Positions 1 through 64,000 of a stretch of DNA of 64,000 bases are shown in pieces. This stretch comes from Acuticoccus sp. MNP-M23. GTDB lineage: Bacteria; Pseudomonadota; Alphaproteobacteria; Rhizobiales; Amorphaceae. The stretch covers positions 2,844,501 to 2,908,500 of the forward strand of contig NZ_CP133480.1 of assembly GCF_031195445.1 (NCBI RefSeq), read 5' to 3'. How positions within the stretch are numbered: position 1 is the stretch's first letter; each line of letters opens with the position of its first letter. Below the pieces are notes generated by a model. The model was not told the origin of the DNA and did no database searches. It worked only from the letters and a program-made list of their open reading frames with translations. A program made the position numbers and the translations under genes.

Positions 1-620
1 CGGGTGGAGCGGAAGCTTTCCAGCGCCGTCACGCGGCTCCACCAGTCGCCCAGCCCGTGGAGCGCCATGATCTCGTCATTGTGCGGGGTGAGCGCGATGT
101 AGGCGACGAGGGGCGCCAGCATGTAATCGGCAACGGAATGCTCGGCACCGGCGATGAAGGTGTCCGGCCCGCGCAGGCGCATCAGCTCGCCGATGACGGT
201 GCGGCTTGTGGTGAGGTTGCGACGGTGTGCCTCATCGTCCTGCCCGCCGATGAAGTCCGGAAACAGGTGGTAGGCAATGACGCCGAGGAGGGCGCTGTAG
301 CCGTAGGAGTCGATGATCCCGGTGGCCATGTCCATCCGCGCCCGGTCCTTCGGCGCGGTGGGGATGACCGAGCGGCCCGGCAGCACGGTTTCGAGATACT
401 GACAGATGGCGGCGGTCTCATAAAGACGCAGACCGTCATGGTCGAGGACCGGGACCTTGCCGAAGGGGTTGCGTTCACGGTGCTCCTGGCTGCGGGGATC
501 GCCTTCCAGCACGTTGAGCTGGACCTGTTCGTAGTCGCCGACCTCCTTTTCGGCGAGCACCATCTTCACGGTGCGAACGTAGGTGGAATTGTCGAAGCCC
601 CAGAGCTTGATGTCGGCCAA
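1..620 (-). CDS. Glutathione S-transferase family protein (3' end cut by window edge)
   Basis: The reverse strand reads ADIKLWGFDNSTYVRTVKMV from the start, the beta-alpha-beta opening of a GST thioredoxin-like N-terminal domain. It continues with NPFGKVPVLDHDG, the cis-Pro segment that positions glutathione, and LYETAAICQYLE, matching the usual E-(S/T)-x-AI-x-x-YL glutathione-binding motif. An all-helical C-terminal domain follows and includes GAEHSVADYMLAPLV, matching the family's conserved (S/T)xAD helix cap. About 206 codons are present, so only the last few residues are missing. The start is a TTG at 620-618 preceded by GGAGAG; no ATG in frame fits the conserved N-terminus. Cytosolic detoxification or redox role is inferred from family; the substrate cannot be told. 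It is divergent from trkH. Confidence 0.88.
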   Translation of the reverse strand, partial: MADIKLWGFDNSTYVRTVKMVLAEKEVGDYEQVQLNVLEGDPRSQEHRERNPFGKVPVLDHDGLRLYETAAICQYLETVLPGRSVIPTAPKDRARMDMATGIIDSYGYSALLGVIAYHLFPDFIGGQDDEAHRRNLTTSRTVIGELMRLRGPDTFIAGAEHSVADYMLAPLVAYIALTPHNDEIMALHGLGDWWSRVTALESFRST

Positions 621-776
621 TGTCGTCTCTCCCCGGTGGCCACGCCGGCGTGGCGGCGGGCTGTGTCACATTCATCACGTCAGCTTCGGAAAAGGAACAG
701 GCGGCGGCAAGGCACGTTCCAGCCGCCGGCAGGATGGTCTAAGCCGGATCGCACCCGAGGCGACGCGGAGGCGTTT

Positions 777-2276
777 GTGAATCAGCTCACTCGGCCAAGG
801 GAGCACTCCCGGCATGTGCCGCGGGCCATCCAGCAACTGCGGCCAACACTCTACATCTCCAGCTATTTTGGTGTCGCCTTTGCGCTGCTGATGCTGATTC
901 CGGCGCTGATCGACGTCGCCGACGGGCGAGACACGTGGTCCGTCTTCGTGCTCGCCTCCGGTGGGGTGTTTTGCGTATCGGTGCTCGGCGTCGTTGCGCT
1001 CAAGCAGCCGATGCCCGAATTTTCGCCCCGCTTCGGCTTTTTGCTGACCACGGTCCTGTGGGGGTTGTGCTCCATCTTTGCGGCCGTTCCGTTCTGGCTT
1101 TCGCCGCTGGGGATGACACCGGCGGCGGCATACTTCGAGGCGATGAGCGGGCTGACGACCACCGGTGCCACGGTGCTGTCGGAGCTCGACCTCACGCCGC
1201 GCTCCTTCCTCATGTGGCGCTCGCTGCTGCAATGGCTCGGCGGCATCGGGATCATCGCAGTGGGGCTCTTCCTGTTCCCGTTCCTGCGCATTGGCGGAAT
1301 GCAGGTGTTCCGCACCGAGTCGTCCGACCGGTCGGACAAGACGATGCCGCGCGTCGTCTCCGTCACCCGCGCGCTGTGCGCCATCTACGTGTTTGCTTCG
1401 CTGGCCTGCGCCATCACGTACGCCGCGCTCGGAATGAGCCTGTTCGATGCCATCAACCATGCGATGACCACGGTCGCGACCGGGGGCTTCTCCACGCACG
1501 ACCGCTCGTTCGGCTTCTTCGAGGATTCGCGGCTCCTCTGGGCGGCTGTCTTCTTCATGTGCGTCGGTGCGCTGCCGTTCCTTCTTTACGTGGAAATGGT
1601 GGTGCGCGGCCGCTTCAAGCTGTTCAGTGACTGGCAGGTCCGCACCTTCTTCGTGGGCATCATCATCATCGTGCTCGCGCTGTCGGTCTGGCTGGAGAAG
1701 ACCCGCAACATCGACTACGAGGACGCGCTGACCCAGGCCGCCTTCAACGTGGTTTCGGTGGTGACGACCACAGGGTTTGCCTCCGACGACTATGCGGTGT
1801 GGGGACCGTTCGCGTTCGGCGCCTTCTTCATTCTCACCTTCATCGGCGGTTGTTCCGGCTCCACCACCGGCGGCATCAAGGTGTACCGCTTCATCATCAC
1901 GTTTCAGGCACTGCGGCGGGCATTCACCCGGCTGGTCTATCCCAATGCAGTCCAGCCGCTGCGCTTCGGCGACAAGCGGATCGAACAGGATGTGTTCGAC
2001 AGCGTGGTGATCTACTTCGTCGCCTTCTTCCTGGTCTATGCCTTCACCATCCTGGCGTTGTCGCTGGCCGGGCAGGATTTCGTCACGGCGTTGACCGGGG
2101 CGCAGACTGCGCTCACAAACGTCGGCCCGGGCCTCGGCGAGACAATCGGTCCCGCTGGCAATTTTGCACCGCTGGGCGAGTTCGAACTCTGGCTCCTCTC
2201 GTTCGTGATGCTATTGGGACGCCTAGAGATCATGACGGTGCTGATCCTGTTCACGCCGGTGTTTTGGAGAGACTGA
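777..2276 (+). CDS. trkH: TrkH-family potassium uptake protein
   Basis: Integral inner-membrane potassium translocation subunit of a Trk system, which works with a cytosolic TrkA NAD-binding regulator (not in this window). The chain shows the four pore-loop repeats of the family: SGLTTTGATVLSELD, TTVATGGFSTHDRSFG, SVVTTTGFASDDY and ALTNVGPGLGETIGP, each with the filter glycine, separated by hydrophobic helices, and the conserved FIGGCSGSTTGGIKVYR segment. The GTG at 777 is chosen because a strong GGAGG lies five bases upstream; a GTG at 816 gives 486 residues and also fits the family, so the N-terminus is uncertain by 13 residues. The stop overlaps the metZ start by one base (TGATG), so the two are probably co-translated although their functions look unrelated. 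Confidence 0.93.
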   Translation: MNQLTRPREHSRHVPRAIQQLRPTLYISSYFGVAFALLMLIPALIDVADGRDTWSVFVLASGGVFCVSVLGVVALKQPMPEFSPRFGFLLTTVLWGLCSIFAAVPFWLSPLGMTPAAAYFEAMSGLTTTGATVLSELDLTPRSFLMWRSLLQWLGGIGIIAVGLFLFPFLRIGGMQVFRTESSDRSDKTMPRVVSVTRALCAIYVFASLACAITYAALGMSLFDAINHAMTTVATGGFSTHDRSFGFFEDSRLLWAAVFFMCVGALPFLLYVEMVVRGRFKLFSDWQVRTFFVGIIIIVLALSVWLEKTRNIDYEDALTQAAFNVVSVVTTTGFASDDYAVWGPFAFGAFFILTFIGGCSGSTTGGIKVYRFIITFQALRRAFTRLVYPNAVQPLRFGDKRIEQDVFDSVVIYFVAFFLVYAFTILALSLAGQDFVTALTGAQTALTNVGPGLGETIGPAGNFAPLGEFELWLLSFVMLLGRLEIMTVLILFTPVFWRD

Positions 2277-3502
2277 TGGGAGATGGCGGAGAACGGCGCG
2301 ACCAGGCGCTACAGACGCGGCTCATTCACGACGGTGTCACGCGTTCGCAGTTCGGCGAAACGTGCGAGGCGCTGTACCTGACGCAGGGCTTCGTCTACGC
2401 GAGCGCCGAAGAGGCCGAGGCCCGCTTTGCCGGCGTGTCGGAAGGCTACGTCTATTCGCGCTACGGCAACCCCACGGTCGCCATGTTCGAGCAGCGGATG
2501 GCGACGCTGGAGGGCGCGGAAGCCGCCCGCGCGACGGCATCCGGCATGGCTGCCGTGACCGCTGCCATGCTGGCGGCGCTGAAGGCGGGCGACCATGTCG
2601 TCGCGTCGGCGGCCCTGTTCGGCGGTTGCCGCTACGTGGTCGAGACCTTCCTGCCGCGCTTCGGCGTGGAGACGACGCTGGTGGACGGCACCGACCTTGC
2701 CGCCTTCGAAGCCGCGGTCAGGCCGAACACCCGTGTCTTCTTCATGGAAAGCCCCACCAATCCGACGCTGACGCTGGTTGACCTTGAGGGCGTCGCGAAG
2801 ATCCGCGACGCCAAAGCGCCCGGCGCGCTGGTGGTGGTCGACAACGTGTTCGCGACGCCGCTGTGGCAAAAGCCGCTGGAGCTTGGCGCCGACATCGTGA
2901 TCTATTCGGCCACCAAGCACATCGACGGGCAGGGGCGGTGCCTCGGCGGTGTGATCCTGTCCGCCGAAGCGTGGATCAAGGACAATCTCGACATGATCCT
3001 GAAGCAGACCGGGCCGGCGCTGTCGCCGTTCAACGCCTGGACGCTGCTCAAGGCGCTGGAGACGTTGCCGCTGCGGGTGCGGGCACAGACCGAGACCGCG
3101 GCTGCGGTGGCCGATGCGCTTGCAACGCACCCCAACGTGACCCGCGTCATCTACCCCGGCAGAGACGACCACCCGCAGGCCGAGATCGCACGCCGGCAGA
3201 TGAAGAAGGGCGGCACGCTGGTCGCCTTCACCGTGGCGGGGGGCAAGGCGGGCGCGTTTGCGGCGGCCAACGCGCTGCGGCTGGTCAAGCTTTCCAACAA
3301 TCTTGGCGATGCCAAGAGCCTGCTGACACACCCGGCAACCACCACGCACAAGAATCTGGCGCAGGAGGCGAAGGATCAGCTCGGCATCGACGATGGCCTG
3401 CTGCGCCTGTCGGTCGGGCTGGAGGAGGCGGACGACCTGATTGCCGATCTCACCCAGGCGCTGGACCAGGTCAAGGCCGCAACGCATCTGCGCAGCGTCT
3501 GA
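2276..3502 (+). CDS. metZ: O-succinylhomoserine sulfhydrylase (Cys/Met metabolism PLP enzyme)
   Basis: PLP enzyme of the Cys/Met metabolism family, 408 residues, expected to make homocysteine from an activated homoserine and sulfide. Visible marks are YSRYGNPTVAMFEQRMATLE near residue 60, the GMAAVTAAMLA phosphate-loop region, FFMESPTNPTLTLVDL, VVVDNVFATPLWQKPL with the PLP-contacting Asp, and IYSATKHIDGQGRCLGG with the Schiff-base lysine. The GQGRC and LSNNLGDAKSLLTHPATTTH blocks resemble MetZ more than cystathionine lyases, so MetZ is preferred over MetB or MetC. The ATG overlaps the trkH stop, implying translational coupling. No SAM riboswitch-like structure was seen in front, as expected for a gene coupled to its upstream neighbour. 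Confidence 0.92.
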   Translation: MGDGGERRDQALQTRLIHDGVTRSQFGETCEALYLTQGFVYASAEEAEARFAGVSEGYVYSRYGNPTVAMFEQRMATLEGAEAARATASGMAAVTAAMLAALKAGDHVVASAALFGGCRYVVETFLPRFGVETTLVDGTDLAAFEAAVRPNTRVFFMESPTNPTLTLVDLEGVAKIRDAKAPGALVVVDNVFATPLWQKPLELGADIVIYSATKHIDGQGRCLGGVILSAEAWIKDNLDMILKQTGPALSPFNAWTLLKALETLPLRVRAQTETAAAVADALATHPNVTRVIYPGRDDHPQAEIARRQMKKGGTLVAFTVAGGKAGAFAAANALRLVKLSNNLGDAKSLLTHPATTTHKNLAQEAKDQLGIDDGLLRLSVGLEEADDLIADLTQALDQVKAATHLRSV

Positions 3503-3545
3503 CGCACCAGCGTCCAGGGCGCCCGCATCCGTAGCCCCGGCGGCC

Positions 3546-3860
3546 TCAGCGGCGGGTGGAAATGCGTCCGTCCCGGCCAATGAGGTTGGGCGAGTTCGGC
3601 CGGGCCCGCGTGTTGTCCCGGTTGATCTGTGCTGTCACGCCTGCGCTGTTGGTTTCACTTGCGAGGAAGGACTGGCTGCCGCTGCGGCCGGGCACCAGAT
3701 CGTCGTCATAGACCACGCCGTTCTGGTACGAGAGCTTGGTGTCTCCGAAGTCGCCGCCACCGCCGGTGCTCGATGGGGTCAACGGACGAAATTGTGCAGC
3801 GGCCGGGTTGGCGAGCGCGGCGACGGCGGTAAGGGCAAGCGCTATCCGTAGCGTGTTCAT
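3546..3860 (-). CDS. Small secreted protein of unknown function
   Basis: A 104-residue protein with a clear Sec signal peptide: MNTLR, a hydrophobic run ALALTAVAALA and an AAA cleavage region before QFRPLTP. The mature part is about 80 residues, polar, Gly/Ser/Asn rich, without cysteines, and ends in GRDGRISTRR. I do not recognise a family. An in-frame start further upstream would add 14 residues in front of the signal peptide, so the ATG at 3860, preceded by GGAGACC, is chosen. It is convergent with metZ and divergent from the YtoQ gene. Periplasmic location is inferred only from the signal sequence. Confidence 0.75.
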   Translation of the reverse strand: MNTLRIALALTAVAALANPAAAQFRPLTPSSTGGGGDFGDTKLSYQNGVVYDDDLVPGRSGSQSFLASETNSAGVTAQINRDNTRARPNSPNLIGRDGRISTRR

Positions 3861-4051
3861 GGCAGGTCTCCTGTCGAATGCGGGTGGCGCACCGTGTGCC
3901 AACGCGAACTAACTCATCGTGTGCACAATATGGTTCCGATAGGGTTATCGGACGAGATGCCACCTCATTGCCCCTTGCAGCGCTGGAACTTGCCTCCAGC
4001 TAGGCTGTGAGCCCTTGCGAAAATACCGCGATTGACCACAGGACAGCGATC

Positions 4052-4540
4052 ATGGACGTCGAACTCACCTGCTACCTCTCCGGCGAGATCCACACCGCCT
4101 GGCGCGACGAGATCGAAGCCGCCGTCGACGAGCTCGACCTGCCGGTGGACCTCACGGGCCCGGTGACCGACCATGCCGCGTCCGACGATTGCGGCGTGAC
4201 CATTCTCGGCGCAGAGCAGAATGCATTCTGGAAGGATCACAAGGGCGCCAAGCTGAACGCGATCCGCACGCGCACGCTGATTGGCGAGGCGGATCTGGTG
4301 GTGATCCGCTTCGGCGACAAGTACAAGCAGTGGAACGCTGCGTTCGATGCCGGCTACGCCGCCGCCCAGGGCACGCCCTACATTGTGATGCACGGCGCCG
4401 AGCACGCCCATGCGCTGAAGGAGGTGGACGCGGCCGCCTTCGCAGTCTGCGAAACGGTGGAGCAGGTGGTGGCCATGCTGCGCTATATCTGCCGCGGCGA
4501 GCTGGTGCGGCCGACCCCGTCGCTCTCGGTGGTGCGCTGA
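4052..4540 (+). CDS. YtoQ family protein
   Basis: A 162-residue soluble protein matching the YtoQ family as I remember it: an opening VELTCYLSGEIHTAWR, then DLTGPVTDHAASD, NAIRTRTLIGEADLVVIRFG and DKYKQWNAAFDAGYAAAQGTP. The overall pattern, with small-residue turns after beta strands, looks like nucleoside 2-deoxyribosyltransferase or TIR-like folds that bind nucleotides; a nucleotide-related role is inference only. The ATG at 4052 is chosen because the family begins with the beta strand that follows it; 15 more codons upstream are open but look non-coding. The tiny membrane protein at 4623 and the DUF3095 gene follow on the same strand, so the three may form one operon. Confidence 0.85.
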   Translation: MDVELTCYLSGEIHTAWRDEIEAAVDELDLPVDLTGPVTDHAASDDCGVTILGAEQNAFWKDHKGAKLNAIRTRTLIGEADLVVIRFGDKYKQWNAAFDAGYAAAQGTPYIVMHGAEHAHALKEVDAAAFAVCETVEQVVAMLRYICRGELVRPTPSLSVVR

Positions 4541-4622
4541 CGGTTCCGGCGTGCGGGCGTTTGCCGTGGCGGCGGTGCGAAATTTGGGAGCGGACGCGCC
4601 CGGCACCCTGTAAGGTCCTGCG

Positions 4623-4781
4623 ATGACGAAGATTATTTCCGCCATCGTGATCTGTGCCATGATCGCCCACATGATCCGCCCGTTCGGCCTGCCGGGGATG
4701 CGGCGGCGGGGCGATGTCTGGAAGCTGGCGCTGGTCGCCTTTGCGGTGATTGCGCTCGTCACGGCCATCCGGCCCGAATGA
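4623..4781 (+). CDS. Small conserved membrane protein (52 aa)
   Basis: Reads MTKIISAIVICAMIAHMIRP, then FGLPGMRRRGDVWKLALV and a second hydrophobic stretch AFAVIALVTAI ending in RPE. Two short transmembrane segments flank a positively charged loop (MRRR), suggesting both ends on one side of the inner membrane. I recall closely similar 50-residue proteins in other Hyphomicrobiales, which supports it as a real gene. TAAGGT lies upstream of the ATG at Shine-Dalgarno distance. It sits between the YtoQ and DUF3095 genes with gaps of 82 and 43 bases, consistent with an operon. Function unknown. Confidence 0.72.
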   Translation: MTKIISAIVICAMIAHMIRPFGLPGMRRRGDVWKLALVAFAVIALVTAIRPE

Positions 4782-4824
4782 ACGGCGGCAGGGTGCCCGC
4801 TGCCGGGCGGGTGAAAGGATCGCG

Positions 4825-5958
4825 ATGGACCGCCTGACGGGGTTTCCGGACCTCAAGAGCTTTGACGATGTGGTGGACGCGTCCTGCTTCAGGCCGCTGC
4901 CGGACGGCTGGGTGGTGGGCACGACCGACGTCGTCAGCTCCACCGAGGCCATTGCCACCGGTCGCTACAAGGCGGTGAACATGGCAGGCGCCGCCGCAAT
5001 TTCGGGCCTGATGAATGCGCTGAAGACACGGCGCTTTCCCTTCGTGTTCGGCGGCGACGGGTGCGCCTTTGCGCTGCCCGGTGAAGACCGGGACGTTGCC
5101 GCAACGGTTCTGTCGGAAACGGCGGCGTGGGTGCGCGACGATCTCGGCCTTTCGCTGCGGGTGGCGCTGGTTGACGTTGCGGCGATCCGCGCCACGGGGC
5201 GGGACGTTCGCATTGCGCTTTATGCCCCGTCGCCGCACGTGTCCTACGCGATGATCGACGGCGGCGGCGTTGCCTGGGCGGAGGCGGAAATGAAGGCCGG
5301 GCGCACCGACCTGCCGCCAGCAAAGCCGGGCGTGCGGCCGGACCTGACGGGCCTGTCGTGCCGGTGGCAGCCGATCAAGGCGGAGCGGGGCGCGATGGTC
5401 TCCATCATCGTGCGGCCGGCGGGCGAGGCGGACGGCCCGTTCCGCAAGGCGGTGAGCCGCGTGCTGGCGATGCTGGGGGAGGCGGCGCATCCGGTGCCCG
5501 AACGCGGCCCCGAGCCTGCGCTGGTGTCGCCCGGAGCGCGGCTGGAGGCGCTGGCCTCCCGCGGGGAGCGTCCGCTGTGGCGGCGGATCGGGGCGATCCT
5601 GGCGCACAATCTGATGGGGTGGGGCCTCTTCCGCACCAACATGCGGGCCGGCGATTTCGACCCTGCCCTTTACCGCGCGGTGACCTCCAACAACGCCGAC
5701 GCGAAGAAGTTCGGCGACGGGCTGATGGTGACGGCCGATTGCGATGCTGCGCTGCTCGGCCGCGTTTCCGCCTTTCTGGAGGCGGAGGCCGCGGCGGGAA
5801 TTCTGCGCTTCGGGATTGTCAGCCAGGATGCGGCGCTGATGACCTGCATCGTCCCGTCCTACCAGGACCACGGCCATTTCCACTTCATCGACGGGGCAGG
5901 CGGCGGATACGCCGCAGCCGCCCAGGAAATGACGACCCGCGACGCCGCGCGCAGCTAG
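4825..5958 (+). CDS. DUF3095 family protein, nucleotidyl-cyclase-like
   Basis: A 377-residue protein matching DUF3095 as I remember it. Near residues 30-60 it has VVGTTDVVSSTEAIATGRYK followed by VNMAGAAAI, and near 75 FVFGGDGCAF. This Asp...Ser-Thr plus GGDG arrangement resembles the metal- and nucleotide-binding strands of class III adenylate cyclases and GGDEF proteins, so a cyclase-like fold is a reasonable inference; activity is unproven. The C-terminal half holds SNNADAKKFGDGLMVTADC and HFHFIDGAGGGYAAAA. The ATG at 4825 has AAAGGA upstream; open frame before it is not conserved-looking. No signal peptide or membrane segment. It is last of three same-strand genes beginning at 4052. Confidence 0.8.
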   Translation: MDRLTGFPDLKSFDDVVDASCFRPLPDGWVVGTTDVVSSTEAIATGRYKAVNMAGAAAISGLMNALKTRRFPFVFGGDGCAFALPGEDRDVAATVLSETAAWVRDDLGLSLRVALVDVAAIRATGRDVRIALYAPSPHVSYAMIDGGGVAWAEAEMKAGRTDLPPAKPGVRPDLTGLSCRWQPIKAERGAMVSIIVRPAGEADGPFRKAVSRVLAMLGEAAHPVPERGPEPALVSPGARLEALASRGERPLWRRIGAILAHNLMGWGLFRTNMRAGDFDPALYRAVTSNNADAKKFGDGLMVTADCDAALLGRVSAFLEAEAAAGILRFGIVSQDAALMTCIVPSYQDHGHFHFIDGAGGGYAAAAQEMTTRDAARS

Positions 5959-6523
5959 GCCGTGCCGGCTTTGGCCGCCGGTGGTGCGCGCGGCTATGGC
6001 CGGGCGTGCGCCTGTGGCCGCGCGCCGCGTTTTGCGGGCGACGGTGGGGACGGGGGGACGCGGGGCGGCCCGATGTTTGAAGATAGGAAGGGCCGCATCC
6101 GCGTCCCGTCCGTTCGGCTTTTTCCGGGGGTGGCGTGTTGCCGGCCGGTCTCCCGGCTGCTGCTCCCTGGGCCTCGGCTCGGCGTCTCGGTGCCGTCCTT
6201 GCTTTCGTGCCACCGTCCGCTCCGACGGCTTGAATTGCACGCGCCCATGGCCTCTCGGGTGCACCGTGCGGGTTGCCCCGTCCGGCGCTTGCGAGCAGCA
6301 CCACCCGGTCCACCACGGGGTCTGGCGTGCGTTACCCGCCTTTGCCCGTGGCAACCGAAATCCCTGACTCTCGCGGCGGTCGGTCCGCGGCGCCTCCCCT
6401 CGGGAGCCAGGCGACGGGGGGAGTGTGGCATGGGGCTGAGGGGCGGGGACAACTTTTTGCCCGCTGGCGTGTTAGTGCCGGAGAGGCTGTGCTTCGCACG
6501 GCGGTTAAACGGAGAGAACCGAG
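5959..6523. other. GC-rich stretch without a recognised gene
   Basis: These 565 bases lie between the DUF3095 and YrhK genes. Several long open frames exist on both strands, but all have the Arg/Pro/Gly-rich composition of non-coding GC-rich DNA and none shows a domain, signal peptide or good start. I looked for hallmarks of RNase P RNA, tmRNA and 6S RNA and found none. An unrecognised structured RNA cannot be excluded. Confidence 0.4.
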
Positions 6524-6844
6524 ATGGCTGGAGTGGACGACACCCGCAGCGGAAAAAGCGATGGCCGCCTGTTCGAGCCGCATGGCACGACGATGCCCCC
6601 GCGGCAGCGCCGCCTGTACGCTGCCTTCGAGATTGCGTACACGCTGGCGGAGTTTTCGGCCGCGACCGCGTTCATTGCCGGCTCGGTGCTGTTCTTCTAC
6701 CCGGACCTGGAGACGGCGGGGACGTGGATGTTTCTGATCGGCTCCGTGCTGTTTGCGCTGAAGCCGACGCTGCGGCTTGTGAAGGAGCTGGTCATGGTAT
6801 CGGGCGGCGATCTGACGGAGGTGGCCCGGCGGGCGAAATCGTAA
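6524..6844 (+). CDS. YrhK-domain membrane protein
   Basis: A 106-residue protein with a polar N-terminal tail of about 30 residues followed by two transmembrane segments, AEFSAATAFIAGSVLFFYP and TWMFLIGSVLFALKP. The pattern YTLAEFSAATAFIAGSVLFF followed by GTWMFLIGSVLFALKPTLRL matches the YrhK domain. Inner-membrane location is inferred; the family's function is not known to me. The ATG has GGAGAGAACCGAG upstream, a good ribosome site. It is convergent with the VOC gene at 6868. Confidence 0.82.
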   Translation: MAGVDDTRSGKSDGRLFEPHGTTMPPRQRRLYAAFEIAYTLAEFSAATAFIAGSVLFFYPDLETAGTWMFLIGSVLFALKPTLRLVKELVMVSGGDLTEVARRAKS

Positions 6845-6867
6845 GCGCCGCCGGGGCAGCCTTGTGG

Positions 6868-7320
6868 TCAGGCGCCCGGATCGGCGGGCGGGTTGGCCAG
6901 CCTTGAGGCGAACATCCACGTATAGCCGGACGGGCAGGTGACGGTGTAGGCGCGGTCGCCCCAGTAGCGGTCCGCCGGCTTTTCCTTGACGGTGATGGTG
7001 CGCTTGCGCGACAGGCCCGCATAGTGCGCGTCCACATCGTCGACATAGATGTAGAAGGCCTGCGGCGCGTCGATGCCCATGGTGGCCGGCGACTTGCCGA
7101 CGCCGTAGCCGGTTTCGTACTCTTCCGCCCCGCCCATGGCGATGGGCTTGCCGCCGTGGCTGATTTCAAGGTGCTCGGGCAGGCCGTCCTTTTCGGACCT
7201 GACGTCGACCTCGAAGCCGAACGCCTCACGGTAGGCTTTCAGCGTTTTTTCGTGGTTGGAGAGGGTGAGGTAGGGGGTGAGCCACGCGGCGTTACGGGGC
7301 TTTGGTTTGAAGTCTGGCAT
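6868..7320 (-). CDS. VOC (glyoxalase/bleomycin-resistance) family protein
   Basis: A 150-residue protein with the two beta-alpha-beta-beta-beta modules of the vicinal oxygen chelate fold: LTPYLTLSNHEKTLKAYREA, FGFEVDVRSEKDG and HLEISHGGKPIAM in the first, and FYIYVDDVDAHYAGL with ADRYWGDRAYTVTCPSGYTW in the second. The RYWGDR...DPxG-like block (here CPSGYTW) resembles the PhnB/YdcJ-like group, whose substrates vary, so no reaction is assigned. The start is the ATG at 7320 with GAGGA upstream; the open frame extends another 100 codons but that part has different composition and no VOC similarity. Cytosolic. Confidence 0.85.
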   Translation of the reverse strand: MPDFKPKPRNAAWLTPYLTLSNHEKTLKAYREAFGFEVDVRSEKDGLPEHLEISHGGKPIAMGGAEEYETGYGVGKSPATMGIDAPQAFYIYVDDVDAHYAGLSRKRTITVKEKPADRYWGDRAYTVTCPSGYTWMFASRLANPPADPGA

Positions 7321-7686
7321 GGGGATGTCCTCGGTGGGTGCCGAGGGGAACGTCCGCGCATCATAGGAGGTTCGCCCAGCCTGAACTGATTGTCGGGAGG
7401 CGCGCTGTTCAGCGTTTGTCCATCGCATAGAATCACTACAGCCATCGGTGGCATTGAATTGGATAATGCGATGACCAAAACGCGTCGTCTGCCGCCCAAG
7501 TCCGCCCTTTGATGATGGCTTCAAAAGTGTATGTTTCGCTTTGTTGGCTAGTACCTTGGTAGCCTCACCAGCAGGGAGATTAAATTCACCCCAAGCGCTG
7601 CAAATGTTGACTGACACCACTTTTACGTTGTTTGCGAAGCTGTGTCGGTGGTGTTGGGTGTCGGCAAGTAAGCGGGGACTATCGGA
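7321..7686. other. Intergenic stretch, transition to lower-GC DNA
   Basis: Between the VOC gene and the possible small membrane gene at 7696. From about 7420 the base composition falls clearly below that of the neighbours. Open frames on both strands (for example the reverse-strand extension in front of the VOC start) show no recognisable domain, and I see no tRNA, direct repeat or integrase that would mark an integration site. Confidence 0.4.
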
Positions 7687-7695
7687 GTGCAGGAA

Positions 7696-7860
7696 TTGGC
7701 GAATAGCTTTCGGAAAATTGTCTACTCGTTCGTGATTCCGTTGATTGTTTTAATGATTCTGGGTTTGGCGTGGGCGAGTGCGCCAATTCTGACGTTTTTT
7801 GCTGCCTCATTCGCGTTGATCATGGTTATATTATTTCTCTGGTCCGCTGGTTCTGAATAA
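7696..7860 (+). CDS. Possible small two-helix membrane protein (54 aa)
   Basis: From a TTG at 7696 with GGAG upstream, the frame encodes about 54 residues: a short charged N-terminus (LANSFRK) and two hydrophobic segments, VYSFVIPLIVLMILGLAWA and ILTFFAASFALIMVILFLW, ending in SAGSE. A GTG at 7687 would add three residues. The even hydrophobic pattern favours a real membrane peptide over chance, but low GC raises the rate of hydrophobic open frames. The last 30 bases overlap, antisense, the end of the unknown gene at 7831. No family recognised. Confidence 0.35.
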   Translation: MANSFRKIVYSFVIPLIVLMILGLAWASAPILTFFAASFALIMVILFLWSAGSE

Positions 7861-8757
7861 GTCGGGAACAGGAACTTTCGGGTCGAGCACGCGTAAAACC
7901 GAACGGCCTTTGTGACGAAGTTCCCAAACGCCCCCAACCTTACGCTCTTTTAGTTCAAGTATGATAGTCATCCGAATATTCGCTCGAAGATCTTCTCGGA
8001 TATTGGCATTCTCAAGTGCGGCTAAGAAATTCTTATCGCGCATTACGGCAGTAAAAGGATCAAACCCTTCTTCGCGAAATTTCCAAGACCGTGGTTTATT
8101 TTCCAGAACGGGGCTAATCAGGATAACGTCTTTTTCGGATCGGCGAATCCTTTCGTCGCTCGTCTCAGTTAGGCCCAAATCCGTTTCGGCTTCGCGCGCA
8201 AAAAGCCCTCCAAGCTCAGCGAACTGGTTTCGATTCACGAGGGCAATGGGAACGGTCGATCGTTCTGGCGCTAAACCAACAGCTTGGATGTGCGTGTCTC
8301 TCTCAAGTGTGCGAAAAAACTGCTGAGACTGCTCCTCAACATCGTCGTCTCGCCGCAGTAACTCAATTAGTTCATCCATCCGCTCTCGATCTTCATCTGA
8401 AAGTTCGGTTCCTTCAGAGGAAAAATAAGATTCATACGCTAAATAAGTTGGCCCGGCGGTAAAAATTAGAAAAACAGCCATGGCCATTGCTGTCTTGCTG
8501 AGCAGTGGATACCTGCCGCTGCCTCTTTTTAGTTGATCAAGTTGTTCTTCTCCCCAATCTAAGAGGGCATTCAGCTTTAAGCTGCCCTCTTCCATGGACT
8601 CCAGTTTAATCTGAACTGTAAATTCTGCATTTATAGCCCGGGCTGCCGCTTTAACTGAGCGCGCCCATGCAGCAGCAGCTTCGCCTACGACCTCGAGGTC
8701 AGCGTAATAGCCACGTTCTAAACCAATATACAGGGTGACTTCAGATTGTTCGGGCAC
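7831..8757 (-). CDS. Unknown single-pass membrane protein in a low-GC patch
   Basis: A 308-residue protein that I cannot name. Residues 1-80 form a soluble domain beginning PEQSEVTLYIGLERGYYADL with an alanine-rich helix and an acidic, amphipathic stretch. One transmembrane segment lies at about 85-108 (AMAMAVFLIFTAGPTYLAY). A very acidic, coiled-coil-like region follows (SDEDRERMDELIELLRR). The C-terminal 90 residues contain WKFREEGFDPFTAVMRDKNF and a strand-rich end; this F-x-A-x-(I/M)-x-D-x-x-F pattern recurs, in my memory, in uncharacterised bacterial proteins. The start is a GTG at 8757 without a strong ribosome site. Codon and base use differ from the neighbours (AT-richer), suggesting acquisition by transfer. 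Confidence 0.7.
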   Translation of the reverse strand: MPEQSEVTLYIGLERGYYADLEVVGEAAAAWARSVKAAARAINAEFTVQIKLESMEEGSLKLNALLDWGEEQLDQLKRGSGRYPLLSKTAMAMAVFLIFTAGPTYLAYESYFSSEGTELSDEDRERMDELIELLRRDDDVEEQSQQFFRTLERDTHIQAVGLAPERSTVPIALVNRNQFAELGGLFAREAETDLGLTETSDERIRRSEKDVILISPVLENKPRSWKFREEGFDPFTAVMRDKNFLAALENANIREDLRANIRMTIILELKERKVGGVWELRHKGRSVLRVLDPKVPVPDLFRTSGPEK

Positions 8758-8799
8758 GTGATGTACATATTTCCAACGGAACCGCAGATAAATTCAACA

Positions 8800-10674
8800 C
8801 TACCCATCCACCTTCAGCGCCGCAATAAACGCCTCCTGCGGGATCTCCACCTTGCCAAACTGCCGCATCTTCTTCTTGCCCGCCTTCTGCTTGTCCAGCA
8901 GCTTGCGCTTGCGCGAAGCATCGCCGCCATAACACTTCGCCGTCACGTCCTTGCGCAGCGCGCGGATGGTTTCGCGCGCAATGATCCGCCCGCCAATCGC
9001 CGCCTGGATGGGGATGACGAACATGTGCTGGGGGATCAGCTCTTTCAGCTTTTCGCACATGGCGCGGCCGCGGCGCTCGGCCTGGCTGCGGTGGACCAGC
9101 ATCGACAGGGCGTCCACAGGCTCGGCGTTGACCAGAATGTTCATCCGCACGAGGTCGCCCTCGCGGTAGTCGGAAATTGCGTAGTCGAACGAGGCGTAGC
9201 CCTTCGAGATCGACTTCAGGCGGTCGTAGAAGTCGAACACCACCTCGTTCAAAGGCAGCTCGTAGGTGACCATGGGGCGGTTGCCCACGTAGGACAGCTC
9301 GGTCTGGATGCCGCGGCGCTCCTGGCACAGCTGCAGGATGGCGCCGAGATACTCGTCCGGCGTCATGATGGTGGCCTTGATCCACGGCTCGGCAATGGCG
9401 TCGATATAGGTGGGGTCCGGCATGTCGACCGGGTTGTGCAGCTCCACCTCGCTGCCGTCCTGCAGGGAGAGCTTGTAGACCACCGACGGGGCGGTCGCGA
9501 TCAGGTCGAGGTTGAACTCGCGCTCCAGCCGCTCCTGGATGATTTCAAGGTGGAGGAGGCCGAGGAAGCCGCAGCGGAAGCCGAAGCCCAATGCAGCGCT
9601 GGTTTCCATCTCGAATGAGAAGCTGGCGTCGTTGAGCCGCAGCCGGCCCATGGCGGCGCGCAGGTCCTCGAACTCGTTGGCATCGACCGGGAAGAGGCCG
9701 CAGAACACCACGGGCACCGCGGGGCGGAAGCCTTCCATGGCGTTTGCGGTGGGCTTCCTCTCGTCGGTGATGGTGTCGCCGACGGCGGTGTCCGCCACCT
9801 CCTTGATGCCGGCGATGAGGAAGCCGATCTCGCCGGGGCCGAGGCTCTCCACCTCCAGCATTTTTGGCGTGAAGACGCCGACCTTGTCGACCGGGTGAGC
9901 GGCGCCGGTCTGCATCATCTTGATCTTCTGGCCCTTTTTCAGGTGCCCGTCGATCATCCGGACGAGGACGACCACGCCGAGATAGGCGTCGTACCATGAA
10001 TCGATCAGCATCGCCTTCAGCGGCGCGTCGGGGTTGCCGATGGGGGGCGGCAGGCGCTTGACGATGGCTTCCAGCACGGCCGGGATGCCGACGCCGGTCT
10101 TGGCGGAAATTTCGAGCGCCTCGGAGGCGTCGATGCCGATGACTTCCTCGATCTGGGTGCGGATGCGCTCCGGCTCCGCAGCGGGGAGGTCCACCTTGTT
10201 GAGGACGGGGATGATCTCGTGGTCGTTCTCGATCGCCTGGTAGACGTTGGCGAGCGTCTGCGCCTCGACGCCCTGCGAGGCGTCGACCACCAGGAGCGAG
10301 CCTTCGCAGGCGGCCAGCGAGCGGTTGACCTCGTAGGCGAAGTCCACGTGGCCGGGCGTGTCGATCAGGTTGAGCGTGTAGGTGATGCCGTCCTCTGCGG
10401 TGTAGAGGAGGCGCACCGTTTGCGCCTTGATCGTGATGCCGCGCTCGCGCTCGATGTCCATCGAATCGAGCATCTGCTCCTTCATCTCGCGCGCCGTGGC
10501 CCCGCCGGTCGACTGGATCAGCCGGTCGGCGAGGGTCGACTTGCCATGGTCGATGTGCGCGACGATGGAGAAGTTGCGGACGTTGGTGATCGGGTGCGCA
10601 TCGCCAGTGGCGGCGGCACTCGCGGGCGCCTTCGAGACCGGGGCCTCGGGCGAAATGGGGGCGATGTCATCCAT
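8800..10674 (-). CDS. lepA: Elongation factor 4 (LepA), ribosome-associated GTPase
   Basis: A 624-residue translational GTPase. G1 is visible as [14 protein letters not shown] near residue 39, G2 within the [10 protein letters not shown] segment, G3 as DTPGHVDF and G4 as NKVD. After the EF-G-like domains comes the LepA-specific C-terminus with [39 protein letters not shown] and [17 protein letters not shown]. LepA back-translocates or remodels stalled ribosomes; the protein cycles between cytosol and membrane. The chain is about 25 residues longer at the N-terminus than E. coli LepA ([20 protein letters not shown]...); no other in-frame ATG lies before the G domain, so the extension is accepted with moderate confidence. 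Confidence 0.97.
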
Positions 10675-10770
10675 GGGTCGCGTTGTAGCAGCGGGGGCGG
10701 TTCGCGGGAAGCGGGGGCGTGCGCTGCAACAGCTCTTATTCGGCGCGCTCTATGGGCGCGGGGCCGTGCA

Positions 10771-11592
10771 TCAGGCGATGGCGGTGGTGAGGGCGGCGGG
10801 GATCGGCACGCGGTAGGGCGCGGCGGGACCGGCATGGGCGCGGACGGCGGCGGCAACGGCCTCGCGGATGCGCGGGAGGCGGTCCGCCGGCTGGCGCTGG
10901 AGATGCTCGCCGAGGCGCACGGTGCCGTTGCGGAAATAGTCGAACAGGAGGGCGGGATCGTCCGCGTCGTAGAAGCTTTCGACGGTGGTCATCGTGCCGT
11001 CCCGGAAGCCTGCGGCCTTGAGTGCGGGGTGGACGATGGCGGGGTCGGCGAAGGCGAAGTTGGGCGGGGCGGGCGGCATGATGACGGTGGGGTCGCCCTC
11101 CGCGGCGATGGCCTCCTGCATGGTGCGGATGGCGAAGGAGCGGTCCGGCCCCAGCCAGCAGGTGAAGGCGATGCGGCCGCCCGGCGCCAGAACCCGGTGC
11201 ACCTCGGCGAGAACGGCGGCGGGATCCGGCACATGGGGGATCCCGAGCCCGATGGTGACGGCCGTGAAGTGGCTGTCCGGAAAGGGAAGTGCGGCAGCGT
11301 CCGCCGCGACAAGATGGGCCGCGGGGGCGGTGACGGCGGAAAGGGCGAGCATGGCGGGCGAAAAATCCGCCGCGGTGACGGATGCGCCCGCTTTGCAAAG
11401 GGCAGCGGCGACGATGCCGTGGCCGCAGCAAAGGTCGAGCACGCGTGTGCCGGGGGCGGCGTGGACGGCAGCGACGAGGTGCGGCACATGCTGGAGGCTC
11501 GCTGCGGCAAAGCCTTCGGCGTAGGCGGCGGCGCGGGCGGGGTCGGCCCAGCCGGCGCGTTCCATTGCGGCGAATTTGTCAAAGTCTGCCAT
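10771..11592 (-). CDS. Class I SAM-dependent methyltransferase
   Basis: A 273-residue protein with the Rossmann-like methyltransferase motifs in order: motif I VLDLCCGHGIVAAALC (GxG type, near residue 52), motif II ASVTAADFSPAMLAL with the acidic residue for the SAM ribose, LVAADAAALPFPDSHFTAV, and HRVLAPGGRIAFTCW (motif VI) near 140. This is the Methyltransf_11/UbiE-like arrangement used for small molecules or quinone-like substrates; the acceptor is unknown. The last third carries ALLFDYFRNGTVRLGEHL, which may bind substrate. It follows atzF by 39 bases on the same strand and could be the last gene of the transporter operon. Confidence 0.85.
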   Translation of the reverse strand: MADFDKFAAMERAGWADPARAAAYAEGFAAASLQHVPHLVAAVHAAPGTRVLDLCCGHGIVAAALCKAGASVTAADFSPAMLALSAVTAPAAHLVAADAAALPFPDSHFTAVTIGLGIPHVPDPAAVLAEVHRVLAPGGRIAFTCWLGPDRSFAIRTMQEAIAAEGDPTVIMPPAPPNFAFADPAIVHPALKAAGFRDGTMTTVESFYDADDPALLFDYFRNGTVRLGEHLQRQPADRLPRIREAVAAAVRAHAGPAAPYRVPIPAALTTAIA

Positions 11593-11631
11593 AGGACAAG
11601 TCTACCACCGCGAAGGCGGGGCGGCGACCGC

Positions 11632-13443
11632 CTATCCGGTCATTGCAACGGGGCGGGCGGTATAGTTGCGCCAGCTCCCGTAGGCGCTGACATCGTCGGC
11701 GGTGTCCGCCGCAATCCCTTCGCAGATGAAGCCCCTGGGGCTGGTGCCGTCGGCAAGCGTTGTGGTGCCGAGGCCAAGAGGCGCCGGGATGCCGGCGAGG
11801 AAGCTGCCGACCTCTCCCAACGGGAGTGTCCACACCTCCACGGCAATGGCACTGCCGCCGTTTGCGACACGGATGAGGCCGGGGCGCTCGGGCGGGCCGC
11901 CGGGGAGGGCGAAGAGCCGGTAGTCCGGCGTCGTGTCGACGGCGCGCAAAAAGCGGCCGCCGCGCGAGGTGAGCTGGTGGTTGAGCGCCATGCCGGACAT
12001 GTGCGCGCCGCACACGGCGATCTCGATCTCGTTTTCGGATGCACCGCCGGTGAGGGGAGAAGCCTTGGGGAGCGGGCTGCCGGTGGCGCCAAGGGGACGG
12101 GCGGGGTCCAGCGCCTCGATGGTGACGCCGAGGCTGGCAAGGGTGCCGTCACGGCCGTGGGGCGCAAGAAGGGTGACGGAGCCGGGGCGGCCGTCAGGCC
12201 GCGGCACGGTCGGGACTGCGAGGCCGCACATGTCGAGAAGATTGACGAAATTGGTGTAGGTGCCGAAGCGGCTGTTGGGGCCGATGGGGTCCGCCTCAAG
12301 GTCGGCCACCGTGTAGAAGGTGGGGATGGTGGGGACGCACACGAGGTCGACGGAGGCGAGCACCGGCTCCAGCTTTCGGCGGAGTTCGGCGAAGCGGTAC
12401 TGATCGCGGAAGGCGTCGGTGGCGGAAAGGCCGAGCGCCTTTTCGATGACGGTGCGGGTGACGGGGTGCACCGCCTCCGGCTTTGCGCTGAGCATCGGCT
12501 CGATGGCCGCGTGGCGCTCGGCGACCCAGGCGCCTTCGTAAAGGAGCTTTGCCACCTCGAAAAAGGGGGTGAAGTCGATCTCGCGGATGGTGGCACCGCC
12601 GGCTTCCAGCGCGGCAATCACGGCGCGGAAGTTGGCTTCCTGCGCGCCGTCGCCGTCGAAGTCGATGCTGGCGCGGCTGGGGATGCCGATGGTCATCGCC
12701 GGAAGGGCCGCGAGCGGCGGGGCCGGGGCGTGGCGGGACCACGGGTCGGCAGCGTCATAGGCGGCGGCGACGCGGTAGACGGCGTGGGCGTCTGCCACTG
12801 TCAGCGCGAAGATGGAGATGGTGTCGACCGTGCGGCAGGCGGGAACGACGCCGGTTGCCGAGAGGGCGCCCAGCGACGGCTTGAGGCCTGCAATGTTGTT
12901 GAGCGCGGCGGGAACGCGGCCAGAGCCTGCCGTGTCGGTGCCGAGCGCGAACGGGACGATGCCGTGCGCAACGGCGACCGCGGAGCCGGAGGACGAGCCG
13001 CCGGGGACGATGGCGGGGTCGATGGCGTTTTTCGGCACGGGGTAGGGCGTGCGCACGCCGACGAGGCCGGTGGCGAACTGGTCGAGGTTGGTCTTGCCGA
13101 TCACCAGCGCGCCTGCGGCTTTTAGCCGGGCAATGACGAAGGCGTCTTCGGTGGGCGTGTAGGCGAAGGCGGGGCAGGCGGCGGTGGTGGGCATTCCCGC
13201 AACGTCGATGTTGTCCTTCACCGCGAAGGGGATGCCCCAGAGGGGGCGCGACGGGTCGGGCGCGCCGAGGGCTTCGGCCTCGGCCATCAGCGCGGCCTTG
13301 TCGGCCAGATGGATGAAGATGCCGGGGTCGCCCACGGCGTCGATGCGGCGGAAGACTTCGGCGACGATCTCGGCGGGGCGGGTGCCGGCGGCGATGGCGG
13401 CCGTGAGGCCTGCCAGCGTGAAGGGGGTGTTTGCGAGCGTCAT
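11632..13443 (-). CDS. atzF: Allophanate hydrolase
   Basis: A 603-residue amidase-signature enzyme that hydrolyses allophanate (urea-1-carboxylate) to ammonia and carbon dioxide. The Ser-cisSer-Lys triad is visible: Lys in PFAVKDNIDVAG near residue 95, GGSSSGSAVAVAHG near 155 for the cis-serine, and FALGTDTAGSGRVPAALNN for the acyl-forming serine. Beyond the amidase domain lies the C-terminal domain special to AtzF (MALNHQLTSRGGRFLRAVDT and GGPPERPGLIRV), which separates it from GatA and other amidases. Length equals the family norm. It starts six bases after the ABC ATPase gene, so uptake and hydrolysis are probably expressed together. No urea carboxylase is in the window. Confidence 0.93.
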   Translation of the reverse strand: MTLANTPFTLAGLTAAIAAGTRPAEIVAEVFRRIDAVGDPGIFIHLADKAALMAEAEALGAPDPSRPLWGIPFAVKDNIDVAGMPTTAACPAFAYTPTEDAFVIARLKAAGALVIGKTNLDQFATGLVGVRTPYPVPKNAIDPAIVPGGSSSGSAVAVAHGIVPFALGTDTAGSGRVPAALNNIAGLKPSLGALSATGVVPACRTVDTISIFALTVADAHAVYRVAAAYDAADPWSRHAPAPPLAALPAMTIGIPSRASIDFDGDGAQEANFRAVIAALEAGGATIREIDFTPFFEVAKLLYEGAWVAERHAAIEPMLSAKPEAVHPVTRTVIEKALGLSATDAFRDQYRFAELRRKLEPVLASVDLVCVPTIPTFYTVADLEADPIGPNSRFGTYTNFVNLLDMCGLAVPTVPRPDGRPGSVTLLAPHGRDGTLASLGVTIEALDPARPLGATGSPLPKASPLTGGASENEIEIAVCGAHMSGMALNHQLTSRGGRFLRAVDTTPDYRLFALPGGPPERPGLIRVANGGSAIAVEVWTLPLGEVGSFLAGIPAPLGLGTTTLADGTSPRGFICEGIAADTADDVSAYGSWRNYTARPVAMTG

Positions 13444-13449
13444 GGCGGA

Positions 13450-15090
13450 TCAGGCGGCGAGGTTGCCGGCGGGCGGCTTGGGGGCCGCCTCCAGAAGCTG
13501 GCGGGTATAGGCCTCGGCCGGGTTGTCCATCACATTTGCGACGGGGCCTTCCTCGACCACCGCGCCGTTTTGCATGACGACCACGCGATCGCACAGGAGG
13601 CGCACGACCGTGAGGTCGTGACTGACGAACAGATAGCTCATGGACAAACGGGCTCGAAGGTCGGCGAGAAGGTTGAGGACGACGGCCTGGATCGACACGT
13701 CGAGCGCGGCGGTGGGCTCATCGAGGATCAGGAATTGCGGCTCGACGGCGATGGCGCGGGCAATCCCCACGCGCGCCTTCTGGCCGCCGGAAAGCTGATG
13801 CGGGAACCGGTCCAGCAGGTGCTGGGGGAGGCCGACGAGGTCGGCAAGCTCCTTCACGCGGTCCGCGCGCACCTTGGCGTTGCCGGTACCGAGACGGCGG
13901 AGCGGCTCCTCGATGGCGCGGCCTGCGGGGTGGCGCGGGTTTAGGCTGTCCGTCGCGTCCTGAAACACCATCTGGATTTTGGCGCGGCGTGGGTCGCGCG
14001 CGAAGGCTTTGGCGGAGGTGTCGGCAAGGTTCTCGCCGTCGAACATGATGCGGCCGGAGGTCGGGTCCATCAGGCGCACCACCATCGACGACGTGGTGGA
14101 CTTGCCGCAGCCCGACTCGCCAACAAGACCGACCGTTTCGCCCTCATGCACCGTGAACGAGATGCCGCGCACGGCGTGGACCGGGCCGGACTTGCCGTCG
14201 AAGGTTTTGACCAGATTCTGCACCTGCAACAGCGGCTTGGTGCCGGGCATGTGCGGCGGGGCGGGGGTGCGCGCCTCGGCTGGCAGAAGGCTGCGGATGG
14301 TGGCGTCGCGCCGCGGCGTCGCGTCCACCAGGCGGCGGGTGTAGGCGTGTTCCGGCGCGCCGAAGATCTTTTGCGACGGGCCGGTCTCGACCACCTCGCC
14401 GTCCTTCATCACCGCGATCCGGTCGCAATATTGCGCGGCAAGGCCGAGGTCGTGGGTGATGACGATGGCGCTCATCCCGCGGTCGCGGATGAGGCCGGCC
14501 ACGAGGTCCATCACCGCCTTCTGGGTGGTGATGTCGAGGCCGGTGGTGGGCTCGTCGGCAATGAGGAGGCGCGGGTCGCAGGCGAGCGCAATGGCGATGA
14601 CGACGCGCTGGCACATGCCGCCCGACAGCTCGAAGGGGTAGGCGTTGTAGCGGCTGGCGGCATCGCGGATCTTGACCGCTTCCATGGCCGCGATGGCCTT
14701 GGTCTTTGCGTCGTTGCGGCCGGCGCGGCCGTGGCGGACCAGCACATCCTCGATCTGGTGGCCGACCTTGCGGATCGGGTTGAGCGCCGACCGCGGGTTC
14801 TGGAAGATCATCGAGATTTCGCGGCCGCGGATGTCGGCCATCTGGCGCTCGGCGGCCTTCGTCAGGTCCATGCCGTCATACTTGACGTCGCCGGCGCGGA
14901 TCGAGCCGCCAGCGTCGAGAATCCGCATCAGCGCATAGGCGGTGACGGACTTGCCGGAGCCGGATTCGCCCACGATGCCGAGGGTTTCGCCCTTGGCGAG
15001 GGTGAGGTCGATGCCGCGCACGGCGTCCACGTCGCCGCGGCGGGTGCGGAAGGAGACGGCAAGGTCGCGGATGGAGAGGAGGCCAGTCAT
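13450..15090 (-). CDS. Peptide-type ABC transporter ATPase with two fused ABC domains (DppD-DppF type)
   Basis: A 546-residue protein with two complete nucleotide-binding domains in tandem. Domain 1 has GESGSGKS (Walker A), [10 protein letters not shown] (signature) and [12 protein letters not shown] (Walker B); domain 2 has [19 protein letters not shown] and [12 protein letters not shown]. Each is followed by the oligopeptide-family tail ([11 protein letters not shown] and [11 protein letters not shown]). The protein powers import through the two permeases encoded just upstream; it sits on the cytosolic face. The ATG at 15090 overlaps the permease stop (ATGA), fixing the start. Fusion of the DppD and DppF roles is common in this order. 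Confidence 0.94.
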
Positions 15091-15959
15091 GTGCGGCGCC
15101 TCGGGTCGACGATGTCGCGCAGGCCATCGCCCAGGAGGTTGAAGGTGAAGACGGCGAGGACGAGCGCCATGCCGGGGAAGAAGGCGAGCCACCATTCGCC
15201 GGAGACGATGAAGTTGGCGCCCTCGGCGACCATGATGCCCCATTCCGGCGTTGGCGGGCGCACGCCAAGGCCGATGAAGGAGAGGCCGGCGGCGTTGAGG
15301 ATCGCCCAGCCGAGGTTGAGCGAGACCTGCACCATCATCGGCGGCAGCGCGTTGGGGAAGATGTGCAGAGCCAGCACGCGGATGTCGGAGTTGCCCGAGA
15401 GCTTGGCGGCCAGCGCAAAGCCGGACTCGCGGCGGATGTTGACCTCGGCACGCACCAGCCGGGCGTAAAATGGAATATTAATCAACGCGGTGGCGTAGAC
15501 GATATTCTCGATGGTGTTGCCGAGCGCGGCGACGATGCCCATGGCAAGGACGAAGAGCGGAAACGCCATGATGGTGTCGAGAATGCGCGACAGGCCCGCG
15601 TCCAGCCAGCCGCCCCAGTAGCCCGCCGCAGCGCCGATGACGGAGCCGATGACGAAGGAGAGCGCGACAGCGGCGACCGAGATGGTGAGGTCGAGCCTTG
15701 TTGCGATGATGACGCGGGACATCACGTCCCGGCCGAGAGCGTCGGTGCCGAACCAATGGTCCCAGGTGGGGGCTTCGAGCGCGCGGGACGCGTTGGAGGC
15801 GAGCGGATCGTACGGCGCGATCAGCGGGCCGAAGATGCCGACGAGAATGATGACCGCGAACATGATGAAGGCGATCAGCGTGACCGGGTTGCCCTTCAGC
15901 ACATAGGCGATGTGGCCGAGCGTGGTCTGGCGGTGCGGGACGGCTTCGGCGGTGCTCAT
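15087..15959 (-). CDS. Peptide-type ABC transporter permease (DppC type)
   Basis: A 290-residue inner-membrane permease. It shows the DppC N-terminal pattern: a first transmembrane helix LIAFIMFAVIILVGIFGPLI, then APYDPLASN and HWFGTDALGRDVMSRVI. Later comes the EAA-type cytoplasmic loop that contacts the ATPase, and the end FLGVR-like block FIGLGVRPPTPEWG with LGDGLRDIVDPR. The ATG at 15959 overlaps the stop of the upstream permease (ATGA), and its own stop overlaps the ATPase start, so the three are translationally coupled. The substrate is set by the binding protein, not by this subunit. Confidence 0.94.
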   Translation of the reverse strand: MSTAEAVPHRQTTLGHIAYVLKGNPVTLIAFIMFAVIILVGIFGPLIAPYDPLASNASRALEAPTWDHWFGTDALGRDVMSRVIIATRLDLTISVAAVALSFVIGSVIGAAAGYWGGWLDAGLSRILDTIMAFPLFVLAMGIVAALGNTIENIVYATALINIPFYARLVRAEVNIRRESGFALAAKLSGNSDIRVLALHIFPNALPPMMVQVSLNLGWAILNAAGLSFIGLGVRPPTPEWGIMVAEGANFIVSGEWWLAFFPGMALVLAVFTFNLLGDGLRDIVDPRRRT

Positions 15960-16978
15960 TGGTCGCCGAACCCGATGCGGGGGTCGATCGCGGTGTAGAG
16001 GATGTCGATCACCAGATTGAGGGCCACGAAGAGGAGCGCCATGGCGAGGACGAAACCCTGCACGGCGGCATAGTCGGACGCGACGAGCGCCTCGACGGCG
16101 TAGGAGCCGATGCCGGGCCAGGCGAACACCTTCTCCACCAGCACGTTGGCGCCCAAGGTGAACGAGAACACCATGCCGAGCGTGGTGATCACCGGCAGCA
16201 GCGCGTTGCGCAGGGCGTAGCGGTAAAGAACCGTTGAGCGGTTGAGGCCGGCGGCGCGCGCGGTGCGGATGAAGTCCGACGACAGCGCCGAGAGCATGGC
16301 AGCGCGCGTCATCCGCGCAATCGGCGCCATGGTGAAGAGGGCGAGCGTGATGGCGGGCAGGGCAAGCTGCTTGAGGGCGGCGAAGAAGGTTTCGGGGTCG
16401 CCGGCGATGAGGCTGTCGATCAGGTAGAAGCCGGTGACTTTTGGAGGCTCGAAATACATGAAGTCGAGCCGGCCAAGGGGCGAGGGGGCCCAGCCGAGGA
16501 GATAGTAAAAGATGTAGATGAGGAGGATGCCGGTGAAGAATGTCGGCATCGAGACGCCGGTGGTGACGAGAACGCGGCAGGCGTGGTCGACCCACGAGCC
16601 GGGGCGCGTCGCCGCGAGCACCCCGAGGGGCACCGCGACGAGGCAGGAGAGGAGGAGGGCGACCAGCGTCAGCTCCAGCGAGGCGGGGAGACGCTGGGCC
16701 AGATCCTCCGCGACGGACTGGCCGGTGGAGTGCGAGCGGCCAAGGTCGCCCACGGCCAGATCGCCGACATAGTAGAGGAACTGCATGGGGAGCGGCTGGT
16801 CGAGGCCCATGTCCTTGCGGACCTGTTCAATCGACTCCTCGTCCGCCACGGCGCCGGCGAAGTAGACCGCCGGATCGCCGGGGAGCGCGCGGGTCAGCAC
16901 GAAGCTGATGATCACGACGCCGATCACCACAGGCACCGCCTGCAGGATCCGCATGAGGATGGGCTTCAGCCGCGCCAC
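15956..16978 (-). CDS. Peptide-type ABC transporter permease (DppB type)
   Basis: A 340-residue permease with the DppB/OppB layout: an N-terminal helix VPVVIGVVIISFVLTRALPGDP, a periplasmic domain with MGLDQPLPMQFLYYVGDLAVGDLGRS, several membrane helices, and the EAA-like loop around DFIRTARAAGLNRSTVLYRYALRNAL. It ends in NLVIDILYTAIDPRIGFGDQ. The start is a GTG at 16978 with GAAGGA at good distance, placed just after the binding-protein stop (2-base gap); an ATG 24 bases downstream would cut into the first helix. It forms the transmembrane channel with the DppC-type subunit. Confidence 0.93.
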   Translation of the reverse strand: MARLKPILMRILQAVPVVIGVVIISFVLTRALPGDPAVYFAGAVADEESIEQVRKDMGLDQPLPMQFLYYVGDLAVGDLGRSHSTGQSVAEDLAQRLPASLELTLVALLLSCLVAVPLGVLAATRPGSWVDHACRVLVTTGVSMPTFFTGILLIYIFYYLLGWAPSPLGRLDFMYFEPPKVTGFYLIDSLIAGDPETFFAALKQLALPAITLALFTMAPIARMTRAAMLSALSSDFIRTARAAGLNRSTVLYRYALRNALLPVITTLGMVFSFTLGANVLVEKVFAWPGIGSYAVEALVASDYAAVQGFVLAMALLFVALNLVIDILYTAIDPRIGFGDQ

Positions 16979-16980
16979 GT

Positions 16981-18585
16981 TCAGTCCTTCTCGACGGAGA
17001 GGGTGCGCGCGTCGAGCTGGCGGTGGAACCAGTAGGCGTAACCGTCCGCGCCGTTGGAGGCGACGTTGAGGGCTGTCTGCCACAGCGGAATGCGCGGGAT
17101 GTCCTCGAACGCGACCTCGATCATCCGCTCGATCTTCGGCGCCCATTCGGGGTCGTCCACCGGCAGGTGCAGCGTCTCGGAGACCAGCGTTTCGATTTCC
17201 GGGTTGCTGTAGTTGGACGAGTTGAACAGCTTGCCGTCCTGGTAGGCCCAGAAGAAGTAGTAGTCCGGGTAGTTCAGCCAGCCGCCGAAGCCTTCAAGGT
17301 GGAGCGGCAGGCGCTTTTCCACCAGAGAGGCGGTGCGCCAGTTGGCACCGGGGATCTTCTCCAGCGTGGCGTTGATGCCGATCTTCTTCAGATTCTCGAT
17401 GATGAGGAGCGCGGTCGGCTCCATCCAGTCGAGCTGGTTGAGGTCGATCGAGAAGGGCACGTCGAAGCCGTCAGCATAGCCGGATTTGGCGAGGTGTTCC
17501 TTGGCCTTGTCGAGGTCGGTGTAATAGGGCGAGGGCTGCGGCCATGCCGTGCCTTCGACCTTGTCCGAGCCCCACATCGGGACGCCGCGGCCGTAGGCTG
17601 CCGTCTGGAAGATTTCCTCGTAGGGGATCGCGTAGGCGACGGCCTTGCGCACGTCCGGATCCTTGAACGGATCGAAATTGTAGTTGAGGCCGACGACGTT
17701 GATCGAGTTCTCGACCGGGGTCGAGTAGACTTCGAGGCCGGCCTCCGCCAGCTCCTTGGCATCCTTGTTGGGGATGTTGAAGGAGAGCTGGACGTCGCCG
17801 CGCTCGATCAGGGCGCGCCGGGTCGCGGGGCTCGGCACTTCGCGCAGGATGACGCGCTGCACGCCGGGGAGGTCGCCGTGCCACTCGTCGTTGCGGTCAT
17901 AGACGATCTGCTGGCCGGGGTCCCAGCGGCTGACGCTGAAGGCGCCCGAGCCGATGGTGTTCTTGTGGACATATTCCAGCGCCCAGGGGTCGTCCGCCGT
18001 GGCGTTTGCCTTGGCGACCTTGGAGTTGAGGATGAACGGCACCGGGACGGCAAGATCCGGGATCGCGAGTTTTGACGCGCGGTCCAGCGTGATGACGAAG
18101 GTCTTGTCGTCGGGTGCGGAGAATTGCTCGGGCCGCTCGAAGCCGCCGGCCTTCATCTGCGAGGAGGGGAAGCCGCCGACGGTGACCGCGCGGTCGAACG
18201 ACCACTTCACGTCCTGCGCGGTGACGGGCGAGCCGTCCTGGAACTTCACGCCATCCTTCATGGTGAAGGTGATGGTCTTGCCGTCCTCGGAGACGTCCCA
18301 GCTTTCCGCAAGGTCGGGCTCGATGACGGAATAGTCGTAAGAGAGGCTGCCGTCGTCCATCTCCTTGATGCCGAATTTCACCAGCCGGTCGTAGCAGTTG
18401 ACCGCCACCTGGTAGGACGGGCGGTTGGTGCCCGTGCGGTGAATGTCGAGGCTGTTGATGGTCTCGCCGTGGACGCCGACGAGGACGTCGCCGGCGGCGC
18501 TGGCGGGCAGGATGCTGGCGAAGGGTAGCGCGCTGGCGAGGCCGGCTGCGGCGCCTGCCTTCAGGACGGAACGTCTGGAAATCAT
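16981..18585 (-). CDS. Family 5 extracellular solute-binding protein of the ABC importer
   Basis: A 534-residue periplasmic binding protein of the peptide/nickel (SBP_bac_5) family. A Tat-type signal is visible: SRRSVLKAG followed by a hydrophobic stretch and ASAAGD. Domain landmarks are PDLAESWDVSEDGKTITFTM, GVKFQDGSPVTAQDVKWSFD, NTIGSGAFSV and VRKAVAYAIPYEEIF. It captures substrate and delivers it to the two permeases encoded next. Genetic linkage with allophanate hydrolase suggests a urea-, biuret- or amide-like ligand rather than peptides, but this is inference. The ATG at 18585 has GAGGAGC upstream. It is the first gene of the operon. Confidence 0.93.
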   Translation of the reverse strand: MISRRSVLKAGAAAGLASALPFASILPASAAGDVLVGVHGETINSLDIHRTGTNRPSYQVAVNCYDRLVKFGIKEMDDGSLSYDYSVIEPDLAESWDVSEDGKTITFTMKDGVKFQDGSPVTAQDVKWSFDRAVTVGGFPSSQMKAGGFERPEQFSAPDDKTFVITLDRASKLAIPDLAVPVPFILNSKVAKANATADDPWALEYVHKNTIGSGAFSVSRWDPGQQIVYDRNDEWHGDLPGVQRVILREVPSPATRRALIERGDVQLSFNIPNKDAKELAEAGLEVYSTPVENSINVVGLNYNFDPFKDPDVRKAVAYAIPYEEIFQTAAYGRGVPMWGSDKVEGTAWPQPSPYYTDLDKAKEHLAKSGYADGFDVPFSIDLNQLDWMEPTALLIIENLKKIGINATLEKIPGANWRTASLVEKRLPLHLEGFGGWLNYPDYYFFWAYQDGKLFNSSNYSNPEIETLVSETLHLPVDDPEWAPKIERMIEVAFEDIPRIPLWQTALNVASNGADGYAYWFHRQLDARTLSVEKD

Positions 18586-18681
18586 GAACGGTGCTCCTCG
18601 GACTGGCGTGTTCTTGCCATTAAGGAGTGTAGGCTTGTCGTGTTCTGCCGCTGACTTCCACTGCTCATTTCGCAGTAAGGT

Positions 18682-18698
18682 GCTGCATTGAATGCAGC
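18682..18698. promoter_or_regulatory. Perfect 17-bp palindrome upstream of the ABC/atzF operon
   Basis: GCTGCATT-G-AATGCAGC, perfect 8-base arms around one base, lies 97 bases before the binding-protein ATG. Size, symmetry and place fit an operator for a dimeric regulator of this operon. No regulator gene is adjacent, so the partner is unknown. Confidence 0.4.
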
Positions 18699-18788
18699 GC
18701 TTTGGGGCGGAGCGAAATTGCTTCTGCGGCGCAGCGGGTTGGCAGCCGCGCCGGGGCAATGCGCTCAGCCCGGAGGCCGCACGATCGA

Positions 18789-20261
18789 TCAGTGCATCAT
18801 CGGCGGGTCCTGGCTGGGCGGGGGGAGGAGCCCGGCCGGACCGCGAGGCGGTGCTTCCGTGGTGTTGCTGTTGGCGGCGTGGATGGGAAAGGGCGGGGTG
18901 ATGGCGCAGGGCAGGCGCCGTCGCAGCGGATGTCGGGCGTGGATCTCCGACACCGGGTCCAGCACCCAGCGGTCGAACAGGGCGCCCTGGAAAACGGTTT
19001 CGTTGTGCGCCGCAGCCTCGGCAAGGCGCTCCTGCTCTGCGGCGGTGAAGCCCGGCTCGCGCTCCATGAAGGTGAGGAACGACCGCCACGCCTTGTCGAA
19101 GCGCATCGCCGGGTCTTCGCGCATGTCGTAGCTGTGGTCCACCAGATCGTGCAGGACGTCGAAGCCGGTTTCTTCCAGAAGGGCGATGGTGCCCTGGTTG
19201 CCGAACACGATGAACGGGGTGCCGGCGATCACCGCCTTCAGAGTTTTTTCGGTGAAGCGGCGCTGGTCCGGCAGAGCGACTTCCTTTTCGGTGACGAGCT
19301 GGAGTTCGGAATCGCGCAGGGCCTCGATCGGCATGAAGTTGGTGACGTTGCGTGGCGAGGCATGGGAATCAAGGTCGATCTGGTGGTTACGGTTGATCGC
19401 GCAGAAGGATGAAACCTGGCTCTGGTTGTCGCGGAAATGGTGGTGGAGGCTGACCAGCGAAAGCTCTGCAAGGAAGGCGGGGCTGCCGGGTAGCGAGCGG
19501 CGGAACTGGTCCTTGCGAAAGGAGAGGTAGCCGGGATCGGACATTCTGAGGAGGCGGGCCGCGAGGAGTGCGCGCGTCGCCGTCGCTTCGAAGTTGGTGC
19601 AGATGTAGCGTTTTGCGCGCGGCTTGTCGGCCGCGGCGGCAAAGCCGAAGCGGTAGGCGGTTTCCTCGCGGTGGACGCGGTTGCCGAACAGCATGCGCCA
19701 GAACACCGGAATGAAGGCGTGGGCGTTGACGATGGAAAGATCGCGCACACCATCGGCCGAGCGTTCGGGTGCGGCGATATTCTGCGTCAGGACGATGATG
19801 TTCTGGGCGGGCATGCCGAAAAAGTCGGTGATGCGGCGGATGTTGCGGGTCCAGAAGGTGGGGCGGCCTTCGTGCGACCAGTCGAGCACCAGAAGGGCGC
19901 GGCCGCCGCGGAGCTGCTGCTTGAGCGGTTCTGACAGCGCATCCAGCCGTTCGGGCAGCTCGACCCGGCGACCGGACCCGGATGCAAGGTCGCCGTAGCG
20001 GGTGTCGATCCGCATCCAGACGACGGGCAGGCGGGTGTTGCCGGCGTGGCGGGCCGGGCCTTCGGGCAGAAAAGTGAGCTTGGCGCCAGCGTAGGTCTCG
20101 AACGGTTTGCCGACAAAAAGTTCGTAAAGGGCGGCGAGCATGGGGGGCGGGCGGCGAAGGTCCCGCGCTTCGCAATGAATGTCGAGGTCGGCAAGGGCGG
20201 CGAGGGCCGGGTGGTCGGACCGGAAGGCCACCATGTCGGCAACGATACTGCCCTCTCTCAT
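18789..20261 (-). CDS. Uncharacterised protein, possibly glycosyltransferase-related
   Basis: A 490-residue soluble protein, not confidently recognised. No signal peptide or membrane helix is evident. Middle landmarks are LLVLDWSHEGRPTFWTRNI, ITDFFGMPAQNIIVLTQN and KRYICTNFEATATRALLAA. Near residues 365-405 it has FTEKTLKAVIAGTPFIVFGN followed by LLEETGFDVLHDLVDHSYD; this (T/S)EKT...G.PFI..G...L...GF pattern is one I recall from glycosyltransferase-like and capsule-related proteins, so sugar transfer is a guess. The last 40 residues are Pro/Asn rich. The ATG at 20261 with AAAGG upstream is chosen over a TTG at 20345 lacking such a site. Confidence 0.65.
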   Translation of the reverse strand: MREGSIVADMVAFRSDHPALAALADLDIHCEARDLRRPPPMLAALYELFVGKPFETYAGAKLTFLPEGPARHAGNTRLPVVWMRIDTRYGDLASGSGRRVELPERLDALSEPLKQQLRGGRALLVLDWSHEGRPTFWTRNIRRITDFFGMPAQNIIVLTQNIAAPERSADGVRDLSIVNAHAFIPVFWRMLFGNRVHREETAYRFGFAAAADKPRAKRYICTNFEATATRALLAARLLRMSDPGYLSFRKDQFRRSLPGSPAFLAELSLVSLHHHFRDNQSQVSSFCAINRNHQIDLDSHASPRNVTNFMPIEALRDSELQLVTEKEVALPDQRRFTEKTLKAVIAGTPFIVFGNQGTIALLEETGFDVLHDLVDHSYDMREDPAMRFDKAWRSFLTFMEREPGFTAAEQERLAEAAAHNETVFQGALFDRWVLDPVSEIHARHPLRRRLPCAITPPFPIHAANSNTTEAPPRGPAGLLPPPSQDPPMMH

Positions 20262-20396
20262 CAGACGGCCTTTCAATGCGCGGCACGCCTGCCGCTCGGT
20301 TGCACCAACGTCCCGCCAAACAGAAATGCCGGGATCAGGCTGCAAACTTTAGGCAAGCTGGCTTGCACCGGGCTGTGATGCGGAGGGCGCCAGCGT

Positions 20397-20885
20397 TCAG
20401 GCGGGGGCAGCGGAGCGGCGCGCGCGGTCCAGCGCATCGGCGAAGGCCGTGGCAAACGACGCCCGGTCGTCCGGATTGAGGAAGGCGCCGATCACGACCA
20501 CCTTGCCGTGGGAGCCAAGGTCGATCCGCGTGACGCCTTCTTCTTCCTGCCGGATGATCGTGAGGCGCGCCCAGAAGGGATTGAAACGGTGCTCCGTCAC
20601 CGCGCCGGCGGCGGTGACCTTGCGCACCAGCACCTCGCTTTCGCTGACGGCAATTTCCTCGAACTGGCGGCCTGCGCGATAGCTGAGTTTGAAGCAGACG
20701 TAGATGAGCAGAACGTCGAGCACGGAAAAGATGGCGACGGGCCACGCGCCCAGCGCCAGTGCGCGCAGCGCGCCAAAGCCCATGATGGCTGTGATGCCTG
20801 CCATCATGACAAAAAAGCCGCGGCGGCTTAGCGAACGATGCGGATAGAGCACAGCGTGAAAGGCGCCGGGCGATGTTTGATCCAT
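20397..20885 (-). CDS. DUF2244 family membrane protein
   Basis: A 162-residue protein with a short cytosolic N-terminus (HAVLYPHRSLSRRGF), two transmembrane helices (FFVMMAGITAIMGFGALRAL and WPVAIFSVLDVLLIYVCF) and a C-terminal soluble domain with SESEVLVRKVTAAGAVTEHR, FNPFWARL and LGSHGKVVVIGAFLNPDDR. The PHRSLS start and W..R domain fit DUF2244, often found near cytochrome oxidase genes elsewhere; no such context here. Start is the ATG at 20885; an ATG nine bases earlier is possible. It is divergent from the ABC permease gene with only 43 bases between starts, so promoters must overlap. Confidence 0.82.
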   Translation of the reverse strand: MDQTSPGAFHAVLYPHRSLSRRGFFVMMAGITAIMGFGALRALALGAWPVAIFSVLDVLLIYVCFKLSYRAGRQFEEIAVSESEVLVRKVTAAGAVTEHRFNPFWARLTIIRQEEEGVTRIDLGSHGKVVVIGAFLNPDDRASFATAFADALDRARRSAAPA

Positions 20886-20928
20886 GGAATGCATTATACG
20901 TCGCGCGGCGAAGGATGCGAAGGTTCTG

Positions 20929-22677
20929 ATGTCGCAATTGAAAGCTGAAGGCCTCCCGCGCAAGCCACGCGCAAGCCACATCGCGTCCAATGGAGGAACC
21001 ACCGCACCTTTGAGCTGGCGGCTCGTCTCCATGGTGGTGAGTGCGGTGCTTGTGGTGCCGGTGGTGGCCGGGCTTGTGGGCGTCATTGTCCCGGCAATGG
21101 GGTATTTTCCGGCGCTGGGCGCGCGGGAGCCGGGCTTTCAGGTGCTTGCGGCTTTTGCCGCGGAGCCCGGAATTGCGCGCTCCATTGCCGTCAGCGCGCT
21201 GTCGGGGCTTGTGGCCACGGCGGTCTCGCTGGTGCTGACGGCGCTGATTCTGGCGGCGGCCTTCGCAACGCGGACACTTGGCGTTGCCGAACGGTTGCTG
21301 GCGCCCATCCTTTCGGTGCCCCATGCGGCTGCGGCGCTGGGGTTCGTGTTCCTGTTCGCGCCCTCGGGCTTCCTGTTGCGGCTGGTGTCGCCCTGGGCAA
21401 CCGGCCTCGACGTGCCGCCCGACATTGCGATCCTGCGCGACCCCTGGGGCTGGTCGCTGGCAGCCGCTCTGGTGGTGAAGGAGACGCCGTTCCTCTTTCT
21501 GATGGCGCTGGCGGCATTGCGCCAGGTGCGGGCGGGCGAACGGGCGGCCGTGGCGCGAACGCTGGGCTACGGGCCAATGACCGCGTTCCTGCATGCGGTG
21601 TGGCCGCTCGTCTACCGTCAGATCCGCCTGCCTGTGCTGGCGACCCTCGCGTTCGCCGTATCGGTGGTGGACATGGCGCTTATTCTGGGGCCGACACGCC
21701 CTGCGCCGTTGTCGGTGCGGATCGTCGGCTGGCTCCAGTCCACCGACCTTGCGGACTGGATGATCGGCAGTGCAGGCGCCTTTGCCATGGCGGTGCTGGC
21801 CGGCGCGACGATTTGCCTGTGGCTTGCAGCCGAGGTTGCGGTGGGTGCTGTCATGCGGTCGGCGGCGCTGTCCGGCGCGCGCCTTACCCGCGACGGGGCC
21901 GTGCGGACGCTGGTGCTGAGCGCCGCCGGGCTTGGCGTTGCGGTGGTCTTCTGCGGTTTCGGCGGGCTCATCGTCCAGTCCTTCGCGGGATATTGGCCAT
22001 TTCCGCAAACCTGGCCCGGCACGATGAATCTGTCGGCCTGGACGCAGCGTTTGCCCATGGCCGCTGGCACCTTGCAGGCGACGCTGCTGCTGGCGCTCGG
22101 CGCGACCGTTGTGGCGCTGCCGCTGGCCGTGCTCCTCCTTGAAGCGCAGCGGCGCGGGGCGCGGGTGTGGTGGCTCATCTATGCGCCGCTGATTGCGCCG
22201 CAGGTGGCCTTCCTGTTCGGCCTCAACGTGCTTGCCATTGCTGCCGGCTTGCAGCCCGGCGCGGTGGCGGTGACGTTGTGCCACGCGCTGTTTGCGCTGC
22301 CTTACGCCCTCATTGCGCTATCAGGCCCATGGCAGGCGCTGGACCCGCGCTACGAGGCGGTGGCCGCAAGCGTGGGCGCGGGGCCGGTGCGCCGGCTCTT
22401 TACCGTGCGGCTTCCCATGTTGTTTCCACCGCTGTGCGTGGCGGCGGCTCTTTGCGTTGCCGTCAGCGTCGGGCTTTACCTGCCGACGCAGTTGATTGGG
22501 GGCGGGCGCGTGGTGACGGTAACGACGGAGGCCGTAACGGCAGCAAGCGGCGGCGACCGGCGGCTGATCGGCATTTTCGCCAGCTTGCAGCTTGTCCTGC
22601 CCTTTGCCGCATTTGCGCTGGCCCGCGGCGCGCCGCGGCTGGTGCGCGGCGTGCGCCGTGCCGGGTTCGCCGCGTGA
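20929..22677 (+). CDS. ABC transporter permease, two-domain (YnjC/ThiP-like)
   Basis: A 582-residue inner-membrane protein made of two homologous permease halves, each with about six helices and an EAA loop: ARTLGYGPMTAFLHAVWPLVYRQIRLP in the first half, AASVGAGPVRRLFTVRLP in the second. This doubled architecture is that of ThiP, FbpB and YnjC; the sequence feel and the partner ATPase favour the putative thiamine-type YnjC group, but substrate is not shown. About 35 polar residues precede the first helix. The ATG at 20929 has GAAGG upstream. Its stop overlaps the ATPase start (GTGA). The usual binding-protein gene is absent next to it. Confidence 0.85.
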   Translation: MSQLKAEGLPRKPRASHIASNGGTTAPLSWRLVSMVVSAVLVVPVVAGLVGVIVPAMGYFPALGAREPGFQVLAAFAAEPGIARSIAVSALSGLVATAVSLVLTALILAAAFATRTLGVAERLLAPILSVPHAAAALGFVFLFAPSGFLLRLVSPWATGLDVPPDIAILRDPWGWSLAAALVVKETPFLFLMALAALRQVRAGERAAVARTLGYGPMTAFLHAVWPLVYRQIRLPVLATLAFAVSVVDMALILGPTRPAPLSVRIVGWLQSTDLADWMIGSAGAFAMAVLAGATICLWLAAEVAVGAVMRSAALSGARLTRDGAVRTLVLSAAGLGVAVVFCGFGGLIVQSFAGYWPFPQTWPGTMNLSAWTQRLPMAAGTLQATLLLALGATVVALPLAVLLLEAQRRGARVWWLIYAPLIAPQVAFLFGLNVLAIAAGLQPGAVAVTLCHALFALPYALIALSGPWQALDPRYEAVAASVGAGPVRRLFTVRLPMLFPPLCVAAALCVAVSVGLYLPTQLIGGGRVVTVTTEAVTAASGGDRRLIGIFASLQLVLPFAAFALARGAPRLVRGVRRAGFAA

Positions 22678-23324
22678 GCCTTGTCTTGGACGACTACCGC
22701 GTTGCGCTAGGCGGGCGGACGCTGGCGCGCCTTTCGGTCACCGTGGCGCCGGGCGAAGTGCTTTCGGTGATGGGGCCTTCGGGTATTGGCAAGTCCTCTC
22801 TCCTTCTGGGGATTGCGGGGCTTTTGCCGCCGGGTTTTGCGGTGGAGGGTGCTGTGCGGCTTGGCGCTGCCGACCTTCTGGCGCTGCCGCCCGAGCGGCG
22901 CGGCGTTGGCATGATGTTTCAGGACCCGTTGCTTTTTCCCCACATGTCGGTGCTGGGCAATGTGATGTTTGCCGTCCCGCGCACTGCCGGAGGGAGGGCA
23001 GCCCGCCGGAACGCGGCCATGGCGGCGCTGCAGCGGGTTGCCATGGCCGATCTTGCAAGGCGCGACCCGGCAACCCTGTCCGGCGGGCAGAACAGCCGCG
23101 TGGCGCTGGCGCGGACGCTGGCGGGTGCCCCCCGCGCGCTGCTGCTGGACGAGCCGTTTTCGGCGCTGGACCAGGCGCTGCGGGCCGCAACGCGGGCCAT
23201 CGTCTTCGACCTTGCGCGCCAGGACGGGCTCCCCGTGGTGATGGTCAGCCACGACCCCGACGATGCCCGCGCTGCAAATGGGCCGGTGATCGATCTGTCT
23301 GCGGACTTGCCATTGCCCGAATGA
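22674..23324 (+). CDS. ABC transporter ATPase (YnjD-like)
   Basis: A 216-residue ATPase with Walker A GPSGIGKSS near residue 37, Q-loop MMFQDPLLFPH, signature LSGGQNSRVALA and Walker B LLLDEPFSALDQALR, then the switch histidine in VMVSHDPDD. The signature has Asn in place of the more usual Gln/Lys after SGGQ, as in YnjD-like proteins. Short length and lack of a regulatory C-terminal domain fit thiamine-type importers. The GTG at 22674 overlaps the permease stop, so the pair is coupled. The 3' end overlaps the likely promoter of the SRP RNA gene. Confidence 0.88.
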   Translation: MSLVLDDYRVALGGRTLARLSVTVAPGEVLSVMGPSGIGKSSLLLGIAGLLPPGFAVEGAVRLGAADLLALPPERRGVGMMFQDPLLFPHMSVLGNVMFAVPRTAGGRAARRNAAMAALQRVAMADLARRDPATLSGGQNSRVALARTLAGAPRALLLDEPFSALDQALRAATRAIVFDLARQDGLPVVMVSHDPDDARAANGPVIDLSADLPLPE

Positions 23325-23335
23325 CCCTTGATATA
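23307..23335 (+). promoter_or_regulatory. Likely sigma-70 promoter of the SRP RNA gene
   Basis: TTGCCA (23307-23312) and TGATAT/GATATA (23329-23335) are separated by 16-17 bases and end six to eight bases before the base-paired 5' end of the SRP RNA. The -35 box lies inside the last codons of the ATPase gene. Confidence 0.5.
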
Positions 23336-23340
23336 GGGGG

Positions 23341-23436
23341 CGGGAGGTCGGCGGTGGACGGGTCCTTCGCCAACCGGGTCAGGTCGGGAACGAAGCAGCC
23401 CTAACGAATTCGGTCCGGGTCATTGTCCGGCCTCCT
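23341..23436 (+). ncRNA. ffs: Signal recognition particle 4.5S RNA (small bacterial SRP RNA)
   Basis: The apical Ffh-binding region GGTCAGGTCGGGAACGAAGC followed by AGCCCTAACG carries the conserved GGTCAGG and GAAGCAGCC boxes of SRP RNA domain IV. The ends pair: GGAGGTCGG (23343-23351) with CCGGCCTCC (23427-23435), nine pairs with one G-U, closing a hairpin of about 93 nucleotides, the normal size. The RNA forms the SRP with Ffh and targets nascent membrane proteins to FtsY. Placement just before dnaX is the usual alphaproteobacterial order. Exact ends are inferred from pairing. Confidence 0.93.
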
Positions 23437-23512
23437 ATCCGCCAGCCCCTTCGCTTTGAGCCCAGGCGATGCGACCGCGCCGCCCGACCCTTGAGAGCGG
23501 CACGGAGTTGAA

Positions 23513-25207
23513 ATGGCCGACGCCACCCTTCCAGACCCCGCCCCAGCGGCCGAGGCCGGCGCCTACAGGGTGCTCGCCCGCAAATACCGCCCCAGCCACT
23601 TCGGCGAGCTGATCGGCCAAGAGCCGATGGTGCGCACCCTGCGCAACGCGTTCGCGCACCAGCGCATTCCGCAGGCGTGGATGCTGACCGGCGTGCGCGG
23701 CGTGGGCAAGACCACCACCGCCCGCATTCTCGCCCGCGCGCTCAATTATGAGCGCGATGGCGAGCCCCGCGAGCCGACGGTCGATTTCACCGAACCCGGC
23801 CGTCACTGTCAGGCGATCATGGAAGGCCGGCACGTCGACGTCATCGAGATGGACGCCGCCAGCCACACCGGCATCAACGACATTCGCGAGATCACCGATG
23901 CAGCGCGCTACAAGCCCGTATCGGCGCTCTACAAGGTCTACATCATCGACGAAGTGCACATGCTTTCAACGGCGGCCTTCAACGGCCTGTTGAAGACGCT
24001 CGAAGAGCCGCCTGCGCACGTCAAGTTCATCTTCGCGACCACCGAAATCCGCAAGGTGCCGGTGACGGTTCTGTCGCGCTGCCAGCGGTTCGATCTCCGC
24101 CGCATCGAGGTTGGCGAACTCTCCAGCCACCTTGCCAGGGTCGCAACGGCTGAAGGCGTCACCGTCGACGAGCCCGCACTGGCGATGATCGCGCGGGCTG
24201 CGGAAGGCTCCGTGCGCGATTCGCTGTCGCTGCTGGATCAGGCCATCGCCCATGGTGGCGGCAACGTGTCGGCCGACGACCTGCGCGACATGCTGGGCCT
24301 TGCCGACCGTGCGCGTGTCGTCGATCTCTTCGAGCTGGTGATGAAGGGGGAGGCGGCCGGTGCGCTTGCCGAACTTGGCGCCCAGTACGAGGTGGGTGCC
24401 GACCCCGTGGTGGTGCTCAGCGACCTCGCGGCGTTCGTTCACCAGGTGACGCGGCAGAAGGTGACCAACGCGCCGCCGGAGCCCGGCGAACCAGAGACCG
24501 TGCGCGAACGCTCTGCCGTCTTTGCAGGCACGCTCGGCATGGCGGCTTTGTCGCGCATGTGGCAGGCGCTGCTGGCCGGGATCGCAGAAGTACAGACGGC
24601 GCCCAAGCCCGTGATGGCGGCCGAAATGGTGCTGATCCGCCTTTGCTACATGGCGAGCCTTCCCGAGCCGGACGGCTTGCCCTTTGGCGACGCCCCGGCC
24701 GGACGCGGGGGAGGGGCCGGGGGCGGCGGGACCCATGCGCCTGCTGCACCAGCGCGGGCGGCGCCGGTGGCCTCCGCGCCTGCGGGGCCCGAGGCGCAGG
24801 CCCGCAAGGCGCCGCCGCAGCCGCAGAGCTTTGCCGCCGTGGCGCGGCTTCTCGAAGGCAACGTCATGCTGCGGCGGCAGGTGGAGCGGGACATGCGTCT
24901 CGTCAGCTTCGAGCCGGGGCGGATCGAGGTGTCGCTGCTTGAGGACGCCGAGCCGACGGTGGCCGGCGCGCTCGGCCAGAAGCTGACCGAGCTGACGCGC
25001 CGCCGCTGGATTGTCACCGTCAGCGAAGGCAGCACTGCGCCGACCTTGCACGAGGCCTTTGTTTCCGAGCAGGTCGCCCTCAAGGAAGACGCCAAGAGCG
25101 ACCCGCTGGTGCGCGCGCTGCTGGAACGCTTCGCCGACGCCGAGATTACCGAAGTCAGAAAGAACGAGGACGCGCCGGCCGGCAAGGCTGCGCGCAGCGA
25201 GGGTTAG
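23513..25207 (+). CDS. dnaX: DNA polymerase III subunits gamma/tau
   Basis: Clamp-loader ATPase, 564 residues. It begins after a 20-residue tail with VLARKYRPSHFGELIGQE, then Walker A GVRGVGKTTTARILARALNY at 60-79, Walker B YIIDEVHMLS, sensor FATTEIRKVPVTVLSRCQRF with the SRC arginine finger, and a lid domain. The zinc-binding module of E. coli DnaX is degenerate: only one Cys (RHCQAIMEGRH) remains, as I recall for other alphaproteobacteria. A Pro/Ala linker near 400-440 leads to the tau-like C-terminus (FAAVARLLEGNVMLRRQVER), which is shorter than usual. No A-rich frameshift site was seen. Followed directly by ybaB. Confidence 0.96.
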   Translation: MADATLPDPAPAAEAGAYRVLARKYRPSHFGELIGQEPMVRTLRNAFAHQRIPQAWMLTGVRGVGKTTTARILARALNYERDGEPREPTVDFTEPGRHCQAIMEGRHVDVIEMDAASHTGINDIREITDAARYKPVSALYKVYIIDEVHMLSTAAFNGLLKTLEEPPAHVKFIFATTEIRKVPVTVLSRCQRFDLRRIEVGELSSHLARVATAEGVTVDEPALAMIARAAEGSVRDSLSLLDQAIAHGGGNVSADDLRDMLGLADRARVVDLFELVMKGEAAGALAELGAQYEVGADPVVVLSDLAAFVHQVTRQKVTNAPPEPGEPETVRERSAVFAGTLGMAALSRMWQALLAGIAEVQTAPKPVMAAEMVLIRLCYMASLPEPDGLPFGDAPAGRGGGAGGGGTHAPAAPARAAPVASAPAGPEAQARKAPPQPQSFAAVARLLEGNVMLRRQVERDMRLVSFEPGRIEVSLLEDAEPTVAGALGQKLTELTRRRWIVTVSEGSTAPTLHEAFVSEQVALKEDAKSDPLVRALLERFADAEITEVRKNEDAPAGKAARSEG

Positions 25208-25208
25208 A

Positions 25209-25532
25209 ATGGACATTCTGAAGATGATGGGCAAAGCGCGGGAAATTCAGTCCCGCATGGGCGAGCTTCAGGAGGAGATGAAAACCCTCGAAGCCACCGG
25301 AGAATCCGGTGCCGGCGCCGTCGTTGCCCGCGTCAACGGCCAGATGGCGCTGGTGTCCCTCAAGATAGACCCGGCGATGCTGAAGCCGGAAGAGGCCGAG
25401 ATTGTGGAAGACTTGGTGATTGCGGCCTGCAACGACGCGCGCGAAAAGGTCGGCGCTCTGGTGCAGGAGCGCACCCAGGGCATGATGGGCGACATGGGGC
25501 TGCCCGCAGGCTTCAAGCTGCCGTTCGGCTGA
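25209..25532 (+). CDS. ybaB: YbaB/EbfC family nucleoid-associated protein
   Basis: A 107-residue DNA-binding protein with the family order: N-terminal helix [20 protein letters not shown], coiled-coil segment, central sheet [19 protein letters not shown], and a C-terminal helix ending [16 protein letters not shown]. It forms dimers that bind and bridge DNA. The ATG lies one base after the dnaX stop, and recR follows after 13 bases, the conserved dnaX-ybaB-recR operon. The start is fixed by the conserved N-terminal helix. Confidence 0.95.
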
Positions 25533-25545
25533 GCCGGGCCTGCCC

Positions 25546-26148
25546 GTGGCCGTCGCCGGCGCAGAAATCGAACGCCTGATCACGCTTCTGGCAAAGCTTC
25601 CGGGTCTCGGGCCACGCTCGGCCCGGCGTGCGGCGTTGCATATGGTGAAAAAGCGCGAGTCCCTGCTGGGACCGCTGGCCGCCGCCATCACCGAGGTGGG
25701 CGAGCGCGTCAGCGTGTGCACCGTGTGCGGCAACGTCGACACCTCCAACCCCTGCACGGTCTGCCTCGATGCGTCGCGCGATCCCGCCGTCATCATTGTG
25801 GTGGAGGACGTTGCGGACCTCTGGGCGCTGGAGCGGGCCGCCGTCATGCGCGCGCGCTACCATGTGCTGGGCGGCACAATTTCCGCCATCGACGGGTTCG
25901 GCCCGGAGGACATCGGCATCGGCAAGCTGGTGGAGCGAGCCGCCGACCCGTCCGTGCGCGAGGTGGTGCTGGCCATGAACGCCACGGTGGAGGGCCAGAC
26001 CACGGCCCACTACATCATCGAACGGCTGGAGGCGCTGAACCTCACCGTGTCGCGCCTCGCGTCCGGCGTGCCGATCGGCGGCGAACTCGACTATCTGGAC
26101 GAGGGCACGCTGGCCGCCGCCATCAACCAGCGCCGCCCCTTCGGCTGA
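25546..26148 (+). CDS. recR: Recombination protein RecR
   Basis: A 200-residue recombination mediator acting with RecF/RecO at gaps. Visible parts: the helix-hairpin-helix [20 protein letters not shown], a four-cysteine zinc site [16 protein letters not shown] near 59-74, the Toprim domain with [14 protein letters not shown] and [13 protein letters not shown], and the C-terminal Walker-like end [19 protein letters not shown]. The start is a GTG at 25546. It is the last gene of the dnaX operon and converges with the frameshifted oxidoreductase at 26167. Confidence 0.97.
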
Positions 26149-26166
26149 TCGCTGCCCGACATCACC

Positions 26167-27049
26167 TCAGAAGATGAGGGACTGGTGGGCGCGGGCGCCG
26201 GTCATTGCGCCGCTCGCCACCGCAAGCGAAATCGAATGCGGCGCCGCAGCAGCATCGCCGCAGGCAAAGACACCCGGCACGGATGTCTCGCCGGTCCCGT
26301 CGACGCGGATCTGCGTCCCGAACGGGCTCTCTTCCACCGCGCAGCCGAGCGTTGCGGCAAGGCCGGTGGACGGGGCGTTTCTCGGTGCCACAAAAATGCC
26401 GGCGAAGGGGAGGACGCGCCCGTCCGCAAGGCGTACGTCGGCCGTGCCTTCGATGCGGGTGACGGCGCTTCGCTCGGTCGCGATCTTGCGCGCCGCCAGC
26501 GCCTGAAGGTCGGCATCGGCGGGGACGAAGGCGTCGTTGAGGAGAAGGGTGACCGGTCCCCAGTCTGCGCAGACCAACGCCTGGTGAATGGCAATTTCCC
26601 CGCTTGCCAGCACCGCGATGGGCTGTCCGTCCAGCTCGTAGCCATGACAGTAGGGGCAGTGGAGGATGGAATTGCCCCACCGCTCCGCCAGCCCCTTGAC
26701 CGGGGGAAGCGTGTCCGAAACCCCGATTGCGAGGATCAGCCGCTTGCCGGAATGCGCACTGCCGTCGGCCAGCCGAACGGTGATGCCGTCCGCTTCCGCG
26801 CTCGCCGTTGTCGCCATGCCGTCAATCCAGCTGAGCGCGGGGTAGGCCATCAGCTGGGCCTTGGCGGCCCCGTGCGATGTCGGCCGGCGGTGTGCCGTCC
26901 TGGCTAATGAAGCCGTGCGCGTGTGAGGCGGCGCGGTTGCGCGGCAATCCGGCGTCGACCACCAGGACGGGGCGGCGCGCGCGAACGAGCTGCAGCGCAG
27001 CCGCCATGCCGGAATAGCTGCCACCTATGATGATGACATCGTGGATCAT
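26167..27049 (-). pseudogene. Thioredoxin-reductase-like FAD oxidoreductase, frameshifted
   Basis: Two frames together make one thioredoxin-reductase-like flavoprotein of about 293 residues. The first frame starts at 27049 with MIHDVIIIGGSYSGMAAALQ (FAD-binding GxGxxG-type site) and runs to SQDGTPPADIARG. The second frame continues with AAKAQLMAYPALSWIDGM, ILAIGVSDTLPPV, the redox-like LHCPYCHGYELDGQP (CxxC) and the FAD end VPGVFACGDAAAAPHSISLA. The join needs loss of one base near the CCCC run at 26868-26871. This could be a true mutation or a sequence error; if corrected the enzyme looks intact. Its start overlaps the Rrf2 stop (ATGA), so both are coupled. CxxCHGYE proteins may reduce small disulfides rather than thioredoxin. 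Confidence 0.8.
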
Positions 27050-27498
27050 CGGCTGTCCTCATTGGTCCGGCGCCAGTGGGCCTGTCGCTGGCGGAATTCG
27101 GCTGCGAGGTCGTCAAGGGTCACGGAGGCGAAGCGGGCCAGAAGCAGTGCCTCCACTTCGCCAAGCGTCTCGTCGATGAGGGTGTTGACCGACTGTTCGA
27201 CCAGACACGCAGGATTTTCAGTGCGGTTGCCGATGGCGAAGACCGCCGGCTCGCCGAGCGCTACGTGCAACTGACGCAGGGTGATGTCCGCAAGGTTGGC
27301 CGAGATGGTCCACCCGCCGGCGTGGCCTTTTTGCGATCTGACGAACCCCGCCTCGCGCAGGAAACCCATCGTCCGCCGCACCACAACCGGGTTGGTGTTC
27401 ATGCACCTTGCGATTTCCTCGGAGCGCATCGGCCCGTCGTGGTCGGCCATGTGGAGGACGGCGTGGAGTACGGAAGAGAGACGGCTGTCGCATTTCAT
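27046..27498 (-). CDS. Rrf2 family transcriptional regulator
   Basis: A 150-residue winged-helix regulator: MKCDSRLSSVLHAVLHMADH at the start, then SEEIARCMNTNPVVVRRTMG (helix-turn-helix) and LREAGFVRSQKGHAGGWTI (the wing). It lacks the three-cysteine cluster of IscR/NsrR, having scattered Cys at 3, about 32 and 97, so it resembles the YwnA-like redox group rather than Fe-S regulators. The stop overlaps the start of the oxidoreductase, so it very likely controls that gene and itself. An exact inverted repeat covers its start codon region (see 27490). Confidence 0.9.
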   Translation of the reverse strand: MKCDSRLSSVLHAVLHMADHDGPMRSEEIARCMNTNPVVVRRTMGFLREAGFVRSQKGHAGGWTISANLADITLRQLHVALGEPAVFAIGNRTENPACLVEQSVNTLIDETLGEVEALLLARFASVTLDDLAAEFRQRQAHWRRTNEDSR

Positions 27499-27524
27499 GT
27501 AACTTTGATTATTGCATGAAATGC
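27490..27524. promoter_or_regulatory. Inverted repeat, probable Rrf2 operator
   Basis: GCATTTCATG (27490-27499) and CATGAAATGC (27515-27524) are perfect 10-base arms around 15 AT-rich bases. The left arm includes the Rrf2 start codon. Position and symmetry fit autoregulation of the Rrf2-oxidoreductase pair. Confidence 0.6.
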
Positions 27525-27642
27525 GGTTGCGCAAGCCTGCGCCGCAGTCCGGATGCTTGACCGCGGCGGGCTGGTCTGGATCTATCGCTGTTCTGGGTTC
27601 GTGCTCGCGCGCATAGCCCTTTGCAGGGAGTTCTGGCAGGTC

Positions 27643-28128
27643 ATGCCGATGTTTTGCGCCCTCGATGTGGAGCCGATGCTGGACGGCCGCCAGTCCCCTG
27701 CCGCGCTGAAGGTGCGGCGCGGGGTGGGGCGGTTGTTGCGCGAAATGGGCCACGGTGTGGTGCCGGAGCTGATTTTGCCCTCCGGCCGCCGTGCCGATCT
27801 CATCACCCTTGGCGCAGATGGCGAGATCTGGATCGTGGAGATAAAATCCTGCCTTGCTGATTTTCGCGCCGACAGCAAGTGGCCGCAATACAAGGCATAT
27901 TGCGACCGGCTGTTCTTCGCATCGACACCCGAGGTGGGTGACATCTTCCCGCAAGGGGAGGGCCTCATCATGACCGATGGCTTCGAGGCAGAAATCATCC
28001 GCCCCGCAACCGTATCCCGGCTTGCCGCCCCTGCACGGCGCACCCTGACGCTGCGCATTGCGCAGACCGCATCGCGCCGGCTGCACGAGATGGAAGACCC
28101 CAGCCCGCGCATTGCCGTGCCGAACTGA
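27643..28128 (+). CDS. mmcB: MmcB family DNA repair protein
   Basis: A 161-residue protein of the MmcB family, an SOS/DNA-damage related putative nuclease first described in Caulobacter. The restriction-endonuclease-like core is visible: PELILPSGRRADLITLG, then WIVEIKSCLADFRADSKWPQ with the D...E-x-K catalytic pattern, and YCDRLFFASTPEVG. The start is uncertain: ATG at 27643 is chosen because the family starts soon before DGRQSPAALKVRRGV; 30 further codons upstream are open. It is divergent from the Rrf2 gene and convergent with hemF, matching the hemF-trmL-pet neighbourhood. Confidence 0.86.
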   Translation: MPMFCALDVEPMLDGRQSPAALKVRRGVGRLLREMGHGVVPELILPSGRRADLITLGADGEIWIVEIKSCLADFRADSKWPQYKAYCDRLFFASTPEVGDIFPQGEGLIMTDGFEAEIIRPATVSRLAAPARRTLTLRIAQTASRRLHEMEDPSPRIAVPN

Positions 28129-28131
28129 CCT

Positions 28132-29055
28132 TCAGGGAAAGCGCACCGTGGGGGGCATGGAGGAGAGGATCGACTCCACGTTGCCGCCGGTCTTCAGGCC
28201 GAAGATGGTGCCGCGGTCATGCAGGAGGTTGAACTCCACGTAGCGGCCGCGGCGGATCTGCTGCTCGGTGCGGTCGGCCTCGGTCCACGGTTCGTGCATG
28301 GTGCGCCGTGCGATGGCGCTGTAGGCGGCCATGAAGGTGCGGCCGATGTCCTTGGTGAGGGCAAGGTCGGCGTCCCAGTCGCCGGAGAACTGGTAGTCGT
28401 AAAAGACGCCGCCGATGCCGCGCATCTCGCTGCCGCGGTGGGGGAGCGAGAAATATTCGTCGCACCATGCCTTGTCGGTGGCGTAGTCGCGCACGCCCTC
28501 GTGCCGACCGTAGCAGTCACGGAAGGCGTCGTGGAAGAGGACGGTGTCGGGGTGGTCCTGGCCGCGCCGGCGGTCGAGCATTGGCGTCAGGTCGGCGCCG
28601 CCGCCCAGCCAGTTGCGCGTGGTCACCACGTAGCGGGTGTTCATGTGCACGGTGGGGACGTGGGGGTTCCACGGGTGGGCGATCAGCGAGATGCCGGAGG
28701 CCCAGAATTTGGGGTCTTCCGCAGCGCCGGGGATCTGGCCGCGGAACTGCTCGGAAAACGTGCCATGGACGGTGGAGGTGTGAACGCCGGCCTTTTCGAA
28801 CAGGCGCCCGTTCAGCATTCCCATGGTGCCGCCGCCACCGTCCGCGCCATCGTGGTTGGTGCGTTGCCACGGCGAGCGCTCGAACGCGCCGGGTGTATCC
28901 GCCTCGGAGACGGGCGGGGCTTCGGCTTCCAGTTCCTCGAACAGCGTGTGGATCTGGCGTTGCAGGTCTTCGAACCAGTGGCGCGCCTCGCTCTGGCGGG
29001 CTTGAAGCGTGTCCGCATCGGGCAGCGGGCCGCCTTTCTGGGCAGCGTTCGTCAT
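28132..29055 (-). CDS. hemF: Oxygen-dependent coproporphyrinogen III oxidase
   Basis: A 307-residue cytosolic haem-biosynthesis enzyme that oxidatively decarboxylates coproporphyrinogen III to protoporphyrinogen IX. Landmarks are [19 protein letters not shown] near 80, [20 protein letters not shown] with active-site residues, [23 protein letters not shown] and [20 protein letters not shown], which cover the HemF signature. The ATG overlaps the trmL stop (ATGA), so the two are co-translated. An open frame extends 16 codons upstream inside trmL and is not used. Haem supply fits its place next to the cytochrome bc1 operon. Confidence 0.97.
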
Positions 29056-29513
29056 GAAGGGCCTTTCGGGTTCAGTTGGTGGGTTGTGGAGAGCGCCTGC
29101 CACAGGCCGATGGACACGGCGACGGCAAGGTTGAGGGAACGGGCGCCAGGGGCAAGGGGGATGCGTACCTGCGCGTCTGCGGCGTCATGGACGGCATCGG
29201 GCACACCGGCCGATTCGCGCCCGAACAGGAGTGTGTCGTCCGGCGCAAACGAAAACGCCTCCAGCGACGCGGTGCCGCGGGTGGTGAAAAGGACAATTCT
29301 GCCGCATGCGGCACTTTTGAAATTATCGAAACTGGTGTGGCGCTTGAGCCGCGCTGTCGCAGCATAGTCGAGCCCGGCGCGGCGTGTGGCACGGTCCGAA
29401 AGGTCGAATGCGGCAGGTCCGACAATGTGCACCGCAGCATCAAAGCACACCGCAGTGCGCAGGATTGCTGCGGTGTTTTGTGGGATATCGGGTTCGTAAA
29501 GGGCGATGTCCAT
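29052..29513 (-). CDS. trmL: tRNA (cytidine(34)-2'-O)-methyltransferase
   Basis: A 153-residue SPOUT enzyme that methylates the wobble ribose of certain leucine tRNAs. It starts [20 protein letters not shown], the SPOUT N-terminal strand with the conserved Asn, then [14 protein letters not shown] and [14 protein letters not shown], and ends with the SAM knot [20 protein letters not shown]. Length fits the minimal TrmL type. The ATG at 29513 is set by the conserved N-terminus. Upstream is the divergent petA gene; downstream hemF is translationally coupled. Confidence 0.95.
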
Positions 29514-29689
29514 GGGGCGTTGGGGCGTTCTGTCGGGGTTGGCGGGGCAGCGTCGGCCGGCCAGTTTTCGACCCGCTAGCTCCGCGATACTATGATTTGC
29601 GACAACGAGTCTGACCGATTGCGATCTGGACAGAGCGGTCAGGGCGTTGCAATTGGTGCTTGGAACCATTCGAGCGTGGGAGAGGTGCG

Positions 29690-30268
29690 TTGAGCACAGC
29701 TGACGAGACCGGACCTGGAGACGAACATTCGAGGCGCGACTTCCTCTACATCGCGACCGGGGCCGTCGCCGCGGTGGGTGTCGCAGGGATTGCGTGGCCG
29801 TTTATCGACCAGATGAACCCGGACGCCTCATCCGAGGCGCTGGCATCCATCGAGGTTGATGTTGCCAACCTTGGGGTCGGCGAATCGATGACGGTGATGT
29901 GGCGCGGCAAGCCGGTGTTCATCCGCCGCCGCACCGAGCAGGAAATCGAGGCTGCCAGGGAAACCCCGATGTCCGCGCTGGCGGACACCGAGGCGCGCAA
30001 CCCCAACCTCGGCGGCGCGGCAGACGAGCTGGCGACCGACGAGAACCGCGCGGCGCCCGAGAACGAGGCCTGGCTGGTGATGATTGGCGTTTGCACGCAC
30101 CTTGGCTGCATTCCGCTGGGCACCTCCGGCGACTTTGGCGGCTGGTTCTGCCCCTGCCACGGCTCGCACTACGACACGGCCGGCCGTATCCGTAAGGGTC
30201 CCGCTCCGGAGAACCTTGCCATTCCGCCTTATGTTTTCGCCTCCGACACTTCGATCGTCGTCGGCTAA
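29690..30268 (+). CDS. petA: Cytochrome bc1 Rieske iron-sulfur subunit
   Basis: A 192-residue [2Fe-2S] subunit. A Tat signal-anchor is seen: [11 protein letters not shown] then [15 protein letters not shown]. The head domain carries CTHLGC at about 135-140 and CPCHGSHYD at 154-162, giving two Cys and two His ligands plus the stabilising disulfide. A proteobacterial insertion ([20 protein letters not shown]) precedes them. The start is a TTG at 29690 with GGGAGAGG just upstream; a TTG 30 bases earlier has no such site and no ATG fits. First gene of petABC, it transfers electrons from quinol to cytochrome c1 on the periplasmic side. Confidence 0.95.
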
Positions 30269-30291
30269 CCGAATCTTCAGAGAGGACAATC

Positions 30292-31662
30292 ATGGCCGGA
30301 CACGGGACTTCGTCCTTCCAGCCGCAGAACAAGACGGTCCGCTGGATCGATTCGCGTCTGCCCCTGTTTTCGCTTGCTCACGAGCAGGCCATCGCCTTCC
30401 CGACGCCGAAGAACCTCAACTACATGTGGACGTTCGGCGCGATCCTGATGTTCATGCTGATCACCATGATCCTCACGGGCATCACGCTCGCGATGCATTA
30501 TGCAGCAAACACGGAGCTGGCGTTCAATCAGGTCGAGCACATCATGCGCGATGTGAACTACGGCTGGCTGCTGCGCTACATTCACGCGGTCGGCGCGTCG
30601 ATGTTCTTCTTTGCGGTGTACATGCACATCGCCCGCGGGCTCTACTACGGCTCCTACAAGGCGCCACGGGAGATCCTGTGGATGCTCGGCGTGATCATCC
30701 TCATCCTGATGATGGCCACCGCGTTCATGGGCTACGTGCTGCCCTGGGGGCAGATGTCGGGCTGGGGCGCCACGGTGATCACCAACCTGTTCTCGGCGAT
30801 CCCGCTGGTCGGGCCTGCGATCGTGGAATGGCTGTGGGGTGGCTTCGCGGTCGATAACCCGACGCTGAACCGCTTCTTCGCGCTCCACTACCTGCTGCCG
30901 TTCATGATTGCCGGCATCGTGTTCCTGCACGTTTGGGCGCTGCACATCTCGGGCAACAACAACCCGACCGGCGTCTCGGTGAAGTCCGCCAAGGATACCG
31001 TGTCGTTCCACCCCTACGTGACGATGAAGGACGTGTTCGCGCTCGTCTGCTTCATGCTCCTTTACGGCTACTTCGTGTTCTATGCGCCGAACTATCTCGG
31101 CCACCCGGACAACTACATCGAGTTCAACCCGCTGGCGACGCCGGCGCACATCGTGCCGGAATGGTATCTCCTGCCGTTCTACGCGATCCTGCGCGCCATC
31201 CCGTCCAAGCTCGGCGGCGTGATCGCGATGTTCTCGGCACTCCTGGTGCTGTTCGTGGTGCCGTGGCTCGACACGTCCAAGGTGCGCTCGGCCAAGTACC
31301 GGCCGATGTTCAAGATCGCGTTCTGGCTGTTCGTCGTCACCGCGGTGGCGCTGGGCTGGCTCGGTGCACAGCCGGCTGAAGGCGTCTACATCGTTCTGGC
31401 GCGGATCTTCACGGCCTACTATTTCGGCTTCTTCCTGGTGCTGATGCCGGTGCTGGGGCTGATCGAGAAACCCAAGCCGATGCCCAATTCCATCTCGGAG
31501 GCGGTGCTGCACAAGGACGACGGCCTCCCCAACGCCCAGGACCAGAACTGGATCTGGGGCGGCAAGCGGCAGCGTGGCCGCAATCTGCCGCGCGTTGCCG
31601 GTGAACCCGCGGCCGGGGCGCCCACCCAGCCAGGCAGCGCTAACGCAGCGCAGAAGGATTGA
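30292..31662 (+). CDS. petB: Cytochrome b of the bc1 complex
   Basis: A 456-residue membrane protein with the eight-helix cytochrome b layout. Haem ligand histidines lie in [20 protein letters not shown] and [20 protein letters not shown]. The quinol-site motif PEWY is present in [17 protein letters not shown]. The C-terminus is about 25 residues longer than usual, a polar tail rich in Arg, Gly and Pro ([16 protein letters not shown]). It lies 23 bases after petA and five before petC, one operon. It oxidises ubiquinol and passes electrons across the membrane. Confidence 0.97.
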
Positions 31663-31667
31663 TCGCA

Positions 31668-32522
31668 ATGACGATGATGAATTGCGGCGCCTTCCTGCGC
31701 CGCGCCGCTCTGGCAACCGGCATTGCGGCTTCGCTAGCACTGCCGGCGGCTGCCGCCGAGGGCGAGCAGGTCCACATCCACAAGCACGAATGGTCGTTTG
31801 GCGGTGTGTTCGGCCAGTACGAGACCGCGCAGCTCCAGCGCGGGCTCAAGGTTTACCGCGAGGCCTGCGGCATCTGCCACTCCATGCAGCTGGTGGCGTT
31901 CCGCTCGCTGACGGACGAGACCGGGCCGCACATGTCCGAGGAGGCCGCCAAGCAGATCGCCTCCGAGTACCGGATCAGCGACATCAACAACGAGACCGGC
32001 CAGCCTTTCGAGCGGCCGGCGCTCCTGACCGACAACTTCCCGCCGCCGTTCCCCAACCGGATTGCGGCGGCTGCAGCCAACGGCGGCGCCTACCCGCCCG
32101 ACTTCTCGCTGCTGGCGAAGGCGCGGGCGGACCACCGCGGTTTCCCGGGCTTCATTGTCGACGCGTTCGCCAACTACCAGGAGAACGGGCCGGACTACAT
32201 CTACTCGCTGCTGCAGGGCTACGAGGAAGTGCCGCACGGCGTGGAGCCGGTGCCGGGCAAGTACTACAACCCCACCTTCCTGGCGGGGGACTGGATCTCC
32301 ATGCCGCCGCCGCTGCGCGACGGTCAGGTGACCTACACTGACGGGACGCCCGAAACGCTGGAACAATATTCCGAAGATGTCGCGGCGTTCATGATGTGGG
32401 CTGCGGAGCCGAAGCTTGAGCAGCGCAAGGAGATGGGCTTCAAGGTCATGATCTTCCTCGCGGTGCTGGCGCTGCTGCTCTACCTGACCAAGCGCAAGCT
32501 CTGGCGCAACATCGAGCACTGA
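31668..32522 (+). CDS. petC: Cytochrome c1 of the bc1 complex
   Basis: A 284-residue periplasmic haem protein anchored by a C-terminal helix (MIFLAVLALLLYLTKRKLW). Signal peptide: RRAALATGIAASLALPAAAA. The haem c site is CGICH at 67-71 (YREACGICHSMQLV), and the axial Met is probably in DWISMPPPL. AYPPDFSLLAKARADHRGF is the conserved PPDLS-like block. Start is the ATG at 31668 with AAGGA upstream; a TTG nine bases earlier is less likely. It passes electrons from the Rieske centre to soluble cytochrome c. A terminator follows. Confidence 0.97.
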   Translation: MTMMNCGAFLRRAALATGIAASLALPAAAAEGEQVHIHKHEWSFGGVFGQYETAQLQRGLKVYREACGICHSMQLVAFRSLTDETGPHMSEEAAKQIASEYRISDINNETGQPFERPALLTDNFPPPFPNRIAAAAANGGAYPPDFSLLAKARADHRGFPGFIVDAFANYQENGPDYIYSLLQGYEEVPHGVEPVPGKYYNPTFLAGDWISMPPPLRDGQVTYTDGTPETLEQYSEDVAAFMMWAAEPKLEQRKEMGFKVMIFLAVLALLLYLTKRKLWRNIEH

Positions 32523-32533
32523 TGCTCTGACGC

Positions 32534-32566
32534 AAAGCCCGGCCCCCGCGGCCGGGCTTTTTCTTT
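32534..32566 (+). terminator. Rho-independent terminator after petABC
   Basis: AAAGCCCGGCC, a short C/G loop, GGCCGGGCTTT and a T-rich tract (TTTTTCTTT). A strong GC stem 12 bases after the petC stop. Confidence 0.9.
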
Positions 32567-32713
32567 GCCGCAATTGCCATGGTGGAGGCGCGAGGGTTTT
32601 GCGCGGGGCGATTACGAGTGCGCGAACTTCCTGCGTGAAACCGGCGCAGCGCCTTCTGTGTGAGGCACGGGCCTTGTATGGAAGGGTCATCGTTCAACAC
32701 GAAGGGCGTTCCG

Positions 32714-34966
32714 ATGCGAACCGGCCCCGCGGATTTACCGACCCGTCCCCCGGATGACGCTGCGCCGGGCGCTTCCGGCAGCGGTGCACCGCGCGGTATC
32801 GCCGCCGCCCGGTCCGATTTGGCAGCCGCCCTGGTGACCCGGAAGGCGCTGCGCGCAGGCACGCGCCCGGCAGGGCACCCCCACTCACACGAGCCGACCC
32901 CCGCCAACACATCCGATACGCAGAGCGGCACGCCACCGGCTGAGGGAACGCTTTTTCTGGTGGTGGGGCCGAGTGGCGCCGGCAAGGACACATTGATCGA
33001 CGGCGCCCGGGCCGCTCTTGCCGGTGACCCCGCGTTCGCCTTCGCGCGGCGGGTGGTGACGCGGCCTGCCGAGGCCGGCGGCGAGGCGCACGAGGCGATG
33101 GACGAGGCCAGCTTTGCCGCCGCCGAACGCGCCGGAGCTTTTCTCGCAAGCTGGGGCGCTCACGGGTTGTTCTACGGGGTCCGCCAGGCCGTGCGCGAGG
33201 CGCTGGGTGAAGGCCGCAACGTGGTGGTCAACGGCTCGCGGCGGGAAATCGCGGCATTCGAGGCGGCGGCCGCGAGGGTTGTGGTGCTCTCGATCACCGC
33301 GCCGCCGGACATTGTGGCAGCGCGGCTCAGGGCGCGCGGCCGGGAGGATGCGTCCGCGGTGGCCGCGCGCCTGTCGCGTGCCGTGCCCATCCGTGCGCAC
33401 GGCCCGGTGATCGAGATTGCCAACAACGCCACGGCCGATGTGGGGGTCGCGCGTTTTCTGGCAGCCCTTCTGGGGGCAGCGCATCTGCCGCTCACCCTTG
33501 CCGCAGCGCCGGTCAGCATGGGCCGCGAGGCGGTGTGTTTTGTGGCGCGCGAAAGCCTGTGCGTGCGCGCCGGTCAGCTGGGTGCGGCCGAGCGGGTGGA
33601 TGTGGTCGCGGGCAGCCGCAGGGTTCGCGCCCGGCTTGCCCTTTGCGACGCCGGCACGCTGGTGGGGCCGGGGGAGGCGGCACTGTCCGCTCCTGCGCTG
33701 GAGCGGCTCGGGCTCGCGTCCGGGTCTGAGGTCACGGTGCAGCGCGCCCGTGCCGCCGGCAGCCGGGATCTCCTGCGGGCCAAGGTGGCTGGCTGCACGC
33801 TGGAGACGGCCGAGATCGAGCAGATTGCGCTGGATCTGGTGGCCGGCAACTACAGCGAGGGCGAGACCGCCGGATTTCTGGTCGCCGCCGCGCAGAGCCT
33901 CACCACCAGCGAGGTGATTGCGCTGACGCGGGTGCGGGCGGCGCTCGGCAACGCTCTTGTGTGGGACCGGCCGCTGGTTGTGGACAAGCACTCGCTGGGC
34001 GGCGTTCCCGGAAGCCGGATTTCGATGATTGCCGTGCCCATTGCCGCTGCCCACGGGCTTTTGGTGCCGAAAATATCGTCGCGCGCGATCACCTCGGCAG
34101 CCGGCACAGCGGATGTGATGGAGTGCGCCGCCCGCGTGGATCTGACACGGGCGGACATGGGTGCAGCCATTGCAGCCGCGGGTGCGACCATCGCCTGGAA
34201 CGGGCGGATCAGCCACAGCCCGCTGGACGATGTGATGAACGCCATCAACCGCCCCCTCGGCATCCGCTCTGCCCTTCTCGACGTGTCGTCGATCCTCTCC
34301 AAAAAGCTTCTGGCGGGCGCCACCCATGTGGTGATCGACATTCCGGCCGGGCGAGGCGCCAAGACCGAGACGCGGGCGGAGGCGGCAAAGCTGGCGACCC
34401 TGTTCGAGACGGTCGGGTCCGGCGTCGGCCTTACCGTGCGCGCGTTCGTGACCGACGGGAGCCGCGTGATCGGCACGGCGGTGGGGCCGGCGCTGGAGCT
34501 GATCGACGTGCGGGCGGTGCTGGAGGGCGCCGCGGGCGCCAGCGCTGCGCTGCGGGAGAAAGCGCTGGATTTTGCCGCTGAAATGCTGGCGTTCGATCCG
34601 TCCGTGCCGGTTGGAACCGGGCGGGCACGCGCGGAATCCCTTTTGGAAAGCGGCGCGGCACTTTCTGCCTTCGAGGCGATTGTGGATGCGCAGGGGCGGC
34701 GGCAGACGGCAACGCCGGGGCCCTTTGTCCGCACCATCTGCGCGAGCCGCAGCGGCACGGTGGCGGGGATCGACGGTCCGGCGCTGGGCGCTCTGGCACG
34801 GGCCGCCGGTGCGCCGGAGGACAAGGGTGCCGGGGTGCGCGTGATCGCGCCGCCTGGGGCTCAAATTGTTGCAGGTGCGCCGGTGCTGGAGGTGGTCGCC
34901 AGCCATCAGGACGCGCTGGACTGGAGCCGCACCGTCGATGGCGAGGCGGTTGTCAGCATCGGCTGA
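32714..34966 (+). CDS. Fusion of PhnN-type ribose 1,5-bisphosphokinase and AMP/thymidine-phosphorylase-type enzyme
   Basis: A 750-residue fusion. Residues 1-78 are a Pro/Ala/Gly-rich leader without recognised domain. Residues 79-255 match PhnN (ribose 1,5-bisphosphate to PRPP): Walker A GPSGAGKDT at 85-93, WGAHGLFYGV, VVVNGSR and ARLRARGREDASAVAARLSR. Residues 275-750 match the AMP phosphorylase branch of nucleoside phosphorylases: DKHSLGGVPGSRIS (424-437), VPKISSRAITSAAGTADVME, THVVIDIPAGRGAKT, and the C-terminal AGAPEDKGAGVRV. AMP phosphorylase yields ribose 1,5-bisphosphate, exactly the PhnN substrate, so the fused enzyme could make PRPP from NMPs. This coupling is inference; thymidine phosphorylase activity is an alternative. 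Start: ATG with GAAGGG upstream. No phn genes are nearby; the gene stands alone after the petABC terminator. Confidence 0.88.
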   Translation: MRTGPADLPTRPPDDAAPGASGSGAPRGIAAARSDLAAALVTRKALRAGTRPAGHPHSHEPTPANTSDTQSGTPPAEGTLFLVVGPSGAGKDTLIDGARAALAGDPAFAFARRVVTRPAEAGGEAHEAMDEASFAAAERAGAFLASWGAHGLFYGVRQAVREALGEGRNVVVNGSRREIAAFEAAAARVVVLSITAPPDIVAARLRARGREDASAVAARLSRAVPIRAHGPVIEIANNATADVGVARFLAALLGAAHLPLTLAAAPVSMGREAVCFVARESLCVRAGQLGAAERVDVVAGSRRVRARLALCDAGTLVGPGEAALSAPALERLGLASGSEVTVQRARAAGSRDLLRAKVAGCTLETAEIEQIALDLVAGNYSEGETAGFLVAAAQSLTTSEVIALTRVRAALGNALVWDRPLVVDKHSLGGVPGSRISMIAVPIAAAHGLLVPKISSRAITSAAGTADVMECAARVDLTRADMGAAIAAAGATIAWNGRISHSPLDDVMNAINRPLGIRSALLDVSSILSKKLLAGATHVVIDIPAGRGAKTETRAEAAKLATLFETVGSGVGLTVRAFVTDGSRVIGTAVGPALELIDVRAVLEGAAGASAALREKALDFAAEMLAFDPSVPVGTGRARAESLLESGAALSAFEAIVDAQGRRQTATPGPFVRTICASRSGTVAGIDGPALGALARAAGAPEDKGAGVRVIAPPGAQIVAGAPVLEVVASHQDALDWSRTVDGEAVVSIG

Positions 34967-34975
34967 GCGGGCGCC

Positions 34976-36169
34976 TCAGCGGGCGAGCGGCAGCAGTGCG
35001 GCCTCGACCGTCTCGAGATGGGACTGCCACGTCGGGGGCGGAACGATGGCGGCGACGCGCGCGGCGTGGGCGGCATCGTCGGTTGCCATGGACAAAATGG
35101 CGCGGCGCCACGCCGGGCCGTCCGTGGGGGCGCAATAGATGGCAGCGGCGCCGCCGACTTCGCGGTGGACCGCAAGGTCCGATGCGATCACCGGCACACC
35201 CATGTGATGCGCCTCCACAATGGGAAGGCCGAACCCTTCGGCGAAAGATGGCGTCAGCAGGCCGCGGGCGCTGGCAACAATGGCCGCCGCCTCGCTGTCG
35301 TTTACCGCGCCATGCACTGTCACGTGGTCGGCCAGTGCGTCGCAGCGGTCGATCAGCTCCAGCGCGGTGTTGTCGTTGCCCCGCCGGCCGATGATGGCGA
35401 GATGCGGGGCCACGCCATCGGCTGCCATCTCGCGCCAGATGTGGAGCAGAAGCCCCAGATTCTTGCGGCGGTTGATGCTGGAAAGGTGGACAAAGGTCGG
35501 CCGCTGCGCCGGGGCCGGTGCGGCCGGCGCGGCAAGGGAGGGGCCAAGGTGCGCAACCGTGGTGCCGAATTTGGCGGCGGGCGTGATCGCGCGAAGCTCG
35601 TCGACCGTGGCCGCGGAGTTGGCGATCACGTGGTCCATATGGGCGGCGATGGCGGCAACACGCCGCCCGTGCAGCAAGGTGGTGCGCCGCGTGTCATATT
35701 CGGGGTGCGTCAGGGGGAGCACGTCATGCACGAGCGCCACCTTGGCACCGGGCAGGCCGGCGTAGTTCTGCGGCACGTCCAGCCCTTCGTGGCTGACATT
35801 GAGGTAAAGGCTTGGCCGTCCGGCCGGGTTCGGCGCGGTTGCCCCGGACAAGAGCCGCCAGCGGGCGAGCCTCTGCACCGTGCGCTCTGTGCCATAATGA
35901 AGGAGGTTGCGGCCCTCGCGGCCAAAGCCGGGCGGGACATCGCGGCCCCAGCGGCGATTGAGGGTGGCAAGCACGGTGGCAAACGTCTGTGCGGAAAGAG
36001 CCAGCAGGCCGCGCCTGCTGCGCGTCACCGCAATGCCCTCGAAGAGGGTTTGCCGTGTCAGCCACTCGGCGTACTGAATGTCGACGCGGTCCACCCCGGT
36101 GGGCCCACCGAAGTGTTCGTAGCGCCGGAGAAGCCGGCTGATGTCGAGGTAGAGGATCGGGCGCGCCAT
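34976..36169 (-). CDS. Glycosyltransferase family 1/4 (GT-B fold)
   Basis: A 397-residue cytosolic glycosyltransferase. The N-terminal half opens ARPILYLDISRLLRRYEHFG with PTGVDRVDIQYAEWL and holds VALVHDVLPLTHPEYDTRR. The C-terminal nucleotide-sugar domain has TFVHLSSINRRKNLGLLLHI, HLAIIGRRGNDN and the E-x7-E region SFAEGFGLPIVEAHHMGVPV near 320-340. This matches GT4-type enzymes that build surface polysaccharides; donor and acceptor are unknown. The ATG at 36169 is chosen by the conserved first strand; a long upstream extension antisense to the next gene is not used. Convergent with the fusion gene at 32714. Confidence 0.87.
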   Translation of the reverse strand: MARPILYLDISRLLRRYEHFGGPTGVDRVDIQYAEWLTRQTLFEGIAVTRSRRGLLALSAQTFATVLATLNRRWGRDVPPGFGREGRNLLHYGTERTVQRLARWRLLSGATAPNPAGRPSLYLNVSHEGLDVPQNYAGLPGAKVALVHDVLPLTHPEYDTRRTTLLHGRRVAAIAAHMDHVIANSAATVDELRAITPAAKFGTTVAHLGPSLAAPAAPAPAQRPTFVHLSSINRRKNLGLLLHIWREMAADGVAPHLAIIGRRGNDNTALELIDRCDALADHVTVHGAVNDSEAAAIVASARGLLTPSFAEGFGLPIVEAHHMGVPVIASDLAVHREVGGAAAIYCAPTDGPAWRRAILSMATDDAAHAARVAAIVPPPTWQSHLETVEAALLPLAR

Positions 36170-36238
36170 GGCGCGGTGAAGTGCCGCCGACGGCCACCCG
36201 AAGTCAAGCACAACAACAAGACGAGAGGGAGTTGCCCC

Positions 36239-36553
36239 ATGCGAACCATCATCATCGCTGCCCTTCTGGCGGCAGGTTTCGGCGCCACGGCACACGCAGA
36301 AGGGCGGCCGGACACGCGCAAGATGACGTGCCAGCAGGTTCAGGCGCTGATCAACCGGGAAGGGCAGGTGGTCATCACCACCGGCGCGCGCACCTACAAG
36401 ATGTTTGTGACCGACGTGAGCTGGTGCACGCTCTACGATCAGGTGGTCCGCCCCTACCGGGTGCAGACGCGCGACAATGCGCGCTGCACGGTGGTGGGGA
36501 CCTGCGAGGCGGATCCGTTCGCCGACACGTTCGGTTTCGGTCTGCGCGATTGA
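36239..36553 (+). CDS. Small secreted four-cysteine protein
   Basis: A 104-residue protein with a signal peptide (MRTIIIAALLAAGFGATAHA) and a mature domain of about 84 residues: RKMTCQQVQALINREGQVVI, then TDVSWCTLYDQVVRPYRV and NARCTVVGTCEADPF. Four cysteines suggest two disulfides in the periplasm. I recall similar small secreted proteins in Hyphomicrobiales but no assigned function. GAGAGGGAG lies upstream of the ATG. Its stop overlaps the start of the protease gene (TGATG), so the two are translationally coupled; a role as partner or inhibitor of the protease is a speculation from this alone. Confidence 0.8.
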   Translation: MRTIIIAALLAAGFGATAHAEGRPDTRKMTCQQVQALINREGQVVITTGARTYKMFVTDVSWCTLYDQVVRPYRVQTRDNARCTVVGTCEADPFADTFGFGLRD

Positions 36554-37152
36554 TGCGCGCTGCAACGTTTCTTGCAGCAGCGGTGCTCCTGTGTGCCGGC
36601 GCCCCGCAAGCCCGTGCCAGCGGCACCGAGCCTGCCATCGGCCGGCTCAACCATGCAGGCTTTTCGGCGAGGCGGCATTGCACGTTTGCTGCAATATCCG
36701 AGGACACCGCGCTGACCGCGGCCCATTGCGTGGCGGGCGTAGCGCCGGAGAGCCTGACGCTGCTGTACGGCTACTCGCGGATGACATGGGTGGCGGAAGG
36801 CGGCGTGAAGGCAGTGGAACCGCTGGGCGGCGACCTTGTGGCCCTGTGTCTCGCCAGCCCGCCGCCGGCGACCCTGCCGCTCGGCCCGCCCGCCGCAACC
36901 GACGATCCGATGACCATTGTGGGTTACGGGCAGCCGCGCGTGCACCTTCAACAGCGCGCCGGATGCGATGTGCTGGCCGAGGTCGGCGGCATGGAGCTGT
37001 TGCTGAGCTGCCCGTCGCCCCGCGGCACGTCTGGCGCGCCGCTCCTTTCGGCGGACGGGGCGGTTGTGGGCGTGATGTCGCGAACGGGACGCGGCTCCTC
37101 CATGGCGGTGACCGTGCCGCCAACGGTGGCGACCGTGTGCAAGGCGCCCTGA
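36553..37152 (+). CDS. Secreted trypsin-like serine protease (S1 family)
   Basis: A 199-residue protein with signal peptide (MRAATFLAAAVLLCAGAPQA) and a compact chymotrypsin-fold domain. The catalytic His is in DTALTAAHCVAG near 57, the Asp probably in GGDLVALCLA near 96, and the Ser in SPRGTSGAPLLS near 160 (GxSGxP). The opening RHCTFAAISEDTALTAAHC resembles S1 proteases that act in the periplasm. It is short for the family, with small loops. Coupled by one-base overlap to the upstream secreted protein. Substrate unknown. Confidence 0.84.
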   Translation: MRAATFLAAAVLLCAGAPQARASGTEPAIGRLNHAGFSARRHCTFAAISEDTALTAAHCVAGVAPESLTLLYGYSRMTWVAEGGVKAVEPLGGDLVALCLASPPPATLPLGPPAATDDPMTIVGYGQPRVHLQQRAGCDVLAEVGGMELLLSCPSPRGTSGAPLLSADGAVVGVMSRTGRGSSMAVTVPPTVATVCKAP

Positions 37153-37272
37153 CCGCGACGCCGAAATGGGGCATGGGGGGCAAAGGCAGCCCCCAAGCGC
37201 GCCATGGAGGGTTTTGTCCGGCGCCGTCCGGTGCTACCGACCGTCTTCCTGTCTGAACCGGCGTTTCACCCC

Positions 37273-39453
37273 ATGCCCGAACTCTTCGTCGAAATCCTGA
37301 GCGAGGAAATCCCTGCGCGGATGCAGCGTCGCGCCGCAGGCGATTTCAAGAAACTCGTCACCGACCACCTTGTGGAGGCGGGCCTCACCTACGAGGGCGC
37401 CTATGCCAGCGCCACGCCGCGGCGGCTGATCCTGTCCGTCCAGGGCCTGCCGGCCCGCTCGGCGGAAAAGCGCGAGGAGCGGAAGGGACCGCGCGTCGGC
37501 GCCCCCGAAAAGGCGCTCGAGGGCTTCTTGCGCGCCAGCGGGCTTGCCTCCATCGACGCTGCCGAGATCGTGAACGACCCGAAGAAGGGCGATTTTTACG
37601 TGGCCCGCACCGTGGTGCCAGGCCGCGAAGCGATCAACGTGTGCGGCGAAGCCATTGTCGAGGCGGTCCGCCGCTTTCCCTGGCCGGTGACGATGCGCTG
37701 GGGTGCCGGCTCGGCCGAAGCCGGTGCCATGCGCTGGGTCCGCCCGATGACGTCGATTGTGGCGACCTTCGGCGCAGAGAACGAAGACCCGGAGATCGTG
37801 CCGGTCGCGATCGGCGACGTGCCGGTGGGGGACACCACCGTCGGCCATCGTTTTCATGCGCCCGAACCCATCCGCGTCCGCCGGCTCGACGACTATGCGC
37901 CTGCCCTCACGCGGGCGAAGGTTATCGTGGACATGGACCGGCGGCGCGACCAGATTCTGGAAGCTGCCAAGAATGCCGTGTTCGCGCTGGGGCTGGAGCT
38001 GGTGGACGACCCCGGACTTCTGGAAGAGGTCGCCGGGCTCGTGGAGTGGCCGGTGGTGCTGGTCGGCCACTTCGACGAGGCGACGCTGAGCCTTCCCGAA
38101 GAGGTGATCCGCCTCACCATCCGCGTGAACCAGAAATATTTCGTCACCCGCGATGCTTCCACCGGGCAGCTCTCCAACGCCTTCGTGCTGGCGGCCAATA
38201 TCGAGGCCAGCGACGGTGGGGCGGCGATCATCGCCGGCAACGAGCGCGTGGTTCGCGCGCGCCTGGCCGACGCCCGCTTCTTCTGGGAGCAGGACCTGAA
38301 AAATTCGCTGGAAGAGCATCTGGCGACGCTCGGCAACGTGACCTTCCACGACAGGCTCGGCAGCCAGCTGGACCGGGTCGACCGGATCGAGGCACTGGCG
38401 CAGCTGATCGCGCCCCGGGTTGGCGCGGATGTTTCGCTTGCCGGACGGGCGGCACGGCTTGCGAAAGCCGACCTTGCCACCGGCATGGTGGGCGAGTTCC
38501 CCGAGCTTCAGGGCTACATGGGCCGCCGCTATGCCGCCGTGCAGGGCGAGGACGATGCGATTGCCGCCGCCATCGAGGGCCACTACGCCCCTGTGGGACC
38601 GTCGGACGCCGTGCCGGAGGGGAAGGTCGCCATTGCGGTGGCACTCGCCGACAAGCTCGACCAGCTGATGTTCCTCTGGGCCGCGGGCGAAAAGCCGACC
38701 GGCTCAGGCGATGCGTTCGGGCTTCGGCGCGCGGCGCTCGGCATCATCCGCATCATTCTGGAGCACAAGCTGCGCCTGCCGCTGCGCGACGCCGCAGGCG
38801 AGGGGCTGATCCGCGACGCCTGGGGCGTCCACGGCGGCTCCGAGCTGATGGAAAGCCTGCGGCCGCAGGAGCCGATGGATGCAAGCCCGGAAGAGCGGCT
38901 CGCCCGTGCGCAGAATTTCGGCGAAGGGGGCGATCAGCGCGCCTTCCTGGTGGACCGCTTCGTGGTGCAGCAGCGCGACGCCGGCGTGCCGGCCGAGGTA
39001 GTCCGCGCCATCCTGCCGACCCTTACCAGCATCGACCTTGTGGACATCACCAACCGCATTGCCGCGCTGACCGCCTTCCTCGCCTCCGACGATGGCACGA
39101 CGCTGATGGCCGGCTATCGTCGCGCCACCAACATCTTGCGCGCTGAGGAAAAGAAGGACGGCGCAGCCGTGAAGGGTGCCGTGGATGCGGCGGCGCTGGT
39201 GGAGGCCGAGGAGAAGGCGCTGGCCGCTGCGGTGTCCGAGGCGGCGGGTGCGGTCTCCGCCGCGGTATCCGGCGAGAATTACGAGGCTGCAATGGCGGCG
39301 CTTGCAAGGCTCAGGGCGCCGGTGGACGCCTTCTTCGAGGCGGTGCACGTCAACGCGGACGACCCTGCACTGCGGGCGAACCGTCTGGCGCTTCTGGCCG
39401 CCCTGCGCGACGTGACGCGACAAGTGGCGGACTTTTCGCAAATCTCCGGTTAG
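37273..39453 (+). CDS. glyS: Glycine-tRNA ligase beta subunit
   Basis: A 726-residue beta subunit of the tetrameric bacterial glycyl-tRNA synthetase. It starts [20 protein letters not shown], the family hallmark, then [33 protein letters not shown] and [13 protein letters not shown]; the HD-like domain has [28 protein letters not shown] and [20 protein letters not shown]; the C-terminus with the anticodon-binding region ends [16 protein letters not shown]. The alpha subunit GlyQ, which carries the active site, is not in this window, so the genes are apart. The ATG at 37273 is set by homology; an ORF extension upstream is non-conserved. No clear ribosome site. Confidence 0.96.
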
Positions 39454-39485
39454 CATCGGCCAAAATTCTTCGACGAGGAGCGACC

Positions 39486-40904
39486 ATGGCTCAGAACGAG
39501 CAGGCATACGACGTCATCATCATCGGCGGCGGGCCGGGCGGGTATGTTGCCGCCATCCGCGCCGCCCAGCTCGGGCTGAAGGCCGCTGTGGCGGAGAACA
39601 AGCATCTGGGCGGCATCTGCCTCAACTGGGGCTGCATCCCCACCAAGGCGCTGCTCCGCTCTGCCGAAATCTTCGACCACATGAACCACGCCAAGGATTA
39701 CGGCCTCTCCGCCAAGGACGTGTCGTTCGACCTTTCCGCCGTGGTGAAGCGCTCGCGCGGGGTGTCAGCACAGCTGAACGGCGGCGTCGGGATGCTCCTG
39801 CGCAAGAACAAGGTGGATGTGCTGTGGGGCACGGCCACCATCGAGGCACCGGGCAAGGTGAAGGTGGAGGAGGGCAAGGACGCCCCCAAGGGCGCCAAGG
39901 TCGGCGGCACTTACGCGGCCAAGAACATCATCATCGCCACCGGCGCCCGCCCGCGCGTCCTTCCCGGCCTGGAGCCGGACAAGGAGCGGATCTGGACCTA
40001 TTTCGAGGCGATGGTGCCGAAGGAGCTGCCGAAGTCGCTTCTGGTGGTTGGCTCAGGCGCCATCGGCATCGAGTTTGCGAGCTTCTTCAACTCCATGGGC
40101 TCCAAGGTCACCGTGGTGGAGGTGATGGACCAGATCCTGCCGGTGGAAGACGTCGAGATTGCCAAGATCGCCCGCAAGCAACTTGAGAAGAAGGGCCTCG
40201 AAATCATCACCGGCGCCAAGGTTGCCGGGATCGAGAAGGGCAAGACGCTGAAGGCCACCATCGAGGCCGGCGGCAAGAAGGAAGTCCGCGAATTCGACCG
40301 CGTGATCTCGGCCGTTGGCGTTGTCGGCAACATCGACGGGCTGGGGCTGGAGAAGGTCGGCGTGAAGACCGATCGCGGCATCATTGTCGCCGACGGAATG
40401 GGCCGCACCAGCGTCAAGGGCATCTTCGCCATTGGCGACGTGGCGGGGCCGCCGATGCTGGCGCACAAGGCCGAGCACGAAGGCGTCATCTGCGTTGAGG
40501 GGATTGCCGGCAAGCACCCGCACGAGATGGACAAGGGCAAGATCCCCGGTTGCACGTACTGCCAGCCGCAGGTGGCCTCCGTCGGCCTCACCGAAGCCAA
40601 GGCCAAGGAAGCGGGCCGCAAGGTGAAGGTCGGCCGCTTCCCGTTCATCGGCAACGGCAAGGCAATTGCGCTCGGCGAACCCGACGGCATGGTGAAGACG
40701 GTGTTCGACGCCACCACCGGCGAGCTTCTGGGCGCGCACATGGTGGGCGCCGAAGTGACCGAGCTGATCCAGGGTTTCGTGGTGGCGATGAACCTTGAAA
40801 CCACCGAGGAAGACCTGATGCACGCGGTCTTCCCGCACCCGACCCTGTCGGAAATGATGCACGAGTCGGTGCTGGATGCTTACGGGCGCGCCATCCACAT
40901 CTGA
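39486..40904 (+). CDS. lpdA: Dihydrolipoyl dehydrogenase (E3)
   Basis: A 472-residue FAD/NAD flavoprotein. FAD site DVIIIGGGPGGYVAAIRAAQ at 9-28; the redox disulfide in GGICLNWGCIPTKALLRSAE (CLNWGC, the variant typical of pyruvate-dehydrogenase E3 in alphaproteobacteria); the NAD site LLVVGSGAIGIEFASFFNSM; the second FAD block GIFAIGDVAGPPMLAHKAEH; and the His-Glu active-site end HAVFPHPTLSEMMHE. It regenerates lipoyl groups for 2-oxoacid dehydrogenases or the glycine system; no such genes are adjacent. GACGAGGAGCGACC upstream of the ATG is a strong ribosome site, 32 bases after glyS. Confidence 0.95.
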   Translation: MAQNEQAYDVIIIGGGPGGYVAAIRAAQLGLKAAVAENKHLGGICLNWGCIPTKALLRSAEIFDHMNHAKDYGLSAKDVSFDLSAVVKRSRGVSAQLNGGVGMLLRKNKVDVLWGTATIEAPGKVKVEEGKDAPKGAKVGGTYAAKNIIIATGARPRVLPGLEPDKERIWTYFEAMVPKELPKSLLVVGSGAIGIEFASFFNSMGSKVTVVEVMDQILPVEDVEIAKIARKQLEKKGLEIITGAKVAGIEKGKTLKATIEAGGKKEVREFDRVISAVGVVGNIDGLGLEKVGVKTDRGIIVADGMGRTSVKGIFAIGDVAGPPMLAHKAEHEGVICVEGIAGKHPHEMDKGKIPGCTYCQPQVASVGLTEAKAKEAGRKVKVGRFPFIGNGKAIALGEPDGMVKTVFDATTGELLGAHMVGAEVTELIQGFVVAMNLETTEEDLMHAVFPHPTLSEMMHESVLDAYGRAIHI

Positions 40905-40935
40905 GCGCAGATCAGACGACGACGCGGCAATCTCT

Positions 40936-40967
40936 TGAGGGGGCTTTCGGGGGTCCCCTCATTATTC
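40936..40967 (+). terminator. Possible weak terminator after lpdA
   Basis: TGAGGGG (40936-40942) pairs with CCCCTCA (40955-40961), followed by TTATTCT. The loop is long (12 bases) and the T tract weak, so this is tentative. Confidence 0.35.
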
Positions 40968-41065
40968 TGGCGAGACGGCTGAACCACGCCGGGCGTTGCA
41001 TTGTTCAGAAACAGTACATTCACTGCCCGCTATCCAGCCACCCGATAAAAGAACGAGGATACGCA

Positions 41066-43279
41066 ATGCGCCAGATGGCTAAATTGTTTGTGGTTGGCCT
41101 GACAACCTTCGGGTTGATGTCGCCGGGTCTTGCCAAGGTTGCAGAAAGTGTGCCCGCTTCGGCAGGCGTGGCGACACCGTTCGTGCGAACGGCGGCACCG
41201 AGTGAGCCGGGTTTGCAGGTTGGGCAGCTTTCCGATGAGGAGCGCAAGCGCCGCCGCGAGCTGCGCCTGCAGCGTCAGCAGCAGAAGCAGGGTCAGAATC
41301 AAAACCAGAACCAACGGCAGCAGCAGCGCCAACAGCAGCGGCAGCAGCAACGACAGCAGCAGCGGCAGCAGCAACGCCAGCAGCGGCAGCAGGAGCAGCG
41401 CCAACAGCGCCAGCAGCAGCAACGCCAGCAGAGGCAGCAGGAGCAGCGCCAACAGCGCCAGCAGCAGCAACGCCAGCAGCGGCAGCAGGAGCAGCGCCAA
41501 CAGCGTCAGCAGCAGCAACGCCAGCAGAGGCAGCAGGAGCAGCGCCAACAGCGCCAGCAGCAGCAACGCCAGCAGAGGCAGCAGGAGCAGCGCCAACAGC
41601 GCCAGCAGCAGCAACGCCAGCAGAGGCAGCAGGAGCAGCGCCAGCAGCAGCGGCAGGGCCAGCAGCAGAACCTGACGCCCAACCAGAAGCGGGTTCGTGC
41701 CGAGCGGCGCGCCGAACAAGAGCGCTTGCGCCAGCAGCGCCTGCGTGAGCGCAACCAGAACGCGCAGCAGGAGCGCCGCAAAGAGCGGCAGGAAAACCGC
41801 GCCAACCGGGAGCGCCGGGAGCTGCGTGAGAAGCGCGCTGCCGAACGGCGTCAGGAGCGGCTGCGTGAGCGCCGGCAAAATGGCGGCAACGAGCAGTTGA
41901 CCGATGCCGAACGCAAACGCCGCGAACGCCTGCGGGAACAGCGCGCCAACGAGCGCCGTCAGGAGCGTGTCCGCGAGCGCAGGCAGAACACCCAGGCGGA
42001 GCGCCGTCAGGAGAGGCAGCAAAGGCAGGAGCGCGAACGCCGGCAGAGCCTGCGCGAGCGGCGTCTGGAACGTCAGCAGCAGAACACGCAGGAGCGGCGT
42101 CAGGAGCGCCGGCAGGAGCAGCGTCGCGAGGCCCGTCAGGAACAGCGCAATCTTGAGCGTCGCCGTCAGGTTCGCCAGGAGCGCCGTGCCAATCGTGTGC
42201 AGAACGACCGTCGTGCCGAACGCCGGGCCGAGCGCCTGCGTGAGCGGCGGCAGGAGCTGCGCCGCGAAGTGCGCCGCGATCGCCGGGTGAACAACAACGT
42301 GGCGCGTAACCGCAACCGCAATATCCGGGTCAACGACTGGGAGCGGCGCCAGCGGCAGCTTCGCCGACAGGCGCGGCGCGATTACCGCAACGACCTGCGC
42401 TTCTTCGACCGTGCCGAGCGGATCAACCGCCGCAACCGGCAGATCTACTACAACGACAACCGCTACTTTGTGGTGAACCCGTGGGTGGACCGGTTCGGCT
42501 GGCGGGCGAATGCCATCGATCGCTTCGAGCTGAACAATGGCTGGAACGAGACCGTGGTCATTCGCCCCAACGGCGTGCGGGTCGTGACCATCGCTGACGA
42601 TCGCGGCATCCCGATCCGCCGCTACCGCGAAGTGCCGGGCGCCGCACCGGTGACGTTGTTCAACAACCTGCCGACCTGGTGGGGCAACGATTCCGATGTG
42701 GTCATCGACTATGCGCCGCCGCGTGAGCGCTACATCGTCGATCAGTCGATCGCAGCGCCGGAAGTGGTCTACGAGGCCGTGACCGCAGAGCCGGTGCAGG
42801 AGCTGGATCGTTCGTTCACGCTGAACCAGGTGCTGGCCAACGAGAACGTGCGCGACTACATGCCCCGCGTGGATGTGGACACCATCACGTTCGCGACCGG
42901 TTCGGCTCAAGTGGCGGACAGCCAGATCGACCAGCTGGAGAATATCGGCGTGGCCATCGAGCAGGCTGTCGCCGACAACCCCAACGAGGTCTATCTGATC
43001 GAGGGGCACACGGATGCTGTGGGTTCGGACCTGTACAACCTGGAACTGAGCGACGAGCGTGCCTCGTCGGTCGCCGAAGTGCTCACCGAGTATTTCGAGA
43101 TCCCGCCGGAGAACCTCGTCACCCAGGGCTTCGGTGAGACCTATCTGAAGGTCGATACCCAGGGGGCGAGCGCTGCCAACCGCCGCGTTACGGTGCGCCG
43201 GATCACCCCGCTTCTGTCAACCGACGATGAAATCGCCGGTTATGCGGACGACGAGGCTGTCGGCACCACCGCTCAGTAA
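41066..43279 (+). CDS. OmpA-family outer-membrane/periplasmic protein with Gln/Arg repeats
   Basis: A 737-residue secreted protein. Signal: KLFVVGLTTFGLMSPGLA. Residues about 75-205 are almost only Gln and Arg, including 16-residue repeats RQQRQQEQRQQRQQQQ; 205-450 are Arg/Gln/Glu-rich, likely helical or coiled coil. The C-terminal OmpA-like domain (about 610-725) has DTITFATGSAQVADSQ, YLIEGHTDAVGSDLYNLELS and RRVTVRRITPL, the peptidoglycan-binding motif with Asp and Arg. Such a domain anchors the protein to the cell wall. The basic stretch could bind acidic surface polymers; that is a guess. GAGGA precedes the ATG. A terminator follows. Family homologues with Arg/Gln-rich middles occur in Hyphomicrobiales as I recall. 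Confidence 0.87.
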   Translation: MRQMAKLFVVGLTTFGLMSPGLAKVAESVPASAGVATPFVRTAAPSEPGLQVGQLSDEERKRRRELRLQRQQQKQGQNQNQNQRQQQRQQQRQQQRQQQRQQQRQQRQQEQRQQRQQQQRQQRQQEQRQQRQQQQRQQRQQEQRQQRQQQQRQQRQQEQRQQRQQQQRQQRQQEQRQQRQQQQRQQRQQEQRQQQRQGQQQNLTPNQKRVRAERRAEQERLRQQRLRERNQNAQQERRKERQENRANRERRELREKRAAERRQERLRERRQNGGNEQLTDAERKRRERLREQRANERRQERVRERRQNTQAERRQERQQRQERERRQSLRERRLERQQQNTQERRQERRQEQRREARQEQRNLERRRQVRQERRANRVQNDRRAERRAERLRERRQELRREVRRDRRVNNNVARNRNRNIRVNDWERRQRQLRRQARRDYRNDLRFFDRAERINRRNRQIYYNDNRYFVVNPWVDRFGWRANAIDRFELNNGWNETVVIRPNGVRVVTIADDRGIPIRRYREVPGAAPVTLFNNLPTWWGNDSDVVIDYAPPRERYIVDQSIAAPEVVYEAVTAEPVQELDRSFTLNQVLANENVRDYMPRVDVDTITFATGSAQVADSQIDQLENIGVAIEQAVADNPNEVYLIEGHTDAVGSDLYNLELSDERASSVAEVLTEYFEIPPENLVTQGFGETYLKVDTQGASAANRRVTVRRITPLLSTDDEIAGYADDEAVGTTAQ
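41374..41661 (+). repeat. Tandem 48-bp repeats (about six copies) inside the OmpA-family gene
   Basis: CAGGAGCAG recurs at 41390, 41438, 41486, 41534, 41582 and 41630, exactly 48 bases apart, each coding for RQQRQQEQRQQRQQQQ. Shorter CAGCAGCGG-type 12-base repeats precede it from about 41308. Copies differ by few bases (for example CAGAGG/CAGCGG), so copy number could vary by slippage. Confidence 0.95.
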
Positions 43280-43307
43280 GGCAGGCTCCCTTCTGCCGCG
43301 ACGACAA

Positions 43308-43342
43308 GAAAAGGCCCGCCGGACAACCGGCGGGCCTTTTTG
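43308..43342 (+). terminator. Rho-independent terminator after the OmpA-family gene
   Basis: AAAGGCCCGCCGG, loop ACAA, CCGGCGGGCC and TTTTT. A perfect strong stem 30 bases after the stop; A-rich left side lets it work on both strands. Confidence 0.92.
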
Positions 43343-43431
43343 CGTGGTGGCTCCATAATATCTCCGGCGCGGCCAGACCCTTGCGCTTGTCCCCACCTGC
43401 CAAAATCGCGTACCGCAAGCCCATCGCCCGC

Positions 43432-44523
43432 ATGTCGGCAAAGAGGCAAAGGAACAGTCCCCTGAACGTCTGGATCAAACTCGCCGCGTCGATCTCATGC
43501 GCCCTCGTCCCCCTCATCGCGGCAGACAGCGCGGACGCAGGACGCGACCTTGCCGGCGTTCGGGAGCTGGCGGTGCCCTCGGCAGAGCGTGGCGACGACC
43601 TTGCCGTGACGGTCTGGTACCCGGCGGAGGCCGGCGGCACACCGGTCACGCTGGGCGAAAGCATCTTTTTCCGGGGCACGTCCGCCATGAAGGATGCACC
43701 GGTTTCCAAAGGGCCATTTCCGCTGATCCTGCTCTCCCACGGCGCAGGCCTCGGCGGTACGCCGCAAGCGATGAGCTGGCTTGCCACGCCGCTCGCGAAG
43801 GCCGGCTATGTTGTGGCGGCCCCGACGCATCCCGGGAACGGGGGACGGGTTCGTTCCGCGCTCGATACGGTGAAGCTCTGGCTGCGGCCGGCCGACATCA
43901 CCGCAACGCTGGATGCAATGGCAGCCAGCACGGTCTTCAAGGACAGCCTGGAACCGGGAAACATCGGCGTGCTGGGGCTTTCCATGGGCGGCTCGACCGC
44001 GCTTTCGCTGGCTGGCGCGCGGATCGACCCGGCCTTGCTTGCCGGCTACTGCGACACGTTCGAACGCAATGCGTCCCTTTGCGGGTGGATCAAGGCCAGC
44101 GGTGTCGATCTCCACGCCATCGACATGAGCCTTGCGGGCCGTGACAACACCGACGACCGCATCGGCTTCGCGATGGCAATCGACCCGGCCCCGGTGGATG
44201 TTCTGGAGCAGGTCTCGTTTTCGCAGATCACGATCCCCACGGAGATCGTCAACCTCGGCCGCGAGGGCGAGATCCCCGTGAGCACGCTGTCGTCAGGGAT
44301 CGCCCGACAAATTGCGAACGGGCGCTACGCAACCGTTGCGGATGCGTCCCACTACAGCATGTTCGGGGAATGCAAGCCGGGAGCGGCCGGAATTGCCGAG
44401 AGCGAAGACATTGGCGAACCCATCTGCACGGATGGCACCGGGGATTCCCGCCGCGACATCCATGCGCAACTGATCAGAATCGTCATCGCCGCCTTCGACA
44501 AGGCATTGAAAGGCGGCAACTGA
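43432..44523 (+). CDS. Secreted alpha/beta hydrolase (dienelactone hydrolase / PAF-acetylhydrolase-like)
   Basis: A 363-residue hydrolase. After a basic start there is a signal-like hydrophobic stretch (IKLAASISCALVPLIAADSADA), so it is probably periplasmic. The fold shows DDLAVTVWYPAEAGGTP, the oxyanion strand FPLILLSHGAGLGG, YVVAAPTHPGNGG, the nucleophile elbow GVLGLSMGGSTAL near 180 with the Ser, and DASHYSMFGEC near 310 for the His. The order resembles plasma PAF-acetylhydrolase and related lipases. The start is uncertain: ATG at 43432 is chosen, with a TTG at 43381 possible; neither has a strong ribosome site. Substrate unknown. Confidence 0.8.
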   Translation: MSAKRQRNSPLNVWIKLAASISCALVPLIAADSADAGRDLAGVRELAVPSAERGDDLAVTVWYPAEAGGTPVTLGESIFFRGTSAMKDAPVSKGPFPLILLSHGAGLGGTPQAMSWLATPLAKAGYVVAAPTHPGNGGRVRSALDTVKLWLRPADITATLDAMAASTVFKDSLEPGNIGVLGLSMGGSTALSLAGARIDPALLAGYCDTFERNASLCGWIKASGVDLHAIDMSLAGRDNTDDRIGFAMAIDPAPVDVLEQVSFSQITIPTEIVNLGREGEIPVSTLSSGIARQIANGRYATVADASHYSMFGECKPGAAGIAESEDIGEPICTDGTGDSRRDIHAQLIRIVIAAFDKALKGGN

Positions 44524-44548
44524 CGGCGCTCTTTGCCCACCGCCTTGT

Positions 44549-45094
44549 TCAGGCCGGCACGGCTTCGAGGGGATAGAGCTCCTCGGTGAGATAGGGGCCG
44601 CCGCCGGTTGAGGCGCGCGAGGAGAGGAGCGCGAACTCCTCCACCTCGAACGGCGGGACGGCGAACCCGCCGCGCACGGTCAGCCAGTCGGCGACCTCGC
44701 GCGGTGAGGTGCCGCGCAGCCGTGCAATGGTGACGTGAGGGGTGAAGCGCCGCGCTTCGGCAGGCAGGCCGAGGCGCTGGAACATCCGCTCCTGCTCCGC
44801 CTGAAGTTCGCTCAGCGCCTCTGTTGGCTCCACACGTGCGTAGACCGAGTGGGGCTTGCGGCTGCCGAAGGAGGCAAGACCGCAAAGGCGGATGCTGAGG
44901 GGATCGCGCTGGATGCTGGAGAGGGTGTAGGCGATTTCGTCGGCCACCCGGTCATCCACATCGCCAATGAAGCGCAGGGTGATGTGGTAGTTGGCAGGGT
45001 CGATCCAGCGGGCACCCTTGAGGCCGCCGCGCAGGAACGTAAGCTGCGTTCGGACGGCCTCCGGGAGGGCGAGGGCGGTGAACAGTCTCGGCAT
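44549..45094 (-). CDS. thpR: RNA 2',3'-cyclic phosphodiesterase (2H family)
   Basis: A 181-residue 2H phosphoesterase with the paired histidine motifs NYHITLRFIG near residue 38 and FTPHVTIARLRG near 122 (HxT). The start PRLFTALALPEAVRTQL is the ThpR/LigT hallmark. The enzyme opens cyclic phosphate at RNA ends and may have weak ligase activity in vitro. The ATG at 45094 has GGGAGG upstream; six further in-frame codons upstream (MKREAS) are ignored for that reason. It lies 15 bases after the DUF1499 gene on the same strand. Confidence 0.92.
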   Translation of the reverse strand: MPRLFTALALPEAVRTQLTFLRGGLKGARWIDPANYHITLRFIGDVDDRVADEIAYTLSSIQRDPLSIRLCGLASFGSRKPHSVYARVEPTEALSELQAEQERMFQRLGLPAEARRFTPHVTIARLRGTSPREVADWLTVRGGFAVPPFEVEEFALLSSRASTGGGPYLTEELYPLEAVPA

Positions 45095-45108
45095 GGAAGC
45101 CTCCCTTT

Positions 45109-45564
45109 TCAACGGTCCTGGGGGGAAGTGTCCTCACTCACGGAAGTGCTGGCAAGGGGGTCTTCGCCCAACGCACCGATCAATGCCGTGCGCCACGCTT
45201 CGAGCCGCTCGCGGTTCTTGCCAAAGTCGCCCTTGCCGTAGCGCGCCGCGGAATAAACGAGGAGCCGCGTGCCCGAACCGTCGGCGATGGCCTTGGCATA
45301 GATATCGTCCGGGAAGCGGAAGATTCGCGAGCGCTGCACCGCGTGATGGGTAAAGGCGGTGGCGTCGGCGTGGATCACCTCGGTGCGCGGGGCGTCCGCC
45401 ACCACCTGCTGCCATGCGGCAAATACCGCAGCCGGCGTCCTTTGAAAGCGAAGCGCCGGGACGTCGGCCTGGCTTTTTGTATCACCGGGGTCGGCATAAA
45501 GCGCCGTGTTGGGGGAGCCGGGGCGCTCGAGGCTGGAAAATTCGATCATCTTGGGACCGCTCAT
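45109..45564 (-). CDS. DUF1499 family protein
   Basis: A 151-residue protein matching DUF1499: SSLERPGSPNTALYADPGDT near the start (the conserved substrate-like P-x-x-N region), then RTEVIHADATAFTHHAVQRS, IFRFPDDIYAKAI and the end SAARYGKGDFGKNRERLEAW, close to the usual SASRxGxxDxGxNRxRxE motif. No signal peptide is visible, unlike some members. Function unknown. The ATG at 45564 is taken; MIEFSS 15 bases later is possible. Co-directional with thpR (15-base gap). Confidence 0.83.
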   Translation of the reverse strand: MSGPKMIEFSSLERPGSPNTALYADPGDTKSQADVPALRFQRTPAAVFAAWQQVVADAPRTEVIHADATAFTHHAVQRSRIFRFPDDIYAKAIADGSGTRLLVYSAARYGKGDFGKNRERLEAWRTALIGALGEDPLASTSVSEDTSPQDR

Positions 45565-45663
45565 CGGGTGTCGTGCCTCTTTTCGATGCTTGTCTCGATG
45601 CTTGTCGCGGGGGCGGGACGGTCGTCGCGCCGTTTTCAACGCAGCGGGTTCGGTGGCGCTCAC

Positions 45664-45694
45664 GAAAAAGGGCGCGGGGGATGCCCCGCGCCCT
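45664..45694 (-). terminator. Rho-independent terminator after the BI-1 gene
   Basis: On the reverse strand GGGCGCGGGG, loop CATC, CCCCGCGCCC and TTTTT. Lies just beyond the BI-1 gene stop. Confidence 0.88.
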
Positions 45695-45720
45695 CGGTCG
45701 TCCCGGCCCTTGCGGGCTGG

Positions 45721-46503
45721 TTAGTTGCGGTTGCCGAACAGCGACAGCAGCATGACGAACATGTTGATGAAGTTCAGGTACAGCGACAGGGCGCCCATGA
45801 TCGCCTTGCGGCCGGCCGTGCTGCTGTCGTCGCCCACGTAGTACATCTCCTTGATGCGCTGCGTGTCGTAGGCGGTGAGGCCGGCGAACACCAGAACGCC
45901 GATCACCGAGATCGCGAACTGCAGTGCGGACGATGCCACGAAGAGGTTGACCACAGAGGCGATGATCACGCCGATGAGGCCCATGAACAGGAACTGGCCC
46001 CAGCCCGACAGGTCCCGCTTGGTGGTGTAGCCGTAGAGCGACAGCGAACCGAAGGCGGCGGCGGTGATGAAGAACACGCGCACGATCGACTCGGAGGTGT
46101 AGACGAGGAAGATCGACGACAGCGAGATGCCCATCAGGCCGGCAAAGACCCAGAAGGCGAGCTGCGCGGAAGACGTCGACATCTTGCCGATGCGGGCGGA
46201 GATGAAGAACACCATGCCGAGCGGCGCGAGCATGACGACCCACTTCAGCGCGCTGGTGTACAGCGTGACGCCGAACTGGGTGAGGTACATGCCGTTGGGC
46301 AGCTGCGCCGCTGCGTTGGCGGCGGTGTCGGTCACGGCGAACTGGACCATTGCGAGCGCGGCAACGCCCGTGATGGCGAGACCGATGGCCATGTAGTTGT
46401 AGACACGCAGCATGTAGCTGCGCAGGCCCTGATCGACGCCGGCGTCGGCGCGCACGGCACCGCCCATCGGCCGAGCGTACGGATTACGATCTGAGGTTGC
46501 CAT
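45721..46503 (-). CDS. Bax inhibitor-1/YccA family membrane protein
   Basis: A 260-residue inner-membrane protein with seven hydrophobic helices and the BI-1 order: a polar N-terminus RNPYARPMGGAVRADAGVD, RSYMLRVYNYMAIGLAITG, then ARIGKMSTSSAQLAFWVFA and the YDTQRIKEMY stretch (FAGLTAYDTQRIKEM), and a C-terminal ALSLYLNFINMFVMLLSLFG. The conserved AYDTQ acid pair region is that of the calcium/proton leak or protease-regulating family; E. coli YccA modulates FtsH, and a like role is possible. ATG at 46503 with AGGAAT upstream. Terminator follows. Confidence 0.94.
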   Translation of the reverse strand: MATSDRNPYARPMGGAVRADAGVDQGLRSYMLRVYNYMAIGLAITGVAALAMVQFAVTDTAANAAAQLPNGMYLTQFGVTLYTSALKWVVMLAPLGMVFFISARIGKMSTSSAQLAFWVFAGLMGISLSSIFLVYTSESIVRVFFITAAAFGSLSLYGYTTKRDLSGWGQFLFMGLIGVIIASVVNLFVASSALQFAISVIGVLVFAGLTAYDTQRIKEMYYVGDDSSTAGRKAIMGALSLYLNFINMFVMLLSLFGNRN

Positions 46504-46710
46504 TGATATTCCTATGGTTCGAGTGAGCCGGTGAGGTCTTCCCCAGAAGGCCGGCGGCGGACGCACCTCGTCCATTGACTTGCAATATGGGGATTCAAAA
46601 AGCGACTAGCAAGCGCAACCGGCGCGCGGACGGCCTGCATGAAAAACTTGTAAGGTCCGCAATTGAGACAAGATTTCAGTCCGGCAGAATATGACGGCTG
46701 CGCGGCAGGC

Positions 46711-47037
46711 TCAAGCGCCGCGGGGCGCTAGAAGGATGATCGCGGCACCCGCGAGGCACACGGCGCCGCCCAAAAGATCCCACCCGTCTGGCCGCTGACC
46801 CTCCGCCGCCCACAGCCAGAGGAGCGAGGCGGCAATGTAGACGCCACCATAAGCCGCAAAGGCGCGGCCGGCGTGGTCCGCAGGGCTCAGCGCCAGAAGC
46901 CACGCGAAGGCGGCCAGCGATGCGAGGCCGGGAAGCAGCCATAGCGGGCTGTGGCCAAGGCGAAGCCATGCCCAGAATGCGAAGCACCCGGCAATTTCGG
47001 CAAGCGCCGCGGCGGCGTAGAGGACAGCGGCCGGCAC
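46711..47037 (-). CDS. ynfA: YnfA family (UPF0060) small multidrug-transporter-like protein
   Basis: A 108-residue, four-helix membrane protein with the YnfA pattern: [58 protein letters not shown], then [20 protein letters not shown] and IILLAPR. The family resembles small multidrug resistance transporters, and its real function is unsettled. The GTG at 47037 begins three bases after the MerR-like gene stop, so they are one unit. No other start fits the first helix. Confidence 0.93.
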
Positions 47038-47040
47038 GCG

Positions 47041-47388
47041 TCAGTCCGGCGCGATGGCGTCGATGATCCGGCAGTCAGAGATCGTGCCGCCGCCGGTGGA
47101 GCCGGCGATCGCGCGGAGCGGCCCGGCGAGGGCATCGACGTCGGCGCAGGGGTGCTCAGCATCGCAAGACAGCGTCAGTAGGTCGCGCACCTGATCCAGC
47201 GAGAATCCGAGCCTGCGGCAGCGGCGGATGAAGCGAAGACGGGCAAGAGCTGCCGAATCGCAGGTTCGGTAATGGGTTCGGCTTAGCGAGGCGCGCAAAA
47301 GAACAGCCGCGTTCTCGTGGTCGCGGATCGTGACCACCCTGGTGCCTGTGGCGCGGGCGAGATCGCCGACCCTGAGGCTTCCGTCCAT
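47041..47388 (-). CDS. MerR-family-like transcriptional regulator, unusually short
   Basis: A 115-residue protein. The MerR DNA-binding part is recognisable: LRVGDLARATGTRVVTIRDH then YRTCDSAALARLRFIRRCRR and LGFSLDQVRDLLTLSC, ending with GGGTISDCRIIDAI. Two oddities: the usual YYE after TIR is DHE and the wing (GLLPPPxRTExGYR) is altered to AAVLLRASLSRTHYR; and between CADVDALA and the C-rich end only about 14 residues remain where relatives of this subclass have around 35, removing most of the dimerisation helix. It may be degenerate or a divergent regulator. Its start is near a long inverted repeat. Confidence 0.7.
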   Translation of the reverse strand: MDGSLRVGDLARATGTRVVTIRDHENAAVLLRASLSRTHYRTCDSAALARLRFIRRCRRLGFSLDQVRDLLTLSCDAEHPCADVDALAGPLRAIAGSTGGGTISDCRIIDAIAPD

Positions 47389-47403
47389 GCTTGACCCTAT
47401 TTT

Positions 47404-47437
47404 GGCTATAGACTGCTTGTAGCGCGGAGCTATAGCC
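47404..47437. promoter_or_regulatory. Inverted repeat upstream of the MerR-like/ynfA operon
   Basis: GGCTATAG (47404-47411) and CTATAGCC (47430-47437), perfect 8-base arms with an 18-base spacer, lie 16 bases before the MerR-like start. Each arm contains a TATAG core resembling a -10 box. Probable operator/promoter of the operon. Confidence 0.5.
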
Positions 47438-47657
47438 GAAGCGAGATCGTTACGCTCCGCCTTGCCCCGGCAGCCGCCTTCTGTGGATCGATCTGGCCAT
47501 CAGGGGCGGGATGTCCGGGGTGGAGATCGCGGCAGGTCCCGTGGCCGGATCGGCGGCGCTTCAGGCCGACGCGGCGAATTGCAGGATCAGCCTGTTCGGC
47601 ACCGGAGCCGGCTGGCCGGATAGTGCCGTCGCCGGTTTCAGGCCAGACGCGGCGCGC

Positions 47658-48731
47658 TCAGAGGAAGCCGAACACGAACGCGCCGGTGCCGAGCGCAACG
47701 TGGACCAGCGTCACCCCGGCCAGATTCTTGTGGCGCAGGAAGATGCAGCCGAACAGGAAGCCGCCAACGGTCGTGATCAGCACGGCATGGAGGCCGAAAT
47801 GCAGGTGGAACATGCCAAACAGCACCGATGACAGGATGACGGACTTGATGCCGCGCGCATCGTTGAGGAAGCGCTGATAGGCGCTTTGGAGGAAGCCGCG
47901 GGCGAGAAGTTCCTGGAGGAACGAGTGCAGTGCGTAGGAGAGGAAGACGGTCAGGGGCATTGGCGTCGGTGTGCCGAGCATGATGTCGAACCGGCCGAGA
48001 ACGAAGCTTGCCACCGCCATCACCCCGATCAGTACGGCAGAGATGGCGATGCCTTCTGTGAGCGACCGGCCGAGGCCGCGGGTGGTGAGCCCGAGCTCGG
48101 AGACGGGCAGCTTCATGCGGATGAGCACGACGAACAGCGGCAGGAGATAAATCGCCAGATATTGCCAGCCGAAGCGCACCGAGTAGACATCAACGTCGAA
48201 GATGTTGCGTGCGATCACCACGTTGGCGATGGTGCCAAGGCCCATCGTGACGATCGAATAGATGTAGAAGACGCCGAACTGCTCGCGCTCCTTGAGGTTG
48301 CTGACCTCACGCTCCAGCGATTCCAGGTATCGGTCGTTGTGGTCGCGCATTCGGGTGACGATGGCGGCGCCGAGGGCAGCCCTGAGGTCGGACAGGGCGC
48401 GCGAGCCGGCGTCGGTTGCGGCAAGCTCGGCCGCGCTGAGGCGCGACAGCGTGACCTCACTGAGGGCACGCACGGAGGCGGACCTCGGTTCGCCGTCGAG
48501 GAAGGCCATTTCGCCGACAATCTCGCCGGGGCCAAGCTCGGCCAGCGTGTGCTCGGTGCCGTCATCGCCGTTCCGCACCACAGCAACCGTTCCCGACTCG
48601 ATGCGGAACAGCTCGTCGGGCGTGCCGTCTTCGGCAACGATGGTTCCGCCGGGGGCATAGCTTCGCCGGGTCTCGGCAGCCGCCAGCGTGGCGCGGGAGG
48701 CGGCGGGGAGTTCGGCGAGCGCTAGGGTCAT
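47658..48731 (-). CDS. Cyclic-nucleotide-binding domain fused to CPBP-type intramembrane protease
   Basis: A 357-residue protein. Residues 1-125 form a cNMP-binding beta-roll: YAPGGTIVAEDGTPDELFRI, GPGEIVGEMAFLDGEPRSAS with the phosphate-binding cassette. A coiled linker (about 128-152) leads to six or more membrane helices. The CPBP/CAAX-like signature is FLQELLARGFLQ at 271-282, FGMFHLHFG with His309, and LVHVALGTG with His344. The expected Glu-Glu of motif 1 is Gln-Glu (Q273-E274), so activity may be altered. The design suggests a membrane protease or scaffold gated by a cyclic nucleotide; ligand and substrate are unknown. Start: ATG 48731; the open frame runs further upstream but is not conserved-looking. 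Confidence 0.85.
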   Translation of the reverse strand: MTLALAELPAASRATLAAAETRRSYAPGGTIVAEDGTPDELFRIESGTVAVVRNGDDGTEHTLAELGPGEIVGEMAFLDGEPRSASVRALSEVTLSRLSAAELAATDAGSRALSDLRAALGAAIVTRMRDHNDRYLESLEREVSNLKEREQFGVFYIYSIVTMGLGTIANVVIARNIFDVDVYSVRFGWQYLAIYLLPLFVVLIRMKLPVSELGLTTRGLGRSLTEGIAISAVLIGVMAVASFVLGRFDIMLGTPTPMPLTVFLSYALHSFLQELLARGFLQSAYQRFLNDARGIKSVILSSVLFGMFHLHFGLHAVLITTVGGFLFGCIFLRHKNLAGVTLVHVALGTGAFVFGFL

Positions 48732-48890
48732 TGTGGTGTGTCGGATTTCTGGCGGGTTGGGCGGCCAAGGTTTCGGCCGCCGGGCAGCTTGGACAATGAT
48801 CGTTAGCAATGCGTGATGGGGTGGTCTGTTCCGGCAGCGCCGCCGCGCGGCGTGCTGTTCCTGCGCCGTGAACCCCCGTTGCCACAAACG

Positions 48891-48919
48891 AAAACGGGGC
48901 GCCATGGGCGCCCCGTTTG
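48891..48919 (-). terminator. Rho-independent terminator after acnA
   Basis: AAACGGGGCGCC pairs with GGCGCCCCGTTT; on the reverse strand the stem is followed by TTCGTTTG. Lies 30 bases beyond the acnA stop. Confidence 0.75.
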
Positions 48920-48949
48920 ATTGCGATCGTGCGGGCCCTGGCCGCGGCG

Positions 48950-51763
<2,814 letters not shown>

Positions 51764-51853
51764 GGCGCCATCTCCTTCATTGGACGAGTTCGAGATTTTG
51801 CCGCTATCAACGCCTTCTTGGCGCGCCGATCAACCCGGTTCGGAGTGAACGCG

Positions 51854-52465
51854 GTGAATTCGTTCGGCAAAACGCGCCTTGAAGGGCGTGACGTGTCGGT
51901 GACGCGAGGCGGGCGGCTTGTCCTGACCTCGGTCTCCTTCACCATCGCGGCGGGTGACGCGCTCATTGTGGCCGGGCCGAATGGCGCGGGCAAGTCCACT
52001 TTGCTCAGGGCTGTGGCGGGGCTTTGCGCGCTGGACGGCGGCGCGATCACGCTGGAAGGCGCAGCGCTGCCGGCCGATGCCCACCTCATCGGCCACCAGA
52101 ATGCGCTGAAACCGCAACAGACCGTGCTTGCCAACCTCATTTTCTGGGCGGATTGGCAGGGCGGCCCCGACAATGCCGAAGCGCGTGCCGAAGCCGCGCT
52201 GGACGCTGTGGGCTTGCTGCCGCTGGGCGAAACGCCCGCGCAATTCCTGTCACAAGGGCAGCGGCGGCGGCTGGCACTGGCGCGGCTACTGGCCTCACCG
52301 CGCCCGCTGTGGTTGCTGGATGAACCTGTGGCGGGGCTGGACGCTGCGGCGCGGACGCGATTTGCGGCGGCCATGGCCGATCACCGGGCCGAAGGCGGAC
52401 TGGTGATGGCCTCCACCCATGAGCCCCTCGGCCTTGAAGGCGCGCGCACTTTGGATCTGTCCTGA
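51854..52465 (+). CDS. ccmA: Haem exporter ATPase CcmA (cytochrome c maturation)
   Basis: A 203-residue ABC ATPase. Walker A GPNGAGKSTLLRAVAGL near 42, signature LSQGQRRRLALARLLAS (with the CcmA-type S-Q-G-Q), Walker B LWLLDEPVAGLD, and HQNALKPQQTVLANLIFW, the CcmA hallmark region. CcmA works with CcmB and CcmC to release haem-loaded CcmE. The start is a GTG at 51854 with CGGAG eight bases before; another GTG nine bases upstream overlaps that site. The stop overlaps the ccmB start (TGATG). Divergent from acnA, as common in Hyphomicrobiales. Confidence 0.94.
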   Translation: MNSFGKTRLEGRDVSVTRGGRLVLTSVSFTIAAGDALIVAGPNGAGKSTLLRAVAGLCALDGGAITLEGAALPADAHLIGHQNALKPQQTVLANLIFWADWQGGPDNAEARAEAALDAVGLLPLGETPAQFLSQGQRRRLALARLLASPRPLWLLDEPVAGLDAAARTRFAAAMADHRAEGGLVMASTHEPLGLEGARTLDLS

Positions 52466-53124
52466 TGAACCTCTGGGCCCTGTTCCGGCGCGACATTCAC
52501 CTTGCCTGGGCCGCAGGCGGTGGTGGACCCGTCGGCGTCATCTTCTTTCTGGCGGTGACGGCGGTAGCCCCCTTTGCCGTCGGCCCGGACCTGCCGCTCT
52601 TGGCACGCCTGGGGCCGGCGCTGTTGTGGATTGCGGTTCTTCTCGCCCTCCTTCTGGGGCTGGAGCGGCTGTTTCAGGCGGACGAGGAGGACGGCACGCT
52701 CGACCAGCTGCGCCTGTCCGACGTGCCGCTCGGGCTTGTGGTGCTGACCAAGGCGGCCGCGCACTGGAGCGCGGCGGCGCTGCCGCTCATCATCGCAACG
52801 CCGTTCGCGGCCATCCTGCTCAACATGTCGCCGGGTGCGCTGGGGGTGACGCTCGCCAGCTTCCTCATCGGCACGCCGGGCCTTGCGCTGATCGGCGCCG
52901 TGGGGGCAGCCGTCGCGGTCTCGCTTCGCCGCGCGGGCGTTCTCATCGCAATTCTGGTGCTGCCGCTTTCCATCCCGTCGGTGATCTTCGGCGTTGCGGC
53001 GTGCGAGGCGTTTGCCGCCGGGCGCGATCCGTCGCCACAGCTTGCGATGCTGGGGGCCATCACGCTCATCTTTCTCGTCCTTGCGCCGATCGCCGCCGCA
53101 GCGGCGCTGAAGGAGATCGACTGA
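52465..53124 (+). CDS. ccmB: Haem exporter permease CcmB
   Basis: A 219-residue inner-membrane protein with six helices. The CcmB hallmark region is LLGLERLFQADEEDGTLDQL near 65-84, and DVPLGLVVLTKAAAHWSAAA follows. It forms the membrane part of the CcmABC release complex for haem-CcmE. Its ATG overlaps the ccmA stop. The usual following genes ccmC, ccmD and ccmG are not here; a metallophosphoesterase gene comes next after 111 bases. Confidence 0.94.
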   Translation: MNLWALFRRDIHLAWAAGGGGPVGVIFFLAVTAVAPFAVGPDLPLLARLGPALLWIAVLLALLLGLERLFQADEEDGTLDQLRLSDVPLGLVVLTKAAAHWSAAALPLIIATPFAAILLNMSPGALGVTLASFLIGTPGLALIGAVGAAVAVSLRRAGVLIAILVLPLSIPSVIFGVAACEAFAAGRDPSPQLAMLGAITLIFLVLAPIAAAAALKEID

Positions 53125-53235
53125 ACGGCAGGTGTGTCCAAACCGTCATCGGGGTGCCAATCTCCCGTTACTTGCGCGGTGCAGTGTGGGGCTGTGATCG
53201 CAAGGGCGATCCGCCTTCTTGAAAAGGGCTGCACC

Positions 53236-55179
53236 ATGAAACTGACACTGGCCGCATTGCTGGCCGCCACCGCCTTCAGCGCGCCCGCGCTTGCCAAGGA
53301 CCCAACCTACATCGCCGCGATCGACGTGGTGCGCGGCGCCAACGATGGCGGCGACCACGCCACGGGCACCGTCTTCGTCGATGCAAACCGCAATGGCACG
53401 CTCGACAATGGCGAGGCCGGCATTGCAGGCGTGTCGGTCTCCAACGGCCGGGAAGTGGTCGCGACCGACGCGGACGGCAAATATTCGCTCCCCGCGTATG
53501 GCGACATGAATGTCTTCGTCACCAAGCCGGCAGGCTATCTTGTGCCGCTGGACGAAGACATGATCCCGCAGTTCAATTACGTCCACAAGGAAGCCGGCTC
53601 CCCGCCGCTCCGTTTCGGCGGGATCGAGCCGACCGGGCCACTGCCGCAGGCCATCAACTTTCCGATGATCGAAGCGTCGGTGAAGACTGACTTCAAGGCG
53701 CTCGTGTTCGGCGACCCGCAGCCCTACAACAACCGCGAAGTGGGCTATGTGCGCGATACCGTCGGCAAGATGCTGCTGGAGCGAGACCTTGCGGACGTGG
53801 AATTCCTGCTGTTCGAGGGGGACATCATGGGCGACGACCTGTCGCTCTACCCGCGCTTCAAGAAGGTCATCGCCGTTGGCAACACGCCGCAATATTATGT
53901 GGCGGGCAATCATGACCTCGACCTCGACGCCACGTCCGACAAGGACTCGTTCGACACCTTCCGCCGTGAGTTCGGCCCGGAATATTACGCGTTCGACTAT
54001 GGCGACGTGCACCTGGTGGTGCTCGACAACGTGCGTTACCCCTGCAACGGCGTCGACGTGCATGAATTCTGCGCCGTGGACGCCAGCCCCAACTATAATG
54101 GCGTCATCCACGACCGGCAGACGGCCTGGCTGAAGGCCGACCTTGCCAACGTGCCGCAGGACAAGCTGATCATCGTCAACGCCCACGTGCCGTTCCAGTC
54201 GTTCACCGACAGCGGCGCGAAGAAGCACCAGACCGACAATTTCGCCGAACTCGCCGCTATCATCGGCGATCGTCCGGCACTCGGGCTCTCGGGCCACACC
54301 CACACGACCGAGAACATCACGCCCGGCGAGGGTTTCGCCGGCTGGAAAGAGGCGACCGGGCTCGAAACGGCGCCCTTTCGTCAGATCATCACGGGCGCCG
54401 TATCCGCCTCGTGGTGGGCCGGCGACTTCAACGACCAGGGCGTGCCGCGCAGCACGCAGCGGCTCGGCGCACCGCGCGGCTACTACGAGTTCGGCTTCAA
54501 CGGGCCGGACTACACAGACACCTACATCGCCTTCGGCAAGCCGGACGATGCCCAGCTCCACGCCTCGTTCAACTCGCCGCGGTTCCGCAAATGGGCCGAA
54601 GCGCTGACCGCTTTCGCCGAGAAGGGCCCCATTCCCGGCGACAAATTGCCACCGGTAACCGTGAACGACCTTGGCGATCTCTACATGCTGACGCGCGCGG
54701 ACATCGAAGGCGGCACCTTTGTCGCCGTGAACGTCTGGAACGGCTCGAAGGACGCGAAGGTGCAGGTTTCCATCGACGGCGGTGCGCCGGTCACGGCTGT
54801 CCGCACCCAGCCCGGTGATGGCGAGGCGCAGTTCAAGGGCGCTGAATATGCCGACCCGCTGGCGGTGACCAAGCAGGCGACGCAGGGCCGGCAGGCGTGG
54901 CGCTCGGTCGAGGGGCGTGAAGAGACCGCGGGCTTTCAGACATGGCGGGGCACAAGCTGGGCCGGCCAGCCCGGTCCCTTCCAGGCTTATATGCTGGCCC
55001 GCCAGTCGAGCCATCTGTGGCGCGCCGACCTGCCGGCGGACCTTGCGACCGGCGTCCACATGCTGACGGCCCACACGACCGACCGCCATGGCCGCACATT
55101 CGCCACGTCATTCACCTTCGAGGTGGTGGACGAACTGCCGCTGATGGACTGGAACGCGTCGCTCTGGCCGGCCAAGTAG
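53236..55179 (+). CDS. Secreted calcineurin-like metallophosphoesterase with SdrD-B-like N-terminal domain
   Basis: A 647-residue secreted enzyme. Signal: MKLTLAALLAATAFSAPALA. Residues about 40-110 form a beta-sandwich with calcium-type repeats (VFVDANRNGTLDNGEAGIAG, then VVATDADGKYSLPA) as in SdrD-B/carboxypeptidase-like domains. The phosphoesterase core has KALVFGDPQPYNN, LLFEGDIMGDD, YYVAGNHDLDLD, IIVNAHVPFQS and LSGHTHTTEN; the first metal motif is D-x-Q rather than D-x-H, as I recall for this subgroup. A C-terminal beta domain ends the chain. It may free phosphate from phosphoesters in the periplasm or medium; substrate unknown. AAGGG precedes the ATG. Confidence 0.89.
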   Translation: MKLTLAALLAATAFSAPALAKDPTYIAAIDVVRGANDGGDHATGTVFVDANRNGTLDNGEAGIAGVSVSNGREVVATDADGKYSLPAYGDMNVFVTKPAGYLVPLDEDMIPQFNYVHKEAGSPPLRFGGIEPTGPLPQAINFPMIEASVKTDFKALVFGDPQPYNNREVGYVRDTVGKMLLERDLADVEFLLFEGDIMGDDLSLYPRFKKVIAVGNTPQYYVAGNHDLDLDATSDKDSFDTFRREFGPEYYAFDYGDVHLVVLDNVRYPCNGVDVHEFCAVDASPNYNGVIHDRQTAWLKADLANVPQDKLIIVNAHVPFQSFTDSGAKKHQTDNFAELAAIIGDRPALGLSGHTHTTENITPGEGFAGWKEATGLETAPFRQIITGAVSASWWAGDFNDQGVPRSTQRLGAPRGYYEFGFNGPDYTDTYIAFGKPDDAQLHASFNSPRFRKWAEALTAFAEKGPIPGDKLPPVTVNDLGDLYMLTRADIEGGTFVAVNVWNGSKDAKVQVSIDGGAPVTAVRTQPGDGEAQFKGAEYADPLAVTKQATQGRQAWRSVEGREETAGFQTWRGTSWAGQPGPFQAYMLARQSSHLWRADLPADLATGVHMLTAHTTDRHGRTFATSFTFEVVDELPLMDWNASLWPAK

Positions 55180-55349
55180 GCGGCGCTTGTCCACCGCAGC
55201 GCGATCCGCAGTGGCCGGGACCTTTCAGGGTTCCGGCCGTTTGCGTCTGGTACGGCCGTACGGCCGGCGGTTGAAGGTAGGTGCTGTGGCACTTATGTTA
55301 GCGGGATGTGCGGGGCCTTCGGTTCTGCGCGCAACCTGCGGAGTGCAAC

Positions 55350-56357
55350 ATGATCCCTTATTCGGTGCTCGACCTTTCGCCGATTCCCGAAGGCGGCACG
55401 GCCGGCGATGCGCTGGCCAACTCCGTTGCGCTGGCCCGCCATGCGGAAGGCGAGGGGTTCAACCGCTACTGGCTTGCCGAACACCACAACATGCCGGGCA
55501 TTGCCAGTGCCGCAACCGCGGTGGTCATCGGCCAGATTGCCGCCCACACCAGCACGATCCGTGTCGGCTCCGGCGGCATCATGCTGCCCAACCACGCGCC
55601 GTTGATGGTGGCCGAGCAGTTCGGCACGCTGGCAACGCTGTTTCCGGGCCGGATCGACCTTGGCCTCGGCCGCGCCCCCGGCACCGACATGAACACCGCC
55701 CGTGCGCTCCGCCGCGCCATGGACAATTCCGACAATTTTCCGCAGGACGTGACTGAGCTTCTCGGCTACCTGGAGCCGGCCGACCCGCGCGCCCGCGTGC
55801 TCGCCATTCCGGGTGTCGGCACCAAGGTGCCGGTGTGGATCCTCGGGTCGAGCACGTTCGGCGCGCAGCTGGCGGCGCTTCTGGGGCTGCCTTACGCGTT
55901 CGCCTCGCACTTCGCGCCGGCTTCGCTGGGGGAGGCTCTGGCCACCTACAGGCAGAATTTCCGACCGTCGCCGTGGCGGGACACGCCTTATTTCATGCTC
56001 GCCGTCAACGTGTTCGGCGGGGCGGACGACGCCGAGGGGCGCTACCTCATGTCGTCCATGCAGCAGGCATTCTCCAACCTGCGCACCGGGCAGCCGGGGC
56101 CGCTGCCAAAGCCGGTGGACGACGTTGATGCGGTGATCGACCGGCGGATGCGCGCGGCCGTCAACGAGGCGCTTTCGGTCTCCGCGGTTGGCGGGCCGGA
56201 GAGTGTGCGCACGGCTCTGGGCGCACTGGTGAACCGCTATGAGCCGGACGAGGTGATCATCACCGGGCAGATCCACGATCCCGCCGCACGGCAGCGTTCA
56301 TTCTCCATCGCGGCCGATGCGATGCGCACGCTTGGCCAAGCGCGCGCTGCGGCCTGA
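55350..56357 (+). CDS. LLM-class flavin-dependent oxidoreductase
   Basis: A 335-residue luciferase-like TIM-barrel flavoprotein. It starts [20 protein letters not shown], then [20 protein letters not shown] (the AEHH motif typical of the bacterial YhbW/CmnM-like group), [20 protein letters not shown], and [20 protein letters not shown]. The usual reaction is FMN-dependent mono-oxygenation or reduction; substrate unknown. The ATG at 55350 has GGAG upstream and fits the conserved first strand. It converges with the racemase gene (3-base gap between ends). Confidence 0.92.
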
Positions 56358-56360
56358 TTT

Positions 56361-57059
56361 CTACTTCTGGCGCGGGAAGGCGTAGGCGCCGGCCTTGCTG
56401 GTCTTGAGGCCGAGACCGGCAAGGGCCTCGGCCATTTTGGTGGCGGCAATCACGCCGTCGATGACCGGAACGCCGGCCTCTTCTGTGAGTGCTGCGGCAA
56501 GGTCGGCCATGCCGGCGCAGCCGAGGATCACGGCCTCTGCGCCATCCTCCGCCACGGACTTCAGCACTTCGGCGCGGACCTTCTGCGCGGCCGCATCGCC
56601 TTCGTCTTCCAGCGCCAGGACGGGAATTTCCGCCGACCGCACCCGGCGGCAGCGGCGACCCATGCCGTAGTGGTCCGCCAGATCCTCGATGATGGGGATC
56701 GCACGGGGGAGGGTTGTCACCACCGAGAAGCGGGCGGCGAGAATGGACGCGGTCATCATTGCCGCTTCGCAGATGCCGATGACCGGACGGTCGGTGACTT
56801 CGCGGCAGGCATTGAGGCCCGGGTCGTCGAAGCAGGCGACGACGAACGCGTCGGCGCCGGCCTCGGTCCCATTACGGATCTCGTCCAGCAGCGGCGGGAC
56901 CGATACCGCTTCGTCGGCAAAACCTTCGATGGAGGCCGGCGTGCCCGAGGGGTTGGTCGCAATGATTTGAGTGCCGGGGCTGGCGATGCCGCGGGCTGCG
57001 GCCGCGATCTTGTCCGTCATCGAGGCGGTCGAGTTGGGGTTGATGATGTGGATCTTCAT
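56361..57059 (-). CDS. Aspartate/glutamate/hydantoin racemase family protein
   Basis: A 232-residue cytosolic racemase-type protein. It starts MKIHIINPNSTASMTDKIA, the hydantoin-racemase hallmark INPN(S/T), has a first catalytic-type Cys in DAFVVACFDDPGLNACRE near 75, and a second in AVILGCAGMADLAAAL near 188. Both Cys are needed for the two-base mechanism, and both are present. It could racemise hydantoins, Asp/Glu or related amino acids, or isomerise maleate. The ATG overlaps the upstream permease stop (ATGA), so it is the last gene of the importer operon starting at 61517. Confidence 0.9.
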   Translation of the reverse strand: MKIHIINPNSTASMTDKIAAAARGIASPGTQIIATNPSGTPASIEGFADEAVSVPPLLDEIRNGTEAGADAFVVACFDDPGLNACREVTDRPVIGICEAAMMTASILAARFSVVTTLPRAIPIIEDLADHYGMGRRCRRVRSAEIPVLALEDEGDAAAQKVRAEVLKSVAEDGAEAVILGCAGMADLAAALTEEAGVPVIDGVIAATKMAEALAGLGLKTSKAGAYAFPRQK

Positions 57060-57895
57060 GCCTTGCCTGCGTCCGAGCCATGGCGCTGCTGCCGCCGGCG
57101 AATGATTACGAAGGCCGCAATGGTAATGCCGATCACCAGAAACGACAGGCCCGTGGTGAGGGTGCCCAGCGCATAGATGACCGGGGTGGTGGTATTGGTC
57201 TGCATCGCCTGAAGCTCGAGCGGCAGCGTGTTGACCGCGCCGATGGCCTGTGACGAGCGCGCCAGCTCATCGTAGGAGAGGGTGAAGCCGAAAAGAGCGA
57301 TGCCGATCAGCGACGGCAGGATGATCGGCACCACCACAAAGCGGATCGTCTGCCAGGGGCTCGCGCCCTGGTCCCGCGCGGCTTCCTCGAACGAGCGGTC
57401 GAACCGGTTGAACACGGCGAACATGATGAGGAGCCCGAACGGCAGCGTCCACGTGAGATGTGCGCCGACGCCGGAGCTGTACCAGTGGCGCTGAATGCCG
57501 GCGAGCTCGAACCCCGCGCCAATGCCGAGCGACACCACCACGGACGGCATCACGAGGCTGGCGATCGCCACATACAAAAGCACCGTGCTGCCGATGAAGC
57601 GGCGGCGATAGGCCAGCCCCGCGATGAACGAGATGATGACGGTGGAGATCATCACGATGACGCCGAGGCCGAACGAACGCCGGAATGCGCCCCAGATGTC
57701 GCCGATGGACTGCGGGCCGAACAGTTCGGCGAACCAGTGCAGCGAGACGCCGCGCATGGGGAAGGTCAGCCCGCCCTCCGGCCCCTGGAACGACAGGAGC
57801 ACGATGGTCGCGATGGGGGCGTAGAGGAACAGGACGAAGAGGATGAAGATTGCCCACATCAGCGCCTTGTAGGGCGGGCCTTCGGTGCTTCTCAT
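57056..57895 (-). CDS. ABC transporter permease (PotC type)
   Basis: A 279-residue permease with six helices, FLYAPIATIVLLSFQGPEGG near the first, LHWFAELFGPQSIGDIWGAF and the EAA loop FEEAARDQGASPWQTIRFVV near 195. This is the PotC/YdcV-like layout of polyamine or opine importers. The ATG at 57895 has GGGAGG upstream. Its stop overlaps the racemase start. About 250 bases with long hairpins separate it from the upstream permease gene. Confidence 0.93.
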   Translation of the reverse strand: MRSTEGPPYKALMWAIFILFVLFLYAPIATIVLLSFQGPEGGLTFPMRGVSLHWFAELFGPQSIGDIWGAFRRSFGLGVIVMISTVIISFIAGLAYRRRFIGSTVLLYVAIASLVMPSVVVSLGIGAGFELAGIQRHWYSSGVGAHLTWTLPFGLLIMFAVFNRFDRSFEEAARDQGASPWQTIRFVVVPIILPSLIGIALFGFTLSYDELARSSQAIGAVNTLPLELQAMQTNTTTPVIYALGTLTTGLSFLVIGITIAAFVIIRRRQQRHGSDAGKA

Positions 57896-57962
57896 GGGCG
57901 CCTCCCTTTGGCTTGGCGGTTGCTGGGGGCCGTGCCTTGAAGCGCCCTCTTCATACAAGTCT

Positions 57963-58088
57963 CCCGCGGAGCGGGGCGAGCCTCAAGGCACGCTTCGCTC
58001 TCCGGCCTTGACCCTCGCCCCACTCCGCGGGTTGCGGGAGGGGTCGGCTCCGCCGGAATGTCGCCAGGCGAAGACACGCCTCCGGCGG
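57963..58088. repeat. Two long hairpins between the importer permease genes
   Basis: Arms CCCGCGGAGCGGGGCGAG (57963-57980) and 58014-58031 pair with one mismatch; inside, TCAAGGC (57983-57989) pairs with GCCTTGA (58005-58011). A second stem has CCGCCGGA (58050-58057) with TCCGGCGG (58081-58088) plus inner AGGCG/CGCC. This resembles dispersed palindromic intergenic elements of Hyphomicrobiales, in an operon gap. Confidence 0.7.
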
Positions 58089-58144
58089 GTCTTCCACCGG
58101 AATATAAAGGGGGGGCGTTGTGAGGGCGGGGGGATACCTGCACG

Positions 58145-59008
58145 TCAAAGCTCCTTGCGGATGTCGACGATGCGGATCAGCGCGATGATCATCAGGATCG
58201 TGATGCCGAGGAGGACGACGGCGTTGGCAGCCGCCGGCGGGAACTGGAGATAGGAAAGTTCGGTCTGGATGCTCTTGCCGATGGACGGGATCTGCCCGCC
58301 ACCCAGAACCGAGACGGTGATGAAGTCGCCCATCACGATGGCGACCACGAAGATCGAGCCGATGGCGATGCCGGGCTTGGTGAGCGGCAGGACGACGTTC
58401 CACAGGATCTGAAGGCTCGACGCGCCCTGGTCCTTGGCCGCCTCGATCAAGGATTTGTCGATCCGGGCCATGGAGTTGAAGATCGGCACGATCATGAACA
58501 GCGTGTAGAGGTGGACGTAGCCGAGGATCACCGCGAACTCGGAGAAAAGCAGCCACTCCTGCGGCTCGTCGACGATGCCGAGCGACATCAGCGCCTGGTT
58601 GATGAGGCCGTTGCGCCCCAGGAACGGGATCCACGAGATCATGCGGATCACGTTCGAGGTCCAGAACGGGATCGTGCAGATCAGGAAGCAGACGAGCTGC
58701 GTCGGCACGCTCTTGAGGTAAAACGCCAGGAAATGCGCGATGGTAAAGCCGATCACCAGGGTCAGCGCCCAGGTGATGAGGCAGAATTTGAAGGTGGCGG
58801 CATAGGTCCGGTACGTGGTCGGCGAGGAGAACACGTCCTCGTAGTTGAACGTCACGAAGTCCGGAATGAGGATGTCGTAGGTCTGGTAGTCGAAGAACGA
58901 GACCACCACCACGAGACAGATCGGCAGGATGAAGAAAACCGCGAAGACCGCAGCTATCGGGAGCGCCTGAAAATAGGCGACGGCGCGGGAGGGAAGGGAA
59001 CGGGCCAT
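58145..59008 (-). CDS. ABC transporter permease (PotB type)
   Basis: A 287-residue inner-membrane permease with six helices: LPIAAVFAVFFILPICLVVV at the start, FDYQTYDILIPDFVTFNYED, then TIPFWTSNVIRMISWIPFLG typical of PotB, and the EAA loop SLIEAAKDQGASSLQILWNV near 190. The first ATG with an AGGA box is at 59008; an ATG 17 bases upstream is out of this pattern or extends by six residues (MSCQDP). It follows the binding-protein gene by 83 bases. Confidence 0.92.
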   Translation of the reverse strand: MARSLPSRAVAYFQALPIAAVFAVFFILPICLVVVVSFFDYQTYDILIPDFVTFNYEDVFSSPTTYRTYAATFKFCLITWALTLVIGFTIAHFLAFYLKSVPTQLVCFLICTIPFWTSNVIRMISWIPFLGRNGLINQALMSLGIVDEPQEWLLFSEFAVILGYVHLYTLFMIVPIFNSMARIDKSLIEAAKDQGASSLQILWNVVLPLTKPGIAIGSIFVVAIVMGDFITVSVLGGGQIPSIGKSIQTELSYLQFPPAAANAVVLLGITILMIIALIRIVDIRKEL

Positions 59009-59091
59009 AGGATCCTGGCAGCTCATGGACTGGGCCGCGCAGGATGCGCGGCCCGTGTTGGTTCTGGTAACCCGCGGCGCGCGGGCCGGCG

Positions 59092-60378
59092 CTAGGCTGC
59101 GATGAAGTCGTTCCAGCGGCGGACCATGTAGCGGTCTTCGTCCATCACCGCGTTCCAGCACGCAACCGCGCCCATGCGCTTGACGAACGAGCCGCCGTCG
59201 CGCACTTCGCCGACTTCGCCGAGCTCCTGGCCGGTGGGAGAGACGATCGGCGCCGTGGCGGCCTTGCCTTCCATCCAGTAGTTCCACTCGTTCTCGGACA
59301 TGTTCTCTTTCGCCGTGTCCAGCACCGCGGTGTAGTAGCCCTGACGGTTGAGGAACGCGCCGACCCAGCCGGACAGATACCAGTTGATGAAGTCGTACGC
59401 TGCATCGCGCGTCTTGCCGTCGACGTGCGCCGGCACCGTGAGGCCCGAGGCCCAGGCGCGATAACCCTCTTTCAGCGGCTGGTAGATGCAGGGGATGCCC
59501 TGCGACTTCACGGCCGTCACCGCCGGCGACCACATGGACTGGATGACCACTTCGCCGGACGCCATCAGGTTGACGCTCTCGTTGAAGTCCTTCCAGAAGG
59601 CGCGGAACTGGCCGGCCTTCTTGGCTTCGGTCATGAGAGCGATGGTCTTGTCGATCTCTTCCTTGGTCATGTTGCCCTTGTCACCGTAGGTGACTTCGCC
59701 CATCGCCTCGGCGACCATCGCTGCATCCATGATGCCGATGGATGGCACGTTGAGGATCGAGGCCTTGCCCTTGAACTCGGGGTTCAGAAGCTCGGCCCAG
59801 CTCGTGATCGGACGGCCGATGAGGTCGGGCCGGATGCCCAGCGTGTCGGCGTTGTAGACGGTGGGGATCGCGGTCATGAAGCCGGTTTCGCCGTCAGCGA
59901 ATGACTTGCCGCCTTGCTCTTCGAGGAAGCCCACCTCGTAGGGGTCGGTGCCCTGGTCGGTCATCTTCGAGCCGTCGGGCATTTCGCCCTTGGTGAAGAT
60001 CGGGACGATCTGGTCGTAATATTTGATCTTGGAGGTATCCATGCCGAGGATGGTGCCGGCGGGGATGATCTTCTTCAGCATCCAGTATTCGGCGTCGAGG
60101 AGATCGAATGAGGTCGGCTGCGTCACGGCGCGGCGGACGACGTCATCGGACGTCAGCGTCGTGTACTCGATGTTGATGCCGAGGTCTTCCTTCGCCTTCT
60201 CGGCAATCTCGTTGTAGGCGTTCACGCCGGTGCCGGCGAGGCGGAGCGTGACGGCATCCTGCGCGTGGACCGCCGGTGCGAACAGCGCCGAGCCGGTGGT
60301 GGCGACGGTGCCGGCTGCAATGGCCGTGGTCTTGAGGAACGCGCGGCGGTCGAGGCCGGACTTGATGGGGTTCGTCAT
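59092..60378 (-). CDS. Extracellular solute-binding protein (PotD-like) of polyamine-type importer
   Basis: A 428-residue periplasmic binding protein. Tat signal LDRRAFLKTTAIAAGTVAT then APAVHAQDAVTLRLAGTG. Domain landmarks: FDLLDAEYWMLKKIIPAGTI, FMTAIPTVYNADTLGIRPDL, EFKGKASILNVPSIGIMDAA, VNLMASGEVVIQSMWSPAVT and AYDFINWYLSGWVGAFLNRQ, in the order of PotD/PotF-type proteins. Several members of this group bind opines or amino-acid derivatives, and the racemase gene in the operon points that way. ATG at 60378 with GGAGC upstream. Confidence 0.91.
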   Translation of the reverse strand: MTNPIKSGLDRRAFLKTTAIAAGTVATTGSALFAPAVHAQDAVTLRLAGTGVNAYNEIAEKAKEDLGINIEYTTLTSDDVVRRAVTQPTSFDLLDAEYWMLKKIIPAGTILGMDTSKIKYYDQIVPIFTKGEMPDGSKMTDQGTDPYEVGFLEEQGGKSFADGETGFMTAIPTVYNADTLGIRPDLIGRPITSWAELLNPEFKGKASILNVPSIGIMDAAMVAEAMGEVTYGDKGNMTKEEIDKTIALMTEAKKAGQFRAFWKDFNESVNLMASGEVVIQSMWSPAVTAVKSQGIPCIYQPLKEGYRAWASGLTVPAHVDGKTRDAAYDFINWYLSGWVGAFLNRQGYYTAVLDTAKENMSENEWNYWMEGKAATAPIVSPTGQELGEVGEVRDGGSFVKRMGAVACWNAVMDEDRYMVRRWNDFIAA

Positions 60379-60413
60379 CGGTTTGCTCCTGTTTTGTGCG
60401 TATTGATTAATTG

Positions 60414-61517
60414 TCAGGCAGATGTGGCGGAGAGCAGATGCCCTTCGGCGATCGGCCATGTGAGGTGCGCAGCCTCGCCCTCCGACAGCGGCGCAGCGTC
60501 GAAAATGGTGTCGGGCATGGTCACCAGCACCTGCTCCTCGGCGCCGGTGTCGACGCGGACTTCCACAAAGCTGCCCTGGTACTGGATGGACGCGATGTGG
60601 CCCGACAGGGCGTTGTCCTCGGCCGGCGTGCTTGCCGGGTGGAGGGTGATGTGGTCGGCCCTGACCGCAATGGCGACAGGATCGCCAGCGGTGGGAGCCT
60701 TGGCCGCGGCGGCGGTGGCGGCATGGCCCGCGGCGCCGAGATCGGCACGGATCACGCCGTCATCGACCCCGGCAACGCGGCCTTCCAGCACGTTGTGCCC
60801 GCCGATGAAACGGGCGACGAACGGCGTGCGCGGGCGCGAAAACACCTCGCGCGCGGTGCCGGCCTGCTCGATCCGGCCGTCGTTCATCACCACCACCAGA
60901 TCGGCCAGCGCCATGGCCTCTTCCTGACTGTGGGTGACGTGGATGAAGGTGATGCCGAAATCCTGCTGCAGCCGCTTCAGCTCGCCCCGCATCTTCACGC
61001 GCAGGAACGGGTCCAATGCGGAGAGCGGCTCGTCGAGGAGGAGGATCGAGGGTTCGGTGACGAGGGCACGGGCGAGCGCGATCCGCTGCTGCTGGCCGCC
61101 GGAGAGCTGCGCCGGGCGGCGCGCGCCGTAGGGAGCCATCTGGACGAGGTCCAGAAGCTCGTCGGCCTTCGCCTCGCGCGCAGCCTTGTCGACGCCCTTC
61201 ATCTTTAGCGAGAAGGCGACGTTTTCGCGGGTGGAGAGGTGCGGAAACAGCGCATAATTCTGGAACATCATCGACGTGTTGCGCTTGGCCGGCGCGACGT
61301 TGGAGATGTTGGTGGTGCCAAGCACGATATCGCCGCCCGACACGCTCTCGTGACCGGCGATCATCCGCAACGTCGACGTCTTGCCGCAGCCGGACGGGCC
61401 GAGCAGGCACGCATAGGTGCCCGCCGGAACCTTGAGGTTGATGGCATCCACCGCGACGGTGTCGCCATAGGTTTTGGTGAGCGCAACAAGTTCGAGCGGC
61501 AGGGCGGTGGCGGGCAT
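60414..61517 (-). CDS. ABC transporter ATPase (PotA-like) of polyamine-type importer
   Basis: A 367-residue ATPase: Walker A LLGPSGCGKTSTLRMIAG near 43, Q-loop MMFQNYALFPHLSTRENVAF, signature QLSGGQQQRIALARALV, Walker B ILLLDEPLSALDPFLR and switch His in VTHSQEEAMALAD. A C-terminal TOBE domain follows (VAIAVRADHITLHPAS, then YQGSFVEVRVDTGAEEQVLV). First gene of the importer operon; it is followed by the binding protein after 35 bases. The ATG at 61517 is chosen by homology; the ribosome site is weak. Confidence 0.94.
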   Translation of the reverse strand: MPATALPLELVALTKTYGDTVAVDAINLKVPAGTYACLLGPSGCGKTSTLRMIAGHESVSGGDIVLGTTNISNVAPAKRNTSMMFQNYALFPHLSTRENVAFSLKMKGVDKAAREAKADELLDLVQMAPYGARRPAQLSGGQQQRIALARALVTEPSILLLDEPLSALDPFLRVKMRGELKRLQQDFGITFIHVTHSQEEAMALADLVVVMNDGRIEQAGTAREVFSRPRTPFVARFIGGHNVLEGRVAGVDDGVIRADLGAAGHAATAAAAKAPTAGDPVAIAVRADHITLHPASTPAEDNALSGHIASIQYQGSFVEVRVDTGAEEQVLVTMPDTIFDAAPLSEGEAAHLTWPIAEGHLLSATSA

Positions 61518-61780
61518 CGGGCATCCAGAAGGCGTTGCAATCACGCGAGGTGTCCACAACCTGACAGCAAGCCACGTGCCAGAGGACAACTGCGCATGTT
61601 GCTGCCATCGGAGCGCCGCCGGTGAAACGGGTCAAGCCGTTTGTGCGGGGGCGATTGCTCACGGGGCGTGAAGGCAGCAGCCCGCTTTGCCGCCGCGCCT
61701 GACCGTATCGAGCGGCACAGTGGGACAATCAGCTGCGGTTCGCCGGGTGCGCGTCGCATCCCCTGCGGCTGGCGTTCCGG

Positions 61781-62422
61781 CTAGAAAACTCCTGCGAGCG
61801 CCGGCACCACCCACACCACGAAGGCCACTGCGGCAACCGTTGTGGCGGCAAGCGCAATCAACGCAAGAAGGCCGTCGCGGGCGAGAAGCGACAGCGCAAA
61901 CAGCGTGATGATCAGCGCTGTGGTGGTGGCGGTGAAGGGCAGGAATTCCAGCGGCGGCATGGTTGCGGCCAGCACCGCGCACACCAGCGCCACCAGTGCG
62001 AAGGTGACGCGGTTGATGACGAAGCCGAAGCGGGGGCGGACCACCTTGTCGATGTTGCGGACCACGGGTCTGACCGTCTCCATGGCACGGTCGAGCCGCG
62101 CGCGCCCGATCCGTGCACGCAAGATCCACCGGGGAAGCCAGATGGTACGCCGGCCCGAGAGATATTGCAGGCAGATCAGGATGATGATGATGGCTGCGGT
62201 GGTCGGCACCCCTGGAATGCCGCTGATGGGGGTGACCACAAGCAGGCTCGGCGCCAGCAACAGGGCGCCGAACGAGCGGGTGCCGATCCGCTCCAGAATG
62301 TCGTTGACCGACACCTGCGCACCGCTGCCAGAATCCGAAATCACGTCCATCAGGTCCTGGAGCCCCATGGGCTGCGGGTTGGACTCGGCGGGGGCCGTGG
62401 TGTGGGGCGCGGGTCTCGTCAT
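61781..62422 (-). CDS. exoD: ExoD family exopolysaccharide-related membrane protein
   Basis: A 213-residue protein with the ExoD pattern: a cytosolic start LMDVISDSGSGAQVSVNDIL, ERIGTRSFGALLLAPSLLVV, PISGIPGVPTTAAIIIILI, LPRWILRARIGRARLDRAM and several C-terminal helices (LVALVCAVLAATMPPLEFLP, then ALIITLFALSLLARDG). ExoD was linked to exopolysaccharide production and alkali tolerance in Rhizobium; the mechanism is not known. The ATG at 62422 gives a Pro/Thr-rich tail of about 20 residues. Separated by 181 bases from the Arg/Gly-rich gene. Confidence 0.9.
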   Translation of the reverse strand: MTRPAPHTTAPAESNPQPMGLQDLMDVISDSGSGAQVSVNDILERIGTRSFGALLLAPSLLVVTPISGIPGVPTTAAIIIILICLQYLSGRRTIWLPRWILRARIGRARLDRAMETVRPVVRNIDKVVRPRFGFVINRVTFALVALVCAVLAATMPPLEFLPFTATTTALIITLFALSLLARDGLLALIALAATTVAAVAFVVWVVPALAGVF

Positions 62423-62603
62423 GGCTGTGAAACGGTGTGGCGGGAGGCATGTTCCCTCCGCGACACTATTGCATTGCGAAAAACGAGGCCCGGTTGGGGG
62501 AACGGCCTGGATGCTGCCTTGCCGCCGGTCAGCCAGAGCGGGCTGACAGCCTGGGCGAAGGGCCGCGGCACGATCCGGTGCGCGACCGTCCGGTCAGGCC
62601 GGT

Positions 62604-64000
62604 TCAGCCACGCGGGGGGCGGGGCGTGCGGGGCTTGTCGTTGCCGCCGGGCCGGTTCGGGCGCCGATCGCCGCCTGGCCGGCCACCGCCACCGCTCGGC
62701 TTGAACGGGCGGGACCCGGAATCGCCGGCCCGCGCCGGACGGTCACTGCCGCCGTGCCGGCCTCCTCCGGCCGGACGATCACCACGCGGGCGATCGTCGC
62801 CAGAGCGCTTGCTCCTGTCCGGCCGCGGCCCGCCGGAACCGCGATCGCTGGCGCCGCGAGGGGGGCGGGGCCCGCTGTCACGCCCGCCGCGCGGATGGTC
62901 GCCCTGAGGACGGTTGCCGCCGAACGAGCCGGTGCCGCCCTTGCGGTCCGCGCTGTCGGTGCGGGGGCGATTACCGCCGAACGAGCCCGTGCCGCCCTTG
63001 CGGTCCGCGCTGTCGGCGCGGGGGCGATTGCCGCCGAACGAACCGGTGCCGCCCTTGCGGTCGGCACTGTCGGTGCGGGGACGATTGCCGCCGAACGAGC
63101 CGGTGCCGCCCTTGCGGTCCGCGCTGTCGGTGCGGGGACGGTTGCCGCCGAACGAGGCGGTACCGCCTTTGCGATCGGCGCTGTCGGTGCGAGGCCGGTT
63201 GCCGCCGAACGAGCCGGTGCCGCCCTTGCGGTCGGCACTGTCGGTGCGGGAACGGTTGCCGCCGAACGAACCGGTGCCGCCCTTGCGGTCGGCACTGTCG
63301 GAGCGGGGGCGGTCTTTCCAAGGCTCGGAGCGGCCGGTGTAATTGCCCTGCGGGGCGCGGTCGCCGCTCGGCCGGGCGCTTTCGCCACGGTCGCCGCGGG
63401 GCTTGAAGCCGCCGCGGTCGCCTTCAGGGCGCGGGCCACGGCTGAAGCTGCCGCCATCGCGTTTCTGGCCGTAGCCGCCGGGCTTGTCGCCGCCGAACGA
63501 ACGGTTGCCGCCCTTGCGGTCCGCGCTGTCGGTGCGGGGGCGGGCCTTCCATGGCTCTGAGCGGCCAGCATCATTGCCCTGCGGGGCGCGGTCGCCGCTC
63601 GGCCGGGCGCGGTCGCCCCGGTCGTCGCGGGGCTTGAAGCCACCGCGGTCGCCTTCAGGCCGGGGGCCGCGCTTGAACCCGCCTTCGCGCCTGTCGCCGG
63701 AGCCGCCATCGCGTTTCTGAAAGCCGCCGGGCTTGTCGCCATAGCTGCGGGCGGGGCGGTCGCCCTCAGGGCGGGGGCCGCGGTTGAAGCTGCCTTCGCG
63801 CTTGTCTGCGTAGCCGCCTTCGCGTTTCTGGAACCCGCCCGGTCTGTCGCCGTAGCTGCGCGGTGTCGCCCCTTCGGAGCGGGGGGGACGGCTGAAGCCG
63901 CCTTCGCGGTTGCCGGTAAAGCCACCCTCGCGCTTTTCGCCGAAACCGCCTTCGCGCTTCTGGAACCCGCCCGGCTTGTCGCCGTAGCTGCGGGGGGCGC
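62604..64000 (-). CDS. Arg/Gly-rich repeat C-terminus of a probable RNA-binding protein (5' end outside the window)
   Basis: On the reverse strand one frame is open from the window edge to a TGA at 62606-62604, at least 465 codons, entirely low-complexity and rich in Arg, Gly, Pro, Asp, Ser and Lys. It contains blocks of RSYGDKPGGFQKREGG, RGPRPEGDRGGFKPR, ARPSGDRAPQGN, GRSEPWKARPRTDSADRKGG and seven copies of NRPRTDSADRKGGTGSFGG, ending DKPRTPRPPRG. RGG-like tails of this type sit on pseudouridine synthases (RluB/RsuA) and DEAD-box helicases in Hyphomicrobiales; which it is cannot be seen here. Two other frames are also open but give no such regular pattern. Confidence 0.85.
   Translation of the reverse strand, partial: APRSYGDKPGGFQKREGGFGEKREGGFTGNREGGFSRPPRSEGATPRSYGDRPGGFQKREGGYADKREGSFNRGPRPEGDRPARSYGDKPGGFQKRDGGSGDRREGGFKRGPRPEGDRGGFKPRDDRGDRARPSGDRAPQGNDAGRSEPWKARPRTDSADRKGGNRSFGGDKPGGYGQKRDGGSFSRGPRPEGDRGGFKPRGDRGESARPSGDRAPQGNYTGRSEPWKDRPRSDSADRKGGTGSFGGNRSRTDSADRKGGTGSFGGNRPRTDSADRKGGTASFGGNRPRTDSADRKGGTGSFGGNRPRTDSADRKGGTGSFGGNRPRADSADRKGGTGSFGGNRPRTDSADRKGGTGSFGGNRPQGDHPRGGRDSGPRPPRGASDRGSGGPRPDRSKRSGDDRPRGDRPAGGGRHGGSDRPARAGDSGSRPFKPSGGGGRPGGDRRPNRPGGNDKPRTPRPPRG
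62913..63311 (-). repeat. Seven tandem 57-bp repeats inside the Arg/Gly-rich gene
   Basis: Seven 57-base units, each coding for a variant of NRPRTDSADRKGGTGSFGG (reverse strand). Differences are mainly at silent sites (for example GCGGTCCGCG/GCGGTCGGCA), so the peptide is conserved. A second direct repeat with 231-base offset joins 63322 and 63553. Confidence 0.92.

Follow-up and report, generated by a model that had tools for sequence, protein, structure and literature searches.

The window, which is the whole stretch of 64,000 nucleotides analysed here, includes a gene for a 750 aa protein that joins a PhnN-type kinase to a nucleoside-phosphorylase-type enzyme. The protein is predicted to be bifunctional, and its ancestral form, encoded in an operon with nadC (quinolinate phosphoribosyltransferase), most likely cleaves NaMN made by the adjacent NadC, so that three activities would form a cycle; we hold this reading with modest confidence.

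The PhnN-phosphorylase fusion in the window

The features of the window referred to below are:

29660-32522, + strand: petABC (Rieske protein, cytochrome b, cytochrome c1), a neighbour outside the system
32534-32560, + strand: intrinsic-terminator-like hairpin 3' of cytochrome c1, between petABC and the fusion gene
32714-34966, + strand: PhnN-phosphorylase fusion gene (750 aa, with an uncertain start codon and low confidence for residues 1-74)
32945-33469, + strand: PhnN ribose-1,5-bisphosphate kinase domain (residues 78-252; TIGR02322)
32966-32989, + strand: Walker A motif GPSGAGKD (residues 85-92)
33497-34930, + strand: NMP-phosphorylase-type domain (residues 262-739; NF003338 and fold match to 4ga5)
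33935-33937, + strand: Arg408, specific to the fusions (almost all standalone and archaeal enzymes have Met)
33983-34015, + strand: phosphate-binding loop DKHSLGGVPGS (residues 424-434; K84/H85/S86 of thymidine phosphorylase, TP, correspond to K425/H426/S427)
34076-34114, + strand: SSRAITSAAGTAD (residues 455-467; S113/T123 of TP correspond to S455/T465)
34199-34249, + strand: segment 496-512, with N496, R498, H501, N509 and N512, adjoining TP base-binding residues

The frame at 32714-34966 (+) is open without interruption over 750 aa, as the initial annotation had reported, and most congeners keep it at 56-63 % identity; the fusion is therefore not an assembly artefact. Both of the domains proposed earlier were recovered above the NCBIfam cut-offs, namely the TIGR02322 PhnN equivalog at residues 78-252 (182.3 bits, cut-off 156) and the NF003338/PRK04350 'thymidine phosphorylase' subfamily at residues 262-739 (507 bits, cut-off 434). 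The AMP_phos equivalog TIGR03327 was not reached (346 bits, cut-off 535). All of the motifs quoted in the initial annotation are present in the window protein, and its catalytic residues were retained in both halves on alignment. In the PhnN half, the residues that are invariant across 26 distinct fusions (see below) are mostly those of Escherichia coli PhnN, and the E. coli catalytic motifs GPSGxGKD, R/TR, NxSR and RGRE are conserved in these fusions. The C-terminal half has the nucleoside phosphorylase II fold (TP/PyNP/AMPpase) and its phosphate site, examined at the positions of K84, H85, S86, S113, T123, S186 and K190 of E. coli TP; the phosphate-site residues common to AMP phosphorylase and TP are retained in nearly all fusions. 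Structure prediction with AlphaFold2, a check that had been suggested, gave two confident domains (mean pLDDT 84.8), with residues 1-74 at pLDDT <50 and not covered by the match in most relatives. The best PDB fold was the AMP phosphorylase of Thermococcus kodakarensis, 4ga5 (TMt 0.86 for the phosphorylase domain). Judged from the sequences, the 750 aa fusion with the catalytic residues of both halves intact is real.

Co-transcription of the fusion gene with petABC was considered and is unlikely, because a strong terminator-like hairpin lies between them. The next gene after the fusion gene is a convergent glycosyltransferase gene. The neighbouring genes scanned, at about 20.9-43 kb of the window, include no phosphonate genes, in agreement with the initial annotation, and a role with C-P lyase was rejected on this basis. 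The fusion gene is present in a single copy in the window genome, where a candidate second PhnN was merely a weak match, under the cut-off.

Relatives, nadC linkage and nicotinate genes

The protein is not a one-off. Scans of public genomes, plasmids and whole genomes recovered 26 distinct fusions, from Alpha- and Betaproteobacteria, alongside 53 standalone bacterial phosphorylases. The fusions form a single clade (SH-aLRT 98) that branches within the standalone bacterial PRK04350 'thymidine phosphorylase' family, and database copies of the fusion carry the annotation 'phnN'.

The upstream gene was scored wherever a fusion from outside the window's genus group had readable upstream DNA, and for G491, the one congener of the window organism with a nadC-linked fusion. 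At each of the 20 loci scored, of which 19 are distinct, the gene immediately upstream is nadC, in the same orientation and 2-50 bp away, whereas nadC was found by none of the 26 standalone phosphorylase loci with wide flanks (Fisher p = 4e-13, which ignores relatedness). The nadC-linked fusions include those of Roseovarius, Mangrovicoccus, Labrenzia, Paracoccus, Poseidonocella, Limibaculum, Pacificitalea, Variovorax and Paraburkholderia. The NadC encoded in the operon scores above the nadC equivalog cut-off and has matches among solved QPRTases. Most alphaproteobacterial copies of the fusion have TAXI-TRAP uptake genes beside them, and the Variovorax copy has a TctC uptake gene. In Bordetella, Bug27 and Bug69 are quinolinate-binding proteins, and Variovorax has been noted to carry nadC and phnN next to bug27 (PMC11452294).

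FRG-domain genes also recur beside the nadC-fusion operon in both Alpha- and Betaproteobacteria (L006 1090-1851, L051 11556-12323, L052 15993-16757, L124 6398-7297 and L127 11531-12304), with matches to PADLOC PDC-S15 candidate defence models for two of them. Two distant genomes have homologous SIR2-like genes immediately after the fusion (L098 6325-7524 and L125 7482-8684).

Near nadC-fusion operons are genes for NicC (570 bits to 5eow), an enamidase (358 bits to 2vun), a BpsR-type regulator (169 bits to 6pcp) and xanthine-dehydrogenase-type subunits. BpsR senses 6-hydroxynicotinate (PMC6837509). When BpsR, enamidase, NicC or AA_synth was counted as a nicotinate marker, markers were present in 8 of 18 fusion loci and in 0 of 26 standalone loci, a comparison for which the Fisher test ignores relatedness. 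The remaining 10 fusion loci have no marker within the flanks examined, and this counts against the proposed cycle. Genome-wide, all eight operon-type genomes tested have an enamidase or NicC, though one enamidase is broken. Enamidase was found at identities of at least 70 % in G491, G411, G852 and G054 (the broken gene is in G359), and NicC at identities of at least 60 % in G788, G862 and G734. NicC was found at this level in none of 30 standalone genomes searched; however, three of seven standalone-phosphorylase genomes tested also have an enamidase, so enamidase alone is a weak contrast.

Most standalone phosphorylase genes are flanked by a short PRPP-synthase paralogue and/or an MBL-fold gene (L053, L054, L055, L064-L068 and others), once together with a phosphoketolase, and this arrangement is probably another module for ribose 1,5-bisphosphate (R15BP) and PRPP. 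In L099 (6731-9613) and L100 (8580-11434), separate phnN and phosphorylase genes are head to head with a PRTase-domain gene adjoining, and both genomes also have an enamidase.

In the tree, the window's genus group is nested among the nadC-linked fusions; the simplest reading is therefore that linkage to nadC is the ancestral state and that this branch lost it. The window copy would then most simply be a derived branch, descended from the nadC-operon form, with nadC since lost. The fusion is present in seven of eight genomes of the genus, the window's included (order-wide sample). Searches of the window genome for nadC and nadA found neither, and pncB and a PRPP synthase are present. Across the genus (G000 and its congeners), nadA is absent, nadC is absent except in G491, and pncB is present; these organisms are thus predicted to be NAD-precursor auxotrophs. 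The window genome also encodes an enamidase that is 79 % identical to the Limibaculum enamidase. Its gene (L164 8443-10543) adjoins one that is similar to the ferredoxin-NADP reductase gene at the side of the fusion in L005 (no Pfam match at 1e-8).

Substrate pocket, proposed cycle and other readings

All 26 fusions, the window's included, carry the replacements M408R, L501H, I/V509N and E512N/T/V. The archaeal enzymes and almost all standalone ones have M, L and E at positions 408, 501 and 512 and I, V or L at 509; the nearest standalone relative, L012, is intermediate. The comparison uses sequence columns mapped to TP, where the segments containing 408, 501, 509 and 512 carry base-binding residues. 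As four AMP-type positions are replaced in all of the fusions, AMP is probably not the substrate. The initial annotation had proposed AMP, and the missed TIGR03327 cut-off also argues against it, as do the ties of the relatives to nadC and, often, to nicotinate catabolism. A site that has lost an acidic residue and acquired Arg and His would be suited to an anionic base, for example nicotinate. A plain thymidine phosphorylase is unlikely: Y168 of TP is replaced, F210 of TP corresponds to K550 in the fusion, and both K550 and the GGVPG insert are common to the fusion and AMP phosphorylase.

The cycle that we infer, with its substrate and direction, would run as follows. The C-terminal domain would phosphorolyse a nucleoside 5'-monophosphate to a base and R15BP, and the N-terminal PhnN domain would convert R15BP and ATP to PRPP and ADP. 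NadC would convert quinolinate and PRPP to NaMN, CO2 and PPi, and the phosphorylase half would act on NaMN and Pi to give nicotinate and R15BP. R15BP would be common to the fused halves and PRPP to PhnN and NadC, and use of NaMN would close the cycle, the net outcome being the decarboxylation of imported quinolinate to nicotinate for catabolism, with the ribosyl phosphate serving repeatedly as the carrier. Purine nucleoside phosphorylase cleaves nicotinamide riboside in a favourable phosphorolysis, and the same type of reaction with a pyridinium nucleotide should likewise be favourable. The idea put forward earlier, that the product of one half is the substrate of the other, is supported, and we regard coupling of R15BP to PRPP in some form as highly probable. 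That NaMN is the substrate of the phosphorylase half is an evenly balanced proposal. We suggest slightly more tentatively that NadC and the fusion form a closed catalytic cycle, with PRPP as the reusable carrier, and so constitute a new route of quinolinate degradation for catabolism. The operon nadC is the sole nadC of the genome in G359, G411 and G054, and a NaMN phosphorylase would therefore compete with NAD synthesis there, which speaks against the proposal.

In the window's genus, with nadA and (one exception aside) nadC missing, the full cycle cannot run by known enzymes, and in the window genome the partner reaction, the quinolinate step, is missing or different. With its pocket residues unchanged, the window copy may cleave the same nucleotide, which might be NaMN supplied by PncB or by nucleotide turnover; of all parts of the account, this one is the weakest. 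It probably still converts a nucleotide of the NaMN kind to base and PRPP.

The adjoining nadC would also be accommodated by base exchange, in which the phosphorylase half uses AMP, CMP or UMP and PhnN makes PRPP, which NadC then consumes to form NaMN for NAD; the fusion would be a dedicated PRPP supply for quinolinate salvage. Quinolinate may indeed be the NAD source in G359 and G054, which have neither nadA nor pncB, and in G288/G139 separate phnN and phosphorylase genes are by a generic PRTase-domain gene. We nevertheless consider base exchange unlikely, as a PRPP synthase is present in every genome tested, the AMP-type residues are altered in all fusions, and the neighbouring NicC, enamidase and BpsR are left unexplained. 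That the fusion is the only source of PRPP was rejected, as all 16 genomes tested have a standard Prs; nor is the fusion needed for general PRPP supply, given the normal PRPP synthase.

General recycling of AMP to PRPP, without the archaeal RuBisCO, was the original reading, and it would be the likeliest one if the window genome, which has no nadC, were considered alone. The closest solved enzyme is an AMP phosphorylase, with which the fusion shares its phosphate-site residues. However, the AMP_phos cut-off was missed, the conserved AMP-type residues are replaced in the window protein as well, and the window branch is nested among nadC-linked fusions, so that we find this reading distinctly unlikely. 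The phosphorylase half might instead run in reverse, making NaMN and Pi from nicotinate and R15BP for NAD salvage where pncB is absent, as it is in G359, G411 and G054. This is very improbable: PhnN would then consume PRPP, the window's genus has pncB and the fusion together, and synthesis of NaMN from R15BP should be uphill because the pyridinium N-glycosyl bond is a high-energy one.

Relation to known enzymes and significance

The archaeal AMP (NMP) phosphorylase TK0352 of T. kodakarensis (4ga5) has the same fold and phosphate-site residues as the C-terminal half, and the expected product is likewise ribose 1,5-bisphosphate. The fusion differs in being bacterial, nadC-linked and joined to PhnN, and in the replacement of all of M408, L501, I509 and E512. 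E. coli PhnN, the ribose 1,5-bisphosphate phosphokinase, has the same catalytic motifs, but in the fusion the kinase is joined to an enzyme that would make its substrate, and its neighbourhood showed no C-P lyase genes. The standalone bacterial PRK04350 'thymidine phosphorylases' belong to the same family as the C-terminal half, but are without PhnN or nadC and keep the AMP-type residues.

To our knowledge, no NaMN phosphorylase of this kind has been reported. Both domain types are known; what appears to be new is their combination, the operon with nadC and the cycle predicted here. In the PubMed Central literature searched, no paper joins PhnN with thymidine phosphorylase and, within the text available from that search, no description of a PhnN-phosphorylase fusion was found, although an earlier mention elsewhere is possible. 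The available text of one paper covering both AMP phosphorylase and PhnN describes no fusion. The nadC-phnN-bug27 neighbourhood of Variovorax and Jezberella (PMC11452294) has the same gene set, nadC, 'phnN' and TctC, as Variovorax SRS16, where 'phnN' is a 717 aa fusion; in the portions of that paper available to us, phnN is taken for a plain kinase gene, with no mention of a phosphorylase half.

If the proposed cycle is correct, uptake of an NAD precursor would be linked to catabolism via a ribosyl carrier that regenerates PRPP, and an enzyme of cofactor biosynthesis would have been recruited into catabolism. Ribose 1,5-bisphosphate would have a bacterial role outside C-P lyase, and the orphan 'phnN' genes beside nadC would be explained and shown to be misannotated.

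Follow-up and report, generated by a model that had tools for sequence, protein, structure and literature searches.

The window analysed here is a stretch of 64,000 nucleotides from the Acuticoccus sp. MNP-M23 genome (NCBI RefSeq assembly GCF_031195445.1, contig NZ_CP133480.1). Directly after lpd it carries a plus-strand gene whose product comprises, in order, a signal peptide, a low-complexity arm of ~400 aa, a stretch predicted to be beta-stranded and a C-terminal OmpA-type wall-binding domain (Table 1). This architecture and the identity of the domain were established computationally, and they uphold the preliminary description of the locus in its signal-peptide-like N-terminus, its OmpA-type domain and the extended arm between the two. 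Cleavage of the signal peptide probably occurs after Ala23, as judged by eye, and a loose small-x-Ala motif is found at residues 17-40 in all 73 of the orthologues described below. The first 40 residues of the window protein contain no Cys, and therefore no lipobox of the kind expected of a Pal lipoprotein, nor was an outer-membrane anchor seen at its N-terminus; among the 73 orthologues, a crude lipobox pattern flags five and a Cys falls at residues 15-35 in eight. The SHLS motif, looked for as a mark of TolA/TonB proteins, is absent from the N-terminus, and the C-terminus is PF00691. Between lpd and the gene lies a terminator-like hairpin (40936-40961), a weak prediction given that 4 such sites were found against 3.0 expected; the same scan returned no promoter-like site. 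A 659-aa minus-strand open reading frame antisense to the gene (41030-43009), Leu-rich across the repeats, was rejected as probably a by-product of codon make-up.

Table 1. Features of the OmpA-family gene and its product, in window coordinates
Feature	Position	Strand	Basis
Shine-Dalgarno-like GAGGA, 6 bases 5' of ATG	41055..41059	+	sequence
Gene for 737-aa protein, stop codon included	41066..43279	+	open reading frame and translation
Signal peptide (putative)	41066..41134	+	sequence, by eye
Low-complexity arm, Gln/Arg/Glu-rich	41135..42355	+	composition count
Five RQQQ units (12-base repeats), directly before the 16-aa units	41315..41374	+	sequence
48-base tandem array, 6.9 copies, 94% match	41317..41648	+	TRF
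Beta-strand-predicted stretch, conserved in orthologues	42416..42664	+	low-confidence model (strands 53-135), alignment
OmpA family wall-binding domain PF00691	42887..43183	+	E 2e-17, 63.7 bits, cut-off 27.2
Asp of GHTD, invariant	43013..43015	+	21/21 alignment rows
Arg, 15 residues after the GHTD Asp, invariant	43058..43060	+	21/21 alignment rows

The preliminary description had reported six exact 48-base repeats. The repeats are real and in frame, but that number is too high: when compared in register, the copies starting at 41413, 41509 and 41557 equal the consensus exactly, while those at 41365, 41461, 41605 and 41317 differ from it by 1, 2, 4 and 12 bases, respectively. In the protein, the 16-mer RQQRQQEQRQQRQQQQ recurs exactly five times (starts 41375, 41423, 41471, 41519 and 41567; span 41375-41614), and the 12-base units coding for the RQQQ series are not all identical. 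Residues 75-199 consist of 85 Gln, 29 Arg, 6 Glu, 3 Asn and 2 Gly. At its longest, an exact repeat within the arm reaches 95 bases; the corresponding length after 1000 rounds of codon shuffling averaged 16.2 (maximum 29) when the whole arm was shuffled and 24.4 (maximum 45) when only the tract was, which rules out an origin of the repeats by chance. The idea of a repeat unit scattered over the genome was likewise discarded, with all 11 matches to a 36-base pattern (up to 3 mismatches) falling within the array. A canonical coiled coil was rejected for the Gln/Arg tract, which has no hydrophobic residue and is built of units of 4 and 16 aa. As a control, five other OmpA-domain frames of the same genome (L001-L004, L008) were examined and none contained a TRF array. 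A second set of tandem arrays in the window consists of a 57-base unit in 7.0 copies (62908-63308) plus longer-period arrays (to 63860); it sits in a minus-strand open frame (62604-63998) that continues past the window edge and codes for much Arg, Gly, Ser, Asp and Pro, so the OmpA-family gene is not the only place here where repeats have grown in low-complexity coding sequence.

The low-complexity region extends to ~42355, well beyond the tract end given earlier (41661). As counted, the arm has 411 residues, of which 126 are basic, 55 acidic and 3% Pro or Gly. It takes up the N-terminal half, where OmpA porins have their 8-stranded outer-membrane barrel, and residues 1-445 gave no Pfam match. 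When residues 1-469 were modelled with AF2 from the single sequence (mean pLDDT 74.9), helices of 139, 67 and 182 residues resulted, or 58 nm in total if straight. Single-sequence models of this type favour helix in charged repeats, and for this reason we take the helical arm as a hint only. The arms of the genus Acuticoccus, poor in Pro/Gly and rich in Gln/Arg/Glu, are probably helical and would be so in solution; helix is unlikely for the arms of other lineages in which Pro and Gly make up as much as half of the residues.

For the C-terminal part, a scan with the full protein listed no Pfam family and listed NCBIfam OmpA-type models, all under their cut-offs. The invariant Asp and Arg of Table 1 are what we take to be the diaminopimelate-holding ligand residues of OmpA domains. 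Foldseek was run on a structure model of the domain pair (mean pLDDT 49, 4 sequences), which is of use for the OmpA part only; this part matched solved wall-binding domains of OprF and Acinetobacter OmpA, one matched domain having been solved with a diaminopimelate peptide, and OmpA-type domains were among the 50 matches listed of 112 at E <= 0.001. We infer from the sequence that the domain binds peptidoglycan. The middle stretch is probably beta-rich, according to the low-confidence model. Pfam returned no match to it in the window protein, and a profile search of solved structures gave a best E of 0.78 and no named relative. DUF6504, which Pfam matched in 4 of 18 members (best E 0.002) and not in the window protein, was not accepted as its name. 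A conserved middle stretch without a Pfam name is thus one outcome of this analysis.

A family profile built from 21 relatives was run on 249 genomes of the order. Matches were obtained in 127 of them at E <= 1e-30, some covering the OmpA part only, and in 95 at E <= 1e-95, which corresponds to nearly the whole folded part (a count of rows with paralogues left out). From these near-full-length genomes 77 were sampled, picked by hand across genera and not at random. Together with the window, the 80 loci fetched made 81, from which we dropped three that end inside the arm (L076, L094, L113), four paralogues (L048-L051) and one of uncertain start (L093); the 73 orthologues kept for the arm counts include one whose arm holds a masked stretch (L058). 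The window's own genome has one family member at E <= 1e-30. Seven of the eight genomes of the genus Acuticoccus, the window's included, carry the gene, and lpd lies directly before it in the other six as it does in the window. A family member is missing from the remaining genus genome (G001) and from both sister-genus genomes, which carry lpd with no family member beside it. In G001, lpd is followed at the usual gene place by a 232-aa open reading frame (L147, G001:C440, minus strand) that has a signal-like start and an Arg/Glu/Gln-rich tail and in which the OmpA domain is absent. A shorter second paralogue (L048-L051), with an arm of ~170-190 aa, occurs in genus members G006, G004, G002 and G005. 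Literature searches, judged by title and the start of the abstract, found no publication on this protein family.

The arm had been described as unusual, yet all 73 orthologues possess a low-complexity arm, which ranges from 92 to 588 aa (median 361, quartiles 286 and 449) and has a median hydrophobic fraction of 0.08, as against 0.29 in the folded part. Its make-up varies widely, with Pro+Gly at 1-51% and Gln+Arg at 5-61%; Gln/Arg arms are typical of the genus Acuticoccus, and Pro/Gly/Gln, Glu/Ala/Pro or Arg/Asp arms occur elsewhere. Basic charge, put forward as a key feature, did not hold up either. The arms span net charges of -0.27 to +0.32 per residue; 30 of them are positive, 21 are negative and 22 lie near neutrality, and a basic arm is local to some lineages rather than conserved. 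TRF arrays were found in 59 of 73 arms and in 5 of 73 folded parts; 288 of the 292 arm arrays have a period that is a multiple of three, a property that low-complexity coding sequence gives in any case. A tree of the folded part, made by a quick method and with 34 of its 70 inner branches starred, calls for no fewer than 10 switches between Pro/Gly classes and 17 between charge classes, counts that drop to 3 and 4 when the middle or neutral rows are removed. On it the seven members from the genus group together in a single clade with support 100, and every one of them is Pro/Gly-poor and net positive. The arm is therefore a general property of the orthologues analysed and its make-up turns over. 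Absence of the tract from every close homologue, along with a constant repeat number, had been named as a sign of an assembly artefact, and the survey found instead that homologues bear such arms with other units. The Gln/Arg repeats are one species' version of a fast-changing arm common to many related bacteria.

In the five closest pairs of orthologues (domain identity 92-98%), we counted 107 gaps in the arms and none in the folded parts; the counts were made by hand, and gap placement in repeats is not unique. More distant pairs have some gaps in the folded part as well. Within these five pairs the difference in arm length spans from 1 aa (264 and 263) to 160 aa (378 and 538, at 92% domain identity). 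A DNA search for plasmid records close to the window's gene gave no match. Shorter distances were covered in a homologous plasmid gene of Ensifer and Sinorhizobium. In Ensifer adhaerens, five records (98.4-100% DNA identity), of which two bear the name of Casida A strains, each encode 706 aa; E-60 (95.9% DNA identity) encodes 712 aa, 6 aa off, and the more distant CTYH.Ch1 (83.9% over 60%) 756 aa. Sinorhizobium sp. M103, C101 and K101 encode 750 aa each, with 8 units by motif count, and S. meliloti Ak57 encodes 688 aa, with 6 units. E. adhaerens M8 and Casida A (L136, L137) have arms of equal length in which, by eye, some units differ in their letters, as if units had been exchanged at constant number. 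Length change was thus found between species and not among close records of the homologous gene.

Several known systems resemble this protein in part. Pal of E. coli likewise carries a wall-binding domain of the OmpA type after a disordered N-terminal segment, and the length of this segment matters (PMC12826056); however, Pal is a lipoprotein and the window protein has no Cys near its signal peptide, and the Pal truncations in that study were of 8 and 24 aa, as compared with an arm of ~400 aa with tandem repeats and an additional conserved stretch. Domain II of TolA/TonB is also of low complexity and spans the periplasm, shifting from helix-rich to proline-rich between clades (PMC12204202), but those proteins have an N-terminal membrane helix and C-terminal domains of their own, where the window protein begins with a signal peptide and ends in an OmpA domain. 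Deinococcus radiodurans SlpA similarly joins a long stalk to a wall-binding domain (PMC9388160); it has SLH domains, trimeric coiled coils and an outer-membrane barrel, whereas the Gln/Arg tract has no hydrophobic residue. OmpA-RcsF is the topic of a further source (PMC7553776). OmpA family proteins of Ensifer/Sinorhizobium (e.g. UIJ93658.1) share their C-terminal family with the window protein (41% identity at 79% query coverage) and also have a repeat-bearing arm, although theirs is rich in Lys, Arg, Gln, Glu and Ala, is built of longer units and has different gene neighbours.

The features held in common, namely export, a wall-binding domain, a conserved stretch and a long, soluble arm of free composition, make a polymer spacer the simplest account. 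We propose, with confidence evenly balanced between acceptance and doubt, that the protein is exported and wall-anchored and that its arm is a spacer or tether which drifts by in-frame gain and loss of repeats. The C-terminal OmpA domain would fix the exported protein to peptidoglycan, and the N-terminal arm would be a hydrophilic polymer in the envelope that keeps the free N-terminus, or whatever it contacts, away from the wall. Selection would then act on a long, soluble, non-folding arm and not on its letters or charge, in which case in-frame gain and loss of repeat units would let the arm drift until each lineage had its own unit. The roughly sixfold variation in arm length makes a strict ruler unlikely. 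Pal shows graded defects when its disordered N-terminus is shortened (PMC12826056), and the spanning domains of TolA/TonB vary by clade between helix-rich and proline-rich forms (PMC12204202); these are precedents by analogy and do not prove a spacer role for this family. Counting against a spacer are an N-terminus in which no outer-membrane anchor was seen, the 3 and 4 class changes left under the strict count, the missing family member in G001 and in both sister-genus genomes, and the 232-aa open reading frame of G001, which a wall-anchored spacer does not predict in a form without the OmpA domain.

Other readings account for part of these data. The arm could be under little selection, a repeat-prone tail in near-neutral drift while the two C-terminal parts do the work; free make-up, charge and repeat unit and the spread of 92-588 aa are what such drift would give, but a useless exported tail of 400 aa should occasionally be lost, and no full-length orthologue among the 73 is armless and the arms stay hydrophilic, so that we find this reading possible but doubtful. 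Binding of the basic arm to LPS, DNA, acidic polysaccharide or another polyanion, at which the preliminary description hinted, fits the genus, where seven of seven arms have a positive net charge (+0.05 to +0.17 per residue); it is improbable as a general account, with 21 of the 73 arms net negative and 22 near neutral and with 55-106 acidic residues in the genus arms themselves, and would be a local specialisation at most. The preliminary description had further suggested a surface-variation locus, in which slippage alters the repeat number within a population and so varies an exposed protein. Change in repeat length is borne out between species, and the near-identical 48-base copies and the close species with arms of 378 and 538 aa (92%) are in keeping with slippage. 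A switch is nevertheless very unlikely: the 48-base unit keeps the frame, so that gain or loss shifts the length by 16 aa and does not turn the gene off, nothing found bears on surface exposure, and the homologous gene is constant in five E. adhaerens (706 aa) and three Sinorhizobium sp. (750 aa), the equal length of five conspecific records speaking against fast variation, albeit in a homologous gene and not in this species. Least credible of all is a copy number produced by assembly. Such arms can trouble assembly, as the three of 80 fetched family loci whose contigs end inside the arm attest, but the array here lies inside a contig of ~4.9 Mb, its copies carry silent differences, and similar arms recur in other genomes. 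The likeliest role of the arm is that of a spacer or tether and not of a surface-variation switch.

A broader form of the spacer proposal, which we offer tentatively and think rather unlikely to hold in full, is that these proteins are widespread wall-anchored tethers of the order, with a conserved stretch not described before, and that selection acts on the arm purely as a polymer. Repeat turnover would then exchange its chemistry, charge and secondary structure completely without loss of function, and the Acuticoccus arm would be a helical rod. If this were true, the Acuticoccus rod would measure ~58 nm if straight and would be able to follow the wall or to exceed the usual periplasm. Whether a linker is read by its sequence or by length and solubility is left open for Pal in the Discussion of PMC12826056. 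The family provides a set of natural variants of a single wall-binding protein whose arms differ in the sign of their charge and in secondary structure, including in tractable Sinorhizobium, and with this set one can test whether the sequence of an envelope linker matters or only its length and solubility.
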